The translations under genes were made by a program, and so were the position numbers. A stretch of 49,156 nucleotides of DNA from Chitinophagales bacterium (GTDB lineage Bacteria; Bacteroidota; Bacteroidia; Chitinophagales; JADJOU01), in NCBI GenBank assembly GCA_025455685.1, contig JALOMB010000012.1:1-49156 (forward strand), given 5' to 3'. Below are positions 1 through 49,156 of this stretch, one piece after another; the stretch's first letter is position 1, and every line of letters begins with the position of its first letter. The notes under the pieces are model-generated. The model was not told the DNA's origin. It worked only from the letters and a program-made list of their open reading frames with translations, and did not search any database.

Positions 1-72
1 GAACTTTAAAAATGAAGCATAGAATTAAGAATAATTTTGTCGAATTAAAAAATAAAATTTGTAAGAAATTAC

Positions 73-80
73 TATATTTG
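73..80 (+). promoter_or_regulatory. Putative -7 promoter element (TATATTTG)
   Basis: TATATTTG matches the Bacteroidota -7 consensus TAnnTTTG. Its last base is four bases before the ATG at 85, so the transcript would start at or next to the start codon. I see no clear -33 TTTG at the usual 19-21 base spacing, so this is a prediction from one element only. Confidence 0.45.
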
Positions 81-84
81 CGAG

Positions 85-1071
85 ATGAAATCAATAGGTA
101 ATCGATTGTTTAGTTTTCTTCTCGTTATATTACTTGGATTCTTAAGTTGCGAACGAAAATCAAATCAATTAAGTCAGGAAGAATCCCTACCCAAGGAGCT
201 TATTGAGATTCAAGATTCTTTGACTATAAATCCAAAAGATGCTAGACAATACTTCAAAAGAGCTCTGTATTATTGGGGTCAAAACGAAAATGAAAAAGCG
301 CTCCTAGATTTCTATAATGCAACAAAATATGATTCTACTAATCCAGTTTATTTTGAAAAATTAGCAGATTTCTTCGTAGAGACCACTAATTTGGAAAGAG
401 CCGCAGGCGCTTTAGGCTTTTGTATCAAGCTCGATAACCGAAATCCAATGTATTATCTTAAATTAGGCAAGATAAACCTCTATATAAAAGACTATTCCAA
501 AGCTTTATCGAATTTTAATGATGCGCTAAAATTAGATAAATACGCACCTGAGCCTTATTTTTATAAGGGAATTCTACAAAAGGAAATCGGTGATACAGCC
601 AAGGCAATTTCTAGCTTTATAACTGCTTCAGAGCAGGATCCTACCTGGGACGAGCCTTTTCAGCAAATTGGACTAATTTATTTGGCTCAAAAAAATCCCC
701 TTGCCTTGACTTATTTCGATAATTCCATTAAAGTAAACCCTAAAAATATGTCTGCTAGAATGAATAAAGCCTATTTTTATGTTTTGACCAAGAAGTATGA
801 GGCAGCGATCCCAATTTACGAAGATATAATCAATAATAACCCCCTATATGTCGATGCTGTTTACAATTTAGGCATTGTGTATCATAAGCAGGGTAACAAG
901 CAAAAAGCTATTGCATTTTTCGAAAAGTGTATCCAAATTCAAAGTAATTATACAAAAGCTTATGTCATGCTCAGTAAACTTATCCACGATAAAGCAAAAT
1001 CAAAATCCTATCGTGAAACCGCTTTAAAGCTAGATCCAACATTGAAAGATGAAATTTTTTCAACAGAATAA
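85..1071 (+). CDS. TPR-repeat lipoprotein
   Basis: This 328-residue protein begins with a lipoprotein signal: a basic n-region, a hydrophobic stretch and a lipobox-like FLSC with Cys22 as the likely lipidated residue. From about residue 50 to the end it consists of roughly seven to eight tetratricopeptide repeats of about 34 residues (for example ARQYFKRALYYWGQNENEKA and PMYYLKLGKINLYIKDYSKA). TPRs form a helical scaffold for protein binding, so an envelope-anchored adaptor is likely; no enzymatic domain is visible. It lies 37 bases upstream of rpmB but is probably transcribed separately, because both genes have their own promoter-like element. The TATATTTG at 73-80 ends only four bases before this ATG, which suggests a leaderless mRNA. 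The partner and exact role are unknown. Confidence 0.85.
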   Translation: MKSIGNRLFSFLLVILLGFLSCERKSNQLSQEESLPKELIEIQDSLTINPKDARQYFKRALYYWGQNENEKALLDFYNATKYDSTNPVYFEKLADFFVETTNLERAAGALGFCIKLDNRNPMYYLKLGKINLYIKDYSKALSNFNDALKLDKYAPEPYFYKGILQKEIGDTAKAISSFITASEQDPTWDEPFQQIGLIYLAQKNPLALTYFDNSIKVNPKNMSARMNKAYFYVLTKKYEAAIPIYEDIINNNPLYVDAVYNLGIVYHKQGNKQKAIAFFEKCIQIQSNYTKAYVMLSKLIHDKAKSKSYRETALKLDPTLKDEIFSTE

Positions 1072-1082
1072 AAAAAAATGAT

Positions 1083-1090
1083 TATCTTTG
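1083..1090 (+). promoter_or_regulatory. Putative -7 promoter element of the rpmB operon (TATCTTTG)
   Basis: TATCTTTG fits TAnnTTTG and lies between the TPR lipoprotein gene and rpmB, 18 bases before the rpmB ATG. This would give a leader of about a dozen bases. No convincing -33 element is seen; the region upstream is an A/T run. Confidence 0.4.
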
Positions 1091-1108
1091 CACCCTAAAA
1101 CATAAGAA

Positions 1109-1339
1109 ATGTCTAGAATTTGTGAATTAACCAATAAAAAGCCTTTAAAAGGTCATTATGTCTCACATTCCAATGTGAAGACTAATAGAAAATTTTATCC
1201 AAATTTAAAAACTAAAAAAATGTTTGTCCCTGAGTTAAATCAGTGGATACAGGTGAAATTAAGTATGCATGCACTTAGATGTATCAATAAAGTAGGCCTA
1301 TACCAATATTTAAAAGATCTCGAAAAATCAAATAATTAA
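1109..1339 (+). CDS. rpmB: 50S ribosomal protein L28
   Basis: The 76-residue product is ribosomal protein L28 of the large subunit. It starts [20 protein letters not shown], followed by the [15 protein letters not shown] segment typical of the family, and has the usual length for Bacteroidota. The gene heads a tight three-gene set with rpmG (4 bases downstream) and the DUF4295 gene, an arrangement I know as common in this phylum. No Shine-Dalgarno sequence precedes the ATG. Confidence 0.97.
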
Positions 1340-1343
1340 TCAT

Positions 1344-1532
1344 ATGGCAAAGAAAGCAAAAGGTAATCGCGTTCAAGTTATATTAGAGTGCACAGAGCAT
1401 AAGGACTCAGGTATGGCTGGCATGTCTCGCTACATTACCAAAAAAAATAGAAAAAATACGCCAGACAGAATAGAATTAAAGAAATTTAATCCTGTGCTTA
1501 AGCGATATACTATTCACAAAGAAATTAAATAA
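1344..1532 (+). CDS. rpmG: 50S ribosomal protein L33
   Basis: The 62-residue product matches ribosomal protein L33: [20 protein letters not shown] near the N-terminus and [15 protein letters not shown] at the end. It has only one cysteine, so it is the zinc-independent (C-) form rather than the four-cysteine form. It begins 4 bases after rpmB and is followed 8 bases later by the DUF4295 gene, indicating co-transcription. Confidence 0.97.
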
Positions 1533-1540
1533 TACCCAAT

Positions 1541-1714
1541 ATGGCAAAAGTATCGAAAAACGCGAAAACTAACCGTCAAGCTCAAGAAGGTTCTAAAGAC
1601 TACGTTAAAGTCATCACTGCTGAAAAATCAGAAGTAACAGGCTCTTATCAGTTTAGAAAAAAAATCATTCACAAAGATTTAGTAAAAGACTATTTGGATA
1701 AGAAGAGTAAATAA
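1541..1714 (+). CDS. DUF4295 family small basic protein
   Basis: A 57-residue ORF starts at an ATG 8 bases after rpmG. It reads MAKVSKNAKTNRQAQEGSKD at the N-terminus and ends in KDYLDKKSK. Small size, high lysine content, an ITAEKSEVTGSYQFRKKI core and position directly after rpmB-rpmG all match the DUF4295 family of Bacteroidota. I recall this family as a probable ribosome-associated protein, but no function is proved here. A strong terminator follows 26 bases after the stop codon, so this is the last gene of the ribosomal operon. Confidence 0.85.
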   Translation: MAKVSKNAKTNRQAQEGSKDYVKVITAEKSEVTGSYQFRKKIIHKDLVKDYLDKKSK

Positions 1715-1740
1715 AACACTCTTTTCTTATTTAAATATAT

Positions 1741-1766
1741 AAAGCCTTCTCTATAGAAGGCTTTTT
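1741..1766 (+). terminator. Rho-independent terminator of the rpmB-rpmG operon
   Basis: AAAGCCTTCT (1741-1750) and AGAAGGCTTT (1755-1764) form a perfect 10-bp stem around a CTAT loop, followed by Ts. It lies between the convergent ribosomal operon and the SNF2 gene and could serve both strands, since the stem starts with AAA on the left side. Confidence 0.9.
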
Positions 1767-1829
1767 GTGTTTAGGAATCCTTGTCTTGAACATGTTAGCT
1801 TTTCTTGGTTTTCTAAACGCTTGAGGTAT

Positions 1830-4739
1830 TTATGCAAATAGAAAATCAATATCATCAACGCTGAGGTTTTTTATGAAGCCTTCATCTTCTTGAATAAGGT
1901 CTTCTTGAAGCTTTAGTTTCCTTTCTTGTAGTTGGATAATTCGCTCCTCTATAGTGTCCCGACAAATCAATCGGTAAGCAAAAACCTTCTCTTTTTGACC
2001 AATTCTATAGACTCTATCAATTGCTTGTTGTTCTATGAATTTATTCCACCAAGGGTCAATTAAGAAAACATAGTTGGCTTTTGTAAGGGTAATACCCATA
2101 TTTCCAGATTTGAGGGATATTACAAATACGGGAACTCTATTGGAATCATCTTGGAATTTATTGACTAATTCTTGTCTCTTTTCCTGAGCCACAGAGCCAT
2201 CAAAGAAATAATAAGGAATCTTATCATCTTCAAGTCTCTTTTTAATTACTGATAAAGTATTTAGGAACTGAGAGAAAACTATGATTTTATTTTTTACAGC
2301 AACGTTATGCGCTAATTCCAGATTAGATAATCCATGCTGCTTGCTTTGATGGAGTATATCTCTAATCTGATCCATGAGTAAATCTATTTTAATCGATTCT
2401 TGCGTTTGTATAGAAAATTCTTGAATATTTGAAGGGTCACTACATACGATTCTTAGCTTTTGAATCGCCTCTAAAACTCCTAATTTGGAAGCCCCAATGC
2501 CTTTTTCTTTGATATCCATGATTACTTTTTCTTTAATGCTTTTTTTGATTAAATCATAGAGTTTTCGCTGTGTTTCCCCCATGTCACAGTATAATATGGA
2601 TTCTGTTTTCTCTGGCAATTCATCTAAAACTTTTTCTTTTGTTCTTCTTAAATTGATGAAAGAAGAAATTTTTTGTAATTGTTTAATTTTATTCTCATCT
2701 CTATGAATATCAATAGGATCGGCATACTCTTTTCGAAAAAAAGATTCATTTGCAAAGAAATTGGGCATGATAAATTCATACTGAGGATATAAATCCATTG
2801 TAGAATTCATAACAGGGGTGCCGGAGAGGAGTATTTTCATTTTTGCTTGAAGCTGTAAAATGGCCTTTGTGGTTTGTGCAGCTGGATTTTTGATATAATG
2901 ACTCTCATCGAGCACTATAGTATTCCATTGAATCATCGCTAAATTATCGATATCAGCCCGAGCAGTTTGATAGCTTGTGATTATAGCTTTAGCTTCATGA
3001 AATTCTTGGGAAGAGATATTTCGGTCTTGTCTATGATATACATAGGAAGATAACCCTATTCCGAAGTTTTCGAGTTCCTTTTTCCAATTGTACATAAGTC
3101 CTGCAGGCGCAATGATTAGATGCTTTCCAGGATGTTTTAAATTCATATAACCTAAAAAAGTAATGGTCTGAATCGTTTTACCTAGTCCCATATCATCGCT
3201 GAGCAAAGCCCCTGAAAACACCTCACTAATCAAAACCATCCATTCTACCCCTTTGGCTTGATAAGGTCTAAGGTCAGCATTCACGTAATTTTCTATTGCT
3301 ATTTGTGTGGTAGGGTTGTTTTGATATTGCGCCCATTTGTCTTTCCATTGGGCTATATCTATTCCTAAATCCAAGTTTTGAAAGAGTTGCGCGTGTTTGG
3401 ATTGATTAGAAAAAATCAATAAAAATTTATTTAACCAGATATGTTCTGCTTCGAAAATTAGATGCTTTATGATTAATCCATAATCCTCTAGCCAATCATC
3501 AGGGAGTACACCCATTGTTTCATCTTGAAGCATCACAAATTTTTGACGATTCATAATTGTTTTTTGCAATTCCTTGTTTGGTATGATATTAGTGCCGAAA
3601 CGAACCTCAAGTTTTACAGCACATAAAGGTGCGTCTTTTTTGTCTATTACATCAAATCTAGTCTCGATAGGAAATGGGCTATAACGGAAATGCCTTAGTA
3701 GTTCCATTCCTTCGATTCGAATTCCCTGGTCGAGAAGTCGATGATAGAAATGCAGAAACCAATTTTTATTCTTGGCTTGCTCTATAGTTAAATATAATAA
3801 ATTTGGTTTTTGTGCTTGAAATGCTTCATGGGACTGAATTAAATCATCTAAGAGTCGTTTTTCTATTTGCTCATTTTGCTCATAATGCAAGGCATATGAA
3901 CCTGTATAATGAATCATGGAGCGTGAATCGTTTACTTCCTTAATAAAATAATCATATACAAAGGAGGGTACAATATTGAGAAAGCCCTGACTCTCGCTTA
4001 AGTGAATGCATAAGGATGGATCGGCTTTGACAAGCATAGGAGTGAAAATTTCATCAGTCAAGATTTCGATTTGAAATTCATTGGGCTTTATGATTTTCTG
4101 AGCGAAGGCTTCATAGTCAATTCTTAAGTCGTCTGAGATATGACTCCTGATAAATTCAAGTGCATTAAAATGTGCATGCCGAATCATATATAAGTCCTTG
4201 TCATAATAGATAAAAAATCCAAATCTATGATATTCCCCTTCTTCCAAAGAATTTCCATCGATATCAAAGAGTAATTTGATTCGAATAGCATAGTCTTCGC
4301 CTTTGATCAATTTTATCTTAGTATTGAGTTTTCTAAAGTATATAGTTGTATCTTTTTGAATTGGATTCTTTTCAGGAAGTTCGATACGAGAATAAAAAAG
4401 TAAACTATCGAAGTGTCTTTGTAAGTAGTCGAAGCCATTATAGATGTGGTTTCGTGTGATAGCATTTAGTTTTTTATTTAATGCTTCTCCTTGAAGGCTG
4501 AGTGAAAGAGATTGTTGTTTGCTACTGCGGACTTGAAGAAAATAGTTATGTTCAAAGTATTTCAATAAACTCAGATACACCTTTTCAGGCCAATTAATTT
4601 CTAAGTTTTTTTCTTTTTGAAAAGGGGTAAACTGAATACCATTTTGTAAGTTCTTAGGATCAAAGCTAATGATTTCAAAGCAATTTTTAGCTTCGGTAAT
4701 ACGCGAAGGAATAAAGCAGATTCTTTTGGTTAAGGGCAT
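1830..4739 (-). CDS. SNF2/Swi2-family DEAD-like helicase
   Basis: This 969-residue protein has a complete SNF2 ATPase in its second half. Walker A is DDMGLGKT near residue 515, the DExH-like box is LDESH near 609, then SGTPVMNS (motif III region), FSQF (motif IV region) and QAIDRVYRIGQ (motif VI) near 905. Such proteins use ATP to translocate on double-stranded DNA and remodel bound proteins; bacterial ones (RapA-like and others) act in transcription recycling or repair. The first about 480 residues are not recognised, and I see no SWIM zinc finger (CxCx(n)CxH), which many Bacteroidota homologues carry. The gene seems monocistronic, with a TATTTTTG element about 20 bases upstream of the ATG. 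No restriction or defence partner is adjacent, so a housekeeping role is more likely than phage defence. Confidence 0.93.
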   Translation of the reverse strand: MPLTKRICFIPSRITEAKNCFEIISFDPKNLQNGIQFTPFQKEKNLEINWPEKVYLSLLKYFEHNYFLQVRSSKQQSLSLSLQGEALNKKLNAITRNHIYNGFDYLQRHFDSLLFYSRIELPEKNPIQKDTTIYFRKLNTKIKLIKGEDYAIRIKLLFDIDGNSLEEGEYHRFGFFIYYDKDLYMIRHAHFNALEFIRSHISDDLRIDYEAFAQKIIKPNEFQIEILTDEIFTPMLVKADPSLCIHLSESQGFLNIVPSFVYDYFIKEVNDSRSMIHYTGSYALHYEQNEQIEKRLLDDLIQSHEAFQAQKPNLLYLTIEQAKNKNWFLHFYHRLLDQGIRIEGMELLRHFRYSPFPIETRFDVIDKKDAPLCAVKLEVRFGTNIIPNKELQKTIMNRQKFVMLQDETMGVLPDDWLEDYGLIIKHLIFEAEHIWLNKFLLIFSNQSKHAQLFQNLDLGIDIAQWKDKWAQYQNNPTTQIAIENYVNADLRPYQAKGVEWMVLISEVFSGALLSDDMGLGKTIQTITFLGYMNLKHPGKHLIIAPAGLMYNWKKELENFGIGLSSYVYHRQDRNISSQEFHEAKAIITSYQTARADIDNLAMIQWNTIVLDESHYIKNPAAQTTKAILQLQAKMKILLSGTPVMNSTMDLYPQYEFIMPNFFANESFFRKEYADPIDIHRDENKIKQLQKISSFINLRRTKEKVLDELPEKTESILYCDMGETQRKLYDLIKKSIKEKVIMDIKEKGIGASKLGVLEAIQKLRIVCSDPSNIQEFSIQTQESIKIDLLMDQIRDILHQSKQHGLSNLELAHNVAVKNKIIVFSQFLNTLSVIKKRLEDDKIPYYFFDGSVAQEKRQELVNKFQDDSNRVPVFVISLKSGNMGITLTKANYVFLIDPWWNKFIEQQAIDRVYRIGQKEKVFAYRLICRDTIEERIIQLQERKLKLQEDLIQEDEGFIKNLSVDDIDFLFA

Positions 4740-4759
4740 TTAGTTATGTTTGTGTAGGA

Positions 4760-4767
4760 CAAAAATA
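4760..4767 (-). promoter_or_regulatory. Putative -7 promoter element of the SNF2 gene
   Basis: On the minus strand this reads TATTTTTG, matching TAnnTTTG, and lies 20 bases before the SNF2 ATG. No good -33 TTTG is seen at 19-21 bases. Confidence 0.4.
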
Positions 4768-4898
4768 GTTTTTTTATGGATTCAAGCGATTAAAGATTAT
4801 CAACAAAATGCTTGTATTTTCATATTTTTCAACCTGAGCCTTTTTACATTTACAATATACCCTATTATGGTTGCAAGATTATGTTGATTTTCTATTGC

Positions 4899-5276
4899 TT
4901 AGACCAATAAATATCCTGGCTTGAGCAATAAGGGAATTTCTTCTAAGTCAGTCATAGACCTCTTGTCGAAAGTGAAATTTAGCTCATATAAATCATCAGC
5001 TATATAATAAGATAGGAAAACTTCATTTTTCATTTCAAATACTTCATCCATCAAAGTTTCAAAGGGTTTGGCACTAAGCTCTGATAGGGCTTCGATGAAA
5101 TACCTTAGCGTAGAAGTGACTTGCCCTTTATCATCATATGCAGAAGTGGTAATCAAGATATTTCTAATGGAAATTTGTTTACAATTCAACAGATTTATTT
5201 GAAATACCCCTTCTTCTTGAGGTACAATAGCTAAGAATATGTCTTTTGATATAGGAATCTGAATATCCTTTTTCAT
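4899..5276 (-). CDS. Small conserved Bacteroidota protein
   Basis: A 125-residue acidic, soluble protein with no signal peptide or membrane segment. Its start (MKKDIQIPISKDIFLAIVPQ) and the EEVF/NE-F pattern (DEVFEMKNEVFLSYY) resemble a small Bacteroidota family often labelled phenylalanyl-tRNA synthetase subunit alpha in databases. That label is not supported here: there is no class II synthetase motif and the length is far too short. The ATG lies 3 bases after the fumarylacetoacetase stop codon, so the two are co-transcribed. Function unknown. Confidence 0.8.
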   Translation of the reverse strand: MKKDIQIPISKDIFLAIVPQEEGVFQINLLNCKQISIRNILITTSAYDDKGQVTSTLRYFIEALSELSAKPFETLMDEVFEMKNEVFLSYYIADDLYELNFTFDKRSMTDLEEIPLLLKPGYLLV

Positions 5277-5279
5277 TAT

Positions 5280-6515
5280 TTATGTAGCAGGTAAAATTTT
5301 GGTAGTACATTCCCCAAATCCGATTCTAAAGCCATCAGCCTGAGCATAACCTATTAAAGTACAGACATCGTGATCTAGTAAAAAAGTTCTCTCAGTACCA
5401 TCATTCATTTTTAGAGGTTTTGTTCCTTGCCAAGCGAGTTCGAGCATAGATCCAAACTGATGGGGCTCTGGACCTGAAATTGTTCCTGATGCCATCATGT
5501 CACCAACGTTTAGATTACAGCCATTGACGGTATGATGTGCTAGCTGCTGTGCCATAGACCAATACATAAATTTAAAATTCGATTGAACGATTGATTGTTT
5601 GAGTTTGGCATTGCTAATGATGACTTCTAAGTTGATATCAAAATTATAATTGCCCTCGTATTTAAGATAATCCAATACTTCAGGCGATTGGGGCTCTTGT
5701 GGTACAGAGAAGGGCGCCAAAGCCTCTAGGGTTACTACCCATGGGGAAATCACTGAAGCGAAATTTTTAGCGAGAAATGGTCCAAGGGGAACGTATTCCC
5801 AAGCTTGAATATCACGAGCAGATAAATCATTAAATAAAACTAAACCAAAAATATGATCATAGGCATTTTTTACCGATACGCTTTCTCCTAAGTTAGTAGG
5901 TTTCCCTACGATGAAGGCTACTTCAAGTTCAAAATCAAGTCTTTGACTTGGTCCGAAAATTGGTGTAGTAGCACCTTTGGGCATTGATTGACCCTTTGGT
6001 CTATGTACTTCAGTCCCACTGACTACAATTGAAGAGGCTCTACCGTGATAGCCCACAGGTAAATGTCTCCAATTAGGGAGCAGAGCATTTTCTGGGTCTC
6101 GAAACATTTTTCCTACATTGGTAGCATGATCTATCGATGAATAAAAATCAGTATAATCTTTGACAGATACAGGCATATACATCGTTGCTTCACTCATTGA
6201 GTCTAGGTAGCTAACTTTATTGCTGTTTGACTGTAATTTATGATTATCAATATGAAGTAAATGCTGAATATCCAATCTGAACTTTGAAGTTGTATCTTTG
6301 CCTAAAGCTATAAAATCGTTTAAGGTATCTTGAAGCAAAACTTCAGGCCTTGGAAATTCAAGATATTTATCAGCGACCAAAGTGGCTAAATCTAAAATGT
6401 AATTTCCTATGGCACAGCCAACTCTTTTTGATTTGGATGGAGTAGTGTAAATTCCAAATGGAATGTTTTGAATAGGAAAATGGGTAGTCGCTTCGTATTG
6501 AATCCAAGATTTCAT
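5280..6515 (-). CDS. fahA: Fumarylacetoacetase (tyrosine degradation)
   Basis: The 411-residue enzyme hydrolyses 4-fumarylacetoacetate to fumarate and acetoacetate, the last step of tyrosine catabolism (EC 3.7.1.2). It shows DYTDFYSSIDHATNVG near residue 123 (metal-binding Asp and catalytic His region in characterised FAH), WRHLPVGYHGRASS, FELEVAFIVG (metal-binding Glu residues) and NDLSARDIQAWEYVPLGPFL (metal-binding Asp and Lys region). Length matches the eukaryotic-type two-domain FAH. It follows the flavodoxin gene by 27 bases on the same strand. No other tyrosine-pathway gene (hppD, hmgA) is in the window, so those must lie elsewhere. Confidence 0.96.
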   Translation of the reverse strand: MKSWIQYEATTHFPIQNIPFGIYTTPSKSKRVGCAIGNYILDLATLVADKYLEFPRPEVLLQDTLNDFIALGKDTTSKFRLDIQHLLHIDNHKLQSNSNKVSYLDSMSEATMYMPVSVKDYTDFYSSIDHATNVGKMFRDPENALLPNWRHLPVGYHGRASSIVVSGTEVHRPKGQSMPKGATTPIFGPSQRLDFELEVAFIVGKPTNLGESVSVKNAYDHIFGLVLFNDLSARDIQAWEYVPLGPFLAKNFASVISPWVVTLEALAPFSVPQEPQSPEVLDYLKYEGNYNFDINLEVIISNAKLKQSIVQSNFKFMYWSMAQQLAHHTVNGCNLNVGDMMASGTISGPEPHQFGSMLELAWQGTKPLKMNDGTERTFLLDHDVCTLIGYAQADGFRIGFGECTTKILPAT

Positions 6516-6542
6516 AAATGTAAATTGTATAAAAAGAGGTAA

Positions 6543-7076
6543 TTATTTAGAGAAATGAGGTAAAATTAAATCAGTCCATTGTTCAAGCCTTTCTTGAGTC
6601 ATTTCGTCTTGATTGTCCACATCGATAAGTAAACCGACAAGTTGGCCGTCAATTTCGGCTTTGCTCGCATCATATTCATAGCCTTTGATAGGCCACTGTC
6701 CTACTATATTGGCACCATTTTTTTTAGCAATTTCATAAAAGACACCTAAAGCATCACCAAAATAAAAACTATAGCCGTATTGGTCTCCAAGCCCAAAGAA
6801 AGCTATGGTTTTTCCAATAAAATTAACTTGTCCAAATTTAGGTAAAAACACTTCCCAATCACCTTGTAATTCGCCATCATACCAGGTTGGCATACCGATA
6901 ATAAGCAGATCATATGCTTGTAAATCTTGAGGTTCTTTTTTGTATATTTCATGTATGTCTATCTCCAAATCAGAATTCTTGGCTATTAAAATTTCTTTTA
7001 ATTCTTGCGCTATACGCTCTGTATTTCCGGTGTCTGTACCATAGAAAAGCCCTATTTTTCGGCCCATATTATTCAT
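6543..7076 (-). CDS. fldA: Long-chain flavodoxin
   Basis: A 177-residue FMN-binding electron carrier. The phosphate-binding loop is GTDTGNT near residue 14, the 60s loop contains PTWYDGELQGDW with the flavin-stacking Trp, and the 90s loop is GLGDQYGYSFYFGDALG. The insertion in the last strand makes it a long-chain flavodoxin. The annotated ATG at 7076 overlaps the protease stop codon by 8 bases; an in-frame ATG at 7067 (MGRKIGLFYG) would leave almost no overlap and fits the usual N-terminus slightly better. It is downstream of the processing protease and upstream of FAH. Confidence 0.95.
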   Translation of the reverse strand: MNNMGRKIGLFYGTDTGNTERIAQELKEILIAKNSDLEIDIHEIYKKEPQDLQAYDLLIIGMPTWYDGELQGDWEVFLPKFGQVNFIGKTIAFFGLGDQYGYSFYFGDALGVFYEIAKKNGANIVGQWPIKGYEYDASKAEIDGQLVGLLIDVDNQDEMTQERLEQWTDLILPHFSK

Positions 7077-8661
7077 TTTTAATTTTATATTTAGTAAAAT
7101 TTTCTTTCATCATAGCTAGGGCTTTGATTAGAATATCATCTATTTGATTGATGATTCGATAAAACCCTTTGCTTCCATATAGCCCTCGAGCAATATTTGC
7201 GCGGACTACATGATCTATTTGTCTTGCTGATGAATCATAAGACGCTTGGATAAATTCAATTGAATCTGCCTGACACAAGGATTTTATTTCATTTTTCATA
7301 GAAGCATCAAGCGAAAATTTCTGAATAAAATCGTCTATAGTTGGATAAGTAACAAGCATCGAGTCTCTTTTTTCAAGCCCATATTTATTGGATAAATCAT
7401 TTAATATATTCTTTCTAAACATCTTGAAGTATAAATCACTATATTTCATCGTATCTATAGGTACATATATATCAGGCATGATACCGCCCCCGCCGAAAAC
7501 TTTTCGTTTGTTTTTCGTTAACTTCATTAGGGAATCAGGAGGATGAAAAGTATCTTTTTTGTTTAGAATTCCTTTTTGAGCGCGATCTAGAATTTCACTT
7601 CTATATTCTTTTAGTTCGCCTTTGACAAATGGCTTCTGAATTAAACGACCCGTAGGAGTAAAGTATTCGGCAGTGGTAAGTCTAAGCTCGGATTTGTCTA
7701 TCAAAGTAAATCTATTTTGTACTAGTCCTTTTCCGAAAGATCTTCTGCCGATGATCATACCTCGATCTAAATCTTGAATAGCACCTGCGACAATTTCAGA
7801 AGCAGAGGCTGAGTTTTCATTTATGAGAATAATGAGTTTTCCTTTTTCCATGAGCGCACCACCTAAAGCACGGTATTCTGTTTTCGGTGAATTCAATCCC
7901 TTGGTAAATACGACGAGTTCATTCATAGGTACGAATTGCCCTACAACGCCAACAGCTGCATTGAGATAGCCGCCAGAGTTGTTTTGTAAATCCAGAATTA
8001 ATTGTTTCATACCTTGGGCTTGTAGCTCTTTGATTCCGGATATAAGCTCTTCTTCTGTAGTTCCAGAAAACTTATTGATTTTGATATAGCCTGTATTGGC
8101 ATCGAGCATCATGACGATATCTACAGAGTTCAAAGGAATAATGTCTCTTATTACTTTAAAATTAAGTAATTTGTCTCTTCGAAGCATCGTGAGATTGACT
8201 GCTGTACCTTTTTTGCCTCTAAGCCTAGAAATGTAGTCTTCATCTTTTTTATGGGAACCAGCGAAAAGAGAATCATTAATTAAGATGAGTTTATCTCCTA
8301 TGGATATACCTACTTTTTCAGAGGGGCCCTGAGCAATGACATCTAAGACATTTAAGGTGTCTTTGATAATGCGAAAAGAGATACCGACTCCTTCAAAATT
8401 ACCTTTTAACTTATCATTCTCAGAATTAGATTCTTTAGCTTCGAGATAACTAGAGTGAGGGTCGAGCTCTTCTAGAGATTTCTTAATAGCTGTTTCTATG
8501 ATTTTAGAGATGTCTAAGGAATCATAATATTTGTTTTCTAATAAAGTAAAATACTGAGCAAATTTCTTAAACTGCATAGCACTTCTAGGGTCTTGAGCTT
8601 GACAAGGTTGGTATATCACCACAAAGAATAAGAATAAGAATTTACAACGAAAAAGAGACAT
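7069..8661 (-). CDS. ctpA: C-terminal processing protease, S41 family
   Basis: This 530-residue protein carries a signal peptide ending near AQ (residue about 23), a PDZ domain (about 90-180, GVGISFRI and GKKGTAVNLTMLRR) and the S41 tail-specific protease core. The catalytic Ser is in NENSASASE near residue 284 and the general-base Lys in SFGKGLVQ near 309, the normal spacing for the Ser-Lys dyad. It acts in the periplasm on C-terminal ends of substrates. I chose the ATG at 8661; a TTG three codons upstream is possible. A TAAATTTG -7-like element is at 8690-8697 on the minus strand. Confidence 0.95.
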   Translation of the reverse strand: MSLFRCKFLFLFFVVIYQPCQAQDPRSAMQFKKFAQYFTLLENKYYDSLDISKIIETAIKKSLEELDPHSSYLEAKESNSENDKLKGNFEGVGISFRIIKDTLNVLDVIAQGPSEKVGISIGDKLILINDSLFAGSHKKDEDYISRLRGKKGTAVNLTMLRRDKLLNFKVIRDIIPLNSVDIVMMLDANTGYIKINKFSGTTEEELISGIKELQAQGMKQLILDLQNNSGGYLNAAVGVVGQFVPMNELVVFTKGLNSPKTEYRALGGALMEKGKLIILINENSASASEIVAGAIQDLDRGMIIGRRSFGKGLVQNRFTLIDKSELRLTTAEYFTPTGRLIQKPFVKGELKEYRSEILDRAQKGILNKKDTFHPPDSLMKLTKNKRKVFGGGGIMPDIYVPIDTMKYSDLYFKMFRKNILNDLSNKYGLEKRDSMLVTYPTIDDFIQKFSLDASMKNEIKSLCQADSIEFIQASYDSSARQIDHVVRANIARGLYGSKGFYRIINQIDDILIKALAMMKENFTKYKIKNE

Positions 8662-8689
8662 AGTTTTCAAGCATCAATGATTTAGATTA

Positions 8690-8697
8690 CAAATTTA
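8690..8697 (-). promoter_or_regulatory. Putative -7 promoter element upstream of ctpA
   Basis: The minus strand reads TAAATTTG, matching TAnnTTTG, 28 bases before the ATG at 8661 in the 73-base gap after uvrA. A -33 element is not clear. Confidence 0.35.
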
Positions 8698-8734
8698 ATC
8701 GTTTATGGATTAGCAATTGGCATTTTACCAAAAA

Positions 8735-11548
8735 TTAACTTTTTAATAGAAGAGATTCATCTAGGAATTTTCCTGTGATGCTTTTTTTGTTTTTGGCAAT
8801 ATCCCAAGGTGTGCCTGTTGCGACTACTTGTCCGCCTTGGTCACCACCTTCAGGACCCATGTCGATGATATAGTCTGCTTTTAAGATTACTTCTATATTA
8901 TGTTCGATGACGAGCACACTATTGCCTTTTTCTACTAAGCGGTCTAAAACATCAAACAGAATTTCAATGTCTTGAAAATGCAGACCTGTAGTAGGTTCGT
9001 CTAAAATGTATAAGGTGTTTCCAGTGTCTTTTTTGCAGAGTTCGCTTGCAAGTTTGACACGTTGTGCTTCGCCTCCAGATAGCGTAGTGGATGATTGGCC
9101 AAGCTTGATATAGCCTAAACCTACATCATTTAGCGCTTTAATTTTAGAGAATATCGAGGGAATTGATTCGAAGAAATTCATGGCTTCTTCGACAGAGAGA
9201 TTGAGTACATCTGAAATTGAATGAAACTTGTATCGTATATCTAAGGTTTCTTTATTATATCGTTTAGTTTGACAGACGTCACAAGGTACGAGGATATTAG
9301 GAAGGAAGCCCATTTCTACACTCACCATACCGCCTCCCATACATTTTTCACATCGACCTCCTGAGACATTAAAGCTAAATCGTCCAGGCTTAAATCCTCT
9401 GATTTTAGATTCTACAGTATCAGCATATAGCGCTCTAATTGCGTCGAATACTTTGATATAAGTTGCAGGATTTGAGCGAGGGGTTCGACCAATTGGAGAT
9501 TGATCTACATTGATTACTTTGTCAATTTTTTCTATGCCTTTTATCTGATCAAAAGGCAGCGGGAATGTATGGGCATGATAGAGTGATTTAGCCAAATAAG
9601 GGTAGAGGGTGTGATTTATCAATGAGGATTTTCCTGAGCCAGAGACACCTGTGATAAGGCATAAAACACCTTTTGGTATTTTAATATCAATGTTTTTTAA
9701 ATTGTTTCCTTTAGCGCCTGTCAAGGTAATGAATCCATTTGGCTTGCGGTAATGTTCAGGTAATTTTATTTTAACTCTACCGCTTAAATAATTAGCAGTC
9801 GAAGATTTAATTTTGACAAACTCTTTTGGAGCGCCTTGGGCTACTATTTGTCCTCCAAAGCTACCTGCTCCGGGACCAATATCTATAATGTAGTCAGCAG
9901 ACTCCATGATTTCTTTGTCATGCTCTACTACGATTACGGTATTGCCTATGTCTCTGAGGTTTTTCAGTGATTCAATTAATTTTTGATTGTCTCTTTGATG
10001 TAAGCCAATTGATGGTTCATCTAAAATATAGGTAACCCCTTCTAGCTTTGAACCTACTTGTGTAGCGAGTCTAATCCGCTGTGCTTCCCCGCCAGAGAGG
10101 GTTCTGGTCTGTCGATCTAGCGTAAGATACCCTAGTCCCACATCATGCGTAAAAGTGAGTCTATTAGTTATTTCTTCGATAATGTCTTTAGCGATTTTTT
10201 TCTGAGCATCAGATAGTAGATTATTTAGATTTTTAGCCCAATCCAAAGCATTAGCGATATTCATTTGGGTAACTTGCGCTATATTTTTATCGTCTATTTT
10301 AAAATATAATGATTCTTTCTTAAGCCTAGTGCCTTGACAGGTATCACAAGTAGTTGCACTGAGGTAAGTCTCAGCCCATTTCTTGATGCTGGGGGATTGA
10401 GAATTTTTATAATTCTTATATACTAAATTAGCGATATTAGGCATATCTAAATCATTCGGATCGAATTGGCCAGATTCATTGCCAAAAATTATCTGGTTTC
10501 GTTGAGAAAGACTAAGATTCCCAATTGGCGCATTCATATCAATCTTCAGCTTTTTGCATAGTTGTGTTAGGATTTTCCATATACCGGCATCGTTTTGAGC
10601 ACCAAGTGGATCAATTCCTGAATCATTAATGGAAAAATCAAGCTTGAGCATTTTATCTATATCGGGCAAAAGAAACACACCCATTCCTTGACAATTAGGA
10701 CAAGCGCCCGATGGGGAGTTAAATGAAAAAGTATTAGAAGAGGGTTCTGGATAGGAAATTCCATGTTCAATATCCATGAGATTTTTAGAAAAATAAGTAA
10801 ATTCGTTATCTTTATTAAATATTCTCAGTGTAGATTTGTTTTGAGCGAAGGTTTTTTTAATGAGTTCCAAAAGCCTTGGTTCTTTATCTTGGTTTAGCGT
10901 AAATTTATCCAAAACTACATCGATATGATGTATTTTATATCGATCTACTTGCATTTTAGGGACCAATCTCTCAAAGTGACCATCTATCCATACTTCAGTA
11001 TATCCTTTTTTTAGCAATTGCTCAAATAGCTCTCTGTAATGGCCTTTTCTCGCTACTATAAGTGGAAGGGTAATGGTAATTTTTTGATGTATAAATTTTT
11101 CTATAATTTTTTGTGCAATTTGTGATTCATTGAATTTTTCCATAGGTTTTCCTGATAAATAGGAGTATGGCGTAGCTACTTTAGCAAAGAGCAAACGAAG
11201 AAAATCATATACTTCTGTAATCGTACCTACAGTAGAACGTGGATTTTTATTGACTGTTTTCTGTTCTATACTTATGACAGGGCTTAGTCCTGTGATTTGA
11301 TCGACGTCAGGGCGTTCGATACCTCCGATAAACTGCCGCGCATAAGTCGAGAAACTTTCTAAATATCTACGTTGCCCTTCACGATATATGGTTTCAAAGG
11401 CAAGAGAACTTTTGCCACTCCCACTGATACCTGTGATGACAGTGAGTTTGTTTTTGGGGATTTTGACGACAATGTCTTTTAAATTATGCTCTCTAGCTCC
11501 TGTTATTTCTATATAATCAAAAGGACTATGACTCAGAGAATTTTTCAT
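8735..11548 (-). CDS. uvrA: Excinuclease ABC subunit A
   Basis: The 937-residue DNA damage sensor of nucleotide excision repair. It has two ABC ATPase modules: Walker A GISGSGKSSLAFET near residue 37 and GVSGSGKSSLINHT near 636, each with an LSGGEAQR signature. The two zinc modules are visible as CPNCQGMG with CDTCQGTR, and CEKCMGGG with CDVCQTKR. The UvrB-binding segment SRSTVGTITEVYD-type (PRSTVGTITEVYDFLR) is present. It follows rho by 25 bases on the same strand and may be co-transcribed with it. Length and motifs are normal, so the gene is intact. Confidence 0.98.
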   Translation of the reverse strand: MKNSLSHSPFDYIEITGAREHNLKDIVVKIPKNKLTVITGISGSGKSSLAFETIYREGQRRYLESFSTYARQFIGGIERPDVDQITGLSPVISIEQKTVNKNPRSTVGTITEVYDFLRLLFAKVATPYSYLSGKPMEKFNESQIAQKIIEKFIHQKITITLPLIVARKGHYRELFEQLLKKGYTEVWIDGHFERLVPKMQVDRYKIHHIDVVLDKFTLNQDKEPRLLELIKKTFAQNKSTLRIFNKDNEFTYFSKNLMDIEHGISYPEPSSNTFSFNSPSGACPNCQGMGVFLLPDIDKMLKLDFSINDSGIDPLGAQNDAGIWKILTQLCKKLKIDMNAPIGNLSLSQRNQIIFGNESGQFDPNDLDMPNIANLVYKNYKNSQSPSIKKWAETYLSATTCDTCQGTRLKKESLYFKIDDKNIAQVTQMNIANALDWAKNLNNLLSDAQKKIAKDIIEEITNRLTFTHDVGLGYLTLDRQTRTLSGGEAQRIRLATQVGSKLEGVTYILDEPSIGLHQRDNQKLIESLKNLRDIGNTVIVVEHDKEIMESADYIIDIGPGAGSFGGQIVAQGAPKEFVKIKSSTANYLSGRVKIKLPEHYRKPNGFITLTGAKGNNLKNIDIKIPKGVLCLITGVSGSGKSSLINHTLYPYLAKSLYHAHTFPLPFDQIKGIEKIDKVINVDQSPIGRTPRSNPATYIKVFDAIRALYADTVESKIRGFKPGRFSFNVSGGRCEKCMGGGMVSVEMGFLPNILVPCDVCQTKRYNKETLDIRYKFHSISDVLNLSVEEAMNFFESIPSIFSKIKALNDVGLGYIKLGQSSTTLSGGEAQRVKLASELCKKDTGNTLYILDEPTTGLHFQDIEILFDVLDRLVEKGNSVLVIEHNIEVILKADYIIDMGPEGGDQGGQVVATGTPWDIAKNKKSITGKFLDESLLLKS

Positions 11549-11573
11549 GTATAATTCTGGGAAGTTCTATTTG

Positions 11574-13361
11574 TTAACCGTTCATAGATTTGAGAAACTC
11601 TTCGTTGTCCTTGGTGTTTTTTATGTTGTTGAGTATGAATTTCATGGATTCATCAGAAGTCATATCATTCATGTGGGCTCTAAGTATATTGACGCGCTGA
11701 AGGGTATCTCGGTGTATGAGCAAATCGTCTTTTCGGGTAGAAGATTGGACTAAATCAATAGCAGGATAAACCCTTTTATTAGATAGCTTTCTATCTAATT
11801 GAAGCTCCATATTTCCAGTTCCTTTAAATTCTTCGAAAATTACTTCATCCATTCTAGAGCCCGTATCGACTAGGGCTGTAGCTATAACTGTGAGGGAGCC
11901 GCCATTTTCAATATTTCTCGCTGCTCCGAAGAATTGCTTTGGTTTTTGCATTGCGTTTGCTTCAACACCGCCCGAAAGCACTTTTCCGGATGAAGGTGCT
12001 ACGGTATTATAGGCTCGAGCAAGTCTCGTAAGAGAATCCATAAGAATTACTACATCCATGCCTGATTCAACGAGTCTTTTAGATTTTTGCAACACCAAAT
12101 TAGATACTTTGACATGTCTATCTGCTGGCTCATCGAAGGTAGAAGCAATAACTTCTGCCTTTACCGAGCGCTGCATATCCGTAACTTCTTCGGGACGCTC
12201 ATCTATGAGTAATACAATGAGATAAACTTCAGGGTGATTTGTAGCAATAGAATTGGCTAAATCTTTTAGAATAGTGGTTTTACCAACTTTTGGTTGAGCG
12301 ACTATCATACCACGCTGACCCTTACCTATAGGACAAAACAAATCCATAATACGCCCGGTGTAGTTTTGAGTCGTACTTAGATTGAATTTTTCATTTGGGA
12401 AGAGTGGCGTCAAATAATCAAAGGGAATTCTATCCTTGACTAAATCTGGATCTAATCCGTTGATTTTTATAACTTTGTGAAGTGCAAAATATCGTTCGCC
12501 TTCTTTTGGTGGACGAATAGTACAAAGAACCGTATCACCAGTCTTTAAACCAAAGGTTTTAATTATAGCTTGACCGACAAAGACATCATCAGGCGATGGA
12601 AGATAGTTATAATCAGAAGACCTTAAAAACCCATAGTTATCTGAGGTCATTTCCAAAATTCCCTCCGCCGTAACTTTACCTTCTAAATGCTCCAATACTT
12701 TTGCTTTAATTTCATGGAGCATTCTTTGTTGCTCTTGCAACTGAAGCTGAGCTTGTCTTTGAGCTTCCTTATTGATTTGATCCTGAGAAATGGCCAAGGG
12801 ACTTGTATTCGATTCTAGGGTGTTGGTTTCTTCAGGCTTAACTAGATGATTATTTGATTGATTTTCTAATAAATCATCTGTTTTCTCTTGAGTTTTTTTG
12901 TCCTTATGGGTAAATTTGTTTTTTTGTTTGATCTTATTTCTTGCATCAATGTTTACTGCATTTGTTTGATAATCATGAATCAAAGTCTGCGTTTCATTTT
13001 CTATTGTTTTATCAATTGTAATAACATTTGATGTGGTTTCTTGCTTATTTTCTATGAGGTCGAGCAAAGTAGCTTCTTCTACTTTTGCTTTAGGTTTACG
13101 TCCTCTTTTTTTAGGGATATTATTATTGATTTCCTCTGTATTTATAGGTTCCTCAACGCTATCATTTTTTGTGTCGATAGTTTTTTCTTTGAAACGCTCT
13201 TTTAACTCATTAGGAATTAGATTAAGCGGTTTCTTGGGTGTCAAGGCTTTTGGATTTTCATTTGATAGTCCATCAGAGTTCTTAAGAATAGTTTTGTTAT
13301 TGGAAGTTTTGGCAATGCGCTTTCTTTTGCCTGATGAATCATTTAAATCAGAGAATGACAT
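11574..13361 (-). CDS. rho: Transcription termination factor Rho
   Basis: A 595-residue hexameric RNA helicase that ends transcription. The ATPase core has Walker [11 protein letters not shown] near residue 360, the Walker B segment [10 protein letters not shown], and the conserved secondary RNA-binding (Q/R loop) region. The primary RNA-binding domain starts near residue 235 ([16 protein letters not shown]). The first about 210 residues are a charged, low-complexity extension rich in K, N, E and T and containing [10 protein letters not shown], an AT-hook-like motif; long N-terminal insertions are known in Bacteroidota Rho. The ATG is preceded by a roughly 100-base leader with a hairpin near the predicted 5' end. 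Confidence 0.97.
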
Positions 13362-13441
13362 AAGAAGTATTGAATTTAATTAAAAAAGTAATATATTTAA
13401 TATTTGCAGAAAATCAAGAAATAATATGGAACAAGAAAATT

Positions 13442-13479
13442 AAACAGCAAGCTGTTTTTTAGAATTGAGTGCAAATATA
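13442..13479 (-). promoter_or_regulatory. rho promoter element and 5' leader hairpin
   Basis: On the minus strand TATATTTG (13479-13472) matches TAnnTTTG. Immediately downstream, AAACAGC/GCTGTTT with a two-base centre (13457-13442) is a perfect inverted repeat that would fold near the 5' end of the mRNA. About 80 further bases separate it from the rho ATG at 13361. A long leader is unusual among the short-leader genes here. Rho autoregulation through its leader is known in Escherichia coli; its occurrence here is only inferred. Confidence 0.4.
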
Positions 13480-13524
13480 TATAAAAAAAAACATTTGAAC
13501 TTTAAAAATTTATTTTCAAACTTA

Positions 13525-14868
13525 TTATAAATTTAATTCAATAATTTGATTCGCTTTGATTTCAAATGATTTTTCAAAAGTAGATTTTTGTGAAAAGCTT
13601 TTTTTGCTTCGATATATGACTTTGTATTTTCCTTGAGGTAAATAAAAAAGCTCTTGATTTCGATCTGTCAAGGAAACTAATCTTTCTAAATTTCCTTGAT
13701 CTCTATAGATGTCCGCATAGACTTTATAATCTTTGTATAATCTTATAGCGCCTATATCTTTTATGTTTAACGTAAGGCTTTGTCCTTTTTGGATCTGAAA
13801 ATCTATAAAAGGCAGTCCAGGTATATCAGTTATCATGCGATAGCCTCCATCGAGCAAAAATACAGAGTCTCTTTTGTCACTAAAAAATATAGGTTGATCT
13901 TCATACAAAATTTGATAGTTTATTTTTTGATCTAAAAAAGTCGGCAGCTCAATATAGACCCTATTTATAGGCAAATACATAGATAATTGATGAAACTTTC
14001 CTCCTTGTAAGTCAAACTCTTTTGTGGTTTCATAAGGTAGCGTAGCTACAGATACCTTGATCTTAGGCACGTGCTTCATCGTAAATGTATCGGGTAAATT
14101 AGAGGCTTTATGAATATGATGAATTGATTGCATTAAAATGGAGTCATTGGGTTCAGATATACTAAAGGCGATATCGGTAAAACTATTAACTGTTAATGGA
14201 TTTTTTAAATTTAAGGATAATCGATTCATATTGAGCATAGATTTGAACTTAGATTTTAGTTCTGCTTCCAAATCTAACTCAGAGCGAATATTGACTACCT
14301 CACCGATACAGTCTATTTTTTTGAGTTCAAATTCACTCAATCCTAATCCGAAAACTAACGGCTTAACATCTATTCGGTAATCAATGAGCTTCTCTACAAT
14401 AGCACAAGGATTTACTGCAGGACAGCTTTCTACTCCGTCTGTAATAAGAACTAATATATTTTGCTCAGAAAAACAACCTAGATCATTAGATGCCTGCTCC
14501 AAAGCATAAGTCAAAGGTGTTTGACCTTGACATTTAATAGTTTGAAGTTTCTTTTCTATCATGACTGCAGAATTATATTCTATAGGCACTTCGAGATAAG
14601 AATCTTCACAATCATTTGCAGAAACAGGACTTCTCGAGCCATATACCCTGAGCCCAACTTTAGCTTTATATTGAAGTTGTATTTCTCTACTAAGTTTAGC
14701 GACAATTCTACGAGTGGCTTCCCACATCGTCTTATTCTTCCAAGTTTGATTCATAGAATGAGATGCATCTAACACAAAGAGAACGCGATAGTCATTTTCT
14801 TCACAGAGCTGTGCCTGACCGGAAAAAAGCAAAAGTTGTAACCCTAGAAATACAAATCGCTTCTTCAT
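13525..14868 (-). CDS. Secreted vWA-domain protein, second of tandem pair
   Basis: A 447-residue protein with a signal peptide (cleavage after about residue 19, GQAQ) and a von Willebrand factor A domain at about 27-210. The MIDAS metal site DxSxS is DASHS near residue 33, and LITDGVESCP supplies the later Asp. vWA domains bind protein partners through a divalent metal. The rest (210-447) is predicted beta-rich and unrecognised. Its ATG overlaps the stop codon of the upstream paralogue by 4 bases (ATGA), so the two are translated together. Paired cysteines around the vWA domain (SCPAVNPC) suit an extracytoplasmic location. Partner and role unknown. Confidence 0.85.
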   Translation of the reverse strand: MKKRFVFLGLQLLLFSGQAQLCEENDYRVLFVLDASHSMNQTWKNKTMWEATRRIVAKLSREIQLQYKAKVGLRVYGSRSPVSANDCEDSYLEVPIEYNSAVMIEKKLQTIKCQGQTPLTYALEQASNDLGCFSEQNILVLITDGVESCPAVNPCAIVEKLIDYRIDVKPLVFGLGLSEFELKKIDCIGEVVNIRSELDLEAELKSKFKSMLNMNRLSLNLKNPLTVNSFTDIAFSISEPNDSILMQSIHHIHKASNLPDTFTMKHVPKIKVSVATLPYETTKEFDLQGGKFHQLSMYLPINRVYIELPTFLDQKINYQILYEDQPIFFSDKRDSVFLLDGGYRMITDIPGLPFIDFQIQKGQSLTLNIKDIGAIRLYKDYKVYADIYRDQGNLERLVSLTDRNQELFYLPQGKYKVIYRSKKSFSQKSTFEKSFEIKANQIIELNL

Positions 14869-16172
14869 AATTCGAAACTTAAAATTTCTAATGCATTACA
14901 ACTAAACTTTTTTATTTTAGTATATTTGCTATGGTCTTTCTTAAGCTTGTACCAAATATTTGAATTTCCTGAAGGTGTCATGAACATATGAATGCCTTTA
15001 TCAATGGTTTTTTGAAGGATAAGGTCTTTTTCGTGAAAAATGGAGAGAATAGATTCACTCGGAATTTTTAGTTTTAAGAAACATGGTTCTTTTTCTTTTA
15101 TCAAAGATAAGTCTCTATGTGACTTTAGGATTTTTGGATCTTGATAATAATCCAAGATTTGGTGGGTCAAAATAGATTCTGAACTTTGGATAAGCGTCAA
15201 ATATTGGAATGAAGGCGCTTGAAGCTTTTTCATATTTTTATCATAGTACCAGGCTTTTTTATGTAAGTCGAAGCTATCCTTGAGTATTAAGGTATATGAA
15301 AAATCCTGATGGGTGTCTCTAATGTATTTTATATTTGGAATATCTATAGCAGGATAGACGTGAATTTTTAATCCATAATCCAATTGAGAATTGATCCATA
15401 ACGTATCTAAGTGATTTTTGGAAGCAGAGATATAGGTGTTAATATCTTCACCTGTATGAGTATTATAGAGGGTAAATGGGATGTTTGGAATAATTTGTTT
15501 TGCAGAATCATAAAATTGAATAGTCATGGAGGTTTTTTTGGTCGCTTGACTCACAATTTTAGTGAGTTTAGTTTTGAAGTCTTTTTCATCGTTTGCATTG
15601 ATGAAGGTGCCTATACAAGTTAAGTATTTCGCAGTAATAGAATCGACAGAAAATCCAAGAATATATGGGGAAACTATGATTTTTTTCTTAGTTAGCGCCT
15701 CTGATACAGCACAGGGATCCCCTTGGCAGGTTTCTCGACCGTCTGTGACTAAAATTAAAATATTCTGTTGGTTTTTTTTAGAGTTGAAGTCTTGCTCTGA
15801 TGAGGTCAAAGCATAAGCAATAGGTGTTTGACCTAGCGGTTTAATCTTGGACAATGAGTCCAAAACTTCATTTGTAGTGAAACTATTATTGAAGTCCAAT
15901 ATTAACTTTGAATCATCACATCGATTCTGATTCTTGTGATATTGATGTCCGAGTAAACGCACTGCGTATAAGGTATTGGTATTTTTTTCTAAAACAGAGT
16001 CAATTAAATGATTGATCGTCTGTATGGCAATGTCGAATTTAGACTGAGCACCTATTTTTTCTTTCATAGATCCAGAACAATCTAGAACAAATAAAATTTT
16101 CTTAGTGAAGTCTTGTTGCGCGTGCCCTAAAACCCAAAAACCAAGAAGCCAAAATGTTACTAATATTTTCAA
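14865..16172 (-). CDS. Secreted vWA-domain protein, first of tandem pair (TTG start)
   Basis: A 435-residue paralogue of the next gene, with a signal peptide (MKILVTFWLLGFWVLGHAQ) and a vWA domain whose MIDAS is DCSGS near residue 31, followed by LVTDGRETCQGDPC. I place the start at the TTG at 16172: it yields a textbook signal peptide and its TTG overlaps the TGA of the transketolase gene as TTGA. An open frame continues 45 codons further upstream, but it lies inside the transketolase gene and reads as unlikely sequence before the signal peptide. The C-terminal about 230 residues are unrecognised. The gene is probably translationally coupled to the transketolase subunit, though no functional link is known. 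Confidence 0.82.
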   Translation of the reverse strand: MKILVTFWLLGFWVLGHAQQDFTKKILFVLDCSGSMKEKIGAQSKFDIAIQTINHLIDSVLEKNTNTLYAVRLLGHQYHKNQNRCDDSKLILDFNNSFTTNEVLDSLSKIKPLGQTPIAYALTSSEQDFNSKKNQQNILILVTDGRETCQGDPCAVSEALTKKKIIVSPYILGFSVDSITAKYLTCIGTFINANDEKDFKTKLTKIVSQATKKTSMTIQFYDSAKQIIPNIPFTLYNTHTGEDINTYISASKNHLDTLWINSQLDYGLKIHVYPAIDIPNIKYIRDTHQDFSYTLILKDSFDLHKKAWYYDKNMKKLQAPSFQYLTLIQSSESILTHQILDYYQDPKILKSHRDLSLIKEKEPCFLKLKIPSESILSIFHEKDLILQKTIDKGIHMFMTPSGNSNIWYKLKKDHSKYTKIKKFSCNALEILSFEL

Positions 16173-17014
16173 TAATCTAATAAATCTGAAGGTAACTGAT
16201 TCATTGCTGATTCGAACTGAGCTTGGTTTGGAGCATTTCCATGCCATTTGTGACTGTTTTCCATATAGTCCACGCCTTTGCCCATTACGGTGTGTAGTAA
16301 TACACAAACAGGTTGATTTTGCTTAGCTTTGATAGATTTTAAACGTGCAGTGACTAAGTCATAATCATTGGCATCAGTTATGATTTCTACTTCCCATCCG
16401 AAACTTTTCCATTTTTCAGCCAAATCTCTATTATTCATTACATCTTGTGTCCTGCCATCGATTTGAATACCATTGACATCGATCATCGCTATGAGATTAT
16501 CGAGTTTATGATGTGCCGCAAAACTCGCTGCTTCCCATATTTGCCCTTCTTGTTGTTCCCCATCACCCATCAGGACGAAAACTTTATTTTTTTCATGGGC
16601 CAATCTTTTGGCTAAGGCTGCACCAGCAGCGACAGAAAGCCCTTGACCTAAAGAGCCTGAAGCAACCCGAACCCCTGGTAAATGCTCATAAGGCGTAGGA
16701 TGACCCTGTAGTCTTGAATTGATTTGTCTAAAAGTAGCTAACTCCCGCACCTCAAAATATCCAATACGAGCTAATACACTATACCAAACAGGTGAAATGT
16801 GACCATTTGATAGGAAAAACATATCCTCATTTTGCCCATTCATTCGAAATTCTGAATGTAAATCCATGACGTCTAAATACAAACTCACTAATGTTTCAAC
16901 ACAACCAAGTGAACCGCCAGGATGACCAGATTTAGCTTCATAAACCATACGTACGATATCCCTTCTTACTTGCTGCGCAAGAGTTTTAGGAGAAATTTCA
17001 ATGTTTTTTGTCAT
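16169..17014 (-). CDS. tktN: Transketolase, N-terminal subunit
   Basis: The 281-residue product is the thiamine-diphosphate-binding half of transketolase (pentose phosphate and related sugar shuffling). It contains SGHPGGSLG near residue 30, GHISPVWYSVLAR, the GSLGQGLSVAAGAALAKR segment, and the ThDP motif GDGEQQEG...N beginning near residue 150. A full transketolase is about 650 residues; split enzymes have a second subunit with the pyrimidine-binding and C-terminal domains. That second gene is not adjacent: the next genes downstream are two vWA proteins. The stop codon (TGA) overlaps the TTG start of the following vWA gene. No deletion is apparent, so this is a natural subunit gene rather than a fragment. 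Confidence 0.93.
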   Translation of the reverse strand: MTKNIEISPKTLAQQVRRDIVRMVYEAKSGHPGGSLGCVETLVSLYLDVMDLHSEFRMNGQNEDMFFLSNGHISPVWYSVLARIGYFEVRELATFRQINSRLQGHPTPYEHLPGVRVASGSLGQGLSVAAGAALAKRLAHEKNKVFVLMGDGEQQEGQIWEAASFAAHHKLDNLIAMIDVNGIQIDGRTQDVMNNRDLAEKWKSFGWEVEIITDANDYDLVTARLKSIKAKQNQPVCVLLHTVMGKGVDYMENSHKWHGNAPNQAQFESAMNQLPSDLLDY

Positions 17015-17097
17015 TTCTTTAAACTTTTAAACTTTTTATTTGTTCTAAAAGATACAAAGATGTGAAAACTTTTTTTATTTTATTAAAAAAAATACAC

Positions 17098-17105
17098 TAT
17101 TTTTG
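17098..17105 (+). promoter_or_regulatory. Putative -7 promoter element (TATTTTTG)
   Basis: TATTTTTG fits TAnnTTTG and lies 17 bases before the ATG at 17123, in the divergent gap between tktN and the small secreted protein. The surrounding DNA is nearly all A/T. Confidence 0.4.
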
Positions 17106-17122
17106 TTCAAATTTATATTCTT

Positions 17123-17443
17123 ATGAAAGCGGTCAATAATTTTTTTTCGGTAGTTTTTTTTGTTTTTATATTAAATACGTCACTTATCGCTAACGATGAA
17201 GGCAAACATATTCCCAAAAAAGAATCAGCTATTCAATTTCCGCTAAAAATAACTGATTTAAATGTTTACTCTGTGTCATTGATTAGAATGTTTAGTCAGG
17301 CTAATGAGATCAAAACAAATAGATTTATCGATTTAAAACTCAAAAATCATAGCTTAAGGTTCAAGAATATTTCCGAAGACCAAAGCATTTGGATCGTTAA
17401 AAATAAAGAATACCAAAAAATCAAGCCGCTTGGACAGTTCTGA
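17123..17443 (+). CDS. Small secreted protein of unknown function
   Basis: A 106-residue ORF begins with a signal peptide (MKAVNNFFSVVFFVFILNTS, probable cleavage near IAN). The mature part of about 80 residues is basic and has no cysteines or motif I recognise. It has its own promoter-like element and ends 9 bases before recO, so it probably leads the recO operon. Codon use and A/T content match the neighbours. Confidence 0.65.
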   Translation: MKAVNNFFSVVFFVFILNTSLIANDEGKHIPKKESAIQFPLKITDLNVYSVSLIRMFSQANEIKTNRFIDLKLKNHSLRFKNISEDQSIWIVKNKEYQKIKPLGQF

Positions 17444-17452
17444 TAAAGCATC

Positions 17453-18115
17453 ATGTATTGCAAGGACATTGGCTTAGTCATTCAAAATACAAAGTTTTCT
17501 GATACTTCTTTAATCATCAAAGTTTTTACCAGAACCTATGGTTTGTTGAGCTTTATGGTTAAGTCTGCTCGAAGTCAAAAATCAAAAAATGCTTCAGTGC
17601 TCCTCAAGCCTATGAATATACTCTCTATAAGTTTTATTTATAGAGAATCGAGAAATCTCCAAACCATCAGCGAGTTTAATGGAGATTGGTCTATATATCA
17701 TATAGCAGACTTTGAAATGATTATGCAATTGGTCTGGATCAATGAACTATTGCAACAAATCTTTAAGGAAGCTTATTATCAGGATTCACAGCTATTTGAT
17801 TTTATAGAATCTGAACTAAAAATGTCACAATCAAAAAAGGACAAATATTTTTATATTAGTTTTACATTAAGGTTATTGCAGCATTTTGGACTCTTGTCTC
17901 CTTCAGCGGCACAAGTCACTTCTGAGCTCATGCTCACGCCACGCTACCTTTCCATTCTAGAATCTTTGCTTGAGCCAAACAGCGAAATTTACCAAATAGA
18001 ACCTGAAGATAAAAAAACTATTGTTGAAGCGCTTAAAAAAGTCTTGGCTCAACAATTAAACATCTCTCCTAAAATGTGGTCGGAATCTATATTTAATCAA
18101 ATAATTTTGACTTGA
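17453..18115 (+). CDS. recO: DNA repair protein RecO
   Basis: A 220-residue protein that helps load RecA on SSB-covered DNA in the RecFOR pathway. The N-terminal OB-fold (about 1-80) has CKDIGLVIQNTKFSDTSLI and VFTRTYGLLSFMVKSARSQK, both typical of RecO; a helical C-terminal domain follows. The zinc cysteines found in some RecO proteins are not present. It starts 9 bases after the small secreted protein gene. Confidence 0.93.
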   Translation: MYCKDIGLVIQNTKFSDTSLIIKVFTRTYGLLSFMVKSARSQKSKNASVLLKPMNILSISFIYRESRNLQTISEFNGDWSIYHIADFEMIMQLVWINELLQQIFKEAYYQDSQLFDFIESELKMSQSKKDKYFYISFTLRLLQHFGLLSPSAAQVTSELMLTPRYLSILESLLEPNSEIYQIEPEDKKTIVEALKKVLAQQLNISPKMWSESIFNQIILT

Positions 18116-18138
18116 AAAAAAAATATTGGTTATTTTTG
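18106..18138 (+). promoter_or_regulatory. Promoter with -33 TTTG and -7 TATTTTTG
   Basis: TTTG at 18106-18109, a 21-base spacer and TATTTTTG at 18131-18138 fit the Bacteroidota primary promoter TTTG-N19/21-TAnnTTTG. The expected transcription start is near 18143, giving a leader of about a dozen bases before the ATG at 18156. It overlaps the end of recO and should drive the Omp28-TPR-protease genes. This is the best promoter match I found in the window. Confidence 0.65.
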
Positions 18139-18155
18139 AATAAAATTTAGGGCAT

Positions 18156-19010
18156 ATGAAAATTCACAATTGGTTACTTTTTAGTTTTGTCTTTTTCTTC
18201 GTAATGAGCTGTACAGAAGAAGTTGAGAAGTCAAGTAGCTTCACAAACAATAAATTAAGGGATACGACTTATATCAATCAATCTGTAGGTCCTGCTCAGG
18301 AAAAAGTAGCACTTTTAGAAGAGTTTACAGGAGTTACTTGCATCAATTGTCCCAATGCACATACTAAAATAAAAGAGTTGATTGGGATCTATGGCGCACA
18401 ACTTGCTGTCATCAGTATTCATAATCAAGATGCCTTCACTAATCCAATAAAAGACACAGATCCTGCGCTCTATAACGAATACGCCAATGCTATTGGTACT
18501 TTCTTCGGGTCACCAGCCAAGCCAAGTGGTGGAGTAGATAGAGTTAAGAACGCCAATGGCTCCCTTGTTTTCGGCTTGTCAGACTGGCAGAGTCTCATCG
18601 AAGAAAGACTTCAAGTAGCCCCAAAGATTAATTTATCTCTTGAAAAGTTAAGTTCAACTGAATTTCCTTTAGTCAAAGCTAAAATTGAGTTTACTGAAAG
18701 CATAGATGCACCTGTTAACTATACTTTGGCTCTAGTAGAAAACAAAATCAAAGCAGCACAAAAATTTCCTAATAAAACAGAATATGATTATTATCATTAT
18801 GAAGTACTTAGAAAGATATACACTAATAAATTAGGCACACCGCTATCAAGGGTTAACGGAATATTTGAAAAAGGAAGAACGTTTGAATTCACCTTACAAA
18901 CTGAATTAGACAATACATGGCAACAGGACGAACTCTATTATGTCCTTTTCGTAACTAATGAAAACACAAAAGAAGTTATTCAAGCCCTCCAAATTCCTTT
19001 TAAATCATGA
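18156..19010 (+). CDS. Omp28-like lipoprotein with thioredoxin-like CxxC
   Basis: A 284-residue lipoprotein (lipobox VMSC, Cys19). The sequence EEFTGVTCINCPNAH (Cys62 and Cys65) is the hallmark of the Omp28-related family, which has a thioredoxin-like domain, followed by a beta-rich C-terminal part (about 165-284) resembling the family's second domain. An extracytoplasmic thiol-redox or disulfide role is possible; family function is not well defined. The stop overlaps the next gene's ATG by 4 bases (ATGA), indicating an operon with the TPR protein and the trypsin-like protease. Confidence 0.88.
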   Translation: MKIHNWLLFSFVFFFVMSCTEEVEKSSSFTNNKLRDTTYINQSVGPAQEKVALLEEFTGVTCINCPNAHTKIKELIGIYGAQLAVISIHNQDAFTNPIKDTDPALYNEYANAIGTFFGSPAKPSGGVDRVKNANGSLVFGLSDWQSLIEERLQVAPKINLSLEKLSSTEFPLVKAKIEFTESIDAPVNYTLALVENKIKAAQKFPNKTEYDYYHYEVLRKIYTNKLGTPLSRVNGIFEKGRTFEFTLQTELDNTWQQDELYYVLFVTNENTKEVIQALQIPFKS

Positions 19011-21052
19011 ATAAAAAGTGGATTTTTCTCGGTGTTCTTGCATTATGCATAATAGGCTATGCCGTGTTTCGATATGTCAAGAAACAAGAAGACATGAAGC
19101 AAGAAGTTATCCAAAAGCAAAAAGCACAGACCGTTTTCGCACCAGTGTTCAAAGTCTTCGACGACAACATTTCAGCAAACCAACATGATACGATTTATGA
19201 TATAGACAAAACTATTCGAGTTATTCATGAAATCGATGAAGCGATTAAAAAAACCGACAACCTAGAAGAATATTTACTCATCGTAGCAAAACAAGATTAT
19301 AGAAACGTCGCCCCTGATGTGTTAGCTGCTCGTAAGAAACTTATGCAAACGGTAATGGAGATTTATGCGAAGCAAAAAAGACTTGAAGAACAACCGGATT
19401 ATTGGGATTTAATCAGGCAATATACTTTAGCTGCCGGTACGAGTATCGATATCAAAGGCCTTGCAAGTCCAATTCCTACTGATATCATCAAGTACAATCC
19501 AGAGACTACTAGAAAAACTTATGAAAAATTTCTAGAATCACAAGAAGTAAGCAAAGAAATCAAGGAAGAAATACTCTCTATGAAGTCGCGACTCCTCAAT
19601 CAACTCTTTGAATATTCAGAAGTGTATTATAAATATTATGATCAATGGGATAAAATCTGTTTGCATAGGGACAAAGCTTATCTCGCAATGAAAAACGCTC
19701 AATTCGACATAGTGGAGCAGGAAGCAGATAAAGCTATTGCCCTTGCCCCTTTTGAACGGGAAGCCCATATTCTAAAGGGCTTGGCAAAAGTAGCTAAGCT
19801 TGCTAAAAACAAAGGAATTGCTTTCGAAGCATCCAATAATCCACAAGAAGTCCTGGCTTTTTTAGATAAATTTATAGATAAAAATCCAGATTATTCAGCA
19901 CCTGCATTGCTTTTGAAAGGTGTATATTATGAGCAATTAGGTCAAATAAACGAAGCAAAAATTGCCTTTGAAGAGTCTGCTGCCTATTTTCCAAAACAAG
20001 CAGACAAGCTTCAAAATAATTTTGACCCCTATAAGATGCGTCCTTATCTTCGTAAATCAAAAGAAGGCAATATTATCACAGAAGCTTATCGTACGACAAT
20101 GCTTGGTGGCGGTTTCTTTACCCCAGACCTTCAGCTCGCCAAACTTCATTATAAATCCAATAATATCGAAGCAGGAAGAGCTAAGGTTTTAGATCATTTC
20201 GCTCGAAGAAGAAATCAATCTCAATGGGATTATATCTTATCAGACATTGCATTCTGTGAGCAAAGCTTTGGTAAAGAATTTCAAAAGATTTTACCAGAGC
20301 AGACTTTTCTCAAATTAGAAGTGGATCCAGCCATAGTTGGTGATAAACTCAATCTTTCGATTGTCAATAGTTCAGGTAGAAGATTAAATAATGTTTCTTT
20401 GATTTTATGTGTTCAGTTTACTGATATGCTTCGAGATGATTATCAAGCCATTAAAGTCAGTAAGACCTTACCAGCGATTTTGCCTCACCAAAGCAATGAT
20501 TTTGGAAAACAAGAAGTCGTTTATGAATTTCAAGATAAGAAAAAAGGCATAGAAGATATTGTCAATGTTAGAGCCATCGTGATAAGCGATGAAGCCGTAT
20601 CTTGGGTAGATACAGAAGAGTTTAAATTCGAAAGAATCAAAAAACAACGTGATGAACTCAAGAAACTCAAGCCTGAAGAGTATTCACAAGTAGCTAAAGA
20701 ATTTGGATTTAATCAAGCACAAATCATAGATTTGCTCAAAAAAAATGCTAAAATAAAAGTTTCTGAATCCAAACTCTCTATCAATGATTTAGTCAGCATA
20801 GAGCTCCCAAAAGAACTCGCTTTTTTAGCGCCTATTTTCAGAATGACCTCAGATGGAGAAGTGATGATAGAACCTAGCAAAAATGCTTTAGATAAGGATG
20901 CCATAGCCCTAGATTTTAAATTCAATAAATTTAACCAGAAAACGGAACAAGGCTATAGTACCAAGATTTATACCAAGTTCGGAGATTTCGATATCCAATG
21001 GGGAAAAGATAAAAACGGTAATTTTTCGATTTCAAATGTAACTTATCAATAA
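19007..21052 (+). CDS. Membrane-anchored TPR protein
   Basis: A 681-residue protein with one N-terminal membrane segment (residues about 5-24, WIFLGVLALCIIGYAVF) and a large periplasmic part. The segment around residues 230-340 contains two to three TPR-like helical pairs (AKNAQFDIVEQEADKAIALA-like and APALLLKGVYYEQLGQINEA). The region after about 440 looks beta-rich, then has charged helices and a final beta segment; none is recognised. It overlaps its upstream neighbour by 4 bases and its downstream neighbour by one base (TAATG), so the three genes are translated as a unit. It could be a scaffold for the co-encoded lipoprotein or exported protease; that is inference. Confidence 0.8.
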   Translation: MNKKWIFLGVLALCIIGYAVFRYVKKQEDMKQEVIQKQKAQTVFAPVFKVFDDNISANQHDTIYDIDKTIRVIHEIDEAIKKTDNLEEYLLIVAKQDYRNVAPDVLAARKKLMQTVMEIYAKQKRLEEQPDYWDLIRQYTLAAGTSIDIKGLASPIPTDIIKYNPETTRKTYEKFLESQEVSKEIKEEILSMKSRLLNQLFEYSEVYYKYYDQWDKICLHRDKAYLAMKNAQFDIVEQEADKAIALAPFEREAHILKGLAKVAKLAKNKGIAFEASNNPQEVLAFLDKFIDKNPDYSAPALLLKGVYYEQLGQINEAKIAFEESAAYFPKQADKLQNNFDPYKMRPYLRKSKEGNIITEAYRTTMLGGGFFTPDLQLAKLHYKSNNIEAGRAKVLDHFARRRNQSQWDYILSDIAFCEQSFGKEFQKILPEQTFLKLEVDPAIVGDKLNLSIVNSSGRRLNNVSLILCVQFTDMLRDDYQAIKVSKTLPAILPHQSNDFGKQEVVYEFQDKKKGIEDIVNVRAIVISDEAVSWVDTEEFKFERIKKQRDELKKLKPEEYSQVAKEFGFNQAQIIDLLKKNAKIKVSESKLSINDLVSIELPKELAFLAPIFRMTSDGEVMIEPSKNALDKDAIALDFKFNKFNQKTEQGYSTKIYTKFGDFDIQWGKDKNGNFSISNVTYQ

Positions 21053-22629
21053 TGAATAGAATTTCAATTTCTTTGCTCTTATGTCTATGGTTTCAAGTTG
21101 TTTTTGGTCAATTTACCAGTGCTATAGAAAACCCTAGTATCCCTATTACTTTTACTGCGCAATGCGATAAATTACTTCTTGCTGAAGCTTTGATGAAAAA
21201 CGAAAAAGGATTATCTATTTCCGCTGTATTTATGCCTTTTTCCCTTAGTCTTCGTGATGCTCAAATCGTGAAAATAAATCCAGACAATAGCCAAATTGTT
21301 CAATTTAAAATTTATTCCCCTGAAGCCAAAGGCTTATCCTTGAAAATGAATAAAAAAAATATCGATTGGGCGAAGATTAGAATCCTAGATAAGGATTACA
21401 CGCAAATCATAGCGCTTGGCAACGAATTTAATTCACAAGATGAAATGGTCTCGTCTATTATAGATCAAGACCAAATTATATTAGAAGCTATTATTCCAGC
21501 CAATAGTCAAAGCGTAGAAATTAATATTACCGGCGCATATCATTTCTTTAAATCTTCACAAGCTGGATTTAATGACTCAGATAACTGTATTATTAATGCG
21601 AATTGCAATGATGCTGATACTTATAGAGATTATATGAATTCGACTGTTCGGATTTTAGTTACAGGTACTAACTTCGCGGGTTGGTGTACCGGTACTTTGA
21701 TTAATAATACAGCAAAGGACCTAAAGCCTTATATTCTCACAGCCAATCATTGTTCTGAAAAAAGCACTTTAAATGATTTGAAGAATTGGAAATTCTATTT
21801 CTTTTATCAACAGCCAGGATGTTTGCGTACCAGTGTAGAGCCGAGTAGTATCGTTTTTAATGGATGTAATGCAAAAGCCTATCCTGACAATGATGTAGGG
21901 GATAATTCTAGCGATTATCTCTTATTAGAGTTATTTAATCCAATTCCTGCATCTTATAACATTAGTTTTCTCGGTTGGAATGCTACTTTGTCTAATTTTA
22001 CGAATACCGCTGTGTTTCATCATCCTAATGGTGATGTCAAAAAGTTTTCTAGAGTTGCTAACACGACACAACTCAATGCTTATGCAAATTCTAGCGTCTC
22101 AAGACATCATACGGTTCGCTACGCCACTACTTCTTTGGGTTATGTATCCTCTACCCAAGTGGGTTCATCTGGAAGTGCTTTGCTAACTACAGATGGCAAA
22201 ATCATCGGTACTTTATCCGGAGGTAATGCTTCCTGTGGCCTAACCAATGGGATAGATATGTATGGAGCGCTTTATTTTGGTTGGGATAAATACAGCACAA
22301 ATCCTTCAAAATGGCTAAAAACATATTTAGATCCTATTAATTCTGGCGCTACAGTTTTTGATAAAATTAGCAATAGTCCTACCGTAAGTATTCAAGATTA
22401 TCAAGCAGAAAATCCGCCATTTTCCTACAAATTGAACCAAGGCCACATGTATCTTAAAAGTATTGCGCAGCCTTTAGTCGTCAAGCATTTTTCTTTGCTC
22501 GGACAGTTGATCAATTCCATGACTATAGCCCCATATGATGAAATAGAAATGCCTATAAAATCAAAGGGCGTATCTATTATCGAAATCTCAACGGATAATC
22601 AAAGAAAAATTATAAAAGTCCAGCAATAA
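21052..22629 (+). CDS. Trypsin-like serine protease with T9SS sorting domain
   Basis: A 525-residue secreted protein with a signal peptide (ending VFGQ). It has a chymotrypsin-like protease domain: His in LTANHCSEKS near residue 232, Asp in DNDVGDNSSDYLLLEL near 284, and Ser in QVGSSGSALL near 370. Cysteines around the domain suggest disulfides, as in lysyl endopeptidase-like enzymes. Residues about 445-525 (HFSLLGQLINSM, SKGVSIIEISTDNQRKIIKV) form a type A T9SS C-terminal sorting domain, so the protein is probably exported across the outer membrane. The N-terminal about 180 residues likely act as a propeptide or beta domain. It ends the Omp28-TPR operon. Confidence 0.9.
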   Translation: MNRISISLLLCLWFQVVFGQFTSAIENPSIPITFTAQCDKLLLAEALMKNEKGLSISAVFMPFSLSLRDAQIVKINPDNSQIVQFKIYSPEAKGLSLKMNKKNIDWAKIRILDKDYTQIIALGNEFNSQDEMVSSIIDQDQIILEAIIPANSQSVEINITGAYHFFKSSQAGFNDSDNCIINANCNDADTYRDYMNSTVRILVTGTNFAGWCTGTLINNTAKDLKPYILTANHCSEKSTLNDLKNWKFYFFYQQPGCLRTSVEPSSIVFNGCNAKAYPDNDVGDNSSDYLLLELFNPIPASYNISFLGWNATLSNFTNTAVFHHPNGDVKKFSRVANTTQLNAYANSSVSRHHTVRYATTSLGYVSSTQVGSSGSALLTTDGKIIGTLSGGNASCGLTNGIDMYGALYFGWDKYSTNPSKWLKTYLDPINSGATVFDKISNSPTVSIQDYQAENPPFSYKLNQGHMYLKSIAQPLVVKHFSLLGQLINSMTIAPYDEIEMPIKSKGVSIIEISTDNQRKIIKVQQ

Positions 22630-22632
22630 TTT

Positions 22633-23343
22633 ATGTCACAGTCAAAAGTTTGGTTGATTCCTACTCCGATAAGCGATACCGCTTACTCCCAAACTACAGA
22701 TACTAGATTTAATATCAATGAATTAAACTTTTTCGTAGTAGAAAACCTACGAGAAGCTCGAAGAAATTTAAGAAAAATGAAGTATTCCCTTGATTTCGAT
22801 AAGGAAGTCGAGTTTCTTGAAATGAATTTTCACCAAAAAGATTCAGAAAATAAAAGCATTTATTTACAGTGGCTTCAAAAAGATGTCCAAATAGGCATTA
22901 TGAGTGATGCAGGTATTCCTGCTATAGCGGATCCAGGTCAGAAGTATGTAGCTTGGGCTCATGACTATCAGGCCGAAGTAATTCCCTTAGTTGGCGCTAA
23001 TAGTATGATGATGGCACTTGCTGCGAGTGGACTTAATGGACAGCGATTTACCTTTTGGGGTTATTTGCCAATAAAAGAAGATGCGCGCAATATTGCGTTC
23101 AAAAAAGCCTTGACCTTGAGTCAATCCTCCTATCATACCCAGATTTTCATAGAAACACCCTATCGCAACAAAGCATTCTTTGACTATTGTTTGAAACAGC
23201 TACCTAATTCTGCTCAACTCTGTGTCGCAATCGATATTTTAGGCGAAAATCAGCGAATTCAAACGCAAACTATAGAATATTGGAAAAAAATGCCATTTGC
23301 ATTTATCAAAAAACCATGTGTCTTTTTATTTACCCTATCATGA
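22633..23343 (+). CDS. RsmI-like SAM-dependent methyltransferase
   Basis: A 236-residue tetrapyrrole-methylase-fold protein. SDAGIPAIADPG near residue 93 and LVGANSMMMALAASGLNGQRFTFWGYLP match the 16S rRNA (cytidine-1402-2'-O) methyltransferase RsmI family. The N-terminal VGTPIGN glycine-rich motif of standard RsmI is replaced by LIPTPISDTA, and the protein is shorter than standard RsmI (about 280), as in the short Bacteroidota variant. The target may differ from C1402. The stop codon overlaps the next ATG (ATGA). Confidence 0.85.
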   Translation: MSQSKVWLIPTPISDTAYSQTTDTRFNINELNFFVVENLREARRNLRKMKYSLDFDKEVEFLEMNFHQKDSENKSIYLQWLQKDVQIGIMSDAGIPAIADPGQKYVAWAHDYQAEVIPLVGANSMMMALAASGLNGQRFTFWGYLPIKEDARNIAFKKALTLSQSSYHTQIFIETPYRNKAFFDYCLKQLPNSAQLCVAIDILGENQRIQTQTIEYWKKMPFAFIKKPCVFLFTLS

Positions 23344-23684
23344 TTCCTTCTTTACTCGAAAAAGCTCGTTTCTTACAAGACCAAAGCAAAAAAGATTTTG
23401 GGTTGCTTAAGAAATGGACCAATCAAGACATTGCGGATTTCCCGGAATTCAGACTTCATATTCAATCACTTATAGCCGGTAGAATTAAAATCATGCTTAG
23501 AGATGATTTCAATGGGTTAGTTCATTTTCTCTATCGGTTAGATATTAACGAAAATTCAGTTAGGTCTTGCTTTGATGCTGAGGATAATGAGGTGTCTGAA
23601 AAAATAGCGGAACTTTATATCGAACGAATACTAAAAAAATATCTTACTAGAAAACTATTTGCATCAGATGATTCAGAAGATTAG
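23340..23684 (+). CDS. Small helical protein of unknown function
   Basis: A 114-residue protein from the ATG at 23340 (MIPSLLEKARFLQDQSKKDF), which overlaps the methyltransferase stop as ATGA. An open frame extends 20 codons upstream but lies inside the methyltransferase gene. The protein is predicted helical and has an acidic C-terminus (ASDDSED). No motif, signal or membrane segment is seen. Its position in a tightly overlapped operon supports it as real. Confidence 0.7.
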   Translation: MIPSLLEKARFLQDQSKKDFGLLKKWTNQDIADFPEFRLHIQSLIAGRIKIMLRDDFNGLVHFLYRLDINENSVRSCFDAEDNEVSEKIAELYIERILKKYLTRKLFASDDSED

Positions 23685-24582
23685 TTTTTATGTATTTTTT
23701 CTTTTTCTTCCTGCATTTGTATTAGCGCAACATCAGGAGTTAGATAGTTTTCAACCTAAGAAATTCACACAAATAACGCTGGCCTTCACCTCAGGTTTTG
23801 CATTGACACAGACAGCACTTTATTTTGCGTGGTATCAAAGCTATCCTCAGCAAGGGTTTCATTTTCGGGATGATTTACATCAATGGAATGGTTCAGATAA
23901 AATGGGACATGCTTTCTCTGCATATGCTCTGAGTGACATGCTATATAATGGTTTGCGATATACTGGTGTTCAAAAAAAGAAGTCAGCTATTTTTGGAAGT
24001 CTTACTGGATTTATGGCCGTTAATTCAATTGAAATAATGGATGGATTTAGCGCACAATGGGGAGCTTCGATGAGTGATGTAGCCGCCAATGCATTAGGCA
24101 GTGGCTTTTTTCTTGCGCAGCAGTTGCTCTTTGACAAACAAATAGTAATGCTGAAATTTGGCTTTAGACCTAGAGCAATCTCAGACCCAATTCTTCAAGC
24201 CCGTAGCAATGAGCTATTCGGTTCTTTTCCTGCTCATATTATAAAAGATTATAACGCATCATCGATTTGGGCTTGTCTTCATCTTCATCAATTTCGTCCT
24301 CAAAGTAAATTTGGATTCCTTGGTCTTGCCTTAGGTATCGGTAGTCAAAATCTCTATGGTGCAGAAGACAATAAATTTAAACTCAATGGCATTGAATATG
24401 ATTATAGTTCAATTCCAAGGGTACACGAATATATGCTTGGATTAGATATAGATTGGACTAAAATACCCGCTAAGAAGCCTTGGTTGAAAACCACCTTCAA
24501 AGTCTTAAACTATATACGAATCCCTTTGCCTGCTTTACAAATGAATAGTCAAGGTGAATTCTCGGCATGGCTCTTGAGATAG
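23668..24582 (+). CDS. DUF2279 family membrane/periplasmic protein
   Basis: About 304 residues from the ATG at 23668 (MIQKISFYVFFLFLPAFVLA, a signal peptide); a TTG at 23659 is also in frame. The segment WNGSDKMGHAFSAYALSDML with following helices (GSLTGFMAVNSIEIMDGFSA) is the core of DUF2279 (YfiM-like), a family of predicted envelope proteins with a conserved D-K-x-G-H-A motif. It overlaps the preceding gene by 17 bases. The C-terminal about 120 residues look like beta-strand-rich surface. It is the last intact gene before a decayed region. Confidence 0.85.
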   Translation: MIQKISFYVFFLFLPAFVLAQHQELDSFQPKKFTQITLAFTSGFALTQTALYFAWYQSYPQQGFHFRDDLHQWNGSDKMGHAFSAYALSDMLYNGLRYTGVQKKKSAIFGSLTGFMAVNSIEIMDGFSAQWGASMSDVAANALGSGFFLAQQLLFDKQIVMLKFGFRPRAISDPILQARSNELFGSFPAHIIKDYNASSIWACLHLHQFRPQSKFGFLGLALGIGSQNLYGAEDNKFKLNGIEYDYSSIPRVHEYMLGLDIDWTKIPAKKPWLKTTFKVLNYIRIPLPALQMNSQGEFSAWLLR

Positions 24583-24630
24583 TTTTTTTAATTCAAATTT
24601 TAGTATAAATTCTTTTCAATTTTTCGCCAT

Positions 24631-24732
24631 ATGTTGATAATATGTAAGCTATTTATAATTACCCTAATTTTAATTATTTTATTGGATGTTTATTCGCAAG
24701 ATCATGCTTCATGTTTTGTTGCACTACGGTAA
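24631..24732 (+). pseudogene. Possible orphan signal peptide (truncated secreted gene)
   Basis: A 33-codon ORF from ATG at 24631 reads like a signal peptide (CKLFIITLILIILLDVYSQ) and then stops after 11 more codons. No mature domain follows in any frame. It could be the remnant of a secreted-protein gene in a region that also holds a decayed crotonase gene, or chance in A/T-rich DNA. Confidence 0.3.
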
Positions 24733-24801
24733 AATTAAATTTAGTTAACTCCTTAAATAATATTATGTTTATCCCAAGAAAATGAAACTTCGAGTATTTA
24801 G

Positions 24802-25458
24802 ATTAATACAAAAAAATCAGAAAAAACTATTCTAACGGAACTAAAAGATCATATCCGCTACATTACAATTAATCGAGAATCAAAATATATTGCTTTGAAC
24901 AAAGAAGACTTCGACCAAATCGACGAAGCCCTCAAACTATCACGCAGAAGTCCTAATGTTTTATTTAGAATATAAAATTGTTTTAAACCCATTATCGCTG
25001 CTGTCTATGGCTTTGCGTTCTGAGGTAGTTTGGAATTAGCGATGGCTTGTAATTTTAGAATTGCTAGTGAAAATGCTAGCTTTGGGCAGCCATATGTCAA
25101 TCAAGGGTTAATTCGTGGATATTGAGGCACGCAACAATAAGTGCAGCTTAACGGCAAAGGCAAAGCTATGGAATTGCTGATAGCAGCGGAAAGTATTAAA
25201 GCTGACGAGGATTTGAGATTAGCACTAGTCAATCATGTCGTAACTTCCGAAGCACTTATCCCAAAGCAGTTTAATTGCTCCTGAAAATCAATACTAAAGC
25301 ACCTTTAGCTGTTGGGTAAACCATAATGCAGTTAATTCCTATTTCAACGATGGCCTTTGGGCTATATCATTGAAAATATATTTTTTGAAACAGAAGATTT
25401 CAAATTAGGCGTCGATGCTTTTTTAAACAAACGAAAAGCAGCGTTTCAATCTAAATAA
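24802..25458 (+). pseudogene. Decayed enoyl-CoA hydratase (crotonase family)
   Basis: Translation in pieces gives recognisable crotonase blocks in the right order. 24841-24975 reads DHIRYITINRESKYIALNKE...DEALKLSRRSPNV and ends in a stop. 24985-25281 reads KPIIAAVYGFAF, stop, LELAMACNFRIASENASFGQ, GLIRGY, stop, GTQQ, stop, GKGKAMELLIAAESIKADE, LALVNHVVTSEALIPK. Other frames give LLLKINTKAPLAVG and finally ETEDFKLGVDAFLNKRKAAF, ending at TAA 25456-25458. There are stops at 25021, 25123, 25138 and 25282, several frameshifts, and a deletion of about 50 codons that removes the first oxyanion-hole loop. The gene once encoded an acyl-CoA hydratase; it cannot make an active enzyme now. Confidence 0.9.
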
Positions 25459-25745
25459 TTTTTATTTAATTTGATTCAAATAGTCTATCGCTACCTAAGC
25501 AATTGAAAATAAAAATTCTTTGGTAAAGATATTAAATTCCTAATTTTTCTTAAATTTCAATATATTGATTAACTCAAAAAAGAATATGTCTCATTTTTGT
25601 TTGCAGTTATCCACATTGAAAAATACCAAATAACAAGTTTTTTGGCATATTTTGATGCACTAACTAACAAATTAACAACATTTAACGCTTTGTTGTTCTT
25701 TTTCCATTAAATTTGCTTTTGTAAACCATTTAAACTTTTTATTTT
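25459..25745. other. A/T-rich intergenic region upstream of the beta-barrel gene
   Basis: These 287 bases between the crotonase pseudogene and the outer-membrane protein gene contain no coding stretch I recognise. A TAAATTTG element (25708-25715) lies near the right end; the rest is A/T-rich. Confidence 0.5.
25708..25715 (+). promoter_or_regulatory. Putative -7 promoter element (TAAATTTG)
   Basis: TAAATTTG matches TAnnTTTG, 30 bases before the ATG at 25746. A TTTG at 25689-25692 is only 15 bases upstream, closer than the usual 19-21, so the -33 part is uncertain. Confidence 0.4.
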
Positions 25746-26303
25746 ATGAAAAAATTAATTCTTTTATTTGCAATGTCAGCAATGACTTTAGGTGCTATGG
25801 CACAAAAAAACACAATTTTCGTCAGTGGAAACTATGGATTTAGCTCTACTACTTCTGAGCCATCAGCAGGCGGCACTTCTAATACTTCTACTTCATACAC
25901 TTTTGCGCCAAAAATCGGTTATCACTTTTCAGATAATCAAGCGGTAGGCGTAATGTTCGGTTTAACTGGAGGTGAATCAGGTGGTGTATCAACTACCTCT
26001 ACAGTTTTTGGTGCTTTTTATCGTCATATTTTCCCTTTAGGCGATATTTTCGCACTATATGGCGATGCAGGCGTTTCTTATGCTGATGCACAAAAAGAAA
26101 TCAATGTCAACATCAAACCAGGTGTCATGGCTAGATTAGGCAAAGGATGGGCATTGACTTCTGAATTTGCTACTTTAGGATATAGAAGTAAGGATAATGG
26201 ATCAACAAAAACTTCCGAATTTGGGTTAGATGTAATGGGAAGTAATGGAGGTTTTACCTTCGGAATCCAAAAAAGCTTTGGCCTAAGTGGTGTTAAAAAA
26301 TAA
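25746..26303 (+). CDS. Outer-membrane beta-barrel protein
   Basis: A 185-residue protein with a clear signal peptide (MKKLILLFAMSAMTLGAMAQ) and alternating hydrophobic strands rich in Gly, Ser, Thr and aromatic residues, ending in FGIQKSFGLSGVKK. Length and pattern match the small OMP_b-brl porin-like family of Bacteroidota. It is monocistronic, with its own promoter-like element and a strong terminator. Short leader and signal type suggest high expression. Specific function is not identifiable. Confidence 0.88.
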   Translation: MKKLILLFAMSAMTLGAMAQKNTIFVSGNYGFSSTTSEPSAGGTSNTSTSYTFAPKIGYHFSDNQAVGVMFGLTGGESGGVSTTSTVFGAFYRHIFPLGDIFALYGDAGVSYADAQKEINVNIKPGVMARLGKGWALTSEFATLGYRSKDNGSTKTSEFGLDVMGSNGGFTFGIQKSFGLSGVKK

Positions 26304-26338
26304 GTATTTATTCTGCTTAATACTCAAAAATTAAATTT

Positions 26339-26366
26339 AAGCCCATCTTCGGATGGGCTTTTTTTA
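26339..26366. terminator. Rho-independent terminator with TTCG loop
   Basis: AAGCCCATC and GATGGGCTT (26339-26347 and 26352-26360) form a 9-bp stem around a TTCG tetraloop followed by Ts. It lies between the convergent beta-barrel gene and the Smr gene. On the minus strand the stem is followed by fewer Ts, so it works mainly for the plus strand. Confidence 0.92.
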
Positions 26367-26828
26367 TAAATATACCTTAGTTGATGGCATATCTAGACTC
26401 GGTTTATCAAATCTAATCTGATGTCTCGACAAATACTCGATGACCTTATCCCGAAGAATTCCTTGTCCTCTGCCATAGATGATTTCTATTTGTTTACTTG
26501 AAACCTTACGAAGTCTTTGGATTTCTTGATGCAAAAAATTTAGTTGATTTTCTAATACATGAACACTCGTTTTATACGTTTTAGGGATTTTTTCATCATG
26601 TAAATCAATTTGGACCCAGGTTACAGGCAATTTTGATACGGCAATGTCTTTGTAAATGATAGGAGTATCTATGTCAGAGACTTTAACTAATTTTGCTAAA
26701 GAAAATTCATGTTCAAATCCATCAGTGCATAGGATACATGCTTTATAGCTCGATACCGAGATTACTTGACCACATAAATCTTCATCGATATGCGATACGA
26801 TATCACCAACAGAGATAGATGAATGCAC
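26364..26828 (-). CDS. DUF2027-like/Smr domain protein (GTG start)
   Basis: A 154-residue protein. The N-terminal half (VGDIVSHIDEDLCGQVISVS, DGFEHEFSLAKLVKV) resembles the KOW-like N-terminal part of DUF2027; the second half is an Smr domain with VQIDLHDEK and IYGRGQGILRDKVIEYL, the LDxH and GxGxG-type motifs (IYGRGQG). Smr domains nick or bind nucleic acids and occur in MutS2. Bacteroidota DUF2027-Smr proteins are usually about 350 residues, so this form lacks the middle. The start is GTG, five bases after the mscL stop codon; no in-frame ATG fits. Confidence 0.82.
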   Translation of the reverse strand: MHSSISVGDIVSHIDEDLCGQVISVSSYKACILCTDGFEHEFSLAKLVKVSDIDTPIIYKDIAVSKLPVTWVQIDLHDEKIPKTYKTSVHVLENQLNFLHQEIQRLRKVSSKQIEIIYGRGQGILRDKVIEYLSRHQIRFDKPSLDMPSTKVYL

Positions 26829-26833
26829 TTATT

Positions 26834-27205
26834 CTATCTTTTTCGAAGCTCCTCCAAGATGTCTTTTAATAAAGCATCTGTGGAACTTATTTCAGGTGCC
26901 GCTTCAGGTGCCGCTTCTTCTTTTTTAGAAGCATTTATGGCTTTGACCACTAAAAACAAGAATAAAGCCACCAAAATAAATTTAATAAACGCGGCTATAA
27001 TTAAGCCATATTTAAATTCAGTACCTTGAAATACATAAATCATTTTTTCAAGACTTTCGGCACCCCAGAGCATTCCGATAAAAGGCATAAATAAATTGTC
27101 GATTATAGCTGTGACGATACTATTGAAAGTACCGCCGATGATGGTAGCGATAGCTAAATCGATGACATTTCCTCGTAAGGCAAATTCTTTGAATTCTTTG
27201 AACAT
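26834..27205 (-). CDS. mscL: Large-conductance mechanosensitive channel MscL
   Basis: A 123-residue homopentameric channel that opens under membrane tension to release solutes. It has the N-terminal helix FKEFALRGNVIDLAIATIIG with the conserved pore region (GGTFNSIVTAIIDNLFMP), a periplasmic loop, TM2 (YGLIIAAFIKFILVALFLFL) and a cytoplasmic helix bundle (ALLKDILEELRKR). Ala-Pro-rich residues (EEAAPEAAPE) link TM2 to the bundle. It is directly upstream of the Smr gene in a two-gene unit. Confidence 0.97.
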   Translation of the reverse strand: MFKEFKEFALRGNVIDLAIATIIGGTFNSIVTAIIDNLFMPFIGMLWGAESLEKMIYVFQGTEFKYGLIIAAFIKFILVALFLFLVVKAINASKKEEAAPEAAPEISSTDALLKDILEELRKR

Positions 27206-27231
27206 ATTTTTTTAGTTTTAATGATAAAATA

Positions 27232-28692
27232 TTATTTACCTGATAATAGAAATTTCTCAAAATTATCTAAGAAATCAACCATTTGGTCAGGGGAGAGTTT
27301 TTTAGCGATTATTTTATTTTTTTCGTCTAGAATATAATATTCTGGTGTAGACTTGATGTGATAGAGTAGGACGAAAAGAGGATTCATTTTGAACTCAGGG
27401 TCAGCATAATTTTTAAATTTAAGTTTATTGTCTCTAATGAATTTTTTCCAAAGATCGATTTGATTGTCTTTTTTGACTATCGTAGATACAGGGAAAACCT
27501 CTGCGCCACGCTTCTTTAGCTCAGGATATAAAGAATCTAAAACAGGTATTTCTTTTTTACAGTGACCACATTCAGGATTCCAGAAAACGAGAATTTTGTA
27601 TTTAGACTTGACACCATAGAGACTTGATTTGTTTTTTACATCTAGGGTTGTATCTAAGACTTCGAAATTTGGGGCGTATTTGCCAATGAGTAAGGGCTCT
27701 AAATCACTAGCATCTTCTATGATTTTTTTGATATTGGCACTGTCACTCCATTTTGCTAAGCCCGTTTTGTAATATTTATTCACGATATGCACATATATAG
27801 CGTCTTGACCCATGATTTTAGAATTGGCAAATTTATTGAGTAGGGTCGGAAGACAATATTTAAACATATCTGAATTATAGTTTGGAATTTTCCCCAAAAC
27901 TCTATCTATTTCACGGATAAGAGAGTCAGGATGCTTGACTGATACATTTTCAAAGAAATTATTAAATTTACTCTCAAAAATAGGTGTAAACAAAAGTCTA
28001 TCGTCAGAGAAATCAATATTGTCCCAATAGTGATCTTTGAAATAATAATATTTTTGTTCGTTGCGTTTTTGTTCCTCTAAGATTTCAAAATAATTTGGTA
28101 CATCGATTTCCATCATCATTTTGATGAGTTTAGCATAAAAAGTATTTGGATTCTTTGAGATAAATTCTTTTCGCTTATCCAACATTTTCTTTTCTTCTAC
28201 TCTGATAGATTCTAGTGTATTATTTTTCTTCAAGCTATCTGTTTCATTTTTATATTGAGTAGATAGCTCGTTTAGCCTTTTATAAATTGGCTCAAGGGAT
28301 TTAATTTCACCAAAAAACAAATCATTTTCCTTAGAATTTATTGCCTTAGAAATTTGCGGATTCTCCACATTTACTTGGATTTCCAAATTTGGCTCATCAT
28401 TAGAATACAGAAAGTCTAAGGTTTTTTGTTTCGAAGGGAAATAGAGCATATATACGCCTCCTTTTAGAGGTTTATCGGATTTTTCTTTATAGATATACTC
28501 ACCCTTAGCGTCTAAATTAAATGAGTCAATTTTATAACGACTATCGCCGAAATAATTTGCAATGATACAAGGTTCCTGGGCATATTCTTTGGCAATAATT
28601 TTAATCGTTTTATTTTGCGAAGTAGTTTTCTTCTGAGCATTTAGACTAAAGTTACACACGACAATTGATAAAATTAAGCATATTGTTCTCAT
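27232..28692 (-). CDS. TlpA-like thioredoxin-fold protein with DUF4369-type N-terminus
   Basis: A 486-residue secreted protein: signal peptide (ends near LNAQ), a DUF4369-like beta domain at about 25-110, a helical middle (about 120-320) and a C-terminal thioredoxin-like domain at about 335-480. The active-site motif is CGHC in FWNPECGHCKKEIPVLDSL near residue 375. Such proteins are periplasmic thiol-disulfide oxidoreductases common in Bacteroidota. The GHC form is usual for TlpA/ResA-like reductases. The redox partner is not in this window. Confidence 0.9.
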   Translation of the reverse strand: MRTICLILSIVVCNFSLNAQKKTTSQNKTIKIIAKEYAQEPCIIANYFGDSRYKIDSFNLDAKGEYIYKEKSDKPLKGGVYMLYFPSKQKTLDFLYSNDEPNLEIQVNVENPQISKAINSKENDLFFGEIKSLEPIYKRLNELSTQYKNETDSLKKNNTLESIRVEEKKMLDKRKEFISKNPNTFYAKLIKMMMEIDVPNYFEILEEQKRNEQKYYYFKDHYWDNIDFSDDRLLFTPIFESKFNNFFENVSVKHPDSLIREIDRVLGKIPNYNSDMFKYCLPTLLNKFANSKIMGQDAIYVHIVNKYYKTGLAKWSDSANIKKIIEDASDLEPLLIGKYAPNFEVLDTTLDVKNKSSLYGVKSKYKILVFWNPECGHCKKEIPVLDSLYPELKKRGAEVFPVSTIVKKDNQIDLWKKFIRDNKLKFKNYADPEFKMNPLFVLLYHIKSTPEYYILDEKNKIIAKKLSPDQMVDFLDNFEKFLLSGK

Positions 28693-28777
28693 GGGTTGAT
28701 ATTTTTTTTATTGGATTTCAGAAGGTAAAATTAGTTTAATTATTACAAATTGCCTCTTAAAAATATCAAAAATCTTT

Positions 28778-30271
28778 TTATTTCAGTAAAATTAAGCTTT
28801 GGTATGTCGTATCTCCCTTAAAACCTAACCTTTGGTATTGTCTTAGAAGTCCTGTGTCAGATTTGTCAAAAAGGATAGCTTCTAGTCCTTTTGATTTCAT
28901 ATAGTTGATGCTATTTTCATCAAGGTGTTTTTGAAAAACGCTCGTCCAGCCACCACGTTTAGCTAGGTATAAACCGACACAAGTGCTTTTGTCTTGTGGT
29001 AAAAGAATTTTAGCATCTCTAGACATAGGCAATTTATCCAAAAAAGTATCTAATCCACGGTATGTATTGTATTCATCATCCCAAGGATAAGAAGTGTCAT
29101 AGCGAAACATCACAATATTTCTCGTGTTTAAAATGGATTTTAGGAGCATTAATCCTATCAATACACCCATCCAAGGAAACTTTCTAATTGGCTTATGATG
29201 CAACCATAAACCAATAAGCCCTATCATCGGCACATAATATGGAATCAAACCATAGTCATGATCGTGATAATACTCAAAAAACATAATAAATAAACCCAAA
29301 TATAAGAAACTCATTATTATAAGCAAGATAGCACTAGATTTAGCTTTTTTCCAGAAGTAAATAATCGAAAAAATATGTGTTATGACCCATAAACAAAATA
29401 ATATATAAGAAGTAAACTCATGAAGCCATTTCACATGAAAAATATAACCGATTTCTAGAATCCTTGTCCAATCTAAAGTAAAAATCGATCGGAGTCGCAT
29501 CGTAAAATACATCGGCTCGTATTGTGTGCTATACCAGTGCGCATATACAATCCAACTTAACTCAATCAACCCAGAAAGCACCATAAGAATCAAAAAATTT
29601 CTTAACTTCGAAAGAGGATAGGCTCCTATGCACATCGAATATAATCTATATCCGAAATAGACCAATAGCGGAAAAGCGGTTATTGGTTTGAGTAAAAGAG
29701 CTAGGCTAAAAAAAATAAAAGCGAAAACTAAAAATTTATTATGTGACGAAAGCTCAAAATTTCGCCAAAACCAAAAGCCTACAATGCCTAAAGCGATACT
29801 ATGCGTGTCTGGAAAAAATATAAAGCCAAAATACACCCATAAATTCGCCCCAAACCACCAATTCGTCAGCAAAAATGCGGAAACTTTATCCTTCAAATAA
29901 CTCAAACTCAAACGATATAAGGCCAAATAGCCGAGTAACATCGTCACCACAGACAGAGCCCTAAGCCAATATATATCAAATTGACCTGAAATTTGACTTA
30001 GCTTAGCCGCAATAAAATAATAAATAGGAAATTCTCCGACTTGCATTCCTTGAGATCTCATTTCATTGAGAAATTTAGGCGTCCAGAAACTCAAATTTTC
30101 CTGATAATACCGATAAGCGATAGAAATTCCATCGGATTGCCGCCAGATGTGCTGCCCACAGATATCCGCATGTAGAAACCCAAAGCCACCATGTGTAAAT
30201 CCCATTAACAGCAAGAATACGACCACTAAGCCTATTGTTTCCCACCAAGTTGTCGATACTATCTTGTTCAT
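28778..30271 (-). CDS. Multi-pass membrane protein, ArnT-like glycosyltransferase fold
   Basis: About 497 residues with roughly ten hydrophobic segments and a short soluble C-terminus. An N-terminal loop with HADICGQHIWRQSDG resembles the D/E-x-H-x-WRQ signature of GT39/ArnT-like transferases that use polyprenyl-phosphate sugars. Bacteroidota have many such proteins of unknown substrate. I prefer the ATG at 30271, five bases after the methyltransferase stop; a TTG at 30304 would overlap that gene. It is the second gene of a two-gene unit with the SpoU methyltransferase. Confidence 0.75.
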   Translation of the reverse strand: MNKIVSTTWWETIGLVVVFLLLMGFTHGGFGFLHADICGQHIWRQSDGISIAYRYYQENLSFWTPKFLNEMRSQGMQVGEFPIYYFIAAKLSQISGQFDIYWLRALSVVTMLLGYLALYRLSLSYLKDKVSAFLLTNWWFGANLWVYFGFIFFPDTHSIALGIVGFWFWRNFELSSHNKFLVFAFIFFSLALLLKPITAFPLLVYFGYRLYSMCIGAYPLSKLRNFLILMVLSGLIELSWIVYAHWYSTQYEPMYFTMRLRSIFTLDWTRILEIGYIFHVKWLHEFTSYILFCLWVITHIFSIIYFWKKAKSSAILLIIMSFLYLGLFIMFFEYYHDHDYGLIPYYVPMIGLIGLWLHHKPIRKFPWMGVLIGLMLLKSILNTRNIVMFRYDTSYPWDDEYNTYRGLDTFLDKLPMSRDAKILLPQDKSTCVGLYLAKRGGWTSVFQKHLDENSINYMKSKGLEAILFDKSDTGLLRQYQRLGFKGDTTYQSLILLK

Positions 30272-30276
30272 TTCGA

Positions 30277-30810
30277 CTAAAAAGTAAATCTGAGAAAATG
30301 CCAACCCACGATACTAAAAGAATTAGAGACATTATAAGAATGTTTCATGCCTTTTTGGGGAATTTCGATGCATTGGTCTACGAGTTCGAGCCATTCGTCG
30401 CAAATGCCCATGACTTCATTGCCTAAGATGATCGCTATTTTAGTATTATTTGGCATTTCTATCTTGTTCAAAGGTATAGAATTTTTGGTTTGTTCGATAC
30501 CTAAAATAGCAAAGCCATCTCGTTTTAGCTTTTCATACATTACCTTAATCTCTGGAAAAAACTGGTAATTCACGCTTTTTTCTGCACCTAAAGCTGTTTT
30601 TTGAAGTTCTTTATGGTTGAGCGGTGTTTCAATTCCGTTGGCATAAATGGTTTTAATCCCGAAACAGTCTGCGGTTCGGAAAATTGAGCCTACATTATAG
30701 GCAGAGCGAATATGGTCTAGGATAACGGTGAAATTTGGATTAGCTTGCTGTGAATAGGTCTCAGCGTCGATTCTCAGAAGTTCATCCATGGTTTTTTTAG
30801 GAAATTGCAT
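30277..30810 (-). CDS. SpoU/TrmH-family RNA 2'-O-methyltransferase
   Basis: A 177-residue SPOUT methyltransferase. Motif 1 is NVGSIFRTADCFGI near residue 36, motif 2 AIILGNEVMGI near 128, and motif 3 IEIPQKGMKHSYNVSNSFSI near 150. These form the trefoil knot that binds SAM; the target is probably a tRNA or rRNA ribose 2'-OH. The final residues (VGWHFLRFTF) match the usual C-terminal helix only loosely. The base modified cannot be decided from sequence. Confidence 0.9.
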   Translation of the reverse strand: MQFPKKTMDELLRIDAETYSQQANPNFTVILDHIRSAYNVGSIFRTADCFGIKTIYANGIETPLNHKELQKTALGAEKSVNYQFFPEIKVMYEKLKRDGFAILGIEQTKNSIPLNKIEMPNNTKIAIILGNEVMGICDEWLELVDQCIEIPQKGMKHSYNVSNSFSIVGWHFLRFTF

Positions 30811-30859
30811 TTGAATTTAGCTTTAGTATATGTTTTGTAATATTCGAGTGAAATAAAAA

Positions 30860-32491
30860 TCAAAAATCAATTTCTTGTATTTTCCATATAGCTTTAGCGT
30901 GTTTTGCCAAGTCTCTTTGTCTTGCCGCTAGTTTATCTTCATTCCATATATTGTAATTTTCATAAATTGATTTTGTGATTTCGCTTTGAGATTTTTTATA
31001 TAAATTTATCTTGTCATTATATGGTTTTTGGTCAGCCTCTCTATTTAATTTTTTTTCTAATAAAGTAAGATTTCCAACTCTGTAAATACAACGATTAATC
31101 TCTTCAAAAGTAAATTCTCCCCAAGTATAATCTGCATTTTCTGGCAAAATATGTTCTATAGTATATAAATCACTTTCAGGCTCAATTTCATTTTTAAATA
31201 GATAAAGTTCTATTTTTGACAAGATGTATTTCACTATTTTATGATTTCGGGTAGTGTTTTTAAACTCTTTGGTAGAAAAATCATTTTCAAAGTTTATATC
31301 ACTTACATAAATATTTTGAAAATCTAATATGGAAAAATCTTTTGTGGCAGCAATTTTTAAAGCTACTGTGTTGTAAACATCTTCTTGAGCATTAGGGTTG
31401 AGACCACCTATAATATTGTATCTAAAAGAAATAACTGAACAAATTTTAGCTAATTTTTTGAATTTATCAACTTCTAAATATCTAAGTGCAGCTATAAACA
31501 GAGAATAAGTCTGTCGTATTTGAAAAAGTTTTAATTCTTTTAAAGTTTTTCTGATTTCGGGTTTATCTTTCCAGATTTCATCTTCAGGATTTTGAATCGC
31601 TAAATAAATATCAGCGGTATCATTTAGATTTCTTATTAATTCGAAAACTTGGTCTTTTGTTTTTATGTTGTTTTTTATGGTTTTGAATAGATTTTTTTTA
31701 CCCACTGATTTATGGGTGCTGTTCCAGTAATATCGCAGATAATCTTCAACTTTTTGCTCGCCTAATTTGCCTACAATTTTACTCCAAATATTTTCTAGTT
31801 CTTCAATTTCTGAAATATGAGGCTTTGTTTCATCTACCACCGAAAATAAATAGTTTTTTAATAAATCAGATGAGGATAACTGAACGCCTCTGGCATTTAA
31901 GGTTTCAAACACTTTAAAGGCATTGAGTTGGTCCGTAACTTCAATTACTGTGAAAAACAATTTATCTACAATATTATCAATAAACGCCGCTAAACTTTCA
32001 CCCGTTTTAAATTCTTTTTTTATTCTATCATAATACCAATTAAAACATTCTCGCATATGTTTTTCAGAGGTATTGGTATTACGAAGTGGCAATTCTTTTA
32101 ATAATACCAAATGCTGTTTATAGTAATCATCGCTATTTCTGTTGAGTTTTAGTTTATTGTTTGAAATGAGCGTTACAGGATCTATATAGCCTATATAGCT
32201 ATTTAATAGACTATCTTTTCTTCTAAGGTTATTATCAGATTCAATACCATTATCCGCCAAGTCTTTTAAACATTTTAGGGTGGCAAGGATTAATAAACTC
32301 ATTGTTGTTAAATAACCCATATAATGTTCGCTTTCTTCATTAATGATTAATGCCTTAATATCTTGCCACAAATCGTCCCATTGCTCGGCTTCCCAAGTAT
32401 AATCTCGTTGAAATTTTGGTATTTCGTATCTAAGACCATTGCCCATCAATTGACGGTAGGTTTTATTAGAGGTGCCTTGTATGCCTTTCAT
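30860..32491 (-). CDS. GmrSD-like DUF262/DUF1524 protein lacking the DGQQR motif
   Basis: A 543-residue protein of the GmrSD/DUF262 type. The N-terminal DUF262 part has YRQLMGNGLRYEIPKFQRDY and, further on, AFKVFETLNARGVQLSSSDL; the C-terminal DUF1524 part has the HNH-like IEHILP near residue 445 and RVGNLTLLEKKLNREAD. In family members known to me, MGYL is followed by about 20 residues that include DGQQR, then TTMSLLIL. Here MGYL joins directly to TTMSLLILA near residue 61 (32306-32311). Frame is kept, so this is a clean in-frame deletion of the nucleotide-binding/hydrolysis motif. Related proteins restrict modified phage DNA; this copy is probably inactive or altered. No partner gene is adjacent. 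Confidence 0.85.
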   Translation of the reverse strand: MKGIQGTSNKTYRQLMGNGLRYEIPKFQRDYTWEAEQWDDLWQDIKALIINEESEHYMGYLTTMSLLILATLKCLKDLADNGIESDNNLRRKDSLLNSYIGYIDPVTLISNNKLKLNRNSDDYYKQHLVLLKELPLRNTNTSEKHMRECFNWYYDRIKKEFKTGESLAAFIDNIVDKLFFTVIEVTDQLNAFKVFETLNARGVQLSSSDLLKNYLFSVVDETKPHISEIEELENIWSKIVGKLGEQKVEDYLRYYWNSTHKSVGKKNLFKTIKNNIKTKDQVFELIRNLNDTADIYLAIQNPEDEIWKDKPEIRKTLKELKLFQIRQTYSLFIAALRYLEVDKFKKLAKICSVISFRYNIIGGLNPNAQEDVYNTVALKIAATKDFSILDFQNIYVSDINFENDFSTKEFKNTTRNHKIVKYILSKIELYLFKNEIEPESDLYTIEHILPENADYTWGEFTFEEINRCIYRVGNLTLLEKKLNREADQKPYNDKINLYKKSQSEITKSIYENYNIWNEDKLAARQRDLAKHAKAIWKIQEIDF

Positions 32492-32498
32492 GTTGATG

Positions 32499-32518
32499 CC
32501 TTTTTTAAGGCAAATTTA
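32499..32518 (-). promoter_or_regulatory. Putative -7 element with overlapping dyad, GmrSD-like gene
   Basis: The minus strand has TAAATTTG (32518-32511) followed at once by GCCTTAAAAAAGGC (32512-32499), a 5-bp inverted repeat around AAAA that spans the predicted transcription start, 8 bases before the ATG. It could be a repressor operator or a 5' hairpin. No -33 element is clear. Inference from pattern only. Confidence 0.35.
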
Positions 32519-32561
32519 TTAATTTATTATTATTACATGGTTTTAATTTATATATTACTTC

Positions 32562-32782
32562 TCACCCCTTCAAAAATCCATTTTCATATACCTTAGGTTC
32601 TATTTTTTTGGCAAGAATTTTTAGTTGGTCTCTCAAGTTTGTAATTAGGTGGTTATAAGTGATATCATTGCTTTTGGGGTTCATGCGACCCTTTTTAGTT
32701 ACGACCTTGAAAATGTTCTCTTGTATCGTAAACTAGCGTTTACATTTATATTGAATTCTTCTTGGATTTTGGAGTATTTCAT
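32562..32782 (-). pseudogene. Possible frameshifted small ORF upstream of the GmrSD-like gene
   Basis: An ATG at 32782 opens MKYSKIQEEFNINVNASLRY and soon stops; another frame continues FTIQENIFKVVTKKGRMNPK and then SNDITYNHLITNLRDQLKIL to a TGA at 32562-32564. The two parts look like one basic protein of about 65 residues broken by a frameshift. I do not recognise the family. This covers most of the 314-base gap between the GmrSD-like gene and the T9SS type B gene. Confidence 0.35.
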
Positions 32783-32805
32783 AGAATTATAGCACAAATT
32801 TACCT

Positions 32806-34590
32806 TTAATGCACCAATAAAAAAGTACCTTTTTTAGTCACAAGCGTACCTTCCTGACTCGTATATGAGATCATGTAATGATAAGTGCCTGCTTCCTGCA
32901 ACTTGCCTTGATATTCGCCATTCCAACCCAAATCATATTGGTCACTCGAAAATATCTCTATACCCCATCGATTATAGATTTTCATAGAGTAATTTTTGCC
33001 TTCATATAACGAAAATAAAGGTTTAAATTCAGGATTTATACCTTTATACTTAAACGCATTAGGAATCTGAATAGTAGTTCGCATTAACACAAAATCGCTA
33101 TTAGATATACTCGAATAAGTCCTGCCCGACAGTAACAAAGGGGAATCAATAACATACTGTACTGATATTTTATAAAATATCGTATCACTCAAAGCATTGA
33201 TATCCTCAATTTTGTCAATGTACTGAGTTGTATTCGCAGATATTTGATCGATTTTTAAAAAATTGGGATCTTCTTTGGTTTTACGATAAATGACTATGTT
33301 TTTCAATTTTAATGCGCTAGAATTGTTGATACTCGTAATAAAATCTAATTGATTTTCGGTTCGCGACAATTGACTAGTATTTAGATATATCGAAAACAAA
33401 TCTAGTCCTTTTGTCAAATCAAAACATTGATTGAGAAATGTAGATTTGATGAAATAACGTTTTGGATTGACATTTTCAAAGTCTGCAGAATATAAGCCTC
33501 TTTCAATTTGAGTAGGCGTTCTGATGATTTTTTCATCGACCTTGGTGCTTAAATCATAATCATAAAGCTGAAACTCAAATCGGTCAAATTTAGCCAAAGT
33601 ATCACAAAACCATTTAAAATTCAAAACATTATTATCCATAAAACTAGAAGACACTAAATCAAACGCTCTAGGTGGAATAGACTTCTCAGAGCGAAATCTC
33701 AAAGTATTGCTTTTCGAATTATAGGCTGGATTGCTCGGATGATAGGCCTCTACGAAAATCTCCAAAGAGTCATTATAGTTAAAATCAGAGTATATATAGG
33801 TTTTTGCATTGCCAAAATTTTCTTGATGAACTATTTGAGGCCCGGTTTGGTTTTTATTGACTTTGACTACATATCTAGTCGGTTCATAGCCTTGATAATC
33901 ATTCCAAGAAATTCGGACTTCTCCAAGACAAGCATTAATGGAGGTCGTCATATATATAGTCTGATGAGCAAGCGAAAAAGGAGAAGTACCTAAATTCTTG
34001 CCACAAGAATCCATTGCAGCTATTCGATAGATATAAGGCTGATTCTGTGTCGCATTTAAGTCTGTGTATTGTGTCGTGTTTGCCCCTTTTGCTGTATCGA
34101 ATATTGAGTTAGGATATAGAATAGGAAACCCCCAAACTTGTTTATTTTGATATGGTTTCCAAACAATTGTTGGGAAATCATTTAAATAAGTCACATATAG
34201 AATTTCAGGTCTCGGGAAAGTTAAATTAGTAAACGTATCAGATGGAGAAGAAAGTGGAGAAGGGCAAGAATACTGCGCTTGTAGGTAGTAGTAGTGGCTG
34301 CTCGAAGTATTTATATTGCTATGTATGTAATTTTTGGTATTGGCATTGGTAATCGTAGTAAGTAAGGTAAAAGGACCATTTGGAACGTTAGCGGTATAGA
34401 GACGCACCTCTTGAAAAGTCCCACAAGTTACGGGAAGATAATCCCAAACTATTTCAATAGATGAATTGTTTAGATTTTGCACGCATTGTATCTTCACTGC
34501 ATCAAAGGATTGTGCTTGATTTACTTGGGCAAACAAAAAAATGAAGCTATAAAAAAACCATTTTGCAGTAGGTATCAAGGTTGTGTGCAT
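32806..34590 (-). CDS. Secreted protein with T9SS type B (gliding/CHU_C) sorting domain
   Basis: A 594-residue protein with an N-terminal signal peptide (ends near NQAQ, residue about 27), several fibronectin type III-like beta domains (repeated IVWDY/TVWK-like strands and NANTKNYIHSN loops) and a C-terminal domain at about 505-594. That domain has IPNAFKYKGINPEFKP, MKIYNRWGIEIFSS and GWNGEYQGKLQEAGTYHYMI, the gliding-motility-associated CHU_C type B sorting signal. It is therefore a T9SS cargo, secreted or surface-attached. The start overlaps the upstream M16-like gene by 44 bases; a TTG further in is less likely because the signal peptide fits this ATG. Confidence 0.88.
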   Translation of the reverse strand: MHTTLIPTAKWFFYSFIFLFAQVNQAQSFDAVKIQCVQNLNNSSIEIVWDYLPVTCGTFQEVRLYTANVPNGPFTLLTTITNANTKNYIHSNINTSSSHYYYLQAQYSCPSPLSSPSDTFTNLTFPRPEILYVTYLNDFPTIVWKPYQNKQVWGFPILYPNSIFDTAKGANTTQYTDLNATQNQPYIYRIAAMDSCGKNLGTSPFSLAHQTIYMTTSINACLGEVRISWNDYQGYEPTRYVVKVNKNQTGPQIVHQENFGNAKTYIYSDFNYNDSLEIFVEAYHPSNPAYNSKSNTLRFRSEKSIPPRAFDLVSSSFMDNNVLNFKWFCDTLAKFDRFEFQLYDYDLSTKVDEKIIRTPTQIERGLYSADFENVNPKRYFIKSTFLNQCFDLTKGLDLFSIYLNTSQLSRTENQLDFITSINNSSALKLKNIVIYRKTKEDPNFLKIDQISANTTQYIDKIEDINALSDTIFYKISVQYVIDSPLLLSGRTYSSISNSDFVLMRTTIQIPNAFKYKGINPEFKPLFSLYEGKNYSMKIYNRWGIEIFSSDQYDLGWNGEYQGKLQEAGTYHYMISYTSQEGTLVTKKGTFLLVH

Positions 34591-35731
34591 TTTGATATAA
34601 TATGAATTTTTCTAAATCGACTAATAAGTCTTGCTTATTAAACACAAATTTAGAAAATTTAGTATAATTCATGTCTAATTTCTGCAAATATAAGAAAAAA
34701 TTTAATTCATTTTCTATATTATCTGTTTTATATCGATAGAATGCAAGGTATTGGTCATAAGTAAACTGCCAATCATGCTCCAAAAGAGCCCTAGATTGGA
34801 TAAATTCTTCTAATAAATTAACCACTTGTCTTGCCTGAGACTTTTTGGTTTGCATTTCGATTTGGAGTATGCTACAGTCCGCTATGAAGTATAGGTCAGC
34901 ACTCACGCCATAGGTCAACCCTAACTCTATTCTAAACTTCTTCATGAGCGCAGCATTCATGTATCCCGATAAGCCATATGCTATGATTTCAGCCAAAAGC
35001 ATTTCTTTTTCATCTTGGATTTGAAGCGGCAGCACAAACCGAATGGTGGCATTTTGATTGTCAGGAATTTTAATATAGGCAGTATCGCTAAACACTTTAG
35101 GGATAGTGACTCGTATTTTTTCTGATTTCATTTCCAAAGGAGCAAATGTATGGGCAAACTTAAAATCTACTTCTTTTTTCAAAGCATCATCGGGATATAT
35201 ACCTAGATTAAAGAAATTCTGTGTGCAGAAATATTTATGATAATCTTCCATAAGCTCGTCTATAGAAGTTTTTTTTACTTCTTCTTTAGTAATAGGAAGC
35301 AATAAAGGCTCTTTAAATAATAGCTGAATGCTTAAGATATTTATCTGAGTTTCTATTTGTTTTTCATCAAATTCTATTTGGGCGATGAATTGTTTCTTGG
35401 CAATTTGCAAATTTCTATGAGTTATCGTCAAATCTCGCCAAATATCAAGCATGGTTTCGATGTTTTGTGGATACATTGATTTGAGCATAATAGATTCGAT
35501 TAAAGTATCAAACCATTGACTTGAGGCAGTTAGCGATATTCCTTGACTATCGAGTAGATATGTGATTTTGGCGGCATTATATCTAGAAGAAGACTTGCGA
35601 AAAAGTTCAGCTATTAACGTAGGATTGGCTCGATTTGAAGCGTTATGTCTTCCATAGTCTATTACGGAGTATGTATGAATCATAGGATAATGCCTGTCTG
35701 CTCGTAGATCGAAACTTTTGAAATGTATCAA
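34547..35731 (-). CDS. M16 (insulinase-fold) peptidase-like protein without zinc motif
   Basis: A 394-residue protein with the M16 fold: N-terminal half (LIAELFRKSSSRY, LLDSQGISLTASSQWFDTL) and C-terminal half (IRVTIPKVF, FRIELGLTYGVSADLYF). The inverted zinc motif HxxEH expected near the first part is absent, so it resembles the non-catalytic partner subunit of M16 pairs, but no catalytic M16 gene is adjacent. It has no signal peptide. The start is TTG at 35731; an ATG lies 16 codons in. TATCTTTG at 35755-35748 (minus) lies 16 bases before the TTG and supports that start. Confidence 0.78.
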   Translation of the reverse strand: MIHFKSFDLRADRHYPMIHTYSVIDYGRHNASNRANPTLIAELFRKSSSRYNAAKITYLLDSQGISLTASSQWFDTLIESIMLKSMYPQNIETMLDIWRDLTITHRNLQIAKKQFIAQIEFDEKQIETQINILSIQLLFKEPLLLPITKEEVKKTSIDELMEDYHKYFCTQNFFNLGIYPDDALKKEVDFKFAHTFAPLEMKSEKIRVTIPKVFSDTAYIKIPDNQNATIRFVLPLQIQDEKEMLLAEIIAYGLSGYMNAALMKKFRIELGLTYGVSADLYFIADCSILQIEMQTKKSQARQVVNLLEEFIQSRALLEHDWQFTYDQYLAFYRYKTDNIENELNFFLYLQKLDMNYTKFSKFVFNKQDLLVDLEKFILYQNAHNLDTYCKMVFL

Positions 35732-35747
35732 GGATTTGAATTTAGGG

Positions 35748-35833
35748 CAAAGATAGTTTTTTTTGTATTCTTGAGGTATTTTTTCTTAAATTTGAATTTA
35801 ACAGATAAGTTTAAAAAAAAAAATCTATTTTTG
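35748..35833. promoter_or_regulatory. Divergent promoter region between the M16-like gene and dnaX
   Basis: TATCTTTG on the minus strand (35755-35748) faces the M16-like gene. TATTTTTG on the plus strand (35826-35833) faces dnaX and ends four bases before its ATG, predicting a leaderless dnaX mRNA. Both fit TAnnTTTG; -33 elements are not clear. Confidence 0.45.
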
Positions 35834-35837
35834 TACT

Positions 35838-36992
35838 ATGGATTCTCCGCAATTTGTTGCCTCTGCTAGAAAGTACAGACCCTCGAAGTTCAATGAAGTA
35901 GTTGGACAAGATATGACAATAGATACTTTGAAGAAATCCATTCTCACCGATCATTTGTCACATGCTTATATGTTTTGTGGACCTAGAGGCGTTGGCAAGA
36001 CTACGATTGCTCGGATTTTCGCTAAAACAATAAATTGTCTCAATATAACCGAAGATGGAGAAGCCTGCAATGTATGTAGCTCCTGTGCTTCATTTAATCA
36101 AAATAGCTCTTTTAATATTATAGAAATTGATGCTGCGAGTAGAAATAAAGTAGAGGAAATCAAATCATCTGTCATCGATTTAGTAAAATATCAACCTCAA
36201 AACGCTAAATATAAAATCTTTATCATCGATGAGGTACATATGCTCACATCTCAAGCCTTCAATGCTTTTCTGAAAACATTGGAAGAGCCCCCTAGTTATG
36301 TCAAATTCGTCATGGCCACGACCGATAAGCATAAAATCCTTCCCACTATTTTGTCTCGGTGTCAGGTCTATGATTTCAAAAGAATAGACGTAAACTCCAT
36401 AGTATCTTATCTCATTAAAATCTGCAATGCTGAGCAAATCGACTATGACCAAGAATCCTTGGAGCTTATCGCCGCTAAATCAGATGGTGGTCTTCGAGAT
36501 GCGCTTTCTCTTTTCGACAGATTATGTGCTTTAAATCAAAATAAGTTGGTCTATGATGCTGTCGTAGCTAATTTAAATATTTTAGACTTTGAGCATTTTT
36601 TTAAATTTACGCAGGCTATACAGTCAGAGGATTATGCGACATGTTTGACTTTGATCGATGAAATTTACGATTTAGGATTCGAGGCCGAGGCTATCAATGT
36701 AGGATTTGCAGACCATTTACGCAATATACTTCTAAGCAAAGATGCCAAGACCAATCAACTATTGCATATTAACCAAAAATATAAACCGCGATATCTTGAA
36801 GTCGCCAAATCTATGGAATTGTCATTCTTGATGAATTTAATTCAGGTTACTTCTGATACGGACACTTCTCTTAAATATGCTCAAAATAAACGCTTGTTGC
36901 TTGAGTTGAGCTTTATGAAACAGTGTTATATCAACAAATTGACTGCCTTTTCCATGACTCAAGTCATAGAACAAAAAAAAAATCCAAACTAA
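35838..36992 (+). CDS. dnaX: DNA polymerase III subunit gamma (dnaX, zero frame)
   Basis: The zero-frame product is a 384-residue clamp-loader ATPase. It has Walker A GPRGVGKTT near residue 48, zinc-binding cysteines (CNVCSSC near 76), DEVHML near 130 and SRC (sensor 1 to arginine-finger region) near 174, then domains II and III. It ends 10 bases after a run of ten A residues (36973-36982). The usual tau C-terminal region is missing from this frame but is open in the +1 frame directly from the A run to 37599. Removing one A or adding two restores a 586- or 587-residue tau. An inverted repeat ATGAC/GTCAT (36954-36967) lies just before the run. Possible explanations are programmed slippage, a mutation or an assembly indel. 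Confidence 0.93.
   Translation: MDSPQFVASARKYRPSKFNEVVGQDMTIDTLKKSILTDHLSHAYMFCGPRGVGKTTIARIFAKTINCLNITEDGEACNVCSSCASFNQNSSFNIIEIDAASRNKVEEIKSSVIDLVKYQPQNAKYKIFIIDEVHMLTSQAFNAFLKTLEEPPSYVKFVMATTDKHKILPTILSRCQVYDFKRIDVNSIVSYLIKICNAEQIDYDQESLELIAAKSDGGLRDALSLFDRLCALNQNKLVYDAVVANLNILDFEHFFKFTQAIQSEDYATCLTLIDEIYDLGFEAEAINVGFADHLRNILLSKDAKTNQLLHINQKYKPRYLEVAKSMELSFLMNLIQVTSDTDTSLKYAQNKRLLLELSFMKQCYINKLTAFSMTQVIEQKKNPN
36954..36983 (+). promoter_or_regulatory. Candidate slippery site: hairpin plus A10 run in dnaX
   Basis: ATGAC-TCAA-GTCAT (36954-36967) forms a 5-bp hairpin, then AGAAC, then ten A residues (36973-36982). Zero frame reads CAA AAA AAA AAT and stops at TAA 36990-36992. Thermus thermophilus dnaX uses transcriptional slippage on an A9 run, and E. 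coli dnaX uses ribosomal frameshifting at A6G; the arrangement here is analogous but unproved. Confidence 0.5.
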
Positions 36993-37599
36993 TCCAGGAG
37001 AAATTACGCCAAATATAGACACTAAGGGAATTACACAAATTTATACCTCTAATAATGATGAGTCTAGCGATATGCCTCAGGTTAAAGTTGCACCTGTGCG
37101 AATCAATAATATCATTGAACCTAAAAAGAAATTTTCGAAACTTGAAGATTTAGCCGAAATGGTCAAAGAGAATTTGCCGAAAACCTCCGATAATATAGAG
37201 ATTACTCCATTAGATACCCCAAAAGTAACCTCTTTGAATTTACCAGAAGATTTCTGGCTTGTTGTCTTAGATAAATATCGAGATTTACCTAATCCACACA
37301 CCATTGTACTGTCGAGTACCGCTCAAATAGCGCAAGATAAAGTGCTACTTTTCACCTATTCCAAATTAAATTATGATTTTATTCGACAAGAATTACCAAG
37401 GGTTTCGGAAATTTTTTTAGAAATTTATCAAGTTGAGCCTACTTTTGAAATTTTATTAGATGAAACCTTGAAGCCCAATTACCAAAAACCTTTGGAAGAT
37501 GACGTATTGGCACAATATTTTGTCATAAAACCAGAATTGAAACATTTTTTAAATATGCTACAAGCTACCCCAAAAATTATAAAACCAGATGCATCATAA
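36973..37599 (+). CDS. dnaX: tau C-terminal region of dnaX (+1 frame)
   Basis: The +1 frame is open from the A run to TAA at 37597-37599, about 208 codons. The first 35 codons are polar (IQTNPGEITPNIDTKGI), then an acidic/basic linker (EPKKKFSKLEDLAEMV), then a folded segment (LPEDFWLVVLDKYRDL, VEPTFEILLDETLKP) resembling the C-terminal DnaX region of Bacteroidota. An internal ATG at 37072 would give a 175-residue protein, but the open stretch upstream of it argues for a continuation of dnaX. Its end overlaps the lysA ATG by 11 bases. Confidence 0.75.
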   Translation, partial: KKKIQTNPGEITPNIDTKGITQIYTSNNDESSDMPQVKVAPVRINNIIEPKKKFSKLEDLAEMVKENLPKTSDNIEITPLDTPKVTSLNLPEDFWLVVLDKYRDLPNPHTIVLSSTAQIAQDKVLLFTYSKLNYDFIRQELPRVSEIFLEIYQVEPTFEILLDETLKPNYQKPLEDDVLAQYFVIKPELKHFLNMLQATPKIIKPDAS

Positions 37600-38806
37600 C
37601 CTTCCCTTTTCATTAATAGAATCCATTACCAAAGAGCATGGTACGCCCGTTTATATCTATAGCCAAGAAGTGATTGAACGTCAGTATCAACGTCTTACAC
37701 AGGCCTTTTCAAGTCCAAAAGTCCGCTTTTTTTATGCTTGTAAAGCTTTGAGTAATATTAATATCTTAAAAGTCCTTAGAAATGCTGGCTGTGGTCTAGA
37801 TACTGTCTCAGTAAACGAGGTAAGATTGGGTCTTATGGCTGGATTTGCTCCTGAAAACATCATATATACCCCTAATAGCGTATCCTTCGATGAAATTGAA
37901 GAAGTATTAGCGCTTGGGGTACATATCAATATTGATAATATTAGCATTTTGGAGCTTTTTGGGGCTAAATATTCGAACACATATCCCGTGATGATTCGTT
38001 TGAATCCGCATATCATGGCAGGTGGCAATTATAATATATCCACAGGTCATATAGATTCTAAATTTGGAATTTCCATACATCAAACAAGACATCTTCAACG
38101 CGTAATCAAGGCCTTAAACATTAAAGTTCAAGGACTCCATATGCATACGGGAAGTGAAATAAAAGATATTCAGGTATTTATGAATTCCATGGAAGTAATT
38201 CTAGAACTCGTCGAAGATTTTCCGGATGTAACCTATATCGATTTAGGCTCAGGGTTCAAAGTCCCTTATAAACCTGATGAAAAAGCCACAAACGTAGAAG
38301 AATTGGCCTCTAAGGTGTTGGAGCGATTGTCTGCTTTTGAAGCAAAATCAGGAAGAAGCCTTGAAGTATGGTTTGAGCCGGGAAAATATCTCGTGAGTGA
38401 GGCTGGCCTTTTCGTAGCCAAGGTCAATATCGTAAAAACTACTCCTGCCACCGTTTTTATAGGGTTAAATTCAGGATTTAATCATTTAATTCGTCCCATG
38501 TTTTATCAAGCCCACCACGAAATAGTAAATTTAAGTAATCCAAATGGGGCAGAGAGAATTTACACTATAGTAGGAAATCTCTGCGAAACGGACACTTTCG
38601 CTTGGGATAGAATGATGACCGAAGTCAAAGAAGGCGATTTTATTGGCTTTTATAATGCCGGTGCTTATTGTTTTGAGATGTCTATGAACTATAACGCCAG
38701 AACTAAACCCGCTGAAATCCTAGTCGATAGAGATATGAAGCCTCATTTGATACGCAAACCTCAAACTTTTGAAGATTTAACCCGAGACTTAGTGCTAATG
38801 TCTTAA
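37589..38806 (+). CDS. lysA: Diaminopimelate decarboxylase
   Basis: The 405-residue PLP enzyme decarboxylates meso-diaminopimelate to L-lysine. The PLP lysine lies in FFYACKALSN near residue 50, with HMHTGSEIKD near 188 (His in the PLP-binding region), DLGSGFKVPY near 216, EPGKYLVSEAG near 267, CETDTF and NAGAYCFEM near 360. Length is normal. The ATG overlaps the end of the dnaX tau frame by 11 bases, so lysA and tau translation may be coupled. Confidence 0.96.
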   Translation: MHHNLPFSLIESITKEHGTPVYIYSQEVIERQYQRLTQAFSSPKVRFFYACKALSNINILKVLRNAGCGLDTVSVNEVRLGLMAGFAPENIIYTPNSVSFDEIEEVLALGVHINIDNISILELFGAKYSNTYPVMIRLNPHIMAGGNYNISTGHIDSKFGISIHQTRHLQRVIKALNIKVQGLHMHTGSEIKDIQVFMNSMEVILELVEDFPDVTYIDLGSGFKVPYKPDEKATNVEELASKVLERLSAFEAKSGRSLEVWFEPGKYLVSEAGLFVAKVNIVKTTPATVFIGLNSGFNHLIRPMFYQAHHEIVNLSNPNGAERIYTIVGNLCETDTFAWDRMMTEVKEGDFIGFYNAGAYCFEMSMNYNARTKPAEILVDRDMKPHLIRKPQTFEDLTRDLVLMS

Positions 38807-38839
38807 AAAAGAATTTCTAATGTTTTATGTAATTTTACT

Positions 38840-38847
38840 TAGTTTTG
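38840..38847 (+). promoter_or_regulatory. Putative -7 promoter element (TAGTTTTG)
   Basis: TAGTTTTG matches TAnnTTTG and ends four bases before the ATG at 38852, the same spacing as at 85 and 35838. It predicts a leaderless mRNA for the arginase-fold gene. No clear -33 element. Confidence 0.4.
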
Positions 38848-38851
38848 TGTT

Positions 38852-40012
38852 ATGATTCTTGACTTTTTAGAAGCTCCGGATTTTGATTATATTCAGTCCA
38901 CAGAAGGGTTCTTGACCCATGAGTTAGGCCATTATATTAAATTTTTGGATACCGATTTGTCTTTGCTCAATGCTGCTAAAGTCTTTATATTAGGGGTAAA
39001 AGAATCTAGAAATAGTACTAAGTTTAATATTGCGTGTGAATTGGCTGTAGAAGAAATACGTAAACAGCTCTATCATTTAACCTATCAAGAAGGTTTTCCA
39101 GATATATTGGATTTAGGGAATATTATCAATTCTGAAAAGCCAGAAAATACTTATGAAATTTTAGAAAAAGTTTTGGCTTATCTCCATAGTTTTGATGCCA
39201 AAGTTATAATTTTAGGAGGTTCGCAAGATCTAACCATTCCTCAGTTCGGCGGCTTTTCTGAGTTTTATGGCAAGTCCTCGCTGACACTTATCGATGAACG
39301 AATAGATTTAAGGGATAAGGATATTTTTGACTCGCATAATTTTTTATCCAAACTTACGGAGCGTTATCGACACAAACTACTTGATATTCAGTTTCTAGGA
39401 AGTCAGATATATTTTATCCATCAGGCACAGATAGATGCATTGGCGCAATACTTTCCTAGGCTGCATCGGTTAGGAAGTTTACGATATGCTATGGAAGCAA
39501 ATAAACATCATTTGCTCAATACGCAAGTAGTGAGCTTTGATATCAATGTAATGAAGCAAGCAGATGCTCCAGGTCGATATGCACAGACGCCCAATGGATT
39601 CTTTTCTGATGAATTAGCGCAAATTTTTAGATATTTAGGCACTTCACCCTACATGAAATCCCTTGGAATTTATGAACTCAATCCTCAGTTTGATTTGAGA
39701 ACTCAATCTATCTTACTTGTGGCTCAGGCCTTATGGTATTTTTTAGAAGGAGTTTCAGATGCTATCTCTGTAGAAAATTTGGATAAGCGCTCTGATATTA
39801 GAGAATTTCAGGTGGAAAATGATTTAAGTCATAAGCCTATGAAGTTTTATTTTGATGCCAATCATGAAGTATTTTGGTTGGATTTATCTAATGCAGTAGA
39901 TGAAAATAGGCAGTACTTCGCAGTATCTCAAAAGGATTTTGACTTGTACAAATCTGAGTATATCTCTGATGATTTGTTGCATCTCTTGACCAAACTTTCT
40001 ATAGATATTTAA
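38852..40012 (+). CDS. Arginase/formimidoylglutamase-fold protein, degenerate metal site
   Basis: A 386-residue ureohydrolase-fold protein. Expected metal motifs are altered: GGSQDLT near residue 121 in place of GGxHD, LIDERIDLR near 143 in place of DxHxD, and VVSFDINVMKQADAPGR near 228 in place of SxDxDxxDP. The block ADAPGRYAQTPNGFFSDELA and GIYELNPQFD match the Bacteroidota branch usually annotated formimidoylglutamase. With His replaced, the manganese site is unlikely to be standard, so the name should be treated with caution. It may be a structural or regulatory relative. A short palindrome CTTAGATCTAAG lies downstream at 40072-40083. Confidence 0.8.
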   Translation: MILDFLEAPDFDYIQSTEGFLTHELGHYIKFLDTDLSLLNAAKVFILGVKESRNSTKFNIACELAVEEIRKQLYHLTYQEGFPDILDLGNIINSEKPENTYEILEKVLAYLHSFDAKVIILGGSQDLTIPQFGGFSEFYGKSSLTLIDERIDLRDKDIFDSHNFLSKLTERYRHKLLDIQFLGSQIYFIHQAQIDALAQYFPRLHRLGSLRYAMEANKHHLLNTQVVSFDINVMKQADAPGRYAQTPNGFFSDELAQIFRYLGTSPYMKSLGIYELNPQFDLRTQSILLVAQALWYFLEGVSDAISVENLDKRSDIREFQVENDLSHKPMKFYFDANHEVFWLDLSNAVDENRQYFAVSQKDFDLYKSEYISDDLLHLLTKLSIDI

Positions 40013-40071
40013 GATTTTTTTCTATCTCTAAACAAGAGTTTAACTGACTATGTCGGGATTCCCAAGTCAAT

Positions 40072-40083
40072 CTTAGATCTAAG
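40072..40083. repeat. 12-bp perfect palindrome
   Basis: CTTAGATCTAAG lies between the convergent arginase-fold and mutase genes. It is too short and lacks a T run for a confident terminator; it may be chance. Confidence 0.3.
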
Positions 40084-40105
40084 TATATACCACAAATATC
40101 CTTTG

Positions 40106-42292
40106 TTACATATTTCTCCTATATTGACCACCTACTTCATAGAGTGCATGCGTAATCTGACCTAAAGAGGCATATTTAGATACATCCATTAGATTTTCAA
40201 ATAAGTTTTTATTGTCCAAAGATGCTTGTTTGAGTTCCGAAAGACCTTTGACTTGTTTGTCTTCAAAAGCCGATTTTAATGAATTTAACGTGTTTATTTG
40301 CTGCTGTTTTTCTAGGTCAGAAGCCCTAATAACCTCGCTAGGGATTAGCGTAGGAGAGCCTTTTGACGATAGAAACGTATTTACGCCAATTATCGGATAG
40401 GTTCCATTGTGTTTGAGCGTTTCATAATACAAACTCTCTTCTTGGATTTTAGAGCGTTGATACATCGTTTCCATAGCACCGAGCACACCATTTCTTTCAT
40501 TTATCTTGTCAAATTCTCTGAGCACAGCCTCTTCGACTAAATCAGTTAATTCTTCTATAATAAATGAACCTTGAAGTGGATTTTGATTTTTAGCTAAGCC
40601 TAATTCATTATTTATAATAAGCTGAATAGCCATTGCACGTCTCACAGAATCTTCTGTCGGAGTCGTAATAGCTTCGTCGTATGCATTGGTATGCAGAGAA
40701 TTGCAGTTATCATATATCGCATATAAGGCCTGAAGCGTCGTTCTAATATCATTAAAATCTATCTCTTGCGCATGAAGGCTTCTGCCAGAGGTTTGGATAT
40801 GGTACTTGAGCATTTGACTTCGCGCATTAGCACCATAAAGTTTCTTGAGTGCTATAGCCCATATTCTTCTAGCGACGCGACCTATTACAGAATATTCAGG
40901 ATCTAAGCCATTGGAAAAGAAAAATGAAAAATTCGGTGCAAAATCATCGATATTCATGCCTCTTGAGCGATAATATTCTAAATAAGTAAATCCGTTGGAA
41001 AGTGTGAAAGCAAGCTGAGAGATAGGATTAGCACCAGCTTCTGCTATATGATAACCAGAAATTGAAACAGAATAAAAATTGCGTACTTTATGTTGTATAA
41101 AATATTCTTGCACATCACCCATGAGCTTCAAAGCAAAATCTGTAGAAAAGATACAAGTGTTCTGCGCTTGGTCTTCTTTGAGTATGTCAGCTTGTACGGT
41201 ACCTCTAACTTTGGCGATAGTTTCTGCTTTGATTTTCAAATAAATATCTTGTGGCAGTACTTCATCGCCCGTGACGCCAAGAAGCATAAGCCCTAATCCA
41301 TTATTTCCTTCAGGTAAAATATTAGTATCGCTGCTTTCATGTGAAAACTCATATTGGGGTCTTGGTCTATGCTTAAAAATTTCGTCTAATTTCTCTTGAA
41401 CTTCTTTTTCTAACTTGTTTTCAATTATATATAGTTCGCATTGCTGATCAATAGCCGTATTTAAGAAAAAAGCTACTAAAATAGGAGCAGGGCCATTTAT
41501 GGTCATTGAGACAGAGCAGTTAGGCTGACATAAATCAAATCCACTATATAGCTTTTTCATATCATCGAGACAACAAATAGATACCCCTGAATTTCCTATT
41601 TTCCCATAAATATCTGGTCTGAGATCGGGGTCTTCCCCATATAGCGTTACAGAGTCAAAAGCAGTAGAGAGTCTTTTGGCCGGTAAACCTAAGGAAACAT
41701 AATGAAATCTTTTGTTTGTTCTTTCAGGTGTACCCTCTCCTGCAAACATCCTCGTAGGGTCTTCATTTTCACGCTTAAAAGGAAAAACCCCTGATGTATA
41801 GGGAAAACTTCCAGGTAGATTTTCAGTTTTTACCCATTTCAGGATTTCGCCCCAATCTTCGAATTTTGGCAAAGAAACCTTAGGAATGTCAAGACCTGAA
41901 AGTGATTTAGTAGTCGTTTCTATGACTAATTCTTTACCTCGAACTTGATATGAAAACATAGGTTTGGCATAGTTTTCTTTTATCGAAGACCAATTTTTAA
42001 GAATTTCTTTACTTTCAGAGTTCAGGCTATCGAAGAGTTGGTCATATCGAGCTTGCAAAGCATCAGTTATAGCTTCATTTTCTTTGAATTCTTCGAGACT
42101 TAATTTGAGTGCATAGAGCTTTCGAGCGATAGTGGATTGGTCTTTAGTTTCTTGATGATATTTCCTAATCGTCTCACTAATCTCACTGAGATAACGAACT
42201 CGATTTCCCGGAATAATAGCATTTCTAGAATTTTGTTTTTGGGAGAGGATATCTGGGACTGCAAATTTCCCTTTTGCGGTACTATGCTCCAT
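40106..42292 (-). CDS. IcmF-type acyl-CoA mutase catalytic core (no B12 or GTPase domain)
   Basis: The 728-residue protein matches the C-terminal mutase part of the fused isobutyryl-CoA mutase Icm[21 protein letters not shown] near residue 171, [29 protein letters not shown] and [14 protein letters not shown]. Full IcmF is about 1,100 residues and starts with a cobalamin domain (DxHxxG) and a MeaI-like GTPase; both are absent, and the ORF starts where the linker begins. Phe near 172 and Gln in AQNT (377) agree with isobutyryl-CoA rather than methylmalonyl-CoA specificity (Tyr and Arg in MCM). A separate B12 subunit would be needed. It follows the penicillin-binding protein gene by 54 bases. 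Confidence 0.88.
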
Positions 42293-42346
42293 ATAAATAA
42301 GATTTAGGACAAATATAAAAAATTAAATTGAAACGCTTAGAGAAAA

Positions 42347-44575
42347 TTAAAACGCTTCGATTTCTTCTTCGTTGGCGTCAATCTGGTCTATAATAGTTTG
42401 GCTACAATCAAAATTCCGAATCAAGACACTATCGGTATGATTTGTGATAAAGTTTTTCTTAGGATTATACTTAAGCAATTTGCTGGCATAAGCTTTTGAA
42501 TACAATTTAGCCCAAATCGGCAAAGCACTACTAGCTCCCTGACCTAGTGCTGTAGAGGCGAAAGTTATACTAGGGTCATCGCAGCCTACCCATACACCGC
42601 AGAGTAGATCTGGAGTCGCCCCAATGAACCACCCATCAGAATTCGATTGAGTCGTACCTGTTTTACCTATGATAGGCATGTTGAGTTTGTATGTGCTTCG
42701 GAGCCTAGACGCAGTGCCTCTTCCTTGGGTTACTTCACGCATCATTAAATTCATTTGAAAGGCTACTTCAGGATTGAGTACTTCTTTTGGGGAGAAATAA
42801 GGTTGATATATGATGTTTCCGCGTTGATCTTCTATCCTTAGGATAGTCGTTAGAGGAACCATAATTCCTCGATTTACGAAACTCGTATAAGCCCTTACCA
42901 TTTCAAATAGAGAAATATCGGAGGTTCCTAATGCGATAGCTGGCCCAGGATCAAATGAAGCAGTAATATCAAAATGTCGACAATAATCAATTAATGCATT
43001 TGGGCTAAATTTTTTGATGAGCTGACCTGCAATTCTATTATCTGACACTTGAAGACCGTTCTTCAAACTAACTAATTGACCTTCTTTGAAATAAGGCGTA
43101 CCTTTTGGATCCCAAGAACTATGACCAGTAATATTTGGAGCTTCATAAGGCACTTGACTACATGGAGTCATTCCATTATCTATAGCCAAAGCGTATAAAA
43201 ATGGTTTAATCGTAGAGCCAACTTGACGAGCAGATTTGACATGGTCATATTTGAAATAATTAAAATCAGCACTACCTATCCAAGATTTGACATGACCATT
43301 CATCGGATTTACAGCGAGGAGACCTACTTGAAGCGCAGTCTTAAAAAGTTTTATAGAGTCAATGATACTGATACTTGTATCTTTTGGCCCGTAAGGGGTA
43401 TAGATTTCCATTTTTAATTTTTGGCTAAGTCTAGTGATAATAGTTTTTTCATCTAAGCCTTGGTTTTCTAGTTCTTTGTATATTGGCATAGCCTTGAGGA
43501 TATTGAGCACTAGATTTGGATTAGCTTTAGCTCCATAGCGATAAGGATCTTTGCCCTTCCATTCTTGATAAAAACTTTTTTGTAAATATTGAATATGCTC
43601 TTTGGTTGCTTCTTCAGCATAGGCTTGAAGTTCGGAGTTGATCGTCGTATATATTTTTAATCCATCTTTATAGAGATTATATGATGAACCATCAGGTTTA
43701 GTTAGTTTAGCAAGTATCTCGATGAGTTCAAGCCTCAAAGTCTCTCGAAAATGAGCAGCTAATCCGCTATTGTTAGAGGTTAAATGATAATTTAGTGTTA
43801 TAGGTAAGGCCTTAAGGCTATCCAAAGCTCTTTGGTCGATGAAATCATGGGTTCTCATGAGTTCTAAGACAATATTTCTTCTTTTTAAGGCGTTTTCTGG
43901 TCTGGTTTTTGGATTATATAGACCAGGGCCTTTGAGCATACCTACCAAGACAGCAGACTCTTCTATGGTTAATTGAGCAGGAATTTTTCCGAAATAAGTC
44001 ATACTAGCTTCCTTTAAACCATATGAATTATGCAAAAAACTCACAGTATTGAAATACAAAGCGATAATCTCATCTTTAGAAAAATTCTCTTCTAACTCAA
44101 AAGCGATAATCCATTCTTTAATTTTTTGTGCAATTCTTTTAAAAATATTTTTTCTTTCGGTATCGTGAAACAGATTTTTAGCTAATTGCTGAGTAATTGT
44201 CGAAGCCCCTGAAGGTTTCGCTAAAATAAATGTTCTGAAAAAAGCCGACATAAGGCCAAAGGCATCTACCCCACTATGTGATCTAAATCTAAAGTCTTCC
44301 GTGGCGATGAGTGCATCTACAGTGTGTTTTGGGATTTCATTATACGTCAACTCTGTACGATTTTCGATGTAATATTTACCTAATACGTCCATCTCTTCCG
44401 AAAGTACCACCGAGGATATGGCGTTCTTAGGATTTTTGATATCTTCTAAGGAAGGTAAAGTGCCAAATACACTGAACTTAGCCAAGAAAAACAAAAAACC
44501 TAAAAAAAGCAAACCAATACTATAGTATTTTAGAAATACTTTGAAATAACGCCATTGGTCTAGCTCATTTATCAT
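42347..44575 (-). CDS. mrcA: Class A penicillin-binding protein (PBP1a-type)
   Basis: A 742-residue bifunctional peptidoglycan synthase. One membrane anchor is at about 15-35. The GT51 glycosyltransferase follows (TEDFRFRSHSGVDAFG near 90, GASTITQQLAKNLF). The transpeptidase has the catalytic Ser in GSTIKPFLY near 460, SDN near 508 and KTG in IGKTGTTQ near 639. Its ATG overlaps the glmS stop by one base (TAATG), so translation is coupled with the enzyme that starts amino-sugar synthesis for peptidoglycan. Confidence 0.96.
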   Translation of the reverse strand: MINELDQWRYFKVFLKYYSIGLLFLGFLFFLAKFSVFGTLPSLEDIKNPKNAISSVVLSEEMDVLGKYYIENRTELTYNEIPKHTVDALIATEDFRFRSHSGVDAFGLMSAFFRTFILAKPSGASTITQQLAKNLFHDTERKNIFKRIAQKIKEWIIAFELEENFSKDEIIALYFNTVSFLHNSYGLKEASMTYFGKIPAQLTIEESAVLVGMLKGPGLYNPKTRPENALKRRNIVLELMRTHDFIDQRALDSLKALPITLNYHLTSNNSGLAAHFRETLRLELIEILAKLTKPDGSSYNLYKDGLKIYTTINSELQAYAEEATKEHIQYLQKSFYQEWKGKDPYRYGAKANPNLVLNILKAMPIYKELENQGLDEKTIITRLSQKLKMEIYTPYGPKDTSISIIDSIKLFKTALQVGLLAVNPMNGHVKSWIGSADFNYFKYDHVKSARQVGSTIKPFLYALAIDNGMTPCSQVPYEAPNITGHSSWDPKGTPYFKEGQLVSLKNGLQVSDNRIAGQLIKKFSPNALIDYCRHFDITASFDPGPAIALGTSDISLFEMVRAYTSFVNRGIMVPLTTILRIEDQRGNIIYQPYFSPKEVLNPEVAFQMNLMMREVTQGRGTASRLRSTYKLNMPIIGKTGTTQSNSDGWFIGATPDLLCGVWVGCDDPSITFASTALGQGASSALPIWAKLYSKAYASKLLKYNPKKNFITNHTDSVLIRNFDCSQTIIDQIDANEEEIEAF

Positions 44576-46419
44576 TATTCTACGGTCACACTTTTAGCTA
44601 AATTTCTTGGTTGATCTACATTGCATCCTCTGAGCAAAGCAATATGATATGCTAGAAGTTGCATCGGGATAGCAGACAATATCGGTGTTAAGACTTCGTG
44701 AATTTCTGGCAATGCGATAAAATGAGTCGACAAATTCTTGATCTCTGTTTCGTTTTCTATAGAAATAGAGATAATTTTTCCTTTTCTAGCGGCTACCTCT
44801 TGCATATTTGAGACTAGCTTGTCTTTTAAGCTCATATTATTGGCTACGAAAACCACGGGCATTTGCTCATCGATTAAAGCAATTGGCCCATGTTTCATCT
44901 CAGCAGCAGGATAACCTTCGGCATGAATATAGGAGATTTCTTTGAGTTTGAGGGCTCCTTCGAGAGCAGATGGGAAATTATAACCACGACCTAAGAATAG
45001 AAAATTCTTTGATTCATAAAAATCTTTTGCGATTTCTTGTGTTTGAAGGTCTAAATCGGGTAATATCTCTTGAATTTTGTCAGGTAGTCCTTCTAACTGA
45101 ACTAGAATTTCTGTGATTTTTTGTTTGGTCAAAGTGCCTTTTTGATCGGCAAGCCACAAAGCCATTAAGGTTAAAACGGAGAGCTGCGCTGTAAAAGCCT
45201 TAGTAGAAGCTACACCAATTTCAGGGCCTGCATGCGTGTAGCAGCCTGCATCTGAAGCTCTCGGTATTGAAGAGCCCACTACATTACAAACCCCTAATAT
45301 AAGACACCCTTTTTGCTTAGCCATATCGATAGCTGCCAAGGTATCTGCTGTTTCACCTGATTGTGAAATAGCTATGATCACATCTTCTGGATATAAGACA
45401 GGATTTCTATATCGAAACTCGGATGCATATTCTACTTCTACGTTTATACGGGCTAAATCTTCAATCAAATACTCTGCAATGAGAGCAGCGTGCCATGATG
45501 TGCCGCAAGCCATGATGATGATTCTTTTTGAGTTCAAAAGTTTATTTCGATATTCCTCCAAGCCAGCAAGCTTTATTATGCCTAAGTTAGCATCAATACG
45601 ACCACGCACAGAGTCCAAAATACTTTTTGGTTGTTCATAAATTTCTTTATGCATGAAAAAATCAAATCCACCTTTTTCAATCATTTCTAACTTGATAGAT
45701 AACTCCTGAATATAAGGTGAAATGATATCGTTTTCTAACGAAAAAATTTGAAAGTCTCCATTCGACTTAAGTTCTACGATCTCAAACTCATTGAGATATA
45801 TAATTTTTTTGGTGTATTCTACCAAAGGCGATGCATCTGAAGCAAGGAAAAATTCATTTTCACCCAAGCCTAAAAGTAAGGGAGAGCCCTTTCTAGCCCC
45901 AATCATTTCACCTGGATGAAGTGAAGATATCACACAAATAGCATAAGCTCCTGTGACTTCATTCAAAGCTAATCTAACTGCTTCTTTCAAAGAACATTGT
46001 TGATTCTTTAATACATCTTCTATCAAATGAACAAGTACTTCCGTATCCGTCTCAGATTTAAACGCATAGCCTCGATTAATCAATTCTGATTTCAAGGTTT
46101 GATAATTTTCGATTATTCCATTATGAATCACAGAAATTGTAGCCTCAGCATTAGCATGCGGATGCGCATTGACTTGATTTGGCTCGCCATGTGTCGCCCA
46201 ACGCGTATGACCTATAGCTAAATGACCAAGTCGAAACTCATCAGGAATTATCGCTTCTAAATCATCTACTTTGCCTTTGTTTTTATAAATTTTGAGCGCT
46301 TGATTGTCATAAATCGCAATTCCAGCACTATCATATCCACGATATTCTAGTCTTCTTAGACCTTTGATAACTATTGGATAAGCTTGTCGAAAGCCCATAT
46401 AGCCCACAATTCCACACAT
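44575..46419 (-). CDS. glmS: Glucosamine-fructose-6-phosphate aminotransferase
   Basis: A 614-residue enzyme that makes glucosamine-6-phosphate from fructose-6-phosphate and glutamine, feeding peptidoglycan and other cell-wall sugars. Cys2 in MCGIVGYMG is the glutaminase nucleophile; GHTRWATHG and the HNGIIENY motif follow. Two SIS domains (GTSWHAALIAEYLIED, SGETADTLAAI) and the C-terminal DQPRNLAKSVTVE complete it. It lies 4 bases after the DUF4270 gene. No glmS ribozyme is expected in this phylum and none is seen. Confidence 0.98.
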   Translation of the reverse strand: MCGIVGYMGFRQAYPIVIKGLRRLEYRGYDSAGIAIYDNQALKIYKNKGKVDDLEAIIPDEFRLGHLAIGHTRWATHGEPNQVNAHPHANAEATISVIHNGIIENYQTLKSELINRGYAFKSETDTEVLVHLIEDVLKNQQCSLKEAVRLALNEVTGAYAICVISSLHPGEMIGARKGSPLLLGLGENEFFLASDASPLVEYTKKIIYLNEFEIVELKSNGDFQIFSLENDIISPYIQELSIKLEMIEKGGFDFFMHKEIYEQPKSILDSVRGRIDANLGIIKLAGLEEYRNKLLNSKRIIIMACGTSWHAALIAEYLIEDLARINVEVEYASEFRYRNPVLYPEDVIIAISQSGETADTLAAIDMAKQKGCLILGVCNVVGSSIPRASDAGCYTHAGPEIGVASTKAFTAQLSVLTLMALWLADQKGTLTKQKITEILVQLEGLPDKIQEILPDLDLQTQEIAKDFYESKNFLFLGRGYNFPSALEGALKLKEISYIHAEGYPAAEMKHGPIALIDEQMPVVFVANNMSLKDKLVSNMQEVAARKGKIISISIENETEIKNLSTHFIALPEIHEVLTPILSAIPMQLLAYHIALLRGCNVDQPRNLAKSVTVE

Positions 46420-46423
46420 AGTA

Positions 46424-47710
46424 TTATTTCTTTAGATAGTTTATTCTTAATTTGGGTTTAGCGTTTCCATTCATGGCTATAATTTTTCTAGTTTGAATGA
46501 AATTATTAGTATTCGCAAGACTCCCACCCCAATTGGTCGCTAAATTATTAGCTAATAAAGCAAACTGCAATTGAGTCGCATTATTTTCAATATGTCCCAT
46601 TAAGTCCTGTGAAATGTCTAAACGAATCTGTGAACAAGCCACACCATCAATTGTAGTGTCTATCTTGTTAGGATAATAAAAACTAATATTTTTCTGATCC
46701 AATATAGTACCATAGGCACTTGTAGCATTACCACGAGAGAGAATCCCTATTCTGTTGATTATCGAATGACTCGTATCTATTACGTTTACGATGAGTTCAG
46801 CTTTGATTATATTATAATTTTTTAGCCTTACCGCTAGGTTTGAGAAATCTAAAATACCTCTATACCCATCGTGAGACATGAGATACATTTTATTCGTAAA
46901 ATTCTTGCTATTTACGATATCTTCTACTAAGCTATTTGTCGTAGCTGCATAAATCCTAGTAAAGCTATTTGTAGCACCGGATGTATTAAATACTGAAACA
47001 ACAGATAAATTATTCGCATCTTTGCCATATATGACCAATCTCATTTGATTAGATTGGCAGGACATAATAGGCCCACCACCTGTAGAAGTGCTCGCTTCAG
47101 GCTTGATGAGAAAACCCTTAAACACATTGTGTAAGGCAGCATTATCTGAATAAGTGCCTGGAGCAATGAGTCGCTGTGCCAAGGAATTATCAAATTTTAA
47201 TCGTAATGCAGGCGGGAGTTTGATATTGCCATCCATAAAACTATCAGTAGTATTGAAGGTGAAGTTCGGAATCGTAAGCAAAGGCGTAGCATTATAAGTT
47301 GGGTCTTGGTTACCAAAGGCGTTTGCAGTAGTCATTGTCGAAGTCAATTCATAAACATTCAAGGTCATTGGGCTAGCCTGTGTTCCATTGCGAAATGTAT
47401 TGATATAAGGAGCAATCAATACAATACTGTCAACCCTAGAAAAATTAAAACTCCTGCTGCTCGAAGAAGTCTCAAATGACGTATAAAGCCCATATACACT
47501 CGTACCAAAATCAGGATGAACGGAAACTCCTAAAGACCATGCCGAAGGATTCGCAATCGTCTGAATAGAATCTCCGACCATAGACCATGTATAAGAAAAA
47601 CTATCAGATGTTAAAACATCAAATCCACTACTGTCAGCAGAATTAAATACTTCAGATTTGCTACAAGACCAAGTCAAAAGAGAAAATATTACTATCAAAA
47701 TTGGTTTCAT
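46424..47710 (-). CDS. DUF4270 lipoprotein
   Basis: A 428-residue lipoprotein (lipobox TWSC, Cys16) with the DUF4270 pattern: VHPDFGTSVYGLYTSF, SRVDSIVLIAPYINTF near 95, and a C-terminal beta region ending in GNAKPKLRINYLKK. Conserved in Bacteroidota, function unknown; probably outer-membrane associated. It sits between a GT5-like gene and glmS, an order I recall as frequent in the phylum, suggesting a link to envelope polysaccharide or cell wall. Confidence 0.9.
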   Translation of the reverse strand: MKPILIVIFSLLTWSCSKSEVFNSADSSGFDVLTSDSFSYTWSMVGDSIQTIANPSAWSLGVSVHPDFGTSVYGLYTSFETSSSSRSFNFSRVDSIVLIAPYINTFRNGTQASPMTLNVYELTSTMTTANAFGNQDPTYNATPLLTIPNFTFNTTDSFMDGNIKLPPALRLKFDNSLAQRLIAPGTYSDNAALHNVFKGFLIKPEASTSTGGGPIMSCQSNQMRLVIYGKDANNLSVVSVFNTSGATNSFTRIYAATTNSLVEDIVNSKNFTNKMYLMSHDGYRGILDFSNLAVRLKNYNIIKAELIVNVIDTSHSIINRIGILSRGNATSAYGTILDQKNISFYYPNKIDTTIDGVACSQIRLDISQDLMGHIENNATQLQFALLANNLATNWGGSLANTNNFIQTRKIIAMNGNAKPKLRINYLKK

Positions 47711-47722
47711 GAAGAAAATTGA

Positions 47723-48547
47723 TTAAGCTACTTGGGGTGTGAATCCTAGAATTTTTAAGAAATTGTTTTGTTCATCGAGCTCATCAAAAATATGAAACAG
47801 TGGCTTTGTATTTTCTTTGCATATTTTTTCGATTTGGTCTTTTTGCTCATCGATATAATTCAATACAATATCTGAATAATGCATGGCGCTTCGCACTATA
47901 CATTCATGAGAGCATGTATCGTAAATTGCTAAATGTTTATTGGGAATATGTCCATCTAGCGAAATTAACTCTTTGAACTTCTTATGGTCATATGAAGCAA
48001 ATTGATCATCGATATTTTGAAACACTATCTTAGTTTTCATGAAGACTGGGTCTTTGTGAAAAGAGCTTTTGATATACAAAGGTACGAGGGACGAAAACCA
48101 ACCGTTGCAAATAATCATATCAGGAGCCCAACCGAATTTCTTAACGGTTTCTACGACACCTCGGTTATAAAACACCATGCGCTCTACATTATCGCTATAG
48201 AAATCACCTGATTCATCATGAAAAAGCGATTTTCGTTCGAAGAAATCATCATTATAGAGAAAATATACTTGAACTCGGTTTTTATTGATTTGAAGTGAAG
48301 ATACCTTGATCGTAAGGCTATAATCCTCACCACCAAAGGATACATTGAGCCCTGAGAGTCTAGATACTTGGTTGAGTCTGTGTTTTCGGTCATTGATAAA
48401 GCCAAACTTAGGCATTAGAATACGAATGTCACAATTATTGCTCATGAGCAAACTAGGTTGCGTAGAGAGTAATTTTGAGAGATATTCACTATTTTGGGTA
48501 AAAGGCATTAAATCATTGGCGACGATGAGTACTTTAGTTTTCTCCAT
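47723..48547 (-). CDS. GT5 starch/glycogen-synthase N-domain-like protein
   Basis: A 274-residue protein resembling only the N-terminal catalytic domain of glycogen/starch synthase (GT5): VLIVANDLMPFT, DIRILMPKFGFINDR, RMVFYNRGVVETVKKFGWAP and DMIICNGWFSSLVPLYIK. Full enzymes are about 470 residues and contain a second Rossmann domain with nucleotide-sugar contacts, absent here. The short form occurs in Bacteroidota beside DUF4270. Catalytic activity is therefore doubtful. It is the first gene of the run down to the mutase. Confidence 0.85.
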   Translation of the reverse strand: MEKTKVLIVANDLMPFTQNSEYLSKLLSTQPSLLMSNNCDIRILMPKFGFINDRKHRLNQVSRLSGLNVSFGGEDYSLTIKVSSLQINKNRVQVYFLYNDDFFERKSLFHDESGDFYSDNVERMVFYNRGVVETVKKFGWAPDMIICNGWFSSLVPLYIKSSFHKDPVFMKTKIVFQNIDDQFASYDHKKFKELISLDGHIPNKHLAIYDTCSHECIVRSAMHYSDIVLNYIDEQKDQIEKICKENTKPLFHIFDELDEQNNFLKILGFTPQVA

Positions 48548-48573
48548 AATACGATTGAGATATGTTTTAGATA

Positions 48574-48605
48574 CAAAGATAGCGAAAAAAAATTATTTTT
48601 CTCAA
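48574..48605 (-). promoter_or_regulatory. Promoter of the GT5-DUF4270-glmS run
   Basis: On the minus strand TTG (48605-48603), a 21-base spacer and TATCTTTG (48581-48574) fit the Bacteroidota promoter form. The predicted leader is about 20 bases to the ATG at 48547. Confidence 0.5.
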
Positions 48606-48735
48606 TTTTTTTATGAAATTCCGCTATTTTGTTTGGATTTGTAAGTTGTTAGAGTCATTTTTTTACGTACTTAAGACTCAAGGTTTAAGCCCTGGGCTAT
48701 AAATTGAATTTTCTATGTTTTCAATCAACTTGGAG

Positions 48736-48903
48736 TCAACCTATTTTAGGATTATATAAATCTCCATCAATACGAAAGTAGTTTACATTTAAATATTTGT
48801 TACAAGTTATTTCAGATGATCCTGCTTCTCGAAGGGGGACTTCCTTTTCAACAATAGTATCACCTTCATATTTTGAACATGAGACCATAATGATTAAAAG
48901 CAA
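48736..48903 (-). pseudogene. Decayed small lipoprotein
   Basis: The frame reads LLIIMVSCSKYEGDTIVEKE then VPLREAGSSEITCNKYLNVN and ends at TGA 48738-48736, a short lipoprotein with a lipobox VSC. Immediately upstream in frame are RNK and a stop codon (TAA), where a start and positively charged n-region would be expected. A TTG at 48903 could start a 55-residue protein with a weak signal, so translation is not excluded. Probably a pseudogene. Confidence 0.45.
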
Positions 48904-48909
48904 TAGAAT

Positions 48910-49105
48910 TTATTTGTTCCTAATTTGAGCTATTTATAAATTAATAAAATTACCACAAACGCTTTGGCATTGCTGTTAGGAAGGGTGAAGTCATTTCCAA
49001 AATCTTTTAAAATCATACACAAAGATAAAAAAATAAAATCCTTTTTGCCAGAAAAAAAATCACACCACCCCGACTTACGGCAATGCAAAGTTGTATGCAG
49101 TTTTT
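48910..49105. other. A/T-rich region with no recognised gene
   Basis: These bases between the lipoprotein remnant and the edge ORF hold no coding stretch, RNA or terminator that I recognise. Confidence 0.4.
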
Positions 49106-49156
49106 TCATTCAGGTATTTCAATGAGTTCTGTTTCCTCGTCTATTTTCATGTCTGT
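49106..49156 (-). CDS. 3' end of an unidentified gene, cut by the window edge
   Basis: The minus strand reads DMKIDEETELIEIPE and stops at TGA (49108-49106). The acidic end could belong to a gene that starts outside the window. Too short to identify; it may be noncoding. Confidence 0.3.
   Translation of the reverse strand, partial: TDMKIDEETELIEIPE

Follow-up and report, generated by a model that had tools for sequence, protein, structure and literature searches.

A GmrSD-type gene of a Chitinophagales bacterium with an in-frame deletion of the DGQQR segment: probable recent inactivation of a stand-alone nuclease

INTRODUCTION

When a GmrSD-like gene lacks the segment carrying DGQQR but keeps its reading frame, is it a natural variant, a form kept in use, an error of assembly or a defence gene that has been switched off? 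The question is raised by a gene at 30860-32491 (minus strand) of a 49156-nucleotide stretch of DNA from a Chitinophagales bacterium (GenBank assembly GCA_025455685.1, contig JALOMB010000012.1), the whole of which is referred to here as the window. In an intact enzyme of this type, the DGQQR NTPase of the ParB/Srx-like N-terminal domain would license or restrain the C-terminal HNH nuclease on foreign DNA, a role that we infer from SspE, DndI, BrxU and TgvAB. Its conservation among GmrSD sequences is nearly 100% (PMC4619093). An arginine-to-alanine exchange in the DGQQR of SspE abolishes both GTPase activity and defence (PMC13251355), and DGQQR substitutions abolish defence by TgvAB (PMC11411939). 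In DndI, DNA binding is restrained by the N-terminal domain, and the R87A exchange abolishes ATPase activity and significantly reduces defence, leaving a protein that still cleaves DNA but no longer distinguishes self DNA (PMC11662687). In addition, cleavage by BrxU is prevented by non-hydrolysable nucleotides (PMC8565348).

RESULTS

The gene belongs to the GmrSD family by descent

The gene is a single ORF of 543 residues, running from ATG to stop. Its product matches both Pfam domains of the family in the expected order and above the Pfam cut-offs, with PF03235 (GmrSD_N, DUF262) at an E-value of 7.6e-19 (69.0 bits; cut-off 33.2) and PF07510 (GmrSD_C, DUF1524) at 8.4e-29 (100.7 bits; cut-off 23), as well as the PADLOC models Orf5 (E 4e-199) and HEC-06 (E 1.9e-197). 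The PF03235 match is in two pieces, the better of which starts at residue 61 of the protein and position 68 of the profile, and its 69 bits compare with 130-131 bits in a single piece for intact homologues. By alignment and motif census, the remaining motifs of DUF262 are intact, namely the 'QR' motif FQRDY (32399-32413, minus strand) and the FxxxN motif FETLN (31895-31909, minus strand). The same is true of the E-H-N-N motif of the His-Me/HNH nuclease, for which EHILP (31142-31156, minus strand) supplies the catalytic E446 and H447, and N474 and N483 (31043-31072, minus strand), recognized from invariant columns and the census, form the conserved asparagine pair. The HNH-like C-terminus thus keeps its nuclease residues, in line with the preliminary description of this DNA, in which it looked intact and the frame unbroken. 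DGQQR itself has been deleted. Judged by sequence, then, the gene is a member of the GmrSD family by descent, yet it lacks one of the features by which the functional enzyme is defined.

A single deletion of 57 nucleotides removes DGQQR

Alignment of the gene with its seven closest relatives (70-79% DNA identity) revealed one internal gap of 57 nt, with all 57 of the gapped bases in one stretch, which is not a chance distribution; that the length is divisible by three is uninformative alone, being expected in one case in three. Compared with all relatives at both the DNA and the protein level, 19 codons including DGQQR are missing at codons L61-T62 (TTA|ACA; 32306-32311, minus strand), where the protein reads ...EHYMGYL|TTMSLLILA... 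Translation of the ORF thus bears out the direct joining of MGYL to TTMSLLILA given in the preliminary description, the junction coordinates are exact, and its estimate of about 20 missing residues comes to 19. In L032, an intact homologue, these residues are VLQTSNNKEFQIIDGQQRL. Protein identity to the closest relatives is 82-83% across the aligned stretch.

No notable repeats able to drive a deletion were found at the junction. The 57-bp loss may have arisen between short TTA repeats, but this mechanism is a guess, because the closest relative shows no more than 3 nt of microhomology at the junction and most of the others show none.

The deleted form is unique among the relatives sampled

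To place the deletion we gathered homologues from GTDB and from genomes related to that of the window. The resulting motif census comprised 67 distinct ORFs, of which several are incomplete or are pieces of a single gene, and covered about 60 proteins of the subfamily. DGQQR is present in every census ORF that covers the site, with the ORF of the window as the sole exception. More distant DUF262 proteins likewise keep the motif, and it is also present in the three further DUF262 proteins that the window's genome encodes. A fourth DUF262 fragment (L071; G000:C101:59-244) lies on a small contig of different-looking coding style and may be a binning contaminant.

A GmrSD subfamily that never had DGQQR at this place, which the preliminary description had named as a finding that would overturn it, was searched for in the census and not found; with the segment carried by all members covering the site and by the nearest relatives (82-83% aligned identity), and nothing found in its favour, this reading can be set aside as almost certainly wrong. 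The assembly contains no second allele, copy or fragment of the gene. In viral contigs we found neither relatives of the gene nor any match to a degenerate pattern of the junction, and a phage origin was rejected, phages giving only distant matches.

Lesions of other kinds do occur among the relatives. The homologue of Algibacter pacificus (L044:8001-9672) is split by a frameshift near residue 335 and both halves are otherwise well conserved; L105 and L117 lack the C-terminal part, L112 has an in-frame stop near residue 472, and L114 lacks its N-terminal part and contains a stop. A 577-residue homologue (L060, genome G421) has its catalytic histidine replaced by tyrosine (IEYILP for IEHILP) with DGQQR intact, a mirror image of the lesion in the window. 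Such independent lesions look frequent and suggest that the subfamily has repeatedly been lost or switched off by mutation, although some could be sequencing errors.

The deletion removes a predicted β-hairpin with the NTPase motif

In the structure model of L032 (83% aligned identity), the site consists of a strand (residues 56-64), a turn, a second strand (70-75) and a helix from residue 77. The deletion corresponds to residues 62-80 (equivalently 61-79). It cuts the first strand in half, eliminates the turn and the second strand completely, and takes DGQQR together with the beginning of the helix, so that the lost piece is, in this model, a β-hairpin together with the NTPase motif. In the model of the window protein a two-residue strand alone remains there, with pLDDT below 50 at residues 53-59. 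Because the underlying alignment holds 14 sequences, the N-terminal domain is weakly modelled in both cases, and the models serve as support rather than proof; the middle helical part and the nuclease domain are predicted with confidence in each.

A Foldseek search placed DndI (9jfl) as the top match of both models, with E-values of 1.0e-16 for the homologue and 1.0e-14 for the window protein. Matches to SspE were listed for the homologue (best E 2.8e-11) and none for the window model, a difference that fits a damaged N-terminal fold in the modelled protein. As the deletion takes half of a core strand, the turn, the next strand and the whole of DGQQR, the NTPase switch should be gone and the N-terminal fold damaged, with no useful defence left. 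The published data on SspE, TgvAB, DndI and BrxU lead by analogy to the same expectation, in that NTPase activity and most or all of the defence should have been lost, and any residual unrestrained nuclease would be expected to harm the host.

The remainder of the gene has not decayed

Synonymous sites are saturated even against the nearest relative, too far for dN/dS, and conservation was therefore judged from invariant columns. Of 203 positions that are otherwise invariant in a comparison with twelve relatives, the window protein is changed at one, as few as other copies are. When neutral mutation of the present gene was simulated to 0.005 substitutions per site, 24% of runs acquired no stop and at most one new change at an invariant position; this share fell to 3% at 0.010 (P 0.03) and to 0.3% at 0.015. 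If constraint on the protein ended with the deletion, the event therefore dates back less than about 0.01 neutral substitutions per site. The result is accounted for either by a young deletion or by continuing selection on the rest of the gene; youth needs no special assumption.

Genomic setting

The gene stands by itself, flanked by the genes of a SpoU-type methylase and of a protein with a T9SS signal domain, and in most relatives it likewise sits among unrelated genes. Its GC3 is 0.228, against 0.28-0.37 in 14 other genes of the window, and no match to it was found in five other genomes of its family. The low GC3, the absence from these genomes and the unrelated neighbours fit a (recent) horizontal acquisition of a single-gene defence element. 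In a comparison for an empty site, the flanking genes in family members were too diverged or not adjacent to define one.

Several features of the surroundings were also recorded. Upstream of the gene, the intergenic region holds an open frame (32560-32760, minus strand) that ends in NPKSNDITYNHLITNLRDQLKILAKKIEPKVYENGFLKG followed by a stop, has no Pfam match and may be a gene remnant. A 508-residue membrane-protein-like ORF (28778-30304, minus strand), also lacking a Pfam match, overlaps the end of the SpoU methylase ORF. At the closest GmrSD homologue (L032, L033:7702-8001, plus strand), a small gene of about 100 codons, helix-turn-helix-like and by eye XRE-like, ends on the homologue's start codon; unlike there, the window has no helix-turn-helix-like gene upstream.

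DISCUSSION

What was observed directly is a deletion found nowhere else in the sample, in a gene whose remainder is intact and undecayed. We consider that this is probably best explained by a horizontally acquired stand-alone GmrSD-type nuclease, of the HEC-06 or PADLOC 'Orf5' kind, that was recently inactivated by the in-frame loss of 57 bp, perhaps between short TTA repeats. The order of events would have been acquisition of the gene and then a small deletion, which presumably abolished NTPase and defence not long ago. Of the possibilities raised in the preliminary description, that of an inactivated or recently altered gene is supported, the lost motif being essential or nearly so in published mutants and the remainder undecayed. 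The kept frame and the absence of further lesions also fit a form still in use, and this weighs against inactivation.

Such a form, a protein kept by selection as a constitutive, NTP-independent nuclease or as one that interferes with intact DUF262 proteins, would agree with the intact nuclease residues and other motifs and with the behaviour of DndI, whose N-terminal domain restrains DNA binding and whose R87A protein cleaves without self discrimination (PMC11662687). It is known from one genome only, though, its lack of decay is accounted for by recency alone, and an unrestrained nuclease should poison its host. The other DUF262 proteins of the genome, one of them at 26% identity over part of its length and the others unmatched in a protein search, are distant and have DGQQR, hence they are unlikely partners or targets. 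The suggestion of the preliminary description that the gene was retained as a nuclease-only or dominant-negative form thus gained no positive evidence, a very recent event explaining the lack of decay equally well, and for a dominant-negative protein the genome offers no closely related intact copy to interfere with; we regard retention by selection as very improbable. Somewhat less remote, but still improbable, is an artefact of assembly or amplification, in which the gene of the cell would be intact and chimeric reads, the collapse of a variant or a minority allele would account for the junction. The assembly is indeed a draft (161 contigs, 86% completeness) and what remains of the gene resembles a functional copy. 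Against this, no contig could join the two sides of a 57-nt deletion across 3 nt or less of common sequence unless reads crossed the junction, so that ordinary repeat collapse does not yield it; the assembly, moreover, holds no second intact copy or fragment.

Within the preferred explanation of a recently inactivated gene, and as a possible cause rather than as an alternative to it, the break may have been adaptive because an active nuclease is costly, for example against a new plasmid or prophage. In Pseudomonas fluorescens SBW25, loss-of-function mutations in the gene of the DUF262-DUF1524 protein PFLU4242, deletions included, repeatedly relieve plasmid cost (PMC8544851, PMC11637435, PMC10062694); the independent lesions in L044, L060, L105, L117 and L112 point in the same direction. 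Yet drift of an unneeded accessory gene predicts identical lesions, and no relaxase of family PF03432 was found in the (incomplete) genome, so that we offer adaptive loss as a tentative idea, rather doubtful at present.

Among known systems, HEC-06 and PADLOC 'Orf5' are the closest, the window protein matching them over its full length and L032 matching the same models end to end; the window copy differs by the absence of 19 residues with DGQQR. HEC-06 has been described as functioning independently (PMC11411939). The type IV restriction enzymes GmrSD and BrxU share the order of DUF262 and DUF1524 and the QR, FxxxN and E-H-N-N motifs, and BrxU structures are among the Foldseek matches, but the window protein lacks their DGQQR and overall similarity is low, with 12-15% identity in the structural alignments. 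DndI and SspE are phosphorothioation-sensing DUF262-DUF1524 effectors, of which DndI is the best structural match of both models; the window protein differs in its missing DGQQR, and no Dnd or Ssp genes were recognized next to the gene. The single family tried, dndC (TIGR03183), gave no match in the genome, which is about 86% complete. PFLU4242, likened here by domain type, is a similarly loss-prone gene (PMC8544851), although there the loss was selected by plasmid carriage.

Taken alone, the allele of the window adds a single broken copy to a known type of defence gene, with some value as a deletion of DGQQR that arose naturally in an otherwise undamaged gene. Together with the lesions in its relatives, it suggests that this GmrSD subfamily is switched off repeatedly, as experiment shows for PFLU4242.

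Follow-up and report, generated by a model that had tools for sequence, protein, structure and literature searches.

The dnaX gene of a Chitinophagales bacterium (contig JALOMB010000012.1) very probably yields both of its products, gamma and tau, by programmed transcriptional slippage at a run of ten A residues (A10). The gene, here called JALOMB dnaX, is located on the forward strand of the 49,156-nucleotide stretch analyzed (the window). Its zero frame (35838..36992) starts with ATG at 35838, ends with TAA at 36990-36992 and encodes a gamma-like product of 384 amino acids. The A10 run at 36973..36982, counted as in the draft assembly, lies at the gamma/tau boundary, and the first base of the zero-frame stop is 8 and its last 10 bases past it. 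A frame scan revealed that the +1 frame (36970..37599) encodes the tau-specific tail, 204 amino acids counted from 36985; a stop ends at 36969, the frame is open from 36970, and the terminal stop is found at 37597-37599. An earlier note on this DNA had described the 384-residue zero frame ending 10 bases past the ten A residues and a +1 frame uninterrupted from the A-run to 37599. Both descriptions were confirmed, the +1 frame being open only from 36970. The two frames overlap by about 20 nt and the A-run is located inside this overlap; hence, any joining of the frames must occur there. The tail frame also contains an ATG-initiated portion of 175 amino acids (37072..37599), which gene-calling software would report as an ORF of its own. 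A further run of eleven A residues was observed in the leader at 35813-35823, 14 nt upstream of the dnaX start codon.

The registers of JALOMB dnaX give products of 384 and 393 amino acids off the tau frame as compared to 586 amino acids in the tau frame; the tail frame needs a transcript that lacks one A or has two extra. We infer from this layout that RNA polymerase slips on A10, so that dnaX mRNAs would differ in their number of A residues. Translation of faithful A10 mRNAs and of A11 mRNAs would end at most about 10 codons past the run, with gamma (384-393 amino acids) as the product; A9 and A12 mRNAs would connect to the tail frame and thus encode tau (586-587 amino acids). Tau would thus be supplied by a -1A or a +2A mRNA. 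Because slippage in Thermus is described as adding A residues in a diminishing series, this route may yield less tau than the commoner type in which tau needs one additional A (+1A).

The zero-frame product was identified as DnaX with model TIGR02397 (416.5 bits, cut-off 250), and Pfam gamma domains I-III were all present; judged by these models, gamma is encoded in full by the zero frame. The tail frame matched no Pfam or NCBIfam model. A profile of the tau tails of 65 relatives from the same order matched it with 19.0 bits in a collinear alignment, as compared to 4.5 bits for the best of 200 shuffles and values below 0 for the other frames. Profile match and collinearity together identify the +1 frame as coding for a tau tail that has diverged, which is the missing tail the earlier note had supposed it to be.

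The assembly (GCA_025455685.1) comprises 2.17 Mb in 161 contigs, is 86% complete and has no genus relative available for comparison; five other genomes belong to the same family, at 52-53% identity. A run of A9 to A12 was found at the same place in nearly all of the dnaX genes examined in 60 relatives, most of which belong to the same order; genes with GC-rich surroundings are no exception. The sample was widened to Pedobacter, Hymenobacter, Rufibacter, Mucilaginibacter, Chitinophaga, Terrimonas, Aureispira and others as well as to class and phylum samples, resulting in 212 unique dnaX loci; these are a non-random set, the searches favouring best-scoring matches, and the fractions are descriptive. 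A run of A9 to A13 is located at the gamma/tau boundary in 164 of the 212 loci (A9 in 44, A10 in 104, A11 in 13, A12 in two, A13 in one). A8 was found in none, and the other 48 loci have A7 (seven), A6 (six) or no run (35). Elsewhere in the same loci, within the same megabase, A/T runs of 8, 9, 10 and 11 bases number 174, 42, 7 and 2, a drop of about fourfold per extra base. A gap at A8 together with a maximum at A10 is the reverse of what mutation would produce. Slippage becomes efficient once a run comprises at least nine A or T (PMC5009743), and the empty A8 class matches this published threshold. The plain mutation which the earlier note had listed as a main alternative is not borne out by a run recurring at the same boundary throughout the phylum sample.

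The surroundings of the run are conserved as well. Stops in both off-frames lie within 10 codons of the run in 94% of the loci as compared to 31% of the controls (p ~1e-59), and the more distant off-frame stop follows at a median of 4 codons past the run versus 15.5 at control positions. At two loci (L105 and L157) the A10 run is located near codon 455-458, about 80-90 codons downstream of the usual place, and the two quick off-frame stops are kept, as if the cassette had moved.

To compare registers, one A was removed, kept or added and the product lengths were determined. In nearly every genome, a product of about 500-700 amino acids results from exactly one register, and the other two stop soon. 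Tau is in frame in the genome in 129 of 161 clear cases, needs one additional A in 26 and one A less (-1A, equally +2A) in six. Most relatives thus have the arrangement opposite to that of JALOMB dnaX, a Thermus-like one in which the genome encodes tau and slippage would produce gamma; the proposal that here the genomic frame gives gamma and slippage gives tau is supported by this comparison and refined by it. The six distinct -1A loci, JALOMB dnaX among them, go back to about three origins on the tree, the register being found independently in one genome with A12 (G003) and, with A10, in family f20 (four genomes). A tree of DnaX N-termini requires at least 24 register changes (average of 46 after shuffling), about three of them leading to the -1A type, and at least 43 changes of run length. 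One genus contains both in-frame and +1A members. Twenty further loci, most of them picked for a split frame, all carry A9 to A11, and every split among them is of the +1A type; split dnaX genes are also present in single-contig genomes (L284-L287). The register therefore drifts freely at the run. Since three registers coexist, a ribosomal shift in one fixed direction cannot account for all of them, whereas a ladder of lengths produced by polymerase slippage can; the coexistence of in-frame genes with shifts in either direction is the criterion by which PMC3711429 assigns transcriptional realignment.

Relatives with an uninterrupted frame usually carry the A-run, too. Only a minority of lineages, mainly Bacteroidales, were found without it; the refuting condition named in the earlier note, relatives with an uninterrupted dnaX and without A-run, thus does not refute the slippage reading. 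Two Bacteroidales MAGs without A-run, L106 (CAMZFW010000113.1) and L137 (ONQD01000012.1), have a single in-frame UAG exactly at the gamma/tau boundary (codon 363), past which a tau tail continues in the zero frame. The surrounding sequence CCA TAG ATT GCN AGG TCG CCN CAG GCG is conserved, and a CGCC/GGCG hairpin is located just past the UAG. This UAG is a candidate for a stop-readthrough route to gamma and tau, a reassigned UAG being the less probable alternative; the arrangement was not found in 395 other genomes of the class. A third run-less dnaX, L136 (CAMVOL010000002.1), is split around codon 380 with its tail in the +1 frame, perhaps by another kind of frameshift site.

Upstream of the run, JALOMB dnaX can form an RNA hairpin of 22 nt (36950..36971, forward strand; TTC.ATGAC(TCAA)GTCAT.GAA) with -4.8 kcal/mol. 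The earlier note had recognized its ATGAC/GTCAT core, which is real and extends further; the hairpin ends 1 nt before A10 rather than the 5 bases given there. Across 124 distinct loci, a 3' end 0-3 nt upstream of the run goes with hairpins of more than twice the strength seen at control positions. Hairpins at this place are enriched about two- to threefold. The mean at distance 0 is -3.3 versus -1.2 kcal, and background is reached by 8-9 nt. Hairpins of -4 kcal or below were found in 53% of the loci as compared to 32% of dinucleotide shuffles; in the order Chitinophagales, to which JALOMB belongs, the frequencies are 63% and 15%. The support for the hairpin is statistical, about half of the loci having a strong one. 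With GC content matched, the enrichment over in-gene controls holds in all three GC bins; as compared to run-less homologues, it holds below 45% GC, with hardly any enrichment above. The many hairpins which a first comparison had found in run-less loci proved to be a GC effect confined to loci above 45% GC. Outside the class, the hairpin was not enriched, and no comparable enrichment was found downstream (3') of the run. All five distinct -1A-type loci, from about three origins, have a hairpin, which is only suggestive; the idea that +1A-type genes lack it was dropped (65% versus 26% of controls). Two covarying pairs were detected in one small group, and a global pairwise covariation test gave results no better than slid controls. 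Position and enrichment point to the hairpin as a probable slippage enhancer: formed in the nascent RNA and abutting the run, it would probably increase the slippage rate.

An error of sequencing or assembly was considered as an explanation for the split. The true run would then be A9 (or A12), the tau frame continuous, and slippage would produce gamma as in Thermus. The draft, metagenome-type nature of the assembly without near relative favours such an error, as do the rarity of the -1A register and the fact that in-frame A9 ranks second in frequency among the states of the class. To judge the assembly, 59 A/T runs of at least 10 bases were surveyed in the JALOMB stretch and 55 regions of the same genome, a few contig-end sites being omitted. 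Coding frames lie on both sides in five of the 59, and the frame changes only at dnaX; a frame change at this A10 is far beyond chance. As the other four coding runs are all in frame, homopolymer indels are not common in the assembly. Furthermore, the -1A register has arisen independently in G003 and in f20, and splits persist in single-contig genomes. We consider an error unlikely, and were the true count A9, the gene would be an ordinary Thermus-like one and the conclusion of slippage unchanged. The only other sense-strand A10 found in a coding frame of this genome, at base 1001 of L274 (G000:C132:7962-9971), is in frame; its product is a secreted glucosaminidase-like protein with LysM-like repeats, identified by eye, which slippage would truncate.

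Ribosomal frameshifting on the A-run could also link the two frames, as ribosomes slip on A-runs, too, and the E. coli dnaX gene, which likewise gives two products, uses A AAA AAG (PMC5009743). The E. coli site is accompanied by a 3' stem-loop and a 5' Shine-Dalgarno sequence and directs a -1 shift; in JALOMB dnaX, AAG is absent, A10 is followed by T, the 3' hairpin is not enriched, and the direction is wrong, since the usual -1 shift leads to the stop at 393 amino acids and a shift of +1 or -2 is required for tau. Within one order, shifts in either direction and the in-frame state are found side by side. Moreover, no locus has A8 and few have A7, although the ribosome would need no more than a heptamer. 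Frameshifting by the ribosome is therefore improbable. Still less credible is a loss-of-function frameshift that would have abolished tau and left gamma alone, or the tail as a separate 175-amino-acid protein. The ATG at 37072 with its open frame would allow the latter; the tail, however, is open over 204 codons and collinear with the tau tails of relatives, and register breaks recur on the tree and are located at the A-run. Transcriptional slippage thus remains the preferred reading of JALOMB dnaX.

Transcriptional slippage at nine A residues is known for Thermus thermophilus dnaX (PMC5009743, PMC1088944), where about half of the product is tau (PMC5009743). Thermus and JALOMB dnaX have in common an A-run of at least nine at the gamma/tau boundary and quick stops in both non-tau frames. 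In Thermus the genomic frame is tau and the run A9, whereas in JALOMB dnaX the genomic frame is gamma and the run A10 with an abutting 5' hairpin. Split dnaX genes with A10 are known as well: Antonov et al. 2013 assigned 17 split dnaX genes from 12 genera, nine of them with 10 A residues, to transcriptional realignment (PMC3711429). As described there, these genes share with JALOMB dnaX two overlapping ORFs, A10 and a tau obtained only by recoding; they are all -1 at the DNA level (tau needs +1A), whereas the JALOMB tail is +1 (-1A or +2A). The main text of that paper reports neither register drift, nor the absence of A8, nor a hairpin. Our literature search revealed no paper on slippage in Bacteroidota dnaX beyond PMC3711429, whose supplementary species list may name some of the bacteria studied here. 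New are the class-wide distribution, the empty A8 class, the register drift, the abutting hairpin and the rare split needing one A fewer or two more.

In a Roseiflexus IS transposase, slippage is stimulated by a nascent stem-loop and leaves the transcript one base short (PMC5009743). The JALOMB hairpin is likewise located directly 5' of the run, and the tau register would need one base removed; the Roseiflexus element differs by its T5C5 motif, its GC-rich stem, its single defined deletion and its location in a mobile element. Hairpin and A-run of dnaX may be parts of one cassette conserved in Bacteroidia, a terminator-like nascent hairpin with an abutting run of at least nine A residues. Efficient slippage would render the register nearly neutral and allow drift among the tau-coding, the needs-one-more and the needs-one-less state; in the last one, found in JALOMB dnaX, the hairpin would drive deletion of an A as in Roseiflexus. 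We regard this combined reading as tentative, with the chances somewhat against it as a whole.

If slippage operates as proposed, many lineages of a major bacterial class would normally obtain an essential replication protein from non-templated RNA rather than from the DNA frame. Annotation pipelines would split such genes or flag them as broken, tau being out of frame in 32 of the 161 clear cases. The dnaX genes would furthermore provide a natural experiment on the run length the polymerase needs (nine, never eight), on the direction of slippage and on the effect of a nascent hairpin. Additionally, they contribute evolutionary evidence to the long-standing debate over the importance of gamma: the ability to produce both forms appears to be under selection.
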